Assembly: GCF_026210795.1 (NCBI RefSeq)
Contig: NC_089441.1
Coordinates: 3,224,001-3,288,000, forward strand
Length of the DNA: 64,000 bases
Origin: Rhizophagus irregularis
Lineage: Eukaryota > Glomeromycota > Glomeromycetes > Glomerales > Glomeraceae
Direction: 5' to 3'
Shown here: one piece after another, positions 1 to 64,000 of the stretch
Numbering within the stretch: the first letter of the stretch is position 1
How the letters are laid out: each line of letters begins with the position of its first letter
Notes under the pieces: generated by a model
Databases searched by the model: none
The model's input: only the letters and a program-made list of their open reading frames with translations
What the model was told of the DNA's origin: nothing
Program-made: the position numbers and the translations under genes

Positions 1-2243
1 GAGTTGATCGAACATTTCAGATCATTTGCGGGAAAAAAGTTGAATTCAAATGAAAAGTTAAAAGGAAGATGGATTCGTCAATATAGTCCTATACAAGATA
101 TAAATGAATGTTGGTATAACGAAGTTATTCAACCTATTAGTGAGAGTGAATAGGACCATATGATTAGACAGCTAGCAAATAATAAAGCGCCAGAAATCTC
201 CCAGATATCGAATGAAATGCTCAAACATATGGGAGCTTCAATGAAAAGTGTCACGTTAAAATTAGCAAATTTATGTTTACAAGTCGGTGATATCCCTGAA
301 GAATAGAGACATGCGTTATTGTATCCTATCCCGAAGACAATGGATTGGGAGTACTCATTAACAAAAACTAGACCAATAATACTCCTAGAAACTTTGAGAA
401 AAGTGTTAGTAAAAATTGTTACAAAAAGATTATTTAAAGTTATTGCGAAGCGTAATATATTAAAAGGAGGTAATCACGTGGGGCTACCTGGTGGATCTAC
501 AGAGGCGCCTTTAAGAATCATTAATACTTGTATTGAAGACGCAAAGAAGAATAATAAAGAGTTGTGGTTGACTTTTCAGGACCTCTCTAAAACTTATGAT
601 AGGGTAGATATTAAGATGCTTAAATTAGCATTGCAAAGAATTAAGATCCCAGAGGTTTCGATCTGTTTGATGATTAACTTATTTACGAATAGTAAAAAAA
701 GTGTTATAAAAGAAAAAGGAATAACGAAACAATACACGTCTATCATAGGAATAGATCAAGGTGAGGTCATTTCACCGCTGCTATGAACAATTTATTATGA
801 TCCATTGCTCGCAGAAATTAATTCATTAAAAATGAGATATGAAATTGAGCATTGCTTTAAAAGTAATGTACAATCAGACCAAGAAGAAAAACTCAGAATT
901 AATGTATCATCACAGTCATATATGGATAACGTCATGTGGATTACTAAAAGTAAAGCTCAGTTAGAGCAGATCTTGAAAATTGCAGATGAATTTAACATTA
1001 TGAACAATATACAAACAAATTATGATAAGTTTGAAATGATAACGAACAAAAAGTTAGATAAAGATATTGTTGAAGTTAATTTCGGATCGTCAAAAAGAAT
1101 GATTAAACCATTAACATCAAAAGAATCTGTGAGAATTTTAGGTGTTTGGATTAATTTAGATTTAAAAACTAATTATGTCTTTAACCAGTGCATGGATATT
1201 ATTAAAAGATATAACAAAACAATTAGCTTCAAACAAATAACGGATTTGCAGATGAAATATATATATAATCACGTGATTATTCCTCATGTTGACTATAAAG
1301 CACAATTGTTAGTTTGGACAAATTCTCAAACAGAAAAATTAAATTCTACCTGTAGATATATGTTTAAAAGAAAAGCGTCATTGCCACTTACTACTCCTAA
1401 TAGTATTATACATTTATCATTGGGTTATGCTATTAAAGATATTAATACGATTCAAGCTCAAAGACAGTTAAGTAGATTATACAATCAAGTGATATCAAAG
1501 GGTATGATGAAAGATATTTTTGAAATAGATTGTAAACAATTGCAAAGTGAATTACTATCTAATAAATCTCCATTAGCAACATGGAATATTAGTCTGAAAG
1601 ACTTACAAGTAAAACACTATTTATTAGCTCGTGTTTTAGCACTCTTATACGACAATATGTTAACCATAAAATCAAGTGGTATGAGAGTTAATCAGATTCA
1701 AGGGGGATTATTACCAATAGTAGACATATGTACACATAAAGAAATATTTTCAAATGGAATTAATAAGGGACTGAAAGGGAAAAATATTTATTTCGTTAGT
1801 CAGTTGATGTCGTCAGATGGTATACGTCTTCTGAGATATAAAGATTTGAAACACAGAACTAAGATAAATACACAGGGTAGAATCCCTAGTTGGTTCAAGT
1901 TTATAGAAACTAAACTTATTAAAGATCCTTTAAAATCTAAGAAAGTAAAAACTGATTATCAATTAGAATATAATATACATAGTGTAACTACAAAAATTGA
2001 TAATTTAAAAACAAAAAATTGGATAACAACCTTTCATGATCAAATAGGTAAACCTATAATTGGGCATGTTTTAGATAATCCAAGTGAGAACAAAATTCGT
2101 ATAGAACATTGGATACAAGACCTAGAAAATGATCAAATATCACCATCAGTACAGTTACCAATCCTTAAAAAATGTGGAAGATGTGAAGTGAAAACGAATC
2201 AGATCAGAAATAAAAGAAGTAACACTAAAGTAAGGTGTATAGC

Positions 2244-3653
2244 TAGTGTTCCAAAAAAAAACCGATCCGATTTGTATCTGCGGATCTGATCTGTGACGGA
2301 TCAGATCAGACCATATATTTTATGATCCGTGATCCGATCTGAATTAAAAAAATTTGATCTGTTTCGGATCGGATCAGATCAGATCAACAATTCATTAAAA
2401 TCAGATCAGATCAGATTGATTTGAACGGATCTGGATCAGATCCAATTCAAAACCATTGCGAAATGGTAAATAAAAAATGTTTCGCAACGTTTTTTATTAA
2501 AATCGAAAAAAATGTTGCGAAACGTTTTTTTCTTCAATAAATTAATAATAAAAATGTTTCGCAATGTTTTTTATTAAAATATTTAAAAAAACCGTTGTGA
2601 AACGGTATTTTTTATTTTAAATTAAAAATAAAAAACGTTTCGCAACGTTTTTTATTAAAATCATTAAAAAAACGTTGCGAAACATTTTTTTTCAATAAAT
2701 TAATAATAAAAAATGTTTTGCAACGTTTTTTTTATTAAAATAGTTAAAAAAACTGTTGTAAAACGGTATTTTTTCTTTTAAATTGAAAGTAAAAAACGTT
2801 TCGCAACGTTTTTTATTAAAATATTTAAAAAAACCGTTGTGAAATGGTATTTTTTATTTTAAATTAAAAATAAAAAATGTTTCGCAATGTTTTTTATTAA
2901 AATCATTAAAAAAACGTTTTGAAACGTTTTTTATTAAAATAGTTAAAAAAACCGTTGCTAAATGGGTTTTTTCTTTTAAATTGAAAGTAAAAAACATTTC
3001 ACAACATTTTTTATTAAAATAGTTAAAAAAAACTGTTGCGAAATGGTTTTTTATTAAAATAATTAAAAAAACTGTTGCGAAATGGTTTTTTTCTTTTAAA
3101 TTAATAATAAAAAACGTTTTGCAACGTTTTTTATTAAAATATTTAAAAAAACTGTTGCGAAACGGTATTTTTTATTTTAAATTAAAAATAAAAAATGTTT
3201 TGCAACGTTTTTTATTAAATTGTTAAAAAAACGTTGCGAAACGTTTTTTTCGATAAATTAATAATAAAAAACGTTTCACAATGTTTTTTTATTAAAATAG
3301 TAAAAAAAACTATTGCGAAATGGTATTTTTTATTTTAAATTAAAAATAAAAAACATTTCGCAACATTTTTATTAAAATCGTTAAAAAAATGTTGCGAAAT
3401 GTTTTTTTTTCAATAAATTAATAATAAAAAACATTTCGCAACGTTTTTTAAATTTCGAATTCAGATCAGATCGGATAAATCCGAATTGAATTCAGACTGA
3501 ATCGAATCAAGTCTGTTTCAGATTCGGATCGGATCAGATCCATTTTTTTTTGATCCGAATTTGGATCAGATCGAATCCATTTTTTTTGATCCGAATTCGG
3601 ATCAGATCAGATTCATCTCAAATCCGATCTGATTCAATCCGTTCAGAATACTA
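2244..3653. mobile_element. Non-autonomous hAT-like element with 8-bp TSD
   Basis: The 8-mer TGTATAGC flanks the block at 2,236-2,243 and 3,654-3,661. The element begins TAGTGTTC and ends with the inverse of TAGTATTC, a 7/8 terminal inverted repeat. Removing it with one TSD copy joins the LINE reading frame perfectly (..C-I-A-D-I..), which confirms the borders. The subterminal 200 bp on each side are crowded with GATC, GGATCAGATC and GATCCGATCTG words in both orientations, as in hAT subterminal transposase-binding repeats. The middle is a minisatellite. No coding capacity was seen. The hAT assignment rests on TSD length and TIR style. Confidence 0.82.
2440..3455. repeat. Minisatellite of palindromic AACGTTTCGCAACGTT-like units
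   Basis: About 1 kb made of alternating units containing the near-palindrome AACGTTTCGCAACGTT or its variants (AACCGTTGCGAAACGG, AATGTTTCGCAATG), separated by A/T spacers such as TTTTTATTAAAAT and TTAATAATAAAAA. Units occur in both orientations, so the single strand could fold into many short hairpins. It forms the core of the hAT-like element at 2,244-3,653. CG dinucleotides are often replaced by TG or CA between units, as expected from deamination of methylated C. Confidence 0.85.
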
Positions 3654-5155
3654 TGTATAGCAGATATTAGTATAGAGAATTGTGTTAAAGTTAATGCAAA
3701 TTCAATACAAAATGATCGTTATATAGCAGACATGGCTATTTACAAGGCATTAGCTCAAGCAGAATGTAAATACTATGGAAAAACGTCTATGAATGAATGT
3801 ATTATTGAAAAAGGGAATGGCTTGTTTAAATATATATATCCAAGTGATTATCGTAATGTGTTGATAGAAATTGCAAATAGTTTAACGCAAGAAACTGATA
3901 TAGAGATTTATACAGATGGGTCGATGAAAAATATAGCAACTAACGAAATAATGATGGGTTGTGCGTTCGTAATTAGCGCTCTCACAAAGAAAAGTTTTAA
4001 TTGTGGAATTGCAGATAATCCTTCATCTAATAAGGCCGAATTAATGGCAGTGATTTTAAGTTTAATGACCTGTCCTAAAGCTACAAATGTCGAAATATAT
4101 AGTGATTCTCAATGGGTAGTTAATACATTTGATGATTTAAACTTTTTGACGATTAAAAATATAGAAAGATCAAAAGTTAATTATAAGGTTTTATGGTTAT
4201 GTTTATTCAAGATAATCAGAATCTATAGTCTAAAAGTAAAGATAACTAAAGTTAAAGTGCATAGTGATTGTGATTATAATAAAGAAGCAGATAAGTTAGC
4301 TAAATCTGGTGCAGAGAAAAATGTATTAATAATAGAGGATAAGTTGTTATTACACAATGGTACAGTTTGTTGGAGAGATATGCCTATAGAACATAACCCT
4401 ATTCTTATGATAAAGGGAATAAAGGACACTCAATTTATTGAAGAATTCCTAATGCTACACCGTAATGAAGTTTATAGACAACCAGATCTATTAAGGTTAA
4501 TAGATTGGAAAATATCTTTAAAGTTAAATAACATAAATCAATATGATACATTGTTTGAGGATCATTATTTACAATCATTTAGGATTAAAATTTGTTGTAA
4601 TGAATTACCAACTTGTGCTAATTTAAAAAAGCGTAAGCCAGATCTATATGATGAAGATTGGAAATGTAATTTTTGTAAAATAAAAGAAGAAACCTTTAAT
4701 CATTTTTGGAAATGTAGTAAGATTCAAAATGTAGTGCAAGATATACTCATGCGATTAAAAATTTTTTTAGTTAAAATTATTCAAAAGATGATATAAATAC
4801 GCAAGAATTATTAAATGGTAAAATTAATGAGCTTGGTATGTAGGATATTGGATGTTTATATGATTTTACATTTTTAATGAAGAATCAAGTCAGTTGTCAA
4901 TTAATAGAATTATTAAGGTGCTATAAAATAATTGAAGAAAAATTGTTGTATAAGGTACTGAAACAAATAACTGGAAGAGTTTTATTAGAATTCAAAGTGC
5001 TTATTTGGAAATCAAGGAACGAGTTACAAATAAAGGAAGAAAAGCGGTGCAGTATTAGCGGTAAAGATAAAAAAGCTAAGTCACATAGTAATCGCACTGA
5101 AGTGGGTGTTAAAAATGTTAGCTGTAAGATGTTAGAAAGTAATTGGAATAAATGA

Positions 5156-5495
5156 AATGATTTGGCATTCCATCGAGGTGGTCATTGGGCAAATTTTTAG
5201 GTAGATCATGACAGTCACCTTTGAATTTGAGGTCACATCATAGTTTTTAACAATGATGTGATCGTTTAGGTGACAGGTCGACTTGTTCTTTTTGAAAAGT
5301 AGTCTTGTTTCATAATGCTTAATTTTTATATGTATTTGTTTATTTTATATTTTGTAAGTTTATATATGTAAGTAAGCGTGATTATAATAGGATATGATCG
5401 CATCTATAATAAAGTTTTTTTAAAAAAAAAAAAAATTAATACTACTAGTCTAAAATATTTTATATGGTTAATATATTATGATAGTTAATTAAATT
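5156..5495 (+). other. LINE 3' tail and short spacer
   Basis: Non-coding. It holds the presumed 3' UTR of the LINE (5,156-5,415), which contains a short inverted pair around GATGTGACC/GGTCACATC at 5,230-5,265. The A-run near 5,420-5,435 is the likely LINE end. After that comes AT-rich spacer. Confidence 0.55.
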
Positions 5496-7567
5496 TTATA
5501 TAAGAATTTTAATAAGAATTTTATTTGACATTATGGATCCTTCAACTGATTTTGGTTTCTTTCTTGAATGGTGTCCAATATCATCATCATCATCATGGAT
5601 CCCTTCAACCGATTTTGGTTTCTTTCTTGAATGGTGTCCAATATCATCATCATCATCATTTTCTCTATATTTTTTTAACTTTCCGGTTATAATCGATAAC
5701 ATCAATCCTTTGTATTCAGATCTCGTCCATTGAGGTGCGTTTAATGGAGCAGTTTCCTCTCCCAGAGCATACTGAGAATTATCGAAAACTCGTTTTCGTC
5801 TTCTTTTATCAACTGTTTGCTGATAAAATAATACGTCCAAATAGTCTCTTAAAAACATTCGCAACTAAAAAATACATTCAGATTACCAAAGTAGCTAATA
5901 TAATGTACAATTTGCAAAAATTATTTACTTACGCAATCACTTCTCCACTTGATATCTCGTATTATAATACGATTTTCATTTGAATCATTGTCTGAATCAA
6001 CTTCAGACTTCTCCGGACTATGATACGCATTTTCTAACATGATTGGATTGAGTTCCGATTGCTTTAACTTTGAGACAATTGGATTGTCTAATAGTTGTAA
6101 ATGTCTGACCATGTTCGTTCGTCTTATTCGTTTCTATTCTCTCAATTTTAATGGCTAATTAGCTAATGTTTCATAAATAAACTCAATTAATATAATATTA
6201 CCTCGCTTCAGCGTGAATTGCCATATTTTCTTTTGGTTTCTTCAGTTCGCTCAGATTCGGATTTCTCTTTTTTTAATAAATCTTTTCTCTGATGGCGGTG
6301 GCGCTGATGAATCATTTCGTATAGCACGCCTTCGCTAACTGGATACGCGTTGGTATCTAACACTTTGAATAGAGCGGGAATGATTATTTTCGTTACCAGA
6401 TCCTTCTGCGACTCGAAAGTTTTATTGATGTCGAGTTAACTGCCTGTAGGCATTCGTTTGATATTCCATTTTACTTCTCGTTAAATATTTATTTGTGTTA
6501 GTTTCATGCATTTAAATAAATTTGAAATTAAATAATTACTTACACGCAAGTTATCTTTCGTATCTTTTGGTAATTCTGTTAAACTGTGATAAGTTACTTT
6601 CCTGGGAGCAGCTGGACTAGAATCAGTTTCCAATCCGCTAGTTCTCTCTAAACTTGAATTTGACCGAGAATCTGATCAAGAAGTTGATTGTTTTCGTTTT
6701 CTTTGCTTCTTAGACTTCTTAGATTTGGATTTCTTTTTGCTATTCTTGCTATTTTTTTTTGGTTGGTGGCTTTCATCATTGGAAGAAATGACCTCAGTAG
6801 ATTTGTTAGAAGCTTTAATGGAAGATGATTTCTTAGACTTCTCGGGCATCTTGGATTTCTTTTTACTTGGTTGATGATCTTTTTTACCGCTCTCATCATC
6901 AGAAGAAACAAATCCGGTGGGTTTGTTCCTAAAATCTTTAATAAATAATGATGATGATGTATCCTGGAGTTTGGCACTCGATTCTGGTACCTTTGATGTT
7001 TGCTCTTTACCGCTCTCATCATCAGAAGAAACAAATCCGGTAGGTTTGTTCCTGGAATCTTTAATAAATAATGATGATGATGTATCCTGGAGTTTGGCAC
7101 TCGATTCTGGTACCTTTGATGTTTGCTCTTTACCACTCTTATTATCAGAAGAAACAAATCTGGTGGGTTTGTTGGAAGCTTTAATAAATAATGATGATGT
7201 ATCCTGGAGTTTAGTATTTAATTCTGATATCTTTGATGTTTGCTCTTTTTTACCGCTCTCATTACTATCAGAAGAAAAAATTTCAGTGGATTTGTTTGAA
7301 GCTTTAATGGATGATGATAATGTATCCTGGAGTTTGGTGCTCGATTCTGATATCTTTGATGTTTGCTCTTTACCGCTTTCATTACTATCAGAAGAAACAA
7401 TTTCGGTAGGTATGTTAGAAGTTTTAATGGATGATGACGATATATCCTGGAGTTTGGCGCTCGATTCTGACATCTTAGTTTGATTATCTTCATCATATTT
7501 CCTCAAACATTCTAGCAAATATGTCAACCGATTGCTTTCACTAGTAGAAATTTTTGAATTTTTTTCT
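5496..7567 (-). pseudogene. Decayed multi-exon gene for a Ser/Lys-rich repeat protein
   Basis: I do not recognise a function. Minus-strand coding pieces, joined by plausible GT-AG introns, run from about 7,567 down to 5,496. The first and largest exon (to about 6,546) encodes Ser/Lys-rich repeats and then a block ending TELPKDTKDNLR before GTAAGT. A middle exon (about 6,475-6,200) contains VTKIIIPALFKVLD and YEMIHQRHRHQ. A third covers about 6,112-5,935 and ends at GTAAGT. A last one runs from 5,866 and contains YLDVLFYQQ, APQWTRSEYKGLM and two tandem copies of an Asp-rich GHHSRKKPKSVEG unit. In-frame stops after KQRKRKQSTS (TGA) and after MPTGS (TAA) suggest a dead copy, perhaps of a multicopy lineage-specific family. 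Both stops could come from C-to-T changes. The 5' end is not found. Confidence 0.5.
6790..7480 (-). repeat. Coding tandem repeat, about 40-43 codons x 5
   Basis: Five to six degenerate copies of a Ser/Lys-rich unit are encoded on the minus strand. The unit carries SSD.ESGK, EQTSK, KLQD, SSS.FIK and NKPTG/NKSTE blocks. Two copies (about 6,900-7,030 and 7,030-7,150) are almost identical in DNA, so at least one duplication is recent. The opposite strand also stays open through the array, which produces a misleading plus-strand frame. Confidence 0.8.
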
Positions 7568-7589
7568 TAAATGAAAAATTGGTAAATAG

Positions 7590-7845
7590 TTAGTTCGTTA
7601 AATAGTTTCATATCGTTAACGAATAGACGATAAATTATTGAGGTTTCGTTAAATACTCAGATAATCGTTAACAAAATAGACGAAAAAGCGTTAAATAGTT
7701 TCATATTATTAACAAATAGACGATAAAATTGTTGAGATTTCGTTAAATACTCAGATAATCGTTAACAAAACAGACGAAAAAGCGTTAAATAGTTTTATAT
7801 TGTTAACAAATAGACGATAAAATTGTTGAGGTTTCGTTATTATAC
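7590..7845. repeat. Tandem repeat, about 96-bp period, 2.6 copies
   Basis: The words GCGTTAAATAGTTT, AATAGACGATAAA and TACTCAGATAATCGTTAAC recur in the same order at about 7,595, 7,690 and 7,785. Non-coding. Confidence 0.75.
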
Positions 7846-7917
7846 ATAAATATGTTACACAGTACAGAATGTAACCGATTGGAATGAAGCTTACTAATTT
7901 CGTAGACATGCTCCAAT

Positions 7918-8172
7918 TCAGAGGCAAAACCAAATGGAATGGACTATTCTCCCTTTCATTGGTATGACTTTGGGTGCGACTTTTGGTATTTGATCTGGTA
8001 CGGCTTCTGCCAGTTCGATGATGTGATCTGGTTCAGCTTCTGCTGGTTCGACGACTTTTAGTATGTGATCTGGTACGGCTTCTGCCAGTTCGATGATGTG
8101 ATTTGGTTCGGCTTCTGCTGGTTCGACGACTTTTAGTATGTGATCTGGTATGGCTTCTACCTGACCTATCAC
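7918..8172 (-). CDS. Uncharacterised Pro/Glu/Val repeat peptide
   Basis: An open minus-strand frame of 84 codons is built from about three 29-residue repeats with IIELAEAVPDHILK and VVEPAEAEPDH blocks. The repeats are nearly identical in DNA, so the open frame may simply reflect repeat composition. No partner exon or homologue is recognised. It could be an exon of the decayed repeat-protein gene downstream or a chance frame. Confidence 0.25.
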   Translation of the reverse strand: MIGQVEAIPDHILKVVEPAEAEPNHIIELAEAVPDHILKVVEPAEAEPDHIIELAEAVPDQIPKVAPKVIPMKGRIVHSIWFCL

Positions 8173-8389
8173 TTTTATGACTTTGTTCCATAATAAGAGA
8201 TTATTGTAAAAGAATTATTATTGTACCAAAAATTAACAAACGAGAAAAAGGGAGAATTTTTTTTTAAGAAAAAATGGCTTTTTTATGTCTATTTTTTTTA
8301 TCAGTTTTTCTTTTGATCAATTTAATTACTCCGGATATACGATTAAGCTAACTTATACTATTAAACTATTTAACTTATATTATTAAACT

Positions 8390-8760
8390 ATTTTCCAAAC
8401 AAATCGAGTGATATAATCTAATATTATACTAAACTTTGCCAATTTCAAAAAAAATCGGAATAATTAATCCAATACTATACTAATTTTACTTAATTTTCCA
8501 AACAAATCGAATGATATAATCTAATACTATACTGAATTTTGCTTAATTTTCCAAACAAATCGAATGATATAATCTAATACTATACTGAATTTGCTTAATT
8601 TTTCAAAAAAATCAGAATAATTAATCCAATACTATACTAATTTTACTTAATTTTCCAAACAAATCAAATGATATAATCTAATACTATACTGAATTTTGCT
8701 TAATTTTGAATAAATCAGAATAATTAATCTAATACTATACTAAATTTACTTAATTAATAT
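8390..8760. repeat. AT-rich minisatellite, about 53-bp unit
   Basis: Six to seven copies of a unit built on CCAAACAAATCGAATGATAT, AATCTAATACTATACT and TTACTTAATTTT. Some copies have a variant half-unit (AAATCAGAATAATTAATCC). Non-coding. Confidence 0.8.
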
Positions 8761-8896
8761 GAATTTTATACCGATTGATTAACATAACAGTGAACTTTCA
8801 GTATTAAGAAAATTATTGAGTCAATTCCGATATAACGCGTACCAATTCTATCTTGAATAATAAGTTATAATCTGATATATTGCAATTGATAATAAT

Positions 8897-11800
8897 ATGC
8901 CACCAAAACCTGCAATCAAACCCAGAAAAAAGTCTCATGTCATTGTAATGAATGTAACGGAAAATTAGTTGATTCAAGAACAAAAGTAAAACACGAGGCT
9001 GAATATGAGCAAATGAATCGTTCATCAAGATCTACAAAGGTCAGTAAATTAGTATCAAAGCGAGTTCAAATAGACAATAATGATGATGAAACTTCAAACG
9101 CATCCTCAAGTTCATCGGGTTCATTAAGTTCATCAACATCTGAATTGCAAGAACCAATTCACATCCTGACTAAACGAAAAAGAAAAGAGAAATTTAAAGC
9201 AGTGGAATCAGCTGTTAATGATGTATTGATTGATGAACTTGATAACGAAGATACTGGCTTCAGCTCACCGATTGATGATGACCAAAGTGAAGATTTGAAT
9301 GATGAAACTTCTGATGATGAATGATTCGCTGCTCCTGAATTAGAGGATTTTGGCGATAATGAAGATTTCATGTGTGCTGATTCAGATGTAGAATTTTCTG
9401 AATCTTGGATACTTATATGGATATTTAAGTATCAATCAAGATTCCGTCATTCCGAGGTTTCCATATCTTCCTTGATTGGATTCTTTAGCCAAGTATTGAA
9501 AGATACTGATTCAAAAAGATTTGCTAATTTTCCATCCTCATCCTATTCTGCAAAGAAATTGCTACGCATTGACAAGACAACAAAAACATATGCTGTGTGC
9601 CTGAAATGTAACAATCTGTATAAAATTGGGGAAATTTTAGGACAAAATGAACAAGTAATGGAAGCGTCACCAGGACTCAAGTGTAGTCGAGTTGAGTTTC
9701 CTAAACATCTGATGAAAAAGTATAGGAAGGTTTGCAGAGAGAAATTGCTAAAGAACGTTCCAGTAAATAATGGTTATATAAAGCGTCCTCGCATAGTATT
9801 CCCTATGCCAGATTTAAAAACACAAATTTTTACTATGTATCAACGTCCTAATTTTGAATAAAATTTAGCAAAATGGGCAAATCGACATGTTAACGGAGAT
9901 ATATTAGCAGACATTTATGATGGAGAGGTTTGGAAAACATTCAAGTCAGATGATACCCTATTTTTTACGCCCGAACTCGCTGATTCTAATCTAGGAATAA
10001 TGATTAACCTCGATTGGTTTCAACCTTTCGATTGAACAATATATAGCACGGATGTGATTTATGGGGTAATATGCAATCTTCCTCATGAAATCTGATTTAG
10101 ACAGGAGAATATGCTAATCCTAGGACTACTTTCAGGACCGCACGAAGTACATGCAGATAACATAAATCATTTTTTATTGCCAATTGTTATGGAATTACTC
10201 GAATTTTGAACAGGAGTTATTATAAAAACACTGAATAATCCAACTGGCAAAACAGTACGAATGGCAATTATCTGTTGCAGTAGCGATATTTCTGCTGCAA
10301 GAAAATTATGCGGCCATATATCAGCGTTGGCAGCTTGTCATCGGTGCTACAAATGAGCTAATAATGGTAATTTTGGTAATTTTGATGATATGACTGATTG
10401 GTTTAAACCAAGGGATTTAGAAAATTTCCGACAAAATGCTATTGCATGGCGTAATTGCAAAACAAAAGATAAAAGAAATCAGCATATTTCAAATAATCTT
10501 GTTAGGTGGACAGAATTGTTAAAATTACCCTACTTCAATCCAATCAGACATTGCGTCGTAGACCCAATGCATAATTTATTTCTCGGAATTGCCAGTTGGA
10601 TTGTAAAACGTTTATGGATTGATAGAGGAAAAATATCTAAGAACGATCTTAAAATTATGGAAAAACGAGCGGAAGCTATTAAACTGCCAGCCGACATGGG
10701 TTGAATTCCAAATAAAATATCGACAGGAGAAGGTTTTTCTGGATTCACTGCTGATCAGTAGAAAACCTTCATTTTGGTGTATTCAACACCAATAATGTAG
10801 GATTTGCTATCAGTGAATGATCGTGAAATTTTAGGAAATTTCGTAAGAGCCTATTTCTTGTTGGTTTGCCGAATCATTAATACCAATGAAATAAATAAGG
10901 CCCATAACAGATTACTCAAAATTGGTCAATTCATTAAAGAACATTATGGTGAAAATTTAATTACACCAAATATACACCTTTCTTTGCATATAGCCGAATG
11001 CTGTTGTGACTATGGTCCAATATACTCTTTTTGGTGTTATTCGTTTGAACGAATGAATGGGATCTTAGGTAAATATTTTAACAATAAATGTCTCGGATTT
11101 TAATTAATATATCATAAATTTGCCCTTTAGGTTCCTATCCCAATTCAAAACGATATATTGAACCGGAATTGCTAAGAATTATTGTGCAGAATTGCAGAAT
11201 CAATGATCTTATATCTATTCAATCGGGCAACTAGAAGCTTGTTAATGGTCATAAGTTAATTGAACCTCGGCAAACAACTGGTTCATTAGCGGCATATGAT
11301 GACCTCGGATCAGAAGAATTAGTGCAGTTTAAACGGATTTTCTGCAGCAAATTAGAAGATATGATCACTGGCAGTGAAATTTATCCAGGCAATTTATTAA
11401 GTCCAATTAAAAACCGTGTTGATTTACCCGACAATTTGTATGAACAGTTGATTACTTATTATAATGAAGTTTATGGTGAAAAGATGGATGTTGAATTCGG
11501 CTCCATGTCAAATCTGATCAGTCGAGGTTTACAGAATGATTCGTATGTAGTTGTTCAACCAATAATTAATCAATGCGGAAGAATTTGAGTGGCAGCTAAA
11601 ATTTTTAGATCCGCGCTAGCACCTCGATATAAGAAAAATTCTTATATTTTAGCAAAATTTACCCAAGATAATGAATCGATAGAATTATACCCAGGAATGG
11701 TGCAATTTTATTTCAAGCATGTATTGCGACTTCCAACTATTGGTGAAAGAACGCACAAACTTGCTTACGTCAAATGGTACCTACCAGTGTTGGCAAATTT

Positions 11801-12186
11801 TGAGGTCATTTCACTTTTTTGAAATGACCTTAGGTCATTTTGTATATGATCACGTGATATATTTATGGTAAAATCATGACGCAATCAGGTCATTAAAGGT
11901 TATTTCAAGGTCATTTGCCAACACTGGTACCTACCGGTTAATGATCATTGAATTAGATTTTACTGCTGAGCTGAACAGGATGATGACCGCAGTGTTAATA
12001 TTGAATTCTGGAAACTTAATGAATTTTATGAAATGTCTTGTGATAGTATAATTCCAATTCATAATATTTATAGCCAGTTTATTCCTACTAATTTTACAAT
12101 TAGAACAAATAACAATAACAATAACAGCAGATGGAAGGCGAAAACTTATATGGCAGTAGTACTGATTAATAGGAAGTTCCATTTAT
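8897..12186 (+). pseudogene. Tnp2-type transposase (plant/fungal CACTA-like family), dead
   Basis: The start is ATG at 8,897 (MPPKPAIKP). An early +1 slip near 8,935 then leads into a Cys-rich CHCNECNG.LVD segment and an acidic Ser/Asp linker. Later blocks are characteristic of the transposase_21/Tnp2 family: a DWFQPF block, a LxGPHE block, an ISALAACHRCYK-like Cys segment (about 10,320-10,360), and HCVVDPMHNLFLG followed by an MGxIPxKI and TADQ block (10,550-10,760). SFERMNGILGKY comes near 11,050. At least eight in-frame stops occur. Those at 10,093 and 10,702 sit where family members have Arg (CGA to TGA), and several others where Trp is expected. The gene is split near its end by a MITE (11,785-11,926). 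Terminal repeats of the parent transposon were not found. Confidence 0.82.
11785..11926. mobile_element. 142-bp hAT-type MITE, perfect 8-bp TSD
   Basis: Inverted ends CAGTGTTGGCAAAT are perfect over 14 bp. The 8-mer GTACCTAC is duplicated at 11,777-11,784 and 11,927-11,934. The internal sequence repeats GGTCATTT/AAATGACC and includes ATCACGTGAT. It interrupts the Tnp2 pseudogene at KWYLPV and is therefore younger than that copy. Confidence 0.93.
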
Positions 12187-13286
12187 AATTTCTATTATTA
12201 ATAAATCGTAATAAATCAGTTATTTTATTTTATACTTGCCAAGTATACTTAGTAAATATTCATATCAAATGTATTGTCAAATATTATAAATTCAGTAAAA
12301 TAATGTAATATATATGTATGGTATTATTAGACCAACAGAGTAATTTATAGCTACCAATCGGTTTATTCCTATTGGATTCAGTTTCACATATAGTAATAAA
12401 CCAAATGATGACTATTGAATAATTACCTAATTTATTTAAATTAATAAATCCTTTCAATCCGGATAGCCTAAATTTTTACATAGTTATCAATCGGATATAT
12501 GCCCTATTGATTACTAATTTTTGGCTAACCTATTAGTTTAATAGTTACCAATAGGGTATATACCCGATTTTTTAGCTTTCGGCCTGTGAAAGTAAAGCCA
12601 ATTTATTAAATATTATTAAATTTATTATATTTTTAATACTTTTACACTATATTATATATAAAATAAATATTATATTTATATATATTCAAATTATTGATAA
12701 ATATATAATTTAACATTTAATATTAGTATGATGAATTACTTATACAAGCCACTGTATTTATTACTATATAAAATGATTAATATATTATATATTTTATTTA
12801 TTTATAAGTGGAGAAGTAAGTAAGCTTTTATATTAAAGTAATATTTCTAATTAGAGTCTAATGAATTATAATTTATTAAAAGTTAAAAGTTTAATCAAAA
12901 TAAATCAAATAGTAATAAATCATATTAATATTATTAATATTGATTATTTTATTTTTGCTTAAATGTTTAGATATTTCAATGATTTTATACCATTCAATTC
13001 ATTTTATTAAAGAATTCAAATAATATATAATTATATTTGTAACTTTAATGTTAATAAAGTTATTGCAATTTAAAGTTTTTATTGTTTTACAACAATTTGA
13101 AATTATATGATATAATGTTATAAACCAATTTTAACTTTAATTTGGATTTTAAGCTTCTAAAACTGAAATATTTTAACTTTTATAACTTTTAGCTTTTAAT
13201 TTCAACTTTATATATATTATAAATATATTTTTTTATATATAAATAATATTGTATATATATTATATTAAATCTAATTTAAGATAATA
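12187..13286. other. AT-rich intergenic stretch
   Basis: No gene seen. The first part (12,350-12,600) has scattered TACCAATCGG/TACCAATAGGG words, possibly terminal-region repeats of the preceding transposon. The rest is low-complexity A/T with long TATA runs. Confidence 0.6.
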
Positions 13287-13288
13287 TA

Positions 13289-14675
13289 CAGTGGCCTGCC
13301 AAAAATGACCGACCACTTGCGATTTTGCGATAATTTTGCCGATCATTACCAATTTTGTTTTTTGTTTATTTACGTAACGGACTAATAAAATTGCGCCAAA
13401 TTTTTTTTCCCACCTCTCCCAAAACATTTTCTTCAAAATGTAATTATTGTCAATTTTCAAAAAGCTACTTCCTAAATAAATATGACTGACAAATGGAAGC
13501 TCTCATTTTTGAACGTGGTGAGGTTGTTGGTGCTTGGAAGTGTGGAATTAGCGAACGAGCTATTGTTGAGAAATTAAACCACCCCAAAACGACTATTCGC
13601 GACGTTATTGAAGCTTACAAAAAAGATGGACTGGAGATGCCTCCACCTCGGGTAGGTAGGCCACCTATACTAACAGAAAGAAATGGGCGTTGTTTATTAA
13701 GAAGCTTTAAGAAGGATAGACAAGCGAAATATTAAAGAACTACATGATAATTTTACACAAACTGCCGATGTAAAAGTAAGTGTAAGGACTGTTCAACGTT
13801 ATCTTCGCATGAACAGGGATTTTTTGGGCGAGCTGGAGTCAGAAAACCGCTTTTGTAAGCGATTTGGGCTAATAGAAAGAAACGATTTTACCAAAGAAGA
13901 GAGAAAGGATTGGGGGGAAGAGTGGAAAAACATAATTTGGAGCGATGAGTCAAAGTTTGAACTTTTCAAAGGAAGTGGTAGAAGGTGGGTTTGGCGAAGG
14001 CCTCACGAAAAATATGATGTAGGGTGCCTTATTCCAACTTTTAAGTCGGGACAAGATGGTATAATGGTGTGGGGATGTTTTACGTATAATGGGCTTGGCC
14101 CTTTAGTTAGGTTAGAAGGAAGAATTAATGCTGCAGCGTATATAGATGTTTTGGACGATCATTTACTTGGGTTCATAGATGATTTAGGTGACGAAGAGTA
14201 TCTTTTCAGGGAGGATAATGCTCCAATCCATACAGACGGGAAGGGTTCTTACGGAATGGAAAAGGGATAATGATATTGAAACTCTACCGTGGCCTGCACA
14301 GAGCCCGGATATGAACCCCATTGAAAATTTATGGGACGAGTTGGAAAGACAAGTCCGGGCGCGCAAACCACTACCAAAAAATCGGGAGGAACTTTGGTCT
14401 GTCCTGCGGGAGGAGTGGGGTAAAATCAGAATTCATAAACCCAAAATCTTGTTAATAGTATGCCTAACCGAATTAAGGCTGTATTAAAGAGCAAGGGTAA
14501 CCCCACAAAATATTAATAAATGAGCCTTAAACTTTCAAATTTTGCCTTTCGAATAAATCAATTTTTTTATAAAATTCACTTAATAGTTTTTGAGAAAATT
14601 AAGTTTAAATTTTCGTAACGATTTTATAAATTTTTTATACCTCGCAAGTGGTCGGTCACTTTTGGCAGGGCACTG
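13289..14675 (+). mobile_element. Tc1/mariner-type transposon with TA TSD
   Basis: The ends CAGTGGCCTGCC and GGCAGGGCACTG are inverted copies. The match continues for about 34 bp through GACCGACCACTTGCGA. A TA dinucleotide flanks each end (13,287-13,288; 14,676-14,677). The 1,387-bp length and a single transposase frame are standard for Tc1 elements. Confidence 0.95.
13493..14487 (+). pseudogene. Tc1-type DDE transposase, two frameshifts
   Basis: N-terminal helix-turn-helix (GAWKCGISERAIVEKL, then GRPPILTE), then the catalytic core. The first Asp is in IIWSDESKFELF, the second in REDNAPIH, and the Glu in SPDMNPIENLWDELER, giving a DD(about 34)E signature. The reading frame slips near 13,705 (just after LLRS) and again near 14,225 (after NAPIHT). 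No continuous protein can be made. No in-frame stop separates the pieces otherwise, so the decay is modest. Confidence 0.93.
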
Positions 14676-14677
14676 TA

Positions 14678-15473
14678 TATATGAAATTATGAATTTTTTT
14701 AAATAATAAATTTATTTAAATATAACTTTATATTTCTTAAAAATTATAAACACTATAAATTTTCAATAAAAATGAAAATTTACAATAGAATAGCTATTTC
14801 ATAATAAAATTAAATTAAGGTATTGCTAACATGACATTTTTAAAATTCTATTCTAATCCTGGTAAGGTAATAACCACTAGTGGTAATATTTAGCAAATTA
14901 AATACTGTATAAATATTGCAGATTTACAGCTACTATTTATTAGGATTAATTGAATAATACTAAGTAATAAAAAAAAATAAAAGGAAGAAGTATATAATAA
15001 AAGCTGCATATAGAAAAGTCTTTAATTCCATTAAAATAAATTCCTAATTTTAAATTTAAGTCTCTTTTTGATTTATTAAATAATATGACGTGATTTGCAT
15101 TATATTTATTTTTCAAAAATTATCCTTAAAATCCAATTCCAAAGTTGATTAATATCCATTTTATCTAATAAATTATTATTAAAAAAGCTGGGTAATTTAG
15201 ATCTATTTAATATACATTATTAACGTTAGATTAGTAATTTGTCATTATCTTTTATCCTCTAATTTACTGGCGAGAAATATACTGTTAAAATCAGGTGATA
15301 AGCTAAATTTTTCGGGGTGGTTACTTGATGTCATACCAATATCCAATCCGAAATTTTCACATAATTAAAGGGTCTAACCGTAGAGAATGTTTTCTTAGTG
15401 ATAAGAATCTTACGTCTGTTATTAAGAGTGAACTCCAAATTTTTGATATAGTAAGGGAAGGGAAAAGGCTAGG
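14678..15473. other. AT-rich 5' flank of the NRP1-like gene
   Basis: No gene seen apart from a short open frame from 15,325 that is out of phase with the first recognised exon. Promoter and 5' UTR of the downstream gene presumably lie in the last few hundred bases. Confidence 0.5.
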
Positions 15474-17570
15474 ATGTCGATTACTCTTACTCAAAATGTT
15501 CATTGTCCTGGTATCGATTACCTTGTGGTGATTGATTTCGAAGCCACTTGTGACGAGAATAACACAAATCCACAAACTGTACAAGTGACAAAGGTACTAC
15601 AAAAATAAAGTATTTTCTTTGTAAGCTCGTGTTTACTTTCTGTCGGGTTTACGGTTGCTTCGGTGCTCGTACGCGTTCTCAAACCGTGTCCTGATATCAT
15701 ATTTGTTTTTTTTTTGTTCTTCAAGAAAGTTTACATTTTTAATGAGATTTATTACATGGTTTGCAAACGTTGTTGGCTTGCTTCTTTACTAGGAAACGGC
15801 AGAAATCATAGAATTTGCCTGGGTAATTGTTGATACCAGCACTTTGGATGTGGTTAGTATCGAATTATTCTACTTTATTTATCGTGTATTTTGTTAGTAA
15901 TCAAAAGTTAGGGATCTTTTCAAATTGGCGCAATTCAATAATATTAATAAACATATAGGTGTATCAACACACTCAATATGTCAAACCAGAAATTACTCCT
16001 TTGACTCCTTTTTGCATCAATCTAACTAAAATAACTTGGGAAAACCTCGAAAAAGCGGGTACTTTACAAGATGCCATCACTGCTTTGGACGACTACATTC
16101 AAAAATACATCATCGCTAGTAACAAGACGTTTTGCTTTTGCACACACGGAGCATGGGACCTCAGAATCCAATTACCCAGAGAGGCAAGAGATAAACATAT
16201 CGAATTACCTCCTTATCTGGGTCACTGTAGAATGTTCGACTTAAAACAAGAATATCAAAGATGGCAAGTGCACCACCCAGACGTAATATTAAAGAATAAT
16301 TCTTTAAATGAAATGTGTGCTGCCTTTGAATTACAAGCGGCAGGTCAACCGCATTCTGGAATAGGAGACTCACTTACTATGGTTAACATTATTCGATACT
16401 TTTGTTCCTTCGGTCACCCTGATGTGTTTGTTAATCCCATTGACACCAATGCGGATTTGAACCAATTTAAAAAAGAAGAATCGAAAGTGATTCATTTGGC
16501 GGGTTTACCGTACGATGTTACACAAACCGAGTTGGAGGCATGGTTTTCAGGTCAGGGTGTCAGACCAACCGTATTATGGATGATTCGTACACCTGATCAT
16601 CAAAAACCAAGTGGTTCTGGATTTGCGATTTTTGCGACACATGAAGATGCAATGGCTTGTTTAGAGATGAATGGGAGAACTTTAGGAGATAGGGCTATAG
16701 AAGTAAGTCCAAGCAGTGAGAGGGTTACTGAGGCAGCCGGAGCTATATTAGCATCATTTCCGGTATGTAAATATACATTTTTTTAGGTGACAAGAAACCA
16801 ATCTGGATTTGTCTTTGATTTCACACTTTTTTATTTCGTTAACTGGTGAAAAGATAACCAAAAATCGCCTTCGGCCAGGTGACTGGGTCTGTCCAGCTTG
16901 TCAATTCCATAACTTTGCCTCTAGGAGAACATGTTTTAAATGCAATGCTATGAATCCAAATCCTTCTTCGGTACATGGAACACCTTCAAATTTTACACTA
17001 GGGGATTGGATGTGTCCGAATCCTCCTTGTAATTTTCATAATTACGCATCTAGAACTCAGTGTTTAAGATGCGGAACATTCAAACCTCAGGGAATGTATG
17101 GACCACCGCCGTCAAATATGTCTTTTCGTCCCGGAGATTGGATCTGCCCAAATCCAAATTGTGCATTTCAAAATTTCGCTTCTAGAACCGTTTGCATGCG
17201 GTGTAATACCACAAATCATATCGGATATGATGCATACGGGAATCTAGCACAAGACCAAGGAGGTTATGCTGGCGGTGTTAGTCATGGGCCTTCTTCTCCT
17301 GCTCCGGCACCTTTCCGGCCAGGAGATTGGTATTGCCCAAGTTGCAACACTCATAATTTTGCTTCAAGATTCCAATGCATTCGCTGCGCAATAAATAAAC
17401 CACCTCAGGTTGCTGGTAGTGTTGCTGTCACAGCCAACATGAAACCTGGAGACTGGTTATGTGGTAATGAAATGTGCGGATATCATAATTTTGCAAAAAG
17501 AACACATTGTGCAAAATGTGGCATGCCAAATAATTCTACAGTGGGCGGAGAGAATGGTTTTCAACAATAA
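15474..17570 (+). CDS. NRP1-like protein: DEDDh exonuclease, RRM, five RanBP2 zinc fingers
   Basis: Predicted RNA-binding 3'-5' exonuclease, most like yeast NRP1 (a stress-granule RNA-binding protein) with an ERI1-type exonuclease. Model: 15,474-15,593, 15,793-15,852, 15,959-16,762, 16,854-17,570; about 566 aa. ExoI is IDFEATCDE (Asp21, Glu23), ExoII is THGAWDL (Asp127) and ExoIII is PHSGIGD (His192, Asp197), so all five DEDDh residues are present. An RRM follows (VIHLAGLP as RNP2, GSGFAIF as RNP1, about residues 225-310). The last exon carries five fingers of the GDWxCPxCxxHNFASRxxCxxC type. The start is uncertain because an upstream exon is possible. For the last intron I chose the acceptor at 16,853, which keeps phase 0. 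An upstream acceptor near 16,786 leads to a stop. Domain content is certain; the exact name is inference. Confidence 0.9.
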
Positions 17571-18134
17571 TGTTACAAGTATTAAACTTATGGTCATATT
17601 AATGTGCCGACTAATTTATGGTTTTTCTTATAAAATATATTATTTTTTATTAGTGTATAAGAATTTATCTAGAAATTATTGATTTAATTGTGACGCGTTA
17701 AGAAAACTGTATGTTAAAGGAAAATGCGGACGCTTTAAGTTGAAGAATATGATTAGTGATATTATTTCTTTTTTTCAAATCTGATTTTTTTTTTGCATTC
17801 TTAACCTTGTAAATATTCTGTTGAAGTTTCTTTGCGCTATAATTTTTTATTTTCTTTAAAAATTATACTTTATCAATTTGTGATGTTAGTATTTATGGCG
17901 CAGTCATTTTGTTTATATCATTTTATTTTTTTCCTTAATTTACAATCTTTGCATCGTCATGTGTTTTGGGGGAAGGATAGCATTATTTCGTGTTTTTATT
18001 ATTATGAACAAAAATTAAATACTTACGAAATCAAATATTGTTTCGGTTGTTCGTAGTGGAATATATATTTATATCCAAAGATTTCTTGTCTTTAGAAATT
18101 TAGTGTGTAACTGTATCGTAATAAATCTTTATTT
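17571..18134. other. Convergent 3' intergenic region
   Basis: T-rich 3' UTR sequence shared by the NRP1-like gene (+) and thymidylate kinase (-), with several AATAAA-like words on both strands near 18,005-18,135. Short open frames here look like chance. Confidence 0.5.
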
Positions 18135-19275
<1,141 letters not shown>

Positions 19276-22200
19276 ATGTCTTCATTCTCAATTCCAACCC
19301 CGTCAGGGTCATCTGCGATCCCAATTGTTGCGCCTACTTCTGAAAAAGAGCCCCCCAAAAGTCCACCTTCCTCAAAAAGTATCTACTTAAGATCTATATG
19401 AATTCACATTTTTCTACCTTCATTTATTAAGTCTAGTTCTTCTTTGCTTCTTCTCGTTATAGATTTAACAGCAAACTCCAAAACGCGAACTTGTAGGAAT
19501 TTAATTATACATGGATATTGTAAATATGAGGGGAAAGGTTGTGAGTTCAATCACGACTTAGTAAGTTAAATGAGCGATCTTTAAAAGCAATGTCATTATG
19601 TCGAAAATTTAACGTAATGATAAAGTGACACGCTTTCTTATTGATCTAGTTATTACAATTTGACCTTGATTCCATCTATATTGTAATAAATTACATTCTT
19701 TTATTTTATTTGTAGGGAAAATCGACATCGCCTCCAAACAGTCCAGAAACGTAAGTAAATCTTTATGATCCAGTGATTTTTTGCTATTTTTATTTTCGAA
19801 AAAAAATATATTTAATTATAATTATTTTATAATTTATCAGTAACAAATCGAAACTAAGCGTTAATTCTCCAGTTTTTAAACCTTCCGTATTACTTTCATC
19901 TATTCCACCAGAAGTAGTGAATGCGCCACCTTTTGTTCCTAAAAGCACTCAAGGTTTGATATACTATCGTATTAAATATTCATTGTAACGGTTTAAGCTT
20001 AGATGTAAAATATATTTTATTAAAAGTAAATACTCCTGAAGAAATTTCCGTCACTCCTACAAGCACAACAGGTGAGTATTTATTTATACTTTTGTGTTAT
20101 ATCCATATTTAGTAGTTTAATTGTTTAATTTATATTCGTTTGTACGACTCTGCAAGGTTCACCTCAGCAGAAACATTATTATGATTCTGGAGAGCAAGAA
20201 TATGATAATGAGTACATGATTTACCGATTACTTCCTTATTTATCTGTCTAATAATTCTTAGTTGATAAACATACTTAATAGCAATATTATTTTCATTCTG
20301 AAGAATGACATTATACGAACAGACTTTGGGATTTTATCCTCCCGTACCTCCTCCAACCCCCTTTCTCTTGTCGCCTGGAGGTGTCGCAAATCATGGTTTA
20401 AATGCACTTGCCAATTCGTTTGCCTCACTAGGACTTAACAATGTTAGCCACATTCAGTTGATTAATTAGTTTTTTTTTTAACGTATCTAAACTTACTTTA
20501 CTTTCAATGATTTGACGCGTTACATTTTAGGCGACAAATTTTGCATCTAATGAAAATTCTTTATCAGAAGTTCCGTCACATATGAATAATACGAGCTATT
20601 TTACGACTTCACACCATTTGGATCCATTTTTATATCAATCCCAGCAGGCTTTATTGCCTCAGCCAGTACGATAATTATCATGAACATTGATGCGGTAATT
20701 TGGTTTTCTTATCGAAAGTTTCGATATATGACTGAAATTGAATTTCAAAAAAACTTTTCGCAGTTGCAATACCACCTATATACATCACCCCTACCGCATG
20801 TATCCAATTTACATCCACATCAGAAGACAATTCATGCATTTTTTATGTTGGATCATTTACGTGAAGAATTGCAACGAAAGAATGAATCTACTTTGAAAAC
20901 CGTGAATGGTATTGTTGTCATAATTTATTGTTATTTAATCATTTTAGTAGTTACTTTCTTTTCACTTTAAAACTTATGTTATGTAGCAAAAGATTTTAAT
21001 TTACCGGAAGAGCTTCATGTATATCATTCCCTGTATCCACTTGACCAACGCCAAGAGAAATCAATAAAGATTTTTGGATATCCAAGTTGGGTATATAAAT
21101 CAGTTTGTAGTGTTGATGGTCGTGTTTATTGCTTAAGACGCATTGAGGGTAGGCAATCACTGCATTCTTAATTTTATTCTTGCTTATCTTGTTTAGCAAA
21201 TATTAATTTCGATATTATATGAATAAGGTTTTCGGTTAACGAACGAAATAGCAATGTCAACAATAGAAAATTGGCGACGAATCAGGCACGCAAATATTGT
21301 TTCTATACGTGAAGCATTTACCACTAAGGCATTTGGTGATCATTGTGAGCAGTATTTCATTTTCTTTCTTTCTTAATTTTTGATGCAGTAAAGAGATTCG
21401 GTATATTAATTGAATCTAATTGATTTTATGAAAGCTCTTGTCTTTGTATATGATTATCATCCTTTATCACAGACTCTTTTCGATAAACATTTTTCATCAT
21501 CGTCATTGCAAGCTAATAATCTTCCTCAGAGTGGTGGTACTGGCGTTGTTGTTCCTGAAACAGTTTTATGGAGTTATATAACACAGTTGGCTTCTGCAAT
21601 TAAAACGATACACTCTTCGGGATTGGCAGCGCGAATGATTGAACCTACAAAAATTTTATCGACCAATAAAAATAGGTAAGATTTAATAATGGTCAAAGGT
21701 TTTTAACATCATTAATATTAAATTATTAACTTTAACTAAATTAGAATACGAATAAATTGTTGTGGTATAATGGATATGTTGACTTTTGATGGCGGAAAAA
21801 ATATCCACCATTTTCAGGTTCATTTTATATTATTATATTATTGTTGAAATTCTTGAGCAAATGCACGATTTTAAAATATTTTCATTTTTCAAATTTTAAA
21901 ATTTGAAGAATTTTTTTTTATTGATAATTTGAATGTGCATGTTTTATAGAATTATTTAAAGCTAATTATTATTGCATTTAATTAGCAAGAAGATCTTATA
22001 CATTTTGGACAATTGATTATTTCGCTCGCATGTAATTCACTTTCGTCCGTTCTTAACTTACCGAAATCAATTGATTATATTTCTCGACATTATTCGCCGG
22101 ATTTTAAGAATGTTATATTATACTTATTAAATAAACCAACTCCAACAAAGTCTGTGGATAAAGTTATAGCTATGATTGGACCTCGAATATTACACGAAAT

Positions 22201-22811
22201 CAATAGCGTTCATCAGTAATTATATATACTTTATCATTGTTTAAATCTTTTTATTTTGTTTTGAGATACGATTACTTTTTCTTTCTAGTTATAATGACTT
22301 TTTGGAAAGTGAATTAAGTCAAGAATTGGAAAATGGAAGATTAGTAAGATTGCTGTGTAAATTTGGATTCATTAATGAACGCCCAGAGTACGTTGTATTA
22401 TTTTTTTTTTTCTTTGTATTTAATAAGATGGAAGAATCCATAAAGTCGTTTGTATATTTCCAATAATGATTAGGTTTGATATGGACCCGAGTTGGTCAGA
22501 GACCGGAGATAGATATTTAATTAAATTATTCAGAGATTATGTATTTCATCAAGTAGATGAAAATGGTTATCCCGTAGTTGATATGGCTCATGTATTAATG
22601 TGTTTAAATAAGGTAGGTTATTTTGTGAATATTTCGTTTTTTATTTGTAATTGTAAAATTTTGATGTATTGTAAATATTTAGTTAGATGCTGGTGTTGAT
22701 GAAAGAATAATGTTAGTTTCAAGGGATGAACAATCATGTTTAATCGTATCTTATAAAGAGATAAAAAACTGTATTGATTCAGCATTTAGAGATTTATCAA
22801 GGAGGAAATGA
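19276..22811 (+). CDS. PAN3: PAN3, regulatory subunit of the PAN2-PAN3 poly(A) nuclease
   Basis: Bridges poly(A)-bound PABP to the PAN2 deadenylase in the cytoplasm. Seventeen exons with in-phase GT-AG introns: 19,276-19,378; 19,463-19,560; 19,716-19,750; 19,841-19,953; 20,027-20,071; 20,157-20,211; 20,304-20,442; 20,531-20,665; 20,764-20,908; 20,987-21,148; 21,228-21,344; 21,435-21,675; 21,745-21,817; 21,986-22,215; 22,289-22,387; 22,474-22,612; 22,683-22,811. This gives 685 aa, a typical length. A CCCH finger is at Cys45, Cys54, Cys61, His65. A Pro/Ser-rich linker precedes LQYHLY and the pseudokinase ([15 protein letters not shown], then [24 protein letters not shown], with no HRD/DFG). The PAN3 C-terminal knob reads [24 protein letters not shown]. 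No lesion seen. Confidence 0.96.
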
Positions 22812-24163
22812 CATTTTTTAATAATTTTGAAAAAAATAACTTATATGAATTTTTATTTCATAAAATATGTCTCTTATTTTAATATTTATTCAATATCATG
22901 TAACACTTAATTTGATAATCGAAAAATCTTTTAAACAATTCATTCCTTTTCTAGTTTTCTTGATTTTTTTTTAATGTATTAGTTAATATTTTTATTATTT
23001 TATTTTTATTTTTTTTTTATTATTTTATTATTTTTATTATTTTTGAAATAGTAGAATTCAAAATTAGACAGTTTATGAACTGTATCTATATAAGCTTTTT
23101 CAATTTGAATTTGAATTAAAGTTATTAAATTTTTTAAAACTTTTTATTAATTTTTTTCTTTACAAATAATAATATGAAGGATTTCTTTATCAGTGATGAG
23201 CAATATGAATGATAATAAATTTACAGGATTTAGAAAAATTTCTTGTAATCTTGATGACTTTTCTTATAAAAATTCTTTTTACTACAATTATTAAACTAGA
23301 AATTTATTGTAAAATTTCTTAAACAAATAATTTCTAATAAAAAAACCAACAATAAATTTATAAAGTGAAAAGGATCATAAGCAATAGTTTAATTTAAATA
23401 AACATTTGTATTTTTGTTTTTTTTTATACCTCTAATTTTGACTGTATTAATATAAATTAGTAAGCTCAGTAATACGAAAAATGTGATTTATTCCAAAATG
23501 TTTGAAATTGTCACAATGGTTTGTAAAGATCCTTACATTTTAAAAATCAAATATAAGAACAAATTTACTAGTAATTTTACCAGCAATCCTATTGGTTAAT
23601 TGATTTAAAAAGGAAAAAAATCATAACAACTTAGTGTAACATTTCCTTTTTTAGGTGTAATTTATCTATATATAATAGGATCTTTAAAAATTTTCAATAA
23701 TAAATTTTATCTTAGGTTTTTGATAACTTATGGAATTCTTTCTGCTGGTAACCTCACATTTCTGAACAAAGACTACATTTTTAATGATCCTGAATCAAAT
23801 TACCAAAGTGCAAATAAAATCAAAAAGATATACACTCCCACTTCAAAAGTTTAGGACCACCTTATTTTTAATAATATTTAATAAATTTTGTTTTTAATTA
23901 TATAATTTTTTTTTTAAAAAAAATTCTTTATATTGTAATATTTTAAAAAAAATGCAAAATTACTAAAATTACTATATTATTATTTGTAAATCATATAATA
24001 CAAGGTTTTTTTTTTTATGGTAAATTTTTAACTTTTCAACCAGAGTACAGTTAACTTTTGTTATAACGAACCCTAGGGTCCAGACCTCAACTTTGTTGGA
24101 GATCAATAGTAAGTATAATATTAGCATATCAATTTATTGGAGTACGAGCTTCACTTCTTTATT
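22812..24163. other. Intergenic, AT-rich with transposon ends
   Basis: No gene. An isolated Tc1-like end (CACTCCCACTTCAAAAGTTT, near 23,836) and an isolated pogo-like end (TACAGTTAAC then TTATAACGAACC, near 24,045-24,075) suggest eroded transposons. The remainder is A/T low complexity. Confidence 0.5.
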
Positions 24164-24815
24164 TCACTGGCAGATTTTTAGGTCTGTGATACCGCCTATC
24201 CTCTCGTTGTGTACATCCAAGATATGCTGTAGCACAACCTGTAAAAATTTTCTTTCTTGTATTAAGATGTATATCCCGAACCTCCAATAATAACCAGACC
24301 CATCTTCAAGCGGTAATATGAAAATATTTATTAATTGGTGGAAATTTTTCTTTATTGTTTCAAGATCACATACATTGGGCTGAAATTCTGGAAAAATGCA
24401 TTCAACAAGTCGTAAATCAAGCTCTATTTCAAATGCTAATATTACTGGTTCATTCAAGTCTTCTGCATCTTGAAACCGCTTGGAAATTATTTCTTGTACC
24501 TCTTCCAAACCATATAAAAGTCCATCAGTTTCACCATCATATCCTGCATAATATCATTTAGTAGCTCAAGATTCATAAGTTGGGAAAAGGGAGTTTGACT
24601 GGAATCAGTATTTATTTGAGGAATCGGTTCATTTAAGCCATCTTCAAGTTTCTTTTTTTTTCTGGACTTTTCACGTATTCTTGCGTTTTTCATAACATTT
24701 ATTGCAAGTTGAATACTCTTTCTGTGGATTGGCACTACAAGGATAGTAAAAATCTGCCTTTTTCTTTATGCATGAACAGTGAGTACAATTTTTTTCATTA
24801 AAATTCGGACCAGAA
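24164..24815 (-). pseudogene. Broken Cys-rich ORF, unknown family
   Basis: Reading the minus strand from 24,815 gives CTHCSC, then YPCSANPQKEYSTCNKCYEKR (two CxxC pairs, zinc-binding look). A TGA follows, then an open stretch to about 24,530. A +1 slip near 24,525 leads into a 114-codon open segment with EEVQEIISKRFQDAEDLNEPV and ending ITDLKICQ. I do not know the function. It resembles a small zinc-binding ORF that seems to be multicopy in this type of genome. The stop and the slip make it a pseudogene. Confidence 0.45.
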
Positions 24816-25290
24816 TATTCTATTGTATGGACGTTTTATAATTTATGATTTTAATTTATTCAACCTTAATTTTCAATTTTAATCATCATATTAGCATAAT
24901 ATCACGAATAAAATTAATACCTCTCAAATTTTCTTTATTCATTTTAGTTTTCTTTGCGCAGTGTTTTTTAAAGTAAAAATAAGTAAGATTAATCAAATAT
25001 TTAAATAAATGTGTGTTATACACAAAAGCGTGATTCCCTCCCATTAATAATCTATTTTAGAATGCGAATCGTGAGATTTTATGCATAAATAATTAATAAT
25101 TTAGTAGTACTGAAACATGTTTTACTGTAATTTTTTATTTCTTTGACTCAGACGAAAGTGTTAACTTCTATTTACAAATTTTAACAAGTCAATATTTTAA
25201 TTTTACGACTATAGAATATTTTGATATTTACCGACCTGGTAATAGGTCGGATCAGATCGGCTTCACGTGACTGCCACTTTTTTTTTGCCG
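24816..25290. other. AT-rich spacer
   Basis: No gene or repeat structure seen, apart from a short GGTCGGATCAGATCGGC patch near 25,232-25,262 that recalls the GATC-rich ends of the element at 2,244-3,653. Confidence 0.4.
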
Positions 25291-25301
25291 TGGCTAGGGT
25301 T

Positions 25302-25498
25302 ATTTTCCCCTGCGTAACCGTGAAAGTGCATTTTCACGTGATCACTCATTTTATTTATCACCCTACCGCGTTTCCACTTTTTATATTTTCGAGTAAGTAA
25401 AAACTTATTTGTCACTCTTTATTCGTCACCTGCACTTTCACGTGCAACTGCATAATGCCGTAATGCCGTGCTTTTTTTCACGGTTACGCAGGGGTAGT
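25302..25498. mobile_element. 197-bp MITE with 11-bp TSD (MULE type)
   Basis: The inverted core CCCCTGCGTAACCGTGAAA occurs at both ends. The 11-mer TGGCTAGGGTT is duplicated exactly at 25,291-25,301 and 25,499-25,509. It contains two CACGTG words (25,335; 25,439). TSD length of 9-11 bp is typical of Mutator-like elements. Confidence 0.85.
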
Positions 25499-25509
25499 TG
25501 GCTAGGGTT

Positions 25510-26467
25510 GTAGATTGCGTCATGAATTCACAAGAAAATCGTTAAATGACTTTGTGGCAAAAATTACCTTCTTGACCCTTCTCGCATTACTTTCTTGACC
25601 CAGTCAAAATATGCATGATTATGTATGACAAAAATGTTCCTTTCTTGACCTGAAACGCGATTGTGATAAACAAAAAAGAAATTTTATTTTTTATTTATAT
25701 TTAACAAAAATAGCGTGCAATCTGTCTTTTGCGAGTTGCGAGCATGGTCAATACTTTTTTATTTCTACAATATTGATAAAATTAAAATAATTTTATTTTA
25801 TTTACAAAAGATAGCTGATAAAAAGATTACATTTAAGAGAAATACATTAATTAGGTAATATATACTAGCATAAAACTAAATATTAAAATATTAAAATAAA
25901 AAAAAAAATAAATTATTTTGTCATTTAATCATTAATGATAAAAAAATTTAATCTTTGTGTATATCTCTTGAAAAATTATGAAAATAAGAAAAATAACAAC
26001 GCGTTAATGTTTTTTGCAGGTCAAGAAAAGAACATTTTTGTCATACATAATCATGCATATTTTGATCAAGTCAAGAAAGTAATACGAGGAGGGTCAAGAA
26101 AGTAATTTTTGCGACTTTGTGAGAATTATCGTATTATATTACTACCTGAATTCCGCACTCAAGAAATGATCCGACGTGGGCAACGACGAATTGGATCCAA
26201 GACTGCTCGAGCCATGTGTACATGGTCACATTTTCGCTTTCGACAGCATTTGATCCATAAGGCATGTGAATATCCATGGTGTCAAGTTATAATTTGTACA
26301 GAAGAATATACAAGCAAAACTTGCGGATTCTGTGGATATATTCATAAAAACTAAGCGGATCTAAAGAATTTTGCTGTCCCCAATGCAAAACAAAACTTGA
26401 TAGGGATATAAATGGTGCTCGTAATATTCTCTTACGATATCTCCCAAAAAAGGAAAAAGAGTCCTAA
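25510..26467 (+). pseudogene. Fanzor (eukaryotic TnpB-like, IS605 OrfB family) C-terminal remnant
   Basis: Coding sequence resumes across the MITE at 25,557-26,112: IHKKIVK, an in-frame TGA where Trp is expected, then LCENYRIILLPEF. It continues SSKTARAMCTWSHFRFRQHL-like sequence and TEEYTSKTCGFCG (first CxxC). A +1 slip near 26,350 follows, then FCCPQCKTKLDRDINGARN with the second CxxC and the RuvC-III Asp (DRD). It ends at TAA 26,465. This is the zinc-ribbon plus RuvC-III end of TnpB/Fanzor RNA-guided nucleases. Only about 130 codons remain. The N-terminal wedge/RuvC-I part and any guide RNA region are not recognisable upstream, where another MITE sits. Non-functional. Confidence 0.82.
25557..26112. 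mobile_element. 556-bp MITE with ~95-bp TIRs and 9-bp TSD
   Basis: GACTTTGTG is duplicated at 25,548-25,556 and 26,113-26,121. The ends begin GCAAAAATTAC and stay inverted for about 95 bp, through repeated TTTCTTGACC and CATGCATGATTATG words. The interior is non-coding and A/T-rich. Removing it restores the Fanzor reading phase at KIVK-(stop)-LCENY. A MULE-type non-autonomous element is the best fit. Confidence 0.93.
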
Positions 26468-26865
26468 TTTAAACTTTGCTTAATGTGGAGTTTTGTTAGT
26501 AATGATAGGTTTTAATGTAAGCGCAGATAAACGTTACGAAATATAAATCCGACCAATAAAATTCGTGAAGTCACGTTACCGAAAATTTGAAATTTGATAC
26601 AGAAATGCAAAGAGATCGTAGAATCGGGATTTAATGTTTGAATAAGGAAACTTCAAAAAAAAACCTAAAATAGCTAAAATAGAAGTGACAGCTCTTTAAA
26701 AGAACATTTTACTCTGCAATCATGATTTTAGCTAGCCTCTAAAAACTCTGTAGCACATTTGTAGTGTCAAGATAATACCATGAGCTAATTTTTTATGAAG
26801 TATTATTATAAACTACTTTATTAACGTATTATATTATAAGCTAAAGTAATATAAACTTTTTCTCG
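26468..26865. other. Spacer between Fanzor remnant and ISWI 3' end
   Basis: No gene seen. Presumably holds the ISWI 3' UTR. Confidence 0.5.
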
Positions 26866-31957
<5,092 letters not shown>

Positions 31958-33699
31958 TTTGAAATGTAAGTCAAAAAGAAACTGGTATTATTTGAACTTT
32001 CAAACTGAAGGAGAAAGGAAGTTATTTTTACTTTTTTCTTTTTTTTTTGAACAGAAAATCGCGTATCAGATTTGATTCGGCATTTTTTTCGTGATCTGGT
32101 ACAATTTTAAATATTATTTCCGTTTTGGTTAGTAATACATTAATATAATGGTGCATTACTATATAAGACGCTAAGACGCGTACTAGCATAGCTTAAATGA
32201 TGTAATATCATCTGATAATAGATGCATTGCGATTGGGCGATTGGACAAATAAATGGTAATATTTTTGATAAAGAATTTTGTCCAGTAAAATACCAGAAAA
32301 AATGAAACTTAAAAAATCATAAAAATTAATTTAGTTTTGGATTGGCTAATTGAATTAAACCAAATTTTATCACTTTTTGATTTTACTATACATAAAAATT
32401 TAAAGGTATAACTTTATTACTTTTTCAAAAATCAATTAAGATTAACTAAAATTATCAAATTAAATGGATATTTTTTAATTTGTAATTTAAATTTTAATAT
32501 AATAAATTTTTTAGTTTTTTTATTATAAAATCATATTAATTAAATTCCTAAAATTTTATTTCATTAATTAATTAATAAAAATCATATAATATATTAATTA
32601 ATTTATATATAATAAAAAATAAAATAATAAAGTAAATATGAATTGTTAGATTAAATTATAAATATAGTTGTCTTTAAATTAATTTTTAAAAAAATGTAAT
32701 TTTAGCAAAAATTTTTAAATTTAAAATATTTTTATTTTATTTTTTTATTTTTGCAAATCATTTATTACTGTTTTTGATTTAGTTGAACCTATAGATAGTT
32801 CTTAAATTGATTTTTGAATTTCAGCAAGAATTTTGGATTTAAAATATTTTTTTTAAAAAAAAGTAATTATATAATTAATATATTTTAAGTTAAAAAATTT
32901 TAAAAAATTTCAAATATAATTTCTGCTATTAAATAAATTAAGTTGTTTAAATGAAAATATCATATGAAATTAAAAATTATATAGATTTTATTGTCATTAT
33001 ACCAATTAAGATTGAAAATCAGGAGCGAGAAATCTCAATAAAATTTATTATTAGTAAAATAGTTTTAAATAAAATTAAAAGCTTTTATATCCAATAAAAA
33101 TAGACCAATCTAAAATATCAATTTCTAATAATCATTTTGTATGAAATAACCTACTGTATATATATATTTTAAGTAAAAAATTCTTTTATATTAAAGTTTA
33201 CAATTTAAGCTTCAGTTGCCTGTATTTAAAAAACTTCATAAATTTAAATATTTAAGTTTAAAAATCTAGTAAATGTTTTTATTTCAATATGATATCTAAA
33301 CTAGATTTGCCAAATTTGGGATCAAAATAATTAAATATAAAGGGAAATTAATAAAGTTAAAATCATTGATAGTCAAGTAGTTGCTAAAAATATAATACTT
33401 TATAATGATATTAATTTTTTCCTATATTTCTTAAAATATTTATGTCCAACTACAAAATATTTTAATCTTTTAATTTTGAGTTAAACTGATAAACAAGATT
33501 ACTAATCTTAAAATTATAGATCTTATTCTTTGGTATATAAAAAATATAATAGTAATAAAAATGTGAAGCTTCATGAATATTTCTGAAATTGGTAGGCATT
33601 TTAATGCAAAAATCAGAAAAGAAACCTCATTTAATTCTGGTCTTAAAATCTATGCTTCAACTCAGCTTTTTAGTTCTATTCAATTTATTATTAATTATA
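31958..33699. other. ISWI upstream region, then gene-poor AT-rich DNA
   Basis: The first 150 bp are the likely ISWI promoter (C/T-rich tracts near 32,030-32,055). From about 32,300 the sequence is A/T low complexity with no coding or repeat structure that I can support. Confidence 0.5.
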
Positions 33700-34030
33700 T
33701 TAAGTTATAATTTAAAGATCATACTGACAAGAACCCAAATAATACTAATATAATTCATAAGTAAACTTTAAATACTGAAATAAAAATACATTTTATGATA
33801 TAACTCTGTCAATATTAAAGCTAAAAATTTGATTTTACTATCATTAGAATCTTTTCATCAAAACAAATCTAATGATATAAATTTTATTAAAATCGAATCA
33901 CTGGTTGTGTTAAAAACAGAAGTATGTAGCATAACAAAATATTTTAAAAATACTTCTGTAATACGCAACTTTTGAAAAATTTTAATATAAACTCTACGCA
34001 AACTCAAATGTGAGTTGTATCAGTATTGTT
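33700..34030 (+). repeat. Dispersed AT-rich repeat, copy 1
   Basis: Shares an ordered set of words with 34,330-34,815 and 52,100-52,381: ATAACTCTGTCAATATT, AATCTAATGATATAAATTTT, AAAATCGAATCACTGGTT, GCAACTTTTGAAAAATTTTA and ACGCAAACTCAAATGTGAG. All three copies are on the same strand. Non-coding, probably a non-autonomous transposon or LINE/SINE relic. Confidence 0.8.
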
Positions 34031-34329
34031 CAGAGTCCTACTAACAAGATAATTTGTGATAATTATACCAGAAATACTTTAGAAATTTTTAGCTAGTAGA
34101 ATAGCTGAAAAGCATTTTCCATCAATTAGTATTGATTAAAAGTAGATATAAATTTATAAAAAAAAAATGGGTATATATTTTCAATTACTCTAAAATTATA
34201 GCTAAACTCTATAAATCAGGTCTAGATGATATTGAGAAGTTTTTTGACTTATCTCAAGTAGAAATTATATAACTTAACTGTAATTAGTTATCAAGTCTAT
34301 AACTAATATTATCATCTTGAGTTTCAATT

Positions 34330-34815
34330 ATCCTATTTTTTTAAATAGTTGAGTACAATTATTCATAATTTACTAATTTTGTTACAAAATAATTTCTTTC
34401 AAAAAATAATACAACTCACAAATAAACTTTAAATACTAAAGTAAAAATACATTTTATAGTATAACTCTGTTAATATTAATATTAAGAATGTTGATTTTAC
34501 TATCATTAAAATCCTTTCATTAAGACAAATTTAATGATATAAATTTTATTAAAATTGAATTACTAGTAGTATTAAAAATAAAAATATGTAGAATAATAAA
34601 ATTTTAAAAATACTTTATAATATATAACTCACAGGTTGAAAAGTGAAAAATCAGGCATCAATCAGTCACTAATCAGTCATCAATCAGATAGCTGATTGGT
34701 GACCAATTGGTGCCTGATTGATGCCTGATTTTTCACTTTTCAACCTGTGACTTTTGAAAAATTTTAATATAAACTCTAAGCAACTTAAATGTAAATTGTA
34801 TTAGTATTGTTTGAA
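34330..34815 (+). repeat. Dispersed AT-rich repeat, copy 2 (interrupted)
   Basis: Same word order as copy 1, split at TATATAAC|TTTTGAAAA by a palindromic element (34,629-34,750). Comparison with copies 1 and 3 shows the uninterrupted target. Confidence 0.8.
34629..34750. mobile_element. 122-bp near-perfect palindromic MITE
   Basis: Ends TCACAGGTTGAAAAGTGAAA and its reverse complement. Inside, ATCAGGCATCAATCAG repeats and inverts toward the centre near 34,690, so one strand folds into a long hairpin. Empty target sequence is visible in the related repeats at about 33,966 and 52,331, which proves an insertion. The TSD is at most 2-3 bp. Confidence 0.85.
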
Positions 34816-36303
34816 GTTGTATATTTGAAATGTATGCCAAATTAGCAGCATAGCTGCAGCATCACATCCACAATTATATAATATATTTAACCAGAAAATT
34901 TATAATTATTGTGTTGCACTAATAAATATATCTACATATCATACTAGATTTTTTCACTTTTTTTCCACACTTTTCCAAAATATTTTTAATTTATTATTTA
35001 TACTTATTAATAAAATTTAATAAATTTTAGATAAAAAAAATTCAATAAAAATTTGTTAAAAATTAGATAAAAATTAGATAACATATGGGCCGATCCTTGG
35101 AATCTAATTTTTTTACACAAAAATAATTTTATTAAAGCAAATATAAATTATCATTTATATAAGAATAATAAATTTATACCAGATAATGCAAAAAAAACTA
35201 ATTAATTATATAATTTTTAATTTTTTTTTAATATAAGATATCATTAAAATTTAAAAGATCAAATATAACTCTCATGACAAAATCATTGATAATTCTTCGT
35301 AGAAATAAGCTATACAAATAAATTTACATTCATTTGAAAGAGAAAATCGAGATCTATCTAATGAATCTAAAATCAAGTGAATTGAATCACTAGCTGTTCA
35401 GTAATCACGTTCAGTATATTATTGAATTTTATCTAAATTTGATCATTAATTACTTCACATATAGTGATTCAATTTGAATGATCTTTGCTCCCTAAGGTGA
35501 TGCCAACTTTTATCTTTAAAATAAATTTAAAATAATTCGTTTAATATATGTAGATGTTTAGGAATCATCAATTATATTATTAATATAAAATTTTATAAAT
35601 TTGATAAAATCTGATATAAAAAAATTTATTAAATACCTGTAGATGCAAGCTACACGAATGAAATTATATTCATTTGAAAGAGAAATTGAGGTCTATCTAA
35701 TAAGCCTAAAATGGAATGAATTGAATCACTGGATTGTGAATAATTACGTCTAATATATTTATTTTTAATTTTTAAATTTGATTTGACTTTGATCGTTAAT
35801 TACGCCTCATCCAGTGATCCAATTTTCCTGATCTTTGATTCTTACGATAGAGCAAATTCTCAGCTTTCAAATGAATGTAAAATGATGACGTTAGCATATC
35901 TCCAGGAATAATAATGCACGATTTTGTCACCTGCATAAAGTCCGATCTGAAAATTTTATTTCTTACCAAAAAATGCTTTCATAAGAGAATCCCAAATTCT
36001 TTTACTTTATTTAAAAGATTTTATTTGCCATTTAAGGATTTTAGTAGAATAAATCTAATAAAATAATTTTAAAAGATAAAAAACAAATATATAATTAGTT
36101 ATTTTGAAAAAAAAGAATATCTTATTATTCATTTTACAACTATTTTACATCATAATTATTTTTTATTTGCATGTATTTTTTACAAAGAAAAAACAATAAA
36201 TTAATGCTAAAAATTATGAAAAAATATGTCTTATCTATGTATATAAAATATTAAGTTTTTTCTTTTACTTACCACTTAAAAATAACTGCTATATTTGCTT
36301 ATA

Positions 36304-36976
36304 AACTTTTTTGTCATATTTAATAAAAGTGAATAGAAAAATGATGGAAAAGTGATGGGAGTGATGGGGAAAAAGAAGTGGTTATTATGAATATTGATTA
36401 AAAAAATTTTTTTTATTTTTTAATAAATCTGAGTTACGTAAATATGTAACACATATTTAATTTAGATTTGTGTAATGTTAATCTTACTAAAATATTAAAT
36501 TTTTATAAAATCTTAATTTAGACTAATTCCAAAAATCGGCACATATGAAAATTTATCAAATTTCATTAAATTTATCAAATTTCATTAAATTCATTAAAAA
36601 TTCATTAAATTTTAAATAAAAATTCATCATATGTATGACTTTAATATTATATTGAAACTTATTAAAAATATTGAATTGATAAGCTTCTAATTACAATGAA
36701 AGTTTCTGCAAAATTAAAAATATGGTTTTAAATTACTTAGACATTTCAATTTTTGGAATTAGTCTAAATTAAGATTTTTATAAAAATTTAATATTTTAGT
36801 AAGATTAATATTACACAAATCTAAATTAAATATGTGTTACATATTTATGTAATTCAGATTTAATAAAAAATAAAAAAATTTTTTTAATTAATATTCAAAA
36901 ATAATGGTAATAATCACTTTTTTTTCTCTATCATTATCTATCACTTTTCCATCATTTTTCTATTCACTTTTATAAG
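36304..36976. mobile_element. Inverted-repeat MITE of about 670 bp in the left arm
   Basis: Bases 36,327-36,535 (AAAAGTGAATAGAAAAATGA...) reappear inverted at 36,766-36,974, giving arms of about 210 bp around a 230-bp A/T core. The matching place in the right arm (near 45,629) lacks it, so it is a separate insertion. TSD is short (TTA/TAA-like) and not certain. Confidence 0.72.
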
Positions 36977-37424
36977 GGGCGTGCCAGAAATTACGTGATT
37001 TAGTGGGTGGGTGGGGTTAGGTCCTGCAATCAGGTATATCAATATACCTTTTATGGGGGGTGTCTAAAGCCGTGTTCGATCACGTGATTTTTGACCCAGT
37101 AAATCGGAATCCGGATATGTTATGCAAGTTAAAAATAGGTTTACTTTTTTAAAAATTGTGTTACAAAAGTAAAACTTTAAAATAGTGTTCTAAAGAAAAA
37201 GTTTTTTTTTTAAAAATAGCGAACGGTATCATTTTTAATTCATAACAATAAACATAAACGCGTTCTTTTACAACTTTTACAATGTAGTAAATAAATTTTT
37301 ACTTTGATTTTTTTCTTCTCTTTTCTTTTTCTTTTCTTTAATTTTTTGAAGGTTATTAAAAATTTTTTTTTTTTAAAAAAAAAACCTAAGAGTTTTTTAT
37401 TAAACACTTTAAAATACTTTATAA

Positions 37425-39387
37425 ATGACTCCGTTTGCTTCTAATATAATAAACACACCTATATCCGAAAAACAAAAACGTATCCTTCTCTTCAACGTTA
37501 ACCAACCACTTGAACTTTTGATAGAGGAGTTCGATAAAGAATGGTGGCCTCTTGTATCAAATAAATATATGACAGCTTTAGCTGTAAAAATAATGTTAAT
37601 GGTGACTTGTGGAAAGTTTTTGTTTGTCGGTTTAAAAAACATAATAAGTCAAGTACCCGGAAAGAAGACATTCCAAATGAGAAATGTCACATAACGAAAA
37701 TTCGACCTGCTGACTTATGTTCCGCAAAAATTAAAGTTCAACGCTATTTTTCTGAACAGAAAGTACGAATTGAACGATTTAAAGATTCACCTGATCATTC
37801 ACACCCAATTGAAGATAGTAAAAAACTAAAACGCTCAGAAGTTGTTCGTGAATTAGTTATGCAAGAAGCCGTAAAAAACTATCGACCACCAGAGATCGTT
37901 AGCGCAGTTAAGGAGATTGCAACTGAAACACTGGATTTAGGTGAATGTGTTAAGGAGTTGAGACGGAAGGAAGTTACGAATATAAAGTATAAGGTACGTG
38001 GACCTCTTGGACACACATCTTGTTGGTGATCACAGAGAATTAGATATTCGAAAGGCCATTTCTTTCTTGAAAAATCGAGGATACGGTTGAACGTTATGAA
38101 ATTCCTGACCTGTCCACTTACGGGTTTGTTTTTATGCATCCAAATCATCTCAAAAACCTTGAGCAACATGGCTGGCTATCTCTTATAGACTCAACACACA
38201 AGACAAATAGATACGATTATCGCTTGTTCACCTTATATATTCGCAATTCTTATGGATGTTAGGACGTTGGGGCCCACTTTTTCGTAAGTAAAGAAGACAG
38301 TGAAACTGTTGCAACGGGTTTGAAAGCAATTAGACGATTCGCTCATCGTGGTATTTTCTCTCTGACCAAAGTAATATAGAGTCTAATGCTATTAAAATGG
38401 CTTTTCCGGGTCTTAAGAATGGTGAACAAGAGTGTGATGTTTTCTTTTGCACGGTGCATGTCATGCGTACCTGAATGAGCAAAATTTACGAGAAAAAGAC
38501 ACGACAAAAAATGCTTACGCCTATGCACAAAAGGACTAGGATCGGGTGTGAAAGCGCTTATTCGAACAATCGATGAATGTGCAAATCCGACGAATCAAGA
38601 AATATATTTTAAGAAATTACGCAAAAATACGCACCAATGGGCACTTTGGGCGAGGCAGCCTCCACTACTTTTGCAGGTGAAACTGACGAATACCTTGAAA
38701 TTAAATGTCATAGTGAATTAAAGAGGACAACCTCACCAAAACACGGGTTAATTGGTAATTGTCTTTGCATCTTTAACAAATATTTTCAATTCTAATCAAA
38801 ACTTTGTTCAGGTGCATGCAATAATATAGTTGCGCTTGATGACAAAAAACGGACTGATTCAGAACGTGTCGCCTATGAATTTCGCACCAAAAAAATCTCT
38901 TTCATTGGTGTTGATGACGAGATTCTCACTGAAATCCATAAATTCCCCTTTCCTGTTCAACAAATGATTATTAAAGAATATTGCGCTGTTGATAGACGAT
39001 TAGAAAAAGGAAAAACAGCACTGGGACTTACATCTTTAAACTGCTATTGTGTATTTTTTCATCGGTACTTGCTGCCTTGCCGCCACATTTTTCATGAAAG
39101 TTTGTATGGAGATGCGAAGCTATTGACACCCGATACATGGATCAATTTCAGCGAATGTTTCAAATACGAGACTCGGGATTGATGTATATATGTATCGTGA
39201 AATAGATTTGAATGCGCCAGTGTCAAGATTAACCGAGGCTGAGAATGCAATAGTAAATAGACGACAATCCGTAAGTGAGTTAATGGAAAGAATACGTGAT
39301 ACATATTGGAGAGTCGAAGAAAGAGATAACGCAGAACAAACCGGCGTGTTTATTGAAGAATTGAAAGGTTGTTTAGAAGGACCCTGA
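37425..39387 (+). pseudogene. MULE transposase with SWIM finger, dead
   Basis: Begins MTPFASNIINTP. Blocks then change frame near 37,620, 38,040, 38,330, 38,480 and again before 38,960. Recognisable parts: LIDSTHKTNRYDY with the first catalytic Asp (about 38,190), VGAHFFVSKEDSETVATGLK, a FLSDQSNIE block with the second Asp (about 38,355), and a C-terminal SWIM motif, CYCVFFHRYLLPCRHIF (CxC...CxH, about 39,040-39,095). In-frame stops and at least four slips exclude function. The family is the fungal/plant MULE group with SWIM. Confidence 0.85.
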
Positions 39388-39707
39388 ATAATATATATAA
39401 AGGTAGGTTTTGAGTTTGCTTAACCAACATATAAAAATTTTTCCTATGTGAGATTTATTATTGCTTATTTGATAACATAATTTTTAAATAGTCAGATATA
39501 ATTATGCATAGCAGAGTATTAAATTATTAATAGTCAGATATATATTTGCGTAGTAGGATAGAATTTTTTAATATATATATATAATATAATATATATTTAT
39601 TTTCACATTAAAAAAATCTAATAAAAATATGTAAACAAAGTTATAAACATGTTTGTATAAAAAAAATTTACTATTTTTAATACAAAGAATAAGTTAATTG
39701 TATACGT
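39388..39707. other. Non-coding 3' part of MULE-1
   Basis: A/T-rich. Includes two copies of AGTCAGATATA/TTATGCATAG-like words near 39,490-39,550. No gene. Confidence 0.5.
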
Positions 39708-39715
39708 AATACAGG

Positions 39716-42196
39716 CAGCGCAGAAAATCCATTATAATTTAACCAGTTTTTCCGGTAAATTTCTGATAAACCCGGTAAAATCTTATAATCCCGGAATTAT
39801 TCCAGTCATGATGTAGCAGATTTCCGGAATATTTTGTAAATACCGGAAATTTTATTTAATAAATTTATAATGCAAAAAAGTTTTTTATCTTTATTTTATT
39901 ATTTATTATTTCAGTAGTTTATTACAATATGATTATTTAAAGCCAGTACGTCTTTTCTGGTTACTCCATATTGTATATGCACGATTATAATTAAACTCCT
40001 TACTTTCTGGCCCTTCCAAAGAAATGCACATTAACATATCCAACGTATTTGTAGCTAATGAATTCCTGTCTTTTGTTTTAATTTTATTCTGTCTACTAAA
40101 ACCATGTTCACATTCTACACTTGAAAAGGGAATACAATAAGCTATTTGAATTAACTTGATAATATTCGGAAATACATCAATATAATCTTCTATTAATAGA
40201 GGAAGTATTACCTCTATGTCATTAGAAGCAAAATTGTTAGTAATAATCATTTTAAACCTTGCCCATTCTTCTCTACATTTGTTAATATCAAAAATCGCAG
40301 GTAACTGAATATTATTATGAAAATTTGGACATTCATAATATTTTAATATATTTTCTAACTCATTATCTCCAAACCATAATAGTTCCTGAGATTCTTTTGG
40401 CCATTCACGCGGATTTAATATTTTCATAGAAGTAAATAATTGCCGAGTAGGAAATCTTTGCTGGAGTTCATTAACAATGCTTGTTGAATATTCAAGTATA
40501 TCTATTGTAAAATCATTATAATCTTGTTCAATAAATGAAAGATCATTATTCATATATTTTATTGAAGAATTTCCAAATGGGTTAGTTTCATCAATAAACG
40601 TTTGAACTTTTTGTCCGAATCTTTGATTTTGATCTAATAGAATATCTTTCCTTTTGAATAGAGTTGATTGTAACCTATATCATGGGATCGATATCGGAAA
40701 ATTTTAAATTTCTTTTTTGTAAAAATTTACTTAATTGCGTTACGTGCTCTAAAATATCATAGAAATAATACAAAAATGCAAGAATTCTCCAAGATGTTAG
40801 CCGCTCATATAATTCCCTTCCATCCTTATTTTTTGACTCTTTGAAAATCCTAAGTAATGCAGGGATTGAATTACAGATATTTTTAATAGCATCATACCAT
40901 GCAAGCCATCGTATTTCATACAACTTTTTTATTTTTAAAATCGGATCATCCAAAAGACTTTGAATTTCTTGCAGTTGTTGAATATGTGAGCATGAATTTT
41001 TAAAATAATTGTAAATTTTTCTAACCAAGGATTCGATTTCTTCATAAAATCTAAGTTCTTTCTTTGCATCTTTATATGCTAGAGCCAATCTATGAGCCAC
41101 ACAATGATTAACAATTAAAGGATAAGTGCAAATTCTAGAAAGCTTTGCAGCCACTCCTTCGTTTTTTCCTAGCATAACTGAAGCACCATCAGAAGCAAAT
41201 GCCACAAGTTTAGACAAAATTTTTCTTTTTTCAAATATATCAACTAATACCTTTGTAATGCCTTCTGCATTGCAACTGGTTAAAGGTACGATGCATAAAA
41301 ATCGTGTCTTTAAAATTCCTTTTTTAGTTACATATGAAGCATATATATCTAAATGTTTTGTTGTAGTAATATCCGTACTTCATCGATCATCACACCAAAT
41401 GCCGTAACATTAGATAATTCATCCCAGATTTCCTCTTTAATAGTATCAGATATTGCTACTAAGAATTCATGTCCAGAAATATGATTTGTATAGGTAATAG
41501 TACCATTTAAAAGATTTGGTGAATTTGATTCTTTTATTAGTTCAACAATAGAAGGTAAAAGTTTAAGAGGTAAATTTTTTTTTGCTAGGAAATAAACAGC
41601 CCGCATTATACCAATAATGTGATTTGTATTTGCATTAGAAGAAAAATGTTCTTTTTGTAATAATTCCATTTGTATTCTGGCTTTTTCTAATTTTTCCGTG
41701 TCTTTATGGTCTTCAGTATTTATATGTTCTTTAATTGCTGATTTCCTTGAAATATTCGTTACCTTCTGTAGCAAATTTATTTTTCTTTTTATGACGCATG
41801 TATAATGTACAATACATTTTTTTGTTAATTTCATCATAGCGCAACCAAGAAAATTCTGCTAACCATTTGGATTTAAATGTTTTGTCATTGATACGAAGTT
41901 TTTTAACATCTTTATTTGAATTATCTTCATCTTCAGATATTTGATCTTCTTGAAATATGTCATTTCTATTAATTTTTTTACGTTTAAAGCCATATTGTAA
42001 TAGCGACATTGTAAAAAATGTACTAAAAGAAAATAAAAAAAAAGATAAAAGATTATCATTTATTTGGTAATACCATCTAAAACCGGATTTTTTTTTTAAT
42101 TCCGGTCACATGTACCGGTTGAAAAAATAATTTTCCGGAATTTTTATATTTAACCGGAATTTTTCCGAAATTTTTCCAAGATTTTTTTCCGCGCTG
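39716..42196 (-). mobile_element. hAT transposon, full length, 8-bp TSD
   Basis: AATACAGG is duplicated exactly at 39,708-39,715 and 42,197-42,204. Ends are CAGCGC(A/G)GAAAA, with the CAG start typical of hAT TIRs. Subterminal regions on both sides are filled with TTCCGG/CCGGAA and CCGGT words (39,745-39,855; 42,080-42,170), the expected transposase-binding repeats. It carries one decayed transposase gene on the minus strand and lies inside MULE-1. Confidence 0.95.
39933..42009 (-). pseudogene. hAT transposase with C-terminal dimerisation domain, frameshifted
   Basis: Starts MSLLQYGFKRKK at 42,009. A zinc-binding BED-like start of the ZNF862/TTF type follows (WLAEFSWLRYDEINKKMYCTLY), then MRAVYFLAKKNLPL, SDTIKEEI and MIDE (first catalytic block). 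VAFASDGASVMLG holds the second Asp, and NHCVAHRLALAYKDA and IRWLAWYDA come next. The hAT dimerisation end reads PFSSVECEHGFSRQNKIKTKDRN. The frame changes near 41,780, 41,377 and between 40,675 and 40,553. Motif order is complete, so decay is by small indels rather than loss. Confidence 0.92.
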
Positions 42197-42204
42197 AATA
42201 CAGG

Positions 42205-43346
42205 GAACATTTTTAGACGTGATCGTGTAATGTGTTTTTGATAAAACAAATATGCGTCCATGTAACATTAAAATTATAAATCATATACGCATCTGTGTAA
42301 CATTTAAAAAATATATATTGAAAATAAGAGCAAGAAAAATAAGTGTTTTTCTGTTTTTTTATAATTTTACACTATAATTTTTGTAATAATCAATAAAAGT
42401 TATTTCATTTTTACTTAGAAAATTTTTTAAAAATATTTTTTTTGACAAATTTTACAGTAAATTTTAAAAATAAAAATTCCGCGTATTGGTGGCGTTACAA
42501 AAAACATGAATAAATCCATAAATATCTATTCAATCATGATAAAAATTTATATGTAAGTAGATTCGAACCTGCTGAACAACTTTACTTAAGAAGGTTTTGG
42601 ATGTTGCCTTTGACTAAAGTGCCCAAATTACGCTCCGAAGTCACAGAACAGATATACGAAATATTAATAAGAAACATTTATAAGTTGTAATATTACAAAA
42701 AAATAATAATAGCTTTATCCATACATTATTTCAAAAATTTTTGTTTTTTTAGTTTTTTTTATATACATATTTTATAAAAAAAATTATATATAAATATATA
42801 TATGTCATAAAATAAGTTGCTTAGCAGTGTAAAAAATTTATGGGTTAGATAAAAGTTTGCTTAGCAGACATGAAAAATATTTGCTTATTGACCTTAGTAA
42901 ATTTTGAATTTTTTATCTGACCTATATATATATTGTTCGGGGTCCTTGTTTAGAACCTATTTTAAACAATAAATAAGGGTGTCTAGGTTCAACTTTATTT
43001 CAAATAAATATATTTTATTATTTTAATAATAATATCGAAAAAATTTTATTGTTTATTATTTATGATACAAAAATATTATAAAACAATATATATATTAATT
43101 AAAAGATTACATTAAATAAATGTTTTTTATCAAAGAATATTCGTTAAAATTAAAAAAACTTCGTTAAAAAAAATTTTTCAAAAAAAAAATTCAAAAAAAA
43201 ACTTTTTTTTTGAAACACTATTTTAAAGTTTTACTTTTGTAACACAATTTTTAAAAAAGTAAAACTATTTTTAACTTGCGTAACATATCCGGATTCCGAT
43301 TTACTGGGTCGAAAATCACGTGATCGAACACGGCTTTAGACACCCC
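42205..43346. other. Non-coding right part of MULE-1
   Basis: No coding frame. A weak tRNA-like B-box (GGTTCGAATC on the minus strand near 42,560) is present, but the cloverleaf fails. Ends with the MULE-1 right TIR. Confidence 0.5.
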
Positions 43347-43549
43347 CTTTTATGGTAATAGTATATCTTCTATAATAAATAATATATAATTTGTTTATTA
43401 AGAAGCTTTTTTTGCAATTATCTCACCATCTAAAAGTCCAATTTTAATGAATATTTTTTTGTTTTATAAAGTATAAAGAGAGCTACAAAATAAAAAAAAG
43501 TTTATGCAAATTGAATTATTGGATAGTAAAATAATTGTATTATAATATA

Positions 43550-45137
43550 GGGCGTTATTACTTGGCGACCCTGTCGCCATGGCGACCCCTATCATGTGAT
43601 TTAACAAAATTTTTGATTGGCTAATTTTATGAAAAATTTTATTATTTTATCTTTAAAAAAAAAAAACTTAAAACTTAGCCAAAACGAACAATTTATATGA
43701 AAATAAAACATGAATTTTTATTTAAATTTTTTATGACTAAAGCCATACAAGTTTAATTTTATGGTTTTCACAATATAAAAATTTTGTCAATAACCGCCTT
43801 TAATTTTTTTTTCAAAAATTTTATGTGAAATTTTTTTTTTAACAAACCGAGAAACCATTTTTACTAATTTTATTTGATTTAATGATTGAACTTCTTAAAT
43901 AAAAAAAGAATAAAATAAATGAAAAAAAGAAACAAAAGGGAAGAAATAAAGGAAGAGGAAAAGAAAAAAAAACAAAGGAAAAAGAAAACAATAGGATAAG
44001 AAAAAGCAAAAATGAAATATAAAGTAAACAAAAATAGAACAGGAAATGAAGTACAAAATAGGATAGTAAATCACAAATGAAATAGAAAGTGAAAAACAAA
44101 ATGGAGAAACAAAATGGAATGAACGAAATGGAACACGAAGTAAAGGACAAAATAAAACGTGAAGTAAAGAACGAAGTGGAACATGAAAAGCAAAATGAAA
44201 CGTGAAGTAAAGAACGAAATGAAGCATGAAATTAAGAATGAAATGGAACGTAAAGTAAAGAACGTGGAGTAAAAAACATGAAATAAAGTACAAAATGGAA
44301 CATGAAAAACGAAATGTAATAGGAAATAAAAGAGGAAAAAAAGGAAATAAAATGAAATAAAATGAATGGAATAAAGAAACGAAATAAGATAAAGAATAAA
44401 AGAAAGAAATAAGGTTAGTGTGGTGGAATAAGGAGTAAAAAACAAAAATCAACTAAACCCTAAAAACATACCTTTATTGTAGTATCAGAAAAACGAAACT
44501 CATTTCTCAGTTCTCAAAATCGAGAAAATAATGAAACATTAGTAAATCTTTCATTAAAAAATTAACAAAACCACTTTTTCGAATATTACCTTCCCAATCA
44601 CAGCATCCAACTACCTGAAATCTAAAAAAAAATATATTAGCAAAACGCTCGTTAAAGAAATCCAAAAAAAATTTGAATATTACCTTCCAAGCCCAGTGTT
44701 AAACTACCTGAACCCTAGAAAAAAAGAATAAGCGAAACATTAGTAAATACTTCATTAAAGAAATCAACAAACAAAAATTTTTTTTTAATATTACCTGTAT
44801 TCAACTATCCGAAATCTAAAAAAAAAAGAAATTAACAAAGCGTTAGTAAACATTTTGTTAAAGAAACAAAAGAAAAGAAGAAAACAATAAACATACCTGG
44901 TTTCCGGTAGTAAGAAGTGAGAACAAGAAAGACGTTATCTGTTATTTTTTAAAAAAACAAAGAATACGACACCCCTAAATGAAATGATTTTTTAATTGGT
45001 GACATGATGACACGTTAAAAAAAAGATTATCTATAAGCAAATAATCATATGAAGTAGCCAATAAAAATTTGTTTATTCACGTAATTTAAATGGTCGCCAT
45101 GGCGACCGGGATCACGGATCACCAACTACATTTTGCC
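43550..45137. mobile_element. 1.6-kb non-autonomous element with GGCGACC-rich ends
   Basis: The left end GGGCGTTATTACTTGGCGAC and right end have inverted GGTCGCCATGGCGACC palindromes (43,571-43,596; 45,091-45,108). TATA flanks both ends, so the TSD is TA or TATA. The interior has a 570-bp purine tract and repeated AAC(G/A)AAA..TTAGTAAA..TTCATTAAAGAAATC units (44,500-44,880). No transposase. Class is uncertain. Confidence 0.65.
43880..44455 (+). repeat. Long polypurine tract
   Basis: About 570 bases of almost only A and G on the plus strand. From 44,090 to 44,340 it forms a degenerate short tandem repeat of AAATGGAAC, GTGAAGTAAAGAAC and GAAATGAA words. The complementary strand stays open in several frames and would encode Phe/Ser-rich peptides, which I treat as composition artefacts. 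Confidence 0.85.
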
Positions 45138-46690
45138 TATAATATATATGTAATATATAGTAATTTATTTATTAAAAAGTTTTTTTGCAATTAACTTACT
45201 ATATAGCAGTTCAATTTTAATGATTTTTTTTTGTTTTGTAAAGCATAAAGAGGTCTACAAAACAAAAAAAAAGTTTATGCAAATTGGATTATTGGATAGT
45301 AAAATAACTGTATTATAATATATATATAATAATATATGGTAATTTATTTATTAATAAGTTTTTTTTGCAATTATTTCACCATCTAGCAGTCCAATTTCAA
45401 TGAATTTTTTTTTATTTTATAAAGCATAAATGGGGCTACAAAACAAAAAAAGGTTTATGTAAATTGGATTATTAGATAGCAAACTAATTGTATTATAATA
45501 TATATATTAATATAATATATTATATATTATACTGTATGTATTTTTTTAGCCAATCAGAATTCAATCACATGGTGGGTAGGGGGTCAGGTCTCTAATTGAG
45601 CATAATCACGTGATTTCTGGCACGCTCCTAAGCATATATACTAGCAGTTATTTTTAAATGGTAAGTAAAAGAAAAAACTTAATATTTTATATATATAGAA
45701 AAGACATATTTTTTCATAATTTTTAGCTTTAATTTATTGTTTTTTCTTTGTAAAAAATACATGCTAATAAAAAATAATTATGATGTAAAATAGTTGTAAA
45801 ATGAATAATAAGATATTCTTTTTTTAAAAAAATAACTAATTATATATTTGTTTTTTATTTTTTAAAATTATTTTATTAGATTTATTCTACTAAAATCCTT
45901 AAATGGCAAATAAAACTTTTAAATAAAGTAAAAGAATTTGGAATTTTCTTATGAAAGCATTCTTTGATAAGAAATAAAATTTTCAGATCAGACTTTATGC
46001 AGATGACAAAATCATGCATTATTATTTCTGGAGATATGCTAATATCATCGTTTTACATTTATTTGAAAGCTGAGAATTTGCTCTATTGTAAGAATTAAAG
46101 ATTAGGAAAATTGGATTACTAGATGAGGTGTAATTAATGATCAAAGTTAAATCAAATTTAAAAATCAAAAATAAAGACATTGGACATAATTATTTACAAT
46201 CCAGTAATTTAATTCATTTAATTTTAGGCTTATTAGATAGATCTCAATTTTCTCTTTCAAATGAATATAATTTCATTCATATAGCTTACATTTACAAGTA
46301 TTTAATAAATTTTTTATATCAGATTTTTTTAAACTTATAAAATTTTATATAGTTAATAATATAATTGATAATTCCTGAACATCTATATATATTAAACAAA
46401 GAATTTAATCATTTATCGCATATGCGATTTGTCGCTAGTCCCTTAATATCACGTGAATTTTCGGTTAATCATATGATTTACTTTTTAACTATAAATCAGC
46501 TGATTTACACAAATAAATTGATTAATTGATTACTAATAATCTCGTTGATCGACTCCCTCTCTCTCACGTTTGCTTTCTTTCATCTATTTTAATTTTTTCA
46601 ACTAATTACAGATTGTTTTCTTTGATTCCCTTTTATTTGTTCTTTTTGATAATCTATTTATTTGCCATTAATAATACAGATGTCATTAAT

Positions 46691-49277
46691 ATGAATAATG
46701 AAAATTTTAACGAACCTCCTATTTCCGATGTTATCAATGGTATGTTTTATTTTTTTGGCATTTTCTTGGAGTAACATTAGTCAGTAAAGCCTAGAGTTAG
46801 GTTAGGGTTATGGTAGGGTTAGGGTTAGGATTAGGATTAGTTTATATTTTCTTTTTAATAATCTCTTCTTTTTTTTATTAATATGTATAGATTATAATGA
46901 AACAACCTTATTTAACGAAAATAAACATGCATTGTTGTATTCAAAGAAGAAATTTACATCATGGGATGAGTGCGAAATCTTTTTAAATGAATGGGCCAAA
47001 ATACAAGGATTTTGAATTATTAAAGATCATGTAACTCGTGATGATGGTATTATTCGCTGACGTACATATATTTGTTCTCATAGTCGTGTTTATGAATCTA
47101 ATTCCACCAAAGATACTAGTACAAAAAAGATTGGTTGTCCGTTTTTAGTTAATGTTTCATGCTCAAAGTCAAAGAATGACGAAAATTCAGTATTCATTAA
47201 TAAGATTAATGACCAACACAATCATCCACTAAGTACATCAAGTATTATATTTGAAGAATCTAAGAAATTTACTCCTTCAATGATTGATGATATTAAATTT
47301 ATGACTACATCTTGCAAATTTGGTGTTACAGCGCAGAGAAAATTTCTTGAAGGAAAATATTCTTCACATCCTATATATTCAAAGGATCTTTATGCTACAA
47401 TTCAAAGTTTTCGTTCTACTAGTAAATCATTATTAAATGATGCTGCAATGATTTCAAATTGGCTTGATGAACAAAAAGAAAATGATTCACGTTAGGTAAT
47501 TGCTCGTGGATGGAATAATGATAATACATTGACACATTTATTATGGATGACTCCAACCCAAGTTGAAAATTGGATACAATATACTGACTGTGTCCTTAAC
47601 GATGTTACCCATAAAACCAATAGATATGGGATGGCACTGTCATTGTTTGTCAGATTTGATAATAATCGTCATAATATCTTACTCGCTCAAGCACTTTTAG
47701 CAGATGAAAGTATTAAATCTTATGTATGGATGTTAATCAATTAGTGCAATTAACTGGTGTATATCCATCTGTTATAATTACAGACGCAGATCCTGCTGTA
47801 GATGCTACTGTTTGTCAGGTTTTTCACTCAACTTACCCTATTCATTGCGCTTATCATATAAGTCAGAATCTACACAAGAATCTTAAAAAGTCACTAAGCA
47901 ATAATTATGAAAAATTTCTTGAAGATTTTTATAGATGTCGTAATAATTTGTCTGAAAGTGGCTTTGAACAACTATTTGATAAACTTATTCAAGATTATCC
48001 TAATGCTAAATCTTACCTTGAATTTTTGTATAGAACAAAGATGTACTGGGCGCACTGTTTTACCAGTTATAAGTTTACAGGAGGGATGATAGCCAGTTCC
48101 CGTGTTGAGTCTGTAAATTCATGTTTGAAACATTTGCTACAAAATTCAAATATTTCATTATGTGATTTTATGACGGAAATTCACAGAATGTTTGATATGC
48201 AAGATAAGGAAAATGAATATAATTTTTGGCGTATGTCAATTCCAATCAAAAAGAATCCAAAAACAGTTAACTTTTTATTCACTAAAGTTGATGAGTGTTT
48301 TCAAAAATTTCTTACATCTACAATGCTAAAAATGCATCAAGATGAAATGAATCAATCAGTTTATTATATAGCGAATTTAGTAGATTTAGAAAGTATTGAA
48401 ATTTTAGATGAAGTAACTATCATTTACTTTTTTATTATCTATTGACTATTGTACGTTATACATGCTTATTTAATTCAATAAATTCAAATAGGAAAATGTG
48501 ACTTTATTACATGATGATATTGACACTCCACAAACGACACTAAAGCAGATGATTAAATTTGTTGAATTTCAAAATATTAAAGAAATATGGTCAATTAGCG
48601 TTGGAAACTCATCAAAAATCAAGCATTATGTCATTTTATTGCAAAACAATGGACATATATGTTCATGCCTTTCAATTTTACGATGTGGAATTGTATGTCG
48701 ACATTATTTTCAAGTAATGTTGGCTACAAGTAATGCAATGTTTCATATAAGACTTATTCCAACATGATGGTATAATGGTGAGAGAAATGGTTCAAATGAG
48801 TTATTTATATTTGCTGACAAGTATATGCAAAAACAACCTATTATTACATCTGATTATCATAATGCAGTACCATACTTGTGCTCTATTAAAGATTATCGAG
48901 AAGAAAGTTTATCATTTTTAGAACAGAAAATTGCTTATGGGAAATTGCATAATGCGTATAAAAAAGCATTAAAAAAGGCATTACAGACAGATTTTAATTC
49001 ACAAAATCTTATTAATTTATTACTTGAAGAATTTGCTGAGAATGATAATATTGATGAGCAGTCAGAATCTGATGAATATGAGGATGATATCAATGATAAA
49101 GAAAATGTTAATCTGACGTTATTGAAAAATCCAAAACCTCATCGTGGAAAAGGTCGGCCAATGGGAACAAAAAGAATTAAATCAGCTCATGAAATTCCGA
49201 ATCAAAGAACAAAGCATCAACGTTGATGTAAAAAGTGCAGAAACATTGGTCATTATCAAAAAAACTGCAAGATTTAA
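46691..49277 (+). pseudogene. FAR1-like MULE transposase with SWIM and CCHC knuckle
   Basis: ATG 46,691 starts MNNENFNEPP. Intron 46,741-46,889 is GTATGT..ATAG. A FAR1-type zinc segment (YICSHSR, IGCPFLVNV, DQHNHPLS) precedes the MULE core: NDVTHKTNRYGM (Asp1), SVIITDADPAVDATV (Asp2), SSRVESVNSCLK (Glu). A second intron (48,413-48,491) keeps frame. The SWIM is CSCLSILRCGIVCRHYF, and the end is an RGKGRP hook and a CKKCRNIGHYQKNC knuckle (CX2CX4HX4C). Stops near 47,014, 47,057, 47,493, 48,766 and 49,224, plus one slip near 47,730, inactivate it. Most stops replace Trp or Arg codons. Confidence 0.88.
46790..46840 (+). repeat. Short interstitial telomere-like (TTAGGG) repeat
   Basis: Degenerate TTAGGG/TTAGGATT units, about seven in 50 bp, with two perfect adjacent TTAGGG. 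They lie inside the first intron of the MULE-2 gene. TTAGGG is the common fungal telomere unit. The flanking sequence is ordinary, so this is not a chromosome end. Confidence 0.75.
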
Positions 49278-49865
49278 CGTACAAGTGAACAGTAGAAAAT
49301 ATTGTTTATATTGCTTGTTAATGTTAATTAGGGTTAATAACTAGATAATGTATTGTATTTGCTTGTTTGTAATATAATATTTTAAATCGTAAATTTAATA
49401 AATACATATTTATTTGTATAAAACGAAATCACATGACATTTTAATAAATCATGTGATGGAGGGTACTAGCGATAAAATGCCATAGCGATAAAAAACAAAA
49501 CTCTTAAACAAATTATTTTAAATTTATTTTAAAGATAAAAGTTGGCATCATAGAGAGCAAAGATCATTCAAATTGAATCATTACATGTGAAGTAATTAAT
49601 AATCAAGTTTAGATAAAATTCAATAAATATACTAAATATAATTACTGAACAACTAGTAATTCACTTAATTTTAGATTCATTAGATAAATTTCAATTTTCT
49701 CTTTCAAATGAATATAAATTTATTTATATAACTTATTTCTATGAAGAATTATTAATGATTTTGTTATAAGAGTTATATTTAATTTTTTAAATTTTAATGA
49801 TATTTTATATTAAAAAAAAATTAAAAATTATATAATTAATTAGTTTTTTTTGCATTATCTATAAA

Positions 49866-50457
49866 GATGGTTATCAGTCCTAAAAGACTGCAATTCTACA
49901 GTTTTACATCTTAAAAAGACAGACCTAGGTAATTAACAGTTAATTTGGTTAATTATGTTTAACTAAAATTGGTTAATTAACGGTTAATTTGGTTAATTAT
50001 AAATTAACCAATCAAAAAAGAGATTTAAATCATGTGATTATAGTTAATTTAGTTTAAACTAACAAAATTAATACATTTGACCAGAATTATAAAATTAATC
50101 AATGGTTAAATAACAGTTAATTAACGGTTAATTAACTAAATTATAATTAACCGTTAATTTACTATCCCTAGACAGATTGGTTTGTCTTGATGTAGAACTG
50201 CGATCTTTTGATCTTATATCACATATAATAAGACTGTCAGTCTTTCTAAGCAGCCTTTTTAAGACTGATCAGTTTTTTTTCTTTTTTTTTGCAAATAAAA
50301 AAAATGTTTTAACTTTAAATTTAATTCATTATATAAAGACTAGTATAAGGACTGGTCAGTTCTTAGAACTGGTTCTACTGCACCATAAAAAAATGCAAGA
50401 CCGTCCTAGAACTAACCAGTCCAGGATTGAGTAGGACTGTTAGGACTGATAACCATC
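49866..50457. mobile_element. ~590-bp MITE with GGTTATCAGTCCTA ends
   Basis: GATGGTTATCAGTCCTAA at the left is inverted at the right end near 50,440-50,457. Subterminal AGACTG/CAGTCT and GGACTG words recur in both orientations. The opposite arm near 35,180 shows the empty site. TSD not clear. It holds a second MITE (49,924-50,169). Confidence 0.8.
49924..50169. mobile_element. 246-bp MITE built on GGTTAATTAAC words
   Basis: AGACAGA flanks both sides (49,917-49,923; 50,170-50,176). Ends CCTAGGTAATTAAC and the inverse of AGGGATAGTAAATTAAC match imperfectly. The interior is repeats of GGTTAATTAACGGTTAATT in both orientations, plus ATCATGTGAT. Likely hAT-type, nested in the MITE at 49,866-50,457. 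Confidence 0.75.
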
Positions 50458-50660
50458 CTTAATTATTAGTATAAATTTATTATTCTTATATAAATGATAA
50501 TTTATATTTGCTTTAATAAAATTATTTTTATGTAAAAAAAATTAGATTTCAAAAATCAACTCATATGTTAAAATTAGATTCTATATATTGTATAAAATAT
50601 ATTTATAATTATAATTATTATTAATAAATTCAATTTTATATATTATGAAATAATTTATTA

Positions 50661-51185
50661 CAGTTGCCACTGGTTATAACGAACCTGTTTGTACTGAAAA
50701 CTTGTTGTATTAAACCAAGTTTCACAGAACCAATTTTTTTATAATTAATTGCACTGGATATAACGAAATCACATAATAAATTACTATATACCACATCCGA
50801 ACTTATTTTAGCCAGCCCAAGTATATCAGTTACATATTTAGTATACTGAACTATCACGTGACTTTAATTAGTAATATAAAAGAATAGACTACTGGAAAAA
50901 TTATTTCTGCTAGTATCAGATAAAATTTTCATTTGAATAGCTGGTAAATACTTAAAAAATTGATGAACATATAAATTTTAAATAAAACATAGTGTTATCT
51001 GTTATAGTAATAAGTCATGTAATCATCTGAACTTTAAATATTACAGTATATGCTGCTATAATTTAATTAGATAAAATTCATATACCGAACAGTTCAGTAT
51101 ATGATATGAATATTATATATTGAATTCACCATATACCAAATCAAAACGCTTGGAACGGCAGGTTCATTATATCTAGTGGTAACTG
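50661..51185. mobile_element. 525-bp pogo/Tigger-type MITE with TA TSD
   Basis: Ends CAGTTGCCACTGGTTATAAC and the inverse of CAGTTACCACTAGATATAAT, each flanked by TA (50,659-50,660; 51,186-51,187). Internal copies of GGATATAACGAA, and CACGTG at 50,856. No ORF. Its TIR differs from the full Tigger at 56,390, so a different partner would be needed to move it. Confidence 0.85.
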
Positions 51186-51187
51186 TA

Positions 51188-52099
51188 TTAAAATTTTAAG
51201 AAATATTAAAAATTATATAAATATTATTTTAAAATTGCATAAAACATTGATATAAATAATACCTTACTTCAATTTGGTTAATTTTTTAATATGTTCTTGT
51301 TCAGATTATGCTCCTTTTTGCCACCTTACTTTGTTTTTTTATTAGAAATAATTTGAGAGTCCAAATTTTCCTTATCTTTAATAAATAATAATAAATGCTG
51401 GTAATTTCGCTTACATTTTGAATTTTCTGTTTTGTATTGTTTAATAGATTCAACTTATACACGAATTATAAAATCACTTTTAAACTTAATTGTTAGATCT
51501 AAATCATGATTCATATTATATAAAAAAGAGATAAGTCTAGGTACAAATTTCATTTTTGCTACTTTATAATATTCTGCAAGTTTATTTAATACAATACATA
51601 ATTATACATTACCATTTTAATAATCTTTTTTGATTTCTTCTAAAAAATCAATAAATAGTATACGTGAAAATATTATTGATTTCTTCAATTGAATCTCTAA
51701 GGTAAAGTGCTTAAAATTTAGGATTTTTATAATACAATAGCAAATTATCAAGAAAAAAATTTATAAACTTAAACTAAACAGATATGTTAGATGCATTCCT
51801 ACCCAATTTTTTCATTATTACTTGTAAACTTTTTGATTTTGTGAAGTAAATTCTATGTGTAATGATGCATAAAAAGAATTATCTTTTGCAGTATAATCTA
51901 GTAAAAAAAAACATAATAAGATGAAAATAGGAAATATTGCAAAAAAAATATATAATTAAAAATTATACATTACTTAGTGCAATATAAGCATAAAGCATAT
52001 GATTATAAAAAGTTAAAGATAGCAGTGTTGATATATGAAATTTAATTGAAACTACATCCTGATATTTGCAAGAAGCATCAGATATACTAATTAGATATA
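51188..52099. other. AT-rich intergenic DNA
   Basis: No gene, no clear repeat. Long A/T tracts. Confidence 0.5.
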
Positions 52100-52381
52100 T
52101 ACAAGTAGGATTCCAAATAATACTAATATAACTCATAAGTAAATTTTAAGTACTGAAGTAAAAATACATTTTATGACATAACTCTGTCAATATTGAAGCT
52201 AGGAATTCGATTTAGAATCCTCTCATTGAGACAAATCCAATGATATAAATTTTATTAAAATCGAATTACTGGTTATGTTAAAAACAGTGGTAGGTAGGAT
52301 AACGAAATTTTGAAAATACTCCTATAATATGCAACTTTTGAAAAATTTTAATATAAACTCTACGCAAACTCAAATGTGAGT
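52100..52381 (+). repeat. Dispersed AT-rich repeat, copy 3, cut by LINE
   Basis: Matches copies at 33,700 and 34,330. It stops at CAAATGTGAGT, where the LINE begins at 52,382. Copy 1 continues past the same point with TGTATCAGTATTG, marking the insertion site. Confidence 0.85.
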
Positions 52382-52528
52382 CGTGATGAGGATCTACGCA
52401 ACTCTTTCCCTGATTTTTGAAAATACTAATAAAATTTATTTTTGAAATTTTTGTTCGAAAATTTCTAAGTGCTCGTTCAAAATACTAATATTTCCCCAGT
52501 TGCTTTCCTCTTTACTGAGCTTTTTACC

Positions 52529-54596
52529 ATGTCTACACCTTCAGCTCCTTCTGTTATTAACCCAGATATTCCGTCACCACTGCATCCCGATACTTCGCTC
52601 CCCACCTGGGACCGACCTGTCTCCCACTGGCACCGCTGGCGTGCCAAACAAACGTTCGCGTATTGTCTCTGATGACGCTACGAATGTTGATATATAACTT
52701 CGCACCCTCCAGGATTTCTTTACTCCCAACCACCCATTTCCAAAGCCGTTCCTTCTGGCCTCCCTGTTAATAGAGTTCCTGTTATTACTCAACCACCTCC
52801 TACAAATACGTCTTTAGAGTCTTCTATACACGTCCATCTCCTCCCCTGTTTCCACAAACCTTCCATCTAATGATAATGGGCAAATCTGTGGCCTTTCGAC
52901 ATACCTACACGCCAACTTTCTCCCCGATGGGCGACGCTGCTGCATCAAATCTTCTCCTTCCAGATTTCATGCTGCGGCTTATCTTTGTGACGCGCCTGTC
53001 GCATTCAAAGAAAAATTTACTACTAACTGAGCCATGTGCGACGAAGCTTGAGGAGCACCCTCTTCCCGATATTCCTCTTATCGGCTCACGTGCTCATTGT
53101 GAAGGATCAGGGAGACAATAAAAAATCCTTGTCTTTTTTTTTGTCCAGGATAATCATACTGAATGCGTCCAATCCCCATGTGCTGATCTTCTTGATCTGG
53201 CTTTTACCCCTACTCGCCTGCAGACGCGTGTCGCAGTGATGAAGAAAAGTCTTTGTTCGTTACTGACATTCTCCTTTTCCTTAATGAAACACAAATCAGA
53301 CAGGCTTTTTTCTGATATGGCGATGTAGTTAAATGTAAACTTACCATTAAGAATCACTACTACAATGCCCACATCCAGTTCTCCAATGTGAGCTCTATTA
53401 CACAATTTGAAGACATCTGGGCGATTATTTGTCTCGGAAACTCCTTACGCGTTTGTCTGGCATCTTATTCGAAAGCCCAACGCGACTTCCGCAGAGAACA
53501 TGTTGCCATCCTTGCTGGCATCCTTAAGAATATTAAAGAAGCGGACTTATTAAAAATTGCCTCACAAGTCAATGCTAAAGCTGTCAACATCCCTTTTTCT
53601 TACAATTCCTACAAACTCAAGCCTTATGCTTATTTGAATTTTTCATCGTTTGAAAGTCTTGAGGTCGCTAAAGAATTAACAATTGCATTTCGCAATAAAG
53701 GTTTAACCTGGCACTCTCTGAATGAAGCCAGAAATCTCTGTCATGTTTGTGGCAGACATGGATGTTCTCCTTCCACATGCAGCCTTCGGCCCGCTCAAAC
53801 TACCAATGACCGCTTGGATAAACTTTATTCACAGTTCAATGCTGGTCTTAAACATGGACAGCCTGATTCCCGACGAACACAATCTCCTTCAAATTCTTGC
53901 TCATGGTCAAGATCTAATTCACGCTCTCATAACCGCACTGTTACTGACCGCTCAAACAATTCCAATCGATCAATATTTAGTCCCTCTCCTGCTCGACCGC
54001 ATGTTCGAGCCCCTCGCAGTGATATTGCAAATTCTCAGCATAATGCTAATGCCAATGTTCAATCTGGTTTTATTTCTGGTTTCTCCTCCCCACCTTCTTC
54101 GCAGCCCATGTCCTCTTTACCTCCGGATGTTATAGAAGAGCTTAAATCACAACTCAAGGACATTGCTCAACAGCTTAAAGACCTTGATGAAAAAGTCAAT
54201 TGGATGGAATACTCCATTACAGATCACGACTACCGCATTAAGGAACTTGAATCAATGATGAACTATGACGACCCTCCTGATAACACTTCCTCTCATGCGC
54301 CTAATTTCTATTCAAATGACGCTAGTTGGGACTACCAACAGGACCTTAATAATAACAATAATAATAACATTATTTCTTCTCCTTCACCTGTCCACGCTGA
54401 TTCCAACTTTTCTATCATGGACACCTCCCCTAATGCCTCCTTCTCCACTCTCAATCCTAACTCTATCCTTGCTAGTAGACACGCTCCTCTTCCTAATCGT
54501 GTCAACCTTGACAGCTCCTCTAATGATTCAGCAAGATTGCGTCATGAAATCTCTTCAGTCTCCAATATACCCAACAAAGTTTTTCCAATCAATTAG
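52529..54596 (+). pseudogene. LINE-A ORF1 (nucleic-acid-binding protein)
   Basis: ATG 52,529 begins MSTPSAPSVINPDIP, matching copy B (MTTSTAPSVINPDIP at 63,520). Small indels and stops break the first 800 bp (NKRSRIVSDD, RFHAAAY, PVAFKEKF and ETQIRQAFF blocks can be followed between frames). From about 53,330 the frame is open to 54,596 and encodes YNAHIQFSNVSSITQFEDIW, a CHVCGRHGCSPSTC knuckle, a Ser/Arg-rich linker, and a probable coiled coil (EELKSQLKDIAQQLKDLDEK). Such ORF1 proteins bind LINE RNA. The start region is dead but the C-terminal two thirds are well kept. Confidence 0.82.
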
Positions 54597-54850
54597 GTTC
54601 CATCTTAAAAAAATTGGAATCCTTTTCTTCTCTGAACACACCCTCCCCTTCTAAATGATTGACAACAATCATATGATGGGTGGTTTACAGGGACCTTACC
54701 CCCTGATAGTGCGCCAAATTTGAATTCTTTACTTCCTCTTTCTCCTACTCAATTTTTTGATATTTCTCTGACCAATTTAATCGTGAATTAAATTTTCTAA
54801 TATTTTACGAATTGGTACTTTGAATGTTCGTTCCATAGTTCACTCCTCAA

Positions 54851-55094
54851 TAAGGTTGCTTGCCGAAACCTAGGGGTTTAGGCAAGATGGCGTTTCGCCG
54901 AAAAGCGAAATTCTGCCGAAACTATATTAAAGTTATATTAAAAAACTGGCGAAACTTTGGAGAAAGGCGAAACTGCCGAAACTTATTATAAATGCCGAAA
55001 CTGCCAAAACTCTGCCAAAACTATAATAAATCTATAGTAAAATTTTGACGAAACTAATCGTAGGATTTTGAAGAGGTTTAGATAAGCAACCTTA
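54851..55094. mobile_element. 244-bp MITE in LINE endonuclease, 8-bp TSD
   Basis: CTCCTCAA is duplicated at 54,843-54,850 and 55,095-55,102. Ends TAAGGTTGCTT and AAGCAACCTTA are perfect inverses over 11 bp. The interior is crowded with GCCGAAAC words (at least seven). hAT-type by TSD length. Confidence 0.92.
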
Positions 55095-56389
55095 CTCCTC
55101 AAAACAATTAAATTTATTTTCCTTATTACTTTCTCATCAACTTCATGGTTTAATTCTTACTGAAACTAATCTCCAGTCACCTGATCACAAATATGTGTGT
55201 GAACTTTATTTATTGAATTATTCTTATCACAAATGGTTTTCATTCTCGCCTACTGTTAATCATCATGCGGGTGTGGGAATTATTCTTCATTCTAGTCTAA
55301 CTATGTATGTAATTAGAAAACGATTCTTTAAGGACTGATTAATATTACTTTTTTTTCAGCTACTGGGTCGACAAAATATTTTTATTATTGGAGCACTATA
55401 TCATCCCTTCTAATCCTTTGTTCGATATTTACATTCACATCAATTTGATGATTTATGTGCTTTTGACTCTTCTTCCTCATTATTACCTACTTTCCGATCC
55501 TCGAGTTCTAATCATTTATCCCGTTTAGACTATCTTTGGATTTCTCCTGCCTTTCCTGCTGCCTATTTGTGGTCTTATGTGTTAGATTCTTCAGATACTT
55601 TTAGTTCTGATCATTTTTTATTGATCGCTTTCTTTGACTTCCTTAATATTCGTGATCTGCATACTCTGAGTTATTTAAAGTAGCGTTTACATTACCGAAC
55701 TGAGTTTAATGTTCATGATGCTCTCCCTGAACAATAGATTCTCTTTACCGCTGCAGTGAATTCTGGACTTAAAAATCCTGCACTCCCTAATGGAGATGGC
55801 CATCTTAATAATGATTGGCATCGATTAAAATCCGCCTTGCTCAATGCTGCTCGTTGTACTTTTCCAAAACGAGTAATTTCTTTGAACAAGCCTCAAGCTG
55901 TTCCATTTGAACTCAGACCTATTATTCACCTTAGTCACAAATTAGATCACTATATTAGTTCTCTCTTTAGAATCTTCTCGATTTCTGACCTTTATTTTTC
56001 CTGGAATCGATTCTTTCCTTCTTTTTATAAAGAATTTACCGATCTATTTATTGATCAAAGTGCTCTGATAGATATACTTCTTAATCCTGCATTACTTTAT
56101 TCGGTTTTTACATCTTTGAATTTAGATTTTCCGACCTTTTTAATAAAATTTCATATATCTTTACGATCCATTAAACAGTTCGTGTCTGGAAAAGTTACTG
56201 TCGAATTTTATAACCATAAGCAAGTTGTTATGAAAGCAGCTATTGCTAAACGGAATTCCAACTTTTATGAAGATAAAGAAAAATTTATCTGTAGCTCCTT
56301 GAATCGTGAAAAGTGCAGTATTGTCTTGGATCGAGTACTTATTACTAATATACCTGGAAACCCTCAATTGTTGATAGCACTGGATGATA

Positions 56390-58689
56390 CAGTCAGGCCT
56401 CTATGTACCGATATCGTATAGACTGATATTTTCATGTACCGATAGAATTTTCGTGTTCCATTTCACAACTAGTAAAAAATCCTTGTTATACCGATATTAC
56501 ATATTGTTTCACGATGTAACATGTATCGATACTTTTCTTTGTCCCCTTTTAATTAACATATAGTAAGATGTACCGATATTTTAGGTTACACCAGTATATA
56601 ATCTTACTTAACGCGTTGTAGTGCGTCTTTGTTTGCTTTAGAAATCATGTCTCAACTACAAGTAAAAAGGAAGTTAACTCAAGATGCTTCTCAAACAAAG
56701 AAAAGAGTCGTTTTAACACATGCACAAAAAAGACAACTCTGTTTAGATTATCAAAACACGCCACGGTCTACTCAAGAAGGACTTGCCACCTTGTATAATA
56801 TTAAGCAAAATACAGTTTCTGATATCTTAAAAAAGAAAGAAAAGTGGCTGAATGTAAATCCAGACTCAGAAGAGTCAAATAAACTGAGGGAAAAGCCTGT
56901 TCGCTTCCCTCAAGTAGAGGAGGCTCTTTCATTATGGATAACTAATGCACTTGCTGCATATCTTGTTATTAATACTGATATTTTACGTGAAAAAGCTAAA
57001 TTTTTTGCACAACAGTTTGAAGTTAATAATTTTGCAGCTTCTAATGGATGGATTAATGGATTTAAAGAACGTCACAGTTTAAAACAGTATGTTAAGTGGG
57101 GTGAAGCAAAAAGTGCTCCATTGGAAACATCAGACGAAGAAAGGAAGATTTTACGTGAAATCATTAAAGATTATGATTTAAATGATGTTTTCAATTGCGA
57201 TGAAACAGGTAATCCTAAATTTTCTTTAAAATAATTAAATAATATTCTAATATTTACTGTTTATATTTTAGGATTGTATTGGGATCTTGAACCATCAAAG
57301 ACATTAGCACAAGGCCCACTTTCCGGAAAAAAAAAATCAAAAAAACGTGTTACACTCCTTCTTACATGCAATGCAACTGGGACGGAGAAATTAAAGCCAC
57401 TTTTTATCCATACTTATCAAAATCCACGAATCTTACATGGAAAAAAAAAGGAAGATTTACCAGTTAATTATTATTGGAATTCAACTGCTTGGATGCAGGT
57501 TCCGATATGGAATGATTATCTCACAAAATTGGACAGACAGATGCGATTACAAGGTCGCCACATTCTTTTACTGGTTGATAATGCACCAGTGCATATCATA
57601 GATGAAAATACAAATTTAACAAATGTGGCTGTGCATTTTTTGCCACCAAATACTACAGCGCATTTGCAGCCTTGTGATGCAGGAATAATTAATTCTTTTA
57701 AAGTGAGTGATAGTTTTTTAATTAATTTAAAAACAGTAAAATTTTACAATCTAAATTCAAATTACATTGTATTAATTATGTAATTCTTTAATAATTCAGG
57801 CACAATATCGAAAATTACTCGTTAGAAACAAGATCGAGGCATATGAAATTTCACAAGAATTAAGAAAAGAGACTGTTCCACTAAATATTTATGATGCTAT
57901 TAATTTTAGCAAAAATGCTTGGAATTCTGTAAGTCAGCAGACGATTTTTAATTGTTGGAAACATACAGGAATTCTTCCACAGGATGAGATGGATGGTGAA
58001 ATTGAAGATGATGATCAAGTATTTCATGATGAAATTCATAATGAAATGGAGATACAAGAGTTGATTCACCAACTTCCATTTGATGATCACATGGACGTAA
58101 CAGAATTTCTTCATATAGATGACAACTTGAAAGGTGGTGAAGGGTTAACTGATGAAGAAATCGTATCTATGGTGAAATCCAAGAATACCAAAATAGCCGA
58201 ATCAGAAACTGAAGAATCCTTTGAAGTGATTTCTACTAAAGAAGCCCTGGGTCACTTGGATGATCTTGTTTTATTTTTTGAATACTCATCAGATACTTCT
58301 ATTAACTCAGAATTATTAAATGTCTTAAAGAAATTAAGACGTCAAGTATTGACATTATACATTAATAACACAAAGAAAACAACATTAGATAGTTTTATTC
58401 AATAATATGTACTATTAAATAGTCTTAATTAGTTATGCTAATATTCTAATACAGTATACTGTAATAATGATAATAAATTTCAATTATTATTGCCATAAAC
58501 CATTAAATTTTATTTTTCGTTCAATTTAAGATTTTTTGTTATACAAACGATTACAAAAAATTTTTATATACCGATATTGATCAACATAATATAATAATAT
58601 CAGTACAAAATTTTCATAATGAACCGATAATCTGATATACCGATATTTTTTCCCAAAACAACAGCATCGGTACATAGAGTTCCGACTGT
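56390..58689 (+). mobile_element. pogo/Tigger transposon, apparently intact, TA TSD
   Basis: TA flanks at 56,388-56,389 and 58,690-58,691. TIRs CAGTCAGGCCTCTATGTACC and the inverse of CAGTCGGAACTCTATGTACC. ACCGATAT words recur inside both ends (56,405-56,600; 58,568-58,675). Excision rejoins the LINE frame at ALDD-IHKAAIKHFQ. The single transposase gene has no lesion. Confidence 0.95.
56647..58405 (+). CDS. pogo/Tigger DDE transposase, two introns, intact
   Basis: Cuts and pastes the surrounding element. Exons 56,647-57,208, 57,272-57,702, 57,800-58,405; introns GTAATC..TTTTAG (63 nt) and GTGAGT..TTCAG (97 nt) keep phase; 532 aa. The N-terminal psq-type HTH (LTHAQKRQLCLDYQNTP, LATLYNIKQNTVSDIL) is followed by a CENP-B-type HTH (FPQVEEALSLWI, NFAASNGWINGFKERHSL). 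The DDE_1 core has Asp in FNCDETG, Asp in LLLVDNAPVH and Asp in HLQPCDAGI, i.e. DD32D. Intron 1 falls directly in the CDETG motif. The acidic C-terminus ends KTTLDSFIQ. No stop or slip, unlike every other transposase in this window. Confidence 0.94.
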
Positions 58690-61600
58690 ATTCATAAGGC
58701 TGCCATCAAACATTTTCAAAACATGGTTGGTCCTAGTCAATCTCCGTTTAAAACTCTTAATAGTCTTCCTGAACGATGGAAAAATTGTTATACTCCTATT
58801 TCCTCAATTGACCCAGATATTTATTCAATGGTTATGGTGCCTATCGGTGAAGATGAGCTTCTTGCCGTTATTAATAACTCTCCACACCATAAGGCTCCCG
58901 GTCCCTCGTCTATACCTTATGAATGGTTTAGATTATTATCTTCTGAGGGAATTTTTTATTTATGCAAATTGATGAACTCGTGTTTAGCGAAATCTGATAT
59001 TCTTGAGGATTGGCGTTTAGCTTCTATTGTACCTATTCCTAAACCTCATGAGTTCGAATGCTTACTAAAGAATACCCGCCCAATTACTTTATTGGAAACT
59101 GTTCAGAAATTATTGGTCAAAATTATTACAGATCGTCTTTCTCGAATTATGACTAAATATCAAGTGCTTACTGGTAACAACTTTGCTGGTCTTCCTGGCT
59201 CATCTGTTAATACTCCTATCAACATACTTGATGGCATTATGAAAAGCCATCGTGTCTCTCAAATTCCTCAAGAATTGTGAATTCTGAGTCAAGATATTTC
59301 CAAAGCGTTCGATTCTATAGATCTGAGTATGCTTCGACTGTACTTCGAACAATTAAAATTTCCTTCTAATCTTTCTGATTTTATAATTAGTCTATTTACT
59401 TCTAGAAAGAATAGAATTTTAACTCCCTTTGGTAAAACTGAATCGTATAACCTTTTGATTGGTATTGATCAAGGTGAAATTATTTCTCCACTTCTTTGGA
59501 CTATTTATTTCGATCCCCTTTTAACTGAGTTATCATCGTCAGCAATTTCCCCTTATATATGGAGTTCTGGTATTCCTGCAAATATTCTTAACATCAATAA
59601 TAATGAAGATGTTGCCGTACCTATTACTCAACTTACTTATATGGATGATTCCACTTTAATTGCCTCTTCTTTGGCTGGCTTAGAACAATTACTTTCTATA
59701 GCCTGTGATTTTTATTTTTTAAATAATATTACAGCGAACTTCTCAAAATACGAATTAGTCTCTTTATCAGCTGGCAATAATTTAATTTCATTTCAATTGA
59801 ATTCTGAATTTCCGGATCATCTTTCTTCAATGGGCTTTTCTTTGCGAGCCCTGAGATTATCTTCATCCTTTCGGTTTTTGGGTGTTTGGTTTAATTTACA
59901 AGGATCCCCTAACTTTGTTCTTTCTCAACTCAAAGATATTTACTCTTCCTTTCTTGCATCCGTACGATTCAAGAAACTATCCCCCGTTCAATTGGCTTAT
60001 TTACACTCTTCGGTTGTTTTACCAAAAGCTCAATTCCGTTTCCAAGTATTATACTTGTCAGAATCGCAGGTTATGCGAATCGTCAATGGATACTATGGTC
60101 TACAACACAAAGCTTTTTCTGTGGTTCATACTTTTCCTTCAATAACTTTGACTAGCAGGTTTTTCAGTAAAGATGTTAATCCTTATGACTTTTTATGTGA
60201 ACGACTTTTATGTCATTTCTTATCTTGGATCTCTTTACTATCCACTGGTTCCAAGCAGGCGAATTTAGTTCTTATAATGTTATGAACTTTACAGCTTACT
60301 TTGAAGTAGCCAACTTCTCTTGATTCTCTCATAGATTTTTCCTTATGAACTTCCAAACATCGCTCTATTAGTCATAATTGGCTTTTTCAAGCCATTAAAC
60401 TGCTCTGAGAATCTGGACTCCAATTTGATTTTCCTGATTGTACATTCCTTGAATTAATACCTGATGAAACGTGTCCCTTAGTCGCTTTATCTTCTGACTT
60501 AGCTGTCTTAGAAACGCGTTTCGCTAAGCTCTGCTCTTGGCTCTTTCAGCAAGTTGTGATCCATTTTATAATTTCCTCTTACATAGAACGACCTAAAACA
60601 TATGGGTCTTATTGCCGCTACTGGAAAAATTCCTTCTTGGTTTAGGATTGTCACCTCTCTTTCCAGTTTAACATCTCTTTTACCTGAATGATTGGGATCC
60701 ATTGATATTACTTCATCTTTGTCAACTTTGGTTGGAAAGTTTATAGATAGAATTGATATTTCTTCATATATTCGACTCCGTAATAAATATTATTGGATTG
60801 CTGGAGTCGATTCTTCAAACTCTCTCATTTTCGGGCAGGTTTTTTATACTTTTGATGATGATTCTGGTACTCGAGTTGTCTATTTTTCCCATTGGATTCC
60901 TACTACATCTAATCAAATGCAGATTACTCCTTGCCCTGGTTGTTCCTTTCATTGTCTTGATACGAATGAAGGCCCTTTGACTCTGAAAACAGTTGGCAGA
61001 AAATTAATTCATCGTTCTTGTTTATCCATTTTGCCTTCTTATCGTTGTTTACAACTTTTTCAAATAATTGTATATGTAGATATTTCTCAACAAATTATTA
61101 ATTTAAAACTTTCTTTATTTATTTTATGTTCTTATTTTAGATTTTTGTCTGGATTTTCTGAACTATATATTCCTGATAGATACTCAGCGTTAGCACAACC
61201 ACCTTTATTGCATTGTGACAGTTCTCCTGCCTCACTACCTGATCTTACTCCGGTATCAAATCATAATTTTGCTCTACGTCCGGATACCACTTTCCATATA
61301 TCTAAAACTATACATGCCATTGACTCTATAACTTCATTGTTGGTCTGCGCCTGGGTACAAACCCTTGATGATTTCATACTTGACTCTGGAATTTTTTCCT
61401 GTCCTATGATTTCCCCATATAACGATGTTGCGGAACTAGCTTTTATATTATACGTGTTGAATTCTCTTACTTTGGATTCGTCTGTGTCCTTTGTTTCTTC
61501 GTTTATTTTTGATACGTTGTTTTCAAGATGGTGTGACGCTTCTCCTATACGACGTGTCCAAATGAAAAATCACTCTTTATGGTCTTGTATCTCAGAGCTG

Positions 61601-61968
61601 CTGAAATCTAGAAGAATTGCTTGTAGATTCTCTAGTTTTGTCAAAGACTCCATTCCCACACATTCTGTTCGGGCTCGTGATCTTATCAAGTACCGAATTG
61701 GCCTGCGTTATTACCTTTTCTACCTACTTATAGATGATATTTTTCCTTCCTTTTTTGAAAATCATGGTCTCTTCACTGGATATGATGAACTTCTGACTCG
61801 AGGACCCAGTTAATTATTGGCGTTCTTTTACTGATATTCGCCATTTTTTCTCTCTGATTGGACTCTCCCGTTTTTTGCCTTTGCAATCTACTTTTTATAC
61901 TGTGGATTGGTCTCTTTCTTTTGAAATTTTTAGACAAACTTTGTATCTGAACAACGCTATGGCCTATA

Positions 61969-62137
61969 CATGCTGCCCAAATTATTTTGGAATGTCATAA
62001 TTATAATTTGGGATGCTGTAATTCATTCAGTTTATATATAATTTACTATGTAAAGTGCCAAAATAATTTGGGATGCCATAATTGAATTTGGGATTTTACT
62101 TATAATTACGGCAGCCCAAAATAATTTGGGTGGCATA
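61969..62137. mobile_element. 169-bp MITE with CCCAAATTATTTTGG ends
   Basis: CATGCTGCCCAAATTATTTT at the left mirrors TATGCCACCCAAATTATTTT at the right. TATA flanks both (61,965-61,968; 62,138-62,141), so the TSD is TA or TATA. ATTTGGGAT words repeat inside. It lies in the LINE-A ORF2 tail. Confidence 0.8.
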
Positions 62138-62181
62138 TATACCGTGGCAGTTTCACCTTAAACTTTGGTTTGATGAACTTC

Positions 62182-62379
62182 CACACGTCAAATGATCAAA
62201 AATAGGCAAAAAAATGGCGCAAATCGCATAAACTATTCGCAAATTTGTATAAACTATTTACAAATAGTATAGGTTAATTCGTAAATAGCTAAAAACAGCC
62301 AAGAATAGCCAAGAATAGCCAAGAATAGCCACTGCTTTTCGCGCCATTTTTTTGCTGATTTTTAGCATTTCGACCTGTG
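62182..62379. mobile_element. 198-bp MITE with GCAAAAAAATGGCGC TIRs
   Basis: CACACGTCAAATG..GGCAAAAAAATGGCGC is mirrored by CACAGGTCGAAATG..AGCAAAAAAATGGCGC. TTC flanks both ends (62,179-62,181; 62,380-62,382), a 3-bp TSD that would suit a PIF/Harbinger-type element. Inside, AGCCAAGAAT is repeated four times (62,297-62,330). Confidence 0.78.
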
Positions 62380-63378
62380 TTCCTATCATGTATAAACTTT
62401 CCCAAAGATTTCCTGGCTAATATGCTAATAACTCCTTGTGCCCTATTTGTGGCATTTTCATGGAAACGTTGGAACATTTTTTTATTTGTTCACCTAGCTA
62501 TCTGGATGCTGAGGATGACAACCCTGCACTTCTGAACTATAAAGATGTAACTACAGATCTTATCGAACGTTTCCTGGTCAAACTTGTTACTAAGGTGTCC
62601 TCCTCTCCACAATGCAAACAATCATATGATGAACTTCTTATGGCTCTTCGTAACTTACCAATGCTTGGTCTCCCAGACTTACTTTTGAATAATAATTACT
62701 CTTCTTTTCCCACCTCTTGGTTTCTCTGAGGCTTCATTCCATGTGATCTTCTGAAGTGCCTTATTTGTTGCTCCGGCCTTAATTATAAACTTTTATCCTC
62801 CATTATTTCCCGCACTTATTTGAAACTTCAATGTGAAATTTATCATGGTCTTTAGCGACCGAGGTGTAAAATTAAAGTTACAAAAGACGCGGCAAAGGGA
62901 ATTTTGCCAAGTACTCTTCGATCATACAAAGGACCTTCTGTTCAACCTTTCCGCTTTTCTGCTTCTCAAGTAATTATATCTCAGGCCAATGAGTCTTTTT
63001 CCCCGCTTCGAGCTTCTGAATGGTCTCTTCTTGGTATCAAGTAGCTTCATTCCTCTTTAACTCAACGTCAATCACGTTTCATCACCTGTTGGGCTCAAGA
63101 AGTTTCAAACAGTCCTCATCTAATAATATTGGCAGGTTGTAAGATCAGGTAGGATTTTCTGAATTTGGGTAGTTGATCTGAAACTTTGCTTTTAAGGTTT
63201 AAAGTTGGGATATACAAGTTTGGGATTTATAGTTTAGTTTACTTCTCTATATGTACAAATTTGTGCGACTATTTTCTTTTTGTTTGGTTTTATTTATTTA
63301 CTTTTTCTTTTATTGTATTTTGAGTTATAAAGTTATAAATGATTAATAAAAATTACTGTTAGTCTATCAAATGTGAGT

Positions 63379-64000
63379 CGTGAAGATCTATGCAATTCTT
63401 TTCCTAATTTTTAAAAATACTAATAAATTTTTCTTGAAATTTTCACTCAAAAATTTCTAAATTCTCTTTAATTAAATATTTCTCTAGTTGCTTTCCTCTT
63501 TATTTGAACTTACAATACTATGACTACATCTACAGCTCCTTCTGTTATCAACCCAGATATTCCGCCGCCATCACGTCCTGATGTTTTAGCTCCTCCTGGA
63601 GACCGCTCATTGTTTCCTGATAATACTACTGGTGCGTCAAATAAACGAACGCGTATTGTCTCTGCTAATGGTATATAAATGTTGATATAACTTCTCCATT
63701 TGTTCCTACACGGCTGGCCTGAACCTAACATTCCTTCTGGTCTTTCTGTTAATAAAGTTCCTGTCGTAATCAGACCACTTACTACTGATATGTCTTTAGA
63801 GTCTTCTATTCATGCCCATTCCCTTCCTATTACCATGATTTTTCCAAATAATGATAAGAGTAAATTTGTAGCCTTTGACATGCCTGTACGCCAACCTTCC
63901 CCTGACAGTGATGCTGCTACTATTAAATCCTCTCCCTCCAGATTTCATGCTGCAGCATATCTTCGTGAAGCGCCTGTTGCATTCAAAGAAAAATTTACCA
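63379..64000 (+). mobile_element. LINE copy B, 5' end, continues beyond window
   Basis: Same 5' sequence as copy A (CGTGAAGATCTATGCAA, TTGCTTTCCTCTTTA) directly after the 11-bp CAAATGTGAGT. It lies head-to-tail with copy A. ORF1 begins at 63,520. Confidence 0.9.
63520..64000 (+). pseudogene. LINE-B ORF1, 5' part
   Basis: MTTSTAPSVINPDIPPPSRP opens well through SNKRTRIVSANG, then TAA near 63,675. The frame is recoverable afterward (VAFDMPVRQPSPDSDAA, SRFHAAAYLREAPVAFKEKF). It shows what copy A looked like in its damaged segment. Truncated by the window edge. Confidence 0.8.

Follow-up and report, generated by a model that had tools for sequence, protein, structure and literature searches.

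A decayed gene end, probably of Fanzor2 or pro-Fanzor grade, in a fungus-like nuclear genome

Background

Which nuclease gene left the broken coding sequence at positions 25520-26467 (plus strand) of a 64,000-nucleotide stretch of DNA, here called the window, and what kind of element carried it? The original prediction was a remnant of a TnpB/Fanzor gene. Fanzors are programmable eukaryotic nucleases; the known ones are described as RNA-guided DNA endonucleases whose guide RNA lies across the 3' end of the gene or beyond it (PMC10432273). As set out below, the locus is quite probably the decayed 3' end of a Fanzor2/pro-Fanzor-grade gene in a fungus-like nuclear genome, and its ancestor was probably the nuclease of an IS607-type transposon.

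Results and discussion

Genomic surroundings

The window is AT-rich eukaryotic DNA, presumably of a fungus and probably of the Glomeromycotina, with a GC content of 18-40% in 2-kb steps, and pieces of it also match hAT, MULE-like, Tc5/CENP-B and reverse-transcriptase sequences. Open frames of the reverse-transcriptase type are located at 307-4796 and 58678-60285, and the part from 59281 to 60285 matches RVT_1 (E 5.6e-13). The remnant, on the plus strand, lies between a minus-strand frame (24164-24553) and an ISWI-type chromatin remodeller, a host gene in pieces (26974-30547, minus strand; SLIDE, E 4.9e-40; SNF2-rel_dom, E 6.3e-62). The minus-strand frame is open for 129 residues, has no Pfam match and adjoins a Cys-rich frame on the same strand (24671-24835); together the two are possibly a lineage-specific gene.

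The locus, its lesions and inserted elements

The recognisable part of the gene comprises the last ~125 codons (about 117-125 residues), in pieces. Its codons furthest 5' (25520-25549, plus strand) read S-stop-IHKKIVK-stop, the two in-frame stops occupying 25523-25525 and 25547-25549, and resemble SELHKKTAKYL of the Microcoleus locus L027. Piece 1 (26115-26351, plus strand) covers the RuvC-II region (IILLPEF, in which the canonical Glu is absent) and continues into the zinc ribbon, of which it has the first half (EEYTSKTCGFCG); it is translated as LCENYRIILLPEF...EEYTSKTCGFCGYIHKN. It is terminated by an in-frame TAA (26352-26354, plus strand), directly after which the frame changes. Piece 2 (26354-26467, plus strand) supplies the other half of the zinc ribbon (CCPQC) and continues through RuvC-III (DRDINGARN) to the C-terminus and the stop codon; the translation of 26354-26464 is SGSKEFCCPQCKTKLDRDINGARNILLRYLPKKEKES. 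Both motifs named in the original prediction were thus located as claimed, the zinc ribbon EEYTSKTCGFCG in the open frame 26106-26351 and RuvC-III CCPQCKTKLDRDINGARN in the open frame 26354-26464.

The lesions are heavier than the single nonsense codon and the slip first described: in-frame stops interrupt the recognisable part at three places (25523, 25547 and 26352), and the frame changes once. As all but ~125 codons have been lost in addition, this Fanzor remnant is a pseudogene, a dead copy.

Two insertions had also been proposed, and one of them does split the coding sequence. It is a non-autonomous, MITE-like inverted-repeat element of 556 bp (25557-26112) whose arms (25554-25655 and 26014-26115, about 102 nt) are 90% complementary. 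It is bordered by two perfectly matching copies of a 9-bp target duplication, GACTTTGTG, on the left at 25548-25556 and on the right at 26113-26121. When the flanks are joined, the codons furthest 5' and piece 1 are in one uninterrupted frame (...S-stop-IHKKIVK-stop-LCENYRIILLPEF) that is similar to SELHKKTAKYLCDKYKVIFLPTF of L027, and since the frame is continuous over the empty site, the element landed inside the gene. A duplication of 9 bp would presumably suit a transposase of the Mutator type (MULE). No further copy of the element was found within the window. The second insertion, of about 197 bp (25302-25498), is flanked by 11-bp direct repeats, TGGCTAGGGTT (25291-25301 and 25499-25509), contains an inner 19-bp inverted repeat and is positioned at the 5' edge of the recognisable remnant. 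Because Fanzor-like sequence was not found beyond it, an interruption of the gene by this element is not established.

Searches upstream and elsewhere in the window, with seven long relatives and the tnpA proteins of L010 and L013 as queries, gave nothing credible for a Fanzor N-terminus or for tnpA. The RuvC-I aspartate, expected 125-275 residues upstream, was likewise not found in the window. The 5' part of the gene is lost, and RuvC-I (DPG), REC and tnpA are gone from the remnant.

Membership in the TnpB/Fanzor family

A profile search, which could have placed the fragment in an unrelated family, assigned it to the TnpB/Fanzor zinc-ribbon family as originally proposed. Piece 1 matches PF07282 over profile positions 1-37 of 60 (E 3e-5; 24.5 bits, below the cutoff of 26.3), and piece 2 over positions 39-60 of 60 (E 1.7e-7, 31.8 bits). 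With the two pieces joined by an X at the lesion, the profile is matched over its whole length (1-60) with an E of 4.3e-16, so that chance is not a sensible explanation. The zinc ribbon, TSKT-CGFC...CPQC-KTKLDRD, also has the form given for the superfamily, in which [TS][TS]xx stands before the C4 zinc ribbon and RD after it (PMC3627910). That the fragment comes from some unrelated zinc-ribbon protein was considered because piece 2 alone gives weak matches to Zn_ribbon_ISL3 and others. This explanation is ruled out by the PF07282 matches and retains next to no probability in view of the whole TNB domain, the RuvC-III motif and the 56% identity over 110 residues to the relatives described below.

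The two motifs had been called diagnostic of the TnpB/Fanzor family. For a Fanzor as such they do not suffice on their own, being common to TnpB and Cas12f-like proteins. The displaced RuvC glutamate together with the eukaryotic setting is better proof of a Fanzor.

Active site

In an alignment of the fragment with six relatives, the column of the canonical RuvC-II Glu is occupied by Glu in the ordinary TnpBs (L004, L005, L006) and by Pro in the fragment. The fragment has an alternative Glu six residues ahead of the first CxxC, in the arrangement E-x6-CxxC (EEYTSKTCGFC). Fanzors and the 'pro-Fanzors' of cyanobacteria are described as having for their signature a displaced Glu of this kind together with a DPG in RuvC-I (PMC10711439). 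The RuvC-I region, where the DPG would lie, is lost from the remnant. The eukaryotic setting is given by the ISWI-type gene (SLIDE, SNF2) beside the remnant on the same contig.

Ordinary TnpBs share the PF07282-type zinc ribbon and RuvC-III with the fragment, but they have the canonical RuvC-II Glu that it lacks and are 28-33% identical to it. An ordinary TnpB was therefore rejected on the active-site pattern, yet an approximately unbiased (AU) test keeps a grouping of the fragment with L004, L005, L006 and L109 (p 0.157). L109 itself has the displaced Glu: its TnpB (3230-4387), encoded beside a serine-recombinase frame on a 339-kb viral contig, combines DLG at RuvC-I with DEEYTSKTC. A different pattern was observed at ten loci from phages and viral contigs (L003, L014-L018, L019, L020, L021 and L024), in which the displaced Glu (E[AE]YTSKT) is retained but the zinc ribbon no longer has its first CxxC, as in SKTVSWTG and SKTRSWDG.

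Nearest relatives

In tblastn searches with piece 1, 51 plasmid records were hit, the best being a Trichormus plasmid (46.8%, E 1e-13), and 93 phage records, the best being a Microcoleus phage (53.2%, E 1e-20). Scanning genome_contigs with an alignment of three rows brought up 418 relatives. Among the best 80 of these 418, 79 are cyanobacterial by title; the top match is L027 from Microcoleus sp. CAN_BIN18, with 56% identity over 110 residues, while L087 reaches 57% over a shorter stretch. The search patterns for genome_contigs consisted of E[EA][YF]TSKTC and a RuvC-II stretch, and the displaced Glu in the loci found is thus partly there by construction. The sole non-cyanobacterial title among the best 80 of the 418 belongs to L104, a pro-Fanzor relative on a 3.2 kb contig labelled as a Clostridia MAG; this title may be a binning error. 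Of the loci returned by two further viral scans, 2 of 3 and 6 of 8, respectively, were on contigs already sampled.

The cyanobacterial IS607 TnpBs ('pro-Fanzors', PMC10711439; e.g. L027) have the displaced Glu and the zinc ribbon spacing of the fragment, and their C-terminal domain is up to 56% identical to it over 110 residues. They differ from it in being open genes, often with tnpA, whereas the fragment is broken, lies in eukaryotic DNA and has no tnpA in the window.

Since the closest known relatives are cyanobacterial, one could suppose that a cyanobacterial-type TnpB moved recently and directly into the fungus, or that the assembly is in error, rather than that the remnant belongs to a Fanzor lineage settled in eukaryotes. 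We regard this as very improbable. With a top identity of only 56%, the remnant is not a recent copy from a sampled bacterium, and single-sequence scans of viral_contigs (2 stretches) and genome_contigs (32 stretches) gave no relative, let alone a close one. Moreover, the remnant has an element with its duplication inside it and an ISWI-type gene adjoining it.

Phylogenetic placement

For the tree, 109 loci were matched, 7 of which were dropped before clustering because the matched stretch was too short, ran past the edge of the locus or contained a stop; the remainder was reduced to 38 rows at 82% identity. Adding the fragment and the chain of L79 brought the tree to 40 rows and 117 columns, and fungal Fanzor1 and yeast Fanzor2 lie outside this sampling. 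The fragment falls within a 97/97 group of 35 rows made up of cyanobacteria, phages, viral contigs and L104, and L004, L005, L006, L109 and L79 are outside this group. The fragment thus groups with IS607 TnpBs of the pro-Fanzor kind, as expected of a Fanzor2, in a tree that samples no fungal Fanzor1 and with the AU test leaving the L004/L005/L006/L109 grouping in place.

Inside the group, the fragment joins L010 and L013 with weak support (91/77, unstarred by the tool). These two loci lie on IMG/VR contigs of 252 kb and 63 kb, respectively, each with a MerR plus Resolvase tnpA that overlaps the tnpB frame; of the neighbouring proteins, none of four tested matched Pfam and none of five tested matched PHROGs. 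A pairing of the fragment with L79 alone was rejected by the AU test (p 0.020), and a grouping with L027, L047 and L051 was not (p 0.354). Because the test keeps alternative groupings, the placement among pro-Fanzors rests on branch support, active-site pattern and identity.

Fanzor1 or Fanzor2

The PDB chain most similar to the fragment is mimivirus L79 (PDB 9b0l; E 1.1e-10), with Cas12f and TnpB-like chains close (E 2.6e-8). L79 represents Fanzor2, the proteins of IS607 elements in eukaryotes and giant viruses, and has the displaced Glu and the zinc ribbon as in the fragment; the fragment is nevertheless nearer to the pro-Fanzors, and the two alone as a clade are rejected, as noted above. 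With a 12-row profile (A3), the E value was 2e-28 for L79 and no better than 0.021 for the Guillardia Fanzor1.

Fanzor1 (SpuFz1, GtFz1) shares the family and the displaced Glu with the fragment (PMC10711439). An alternative is a fungal Fanzor1 remnant that came with a cut-and-paste transposon of eukaryotes and whose C-terminus is unusually conserved. Fanzor1 is the type recorded for five early-diverging fungi, Rhizopus, Phycomyces, Mucor, Allomyces and Spizellomyces, and Fanzor2 is recorded for four yeast-type fungi and Acanthamoeba (Bao and Jurka, PMC3627910); our comparison set contains no fungal Fanzor1. We nevertheless consider this origin unlikely. The fungal Fanzor1 SPu-1-1p is about 15% identical to TnpBs over about 300 residues (PMC3627910), and for the fragment the identity to IS607 TnpBs reaches 56%, far above that value, but its 110 residues are the most conserved stretch and the published figure refers to a longer region. 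The two E values of profile A3 point in the same direction, and among the PDB matches of the fragment with E values up to 10 none is named Fanzor1, 9cer being the Fanzor1 chain whose presence was ascertained.

From the identity to IS607 TnpBs, the behaviour of profile A3 (L79 far ahead of the Guillardia Fanzor1) and the PDB matches of the fragment, the subtype looks like Fanzor2/pro-Fanzor grade, as judged in a comparison set without fungal Fanzor1 genes. This grade in turn points to an IS607-type transposon.

Open tnpB frames across tnpA

The IS607 pro-Fanzor loci showed a further feature. The phage pro-Fanzor gene of L001 (1705-3390; Microcoleus phage My-WqHQDG), annotated as a hypothetical protein, is overlapped, in another frame, by 193 clean codons of an unannotated tnpA. 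The comparison covered the 55 loci whose tnpA is clean over 100 codons or more and whose tnpB is in another frame. The tnpB frame is +1 relative to tnpA at 53 of them (including L001, L003, L010, L013, L027 and L054), and at 47 of these 53 it has at most two stops across tnpA: none at 27, one at 17 and two at 3. Where there are one or two stops, none lies beyond codon 71 of the tnpA stretch. The other six loci (L014, L016, L017, L018, L024 and L109) have at least five stops. In total, 74 stops were observed at the 53 loci, compared with 231 expected from synonymous shuffles, and p is ≤0.05 at 41 of the 53; as the loci are related to each other, they are not independent events. At the two loci with the other frame, L035 and L105, there is no clear shortage of stops (14 vs 13.6 expected and 4 vs 5.5 expected, respectively).

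This pattern suggests that the open tnpB frame is due either to dual coding or to a TnpB N-terminal extension of roughly 170 residues. Overlapping serine-recombinase and TnpB regions in IS607 are mentioned in PMC9956272, and a term search of the accessible text of PMC10711439 found no mention of a tnpB/tnpA frame overlap. For specialists, these frames are perhaps of more interest than the remnant.

Origin and significance

The C-terminal domain of the remnant is of the Fanzor type, with the displaced glutamate, the nearest relatives and the lesions described above; an IS607 origin, a past guide RNA, past activity and a fungal host are inferred. The gene probably goes back to an ancestor that was the nuclease of an IS607-type transposon, an element pairing a serine recombinase (tnpA) with tnpB/Fanzor. 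This transposon would have entered the fungus-like genome, where tnpA was lost along with all of the nuclease gene upstream of its last ~125 codons. In life, the ancestor would have been a RuvC nuclease with the displaced catalytic glutamate and a zinc ribbon, working as other Fanzors do: a guide RNA from the 3' end of the element would have directed the cutting of matching DNA, and this cutting would have favoured retention of the transposon. As RuvC-I is missing, the present copy cannot act as an RNA-guided nuclease, and judging from its sequence it should be inactive today.

The 3' flank was also searched for traces of such an RNA. Twelve windows of 150 nt between 26300 and 26999 gave folding z values of -1.14 to 1.32, against a background of 80 windows with a mean z of -0.20 and a 5th percentile of -1.74. 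The flank is no better folded than the background, a single dead copy being a weak test; Rfam gave no match in the window.

Spizellomyces has 42 Fanzor loci, 19 of them full length, so that partial and full-length copies occur together (PMC10432273). By analogy, it is reasonable to expect intact relatives elsewhere in the present genome. The single dead copy is no tool in itself; its worth is that of a bait for intact copies.

The Fanzor family is already known, and the remnant is a new but dead member of it. We found no Fanzor report for Rhizophagus, arbuscular mycorrhizal fungi or Glomeromycotina in the main texts covered, which included the accessible part of PMC12451028; supplementary tables of Fanzor surveys may list this fungus. 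It is possible, if rather doubtful, that an early-diverging fungus is host to a Fanzor2 lineage that has spread on IS607-type elements, with intact copies elsewhere in the genome, and that this lineage stands nearer to the pro-Fanzors of cyanobacteria than do the other Fanzors in our comparison; such a lineage could mark a separate transfer from bacterium to eukaryote, possibly via viruses. A relic of Fanzor2 grade in fungus-like DNA would extend the host range of the family by one lineage and supply a point near its cyanobacterial root.
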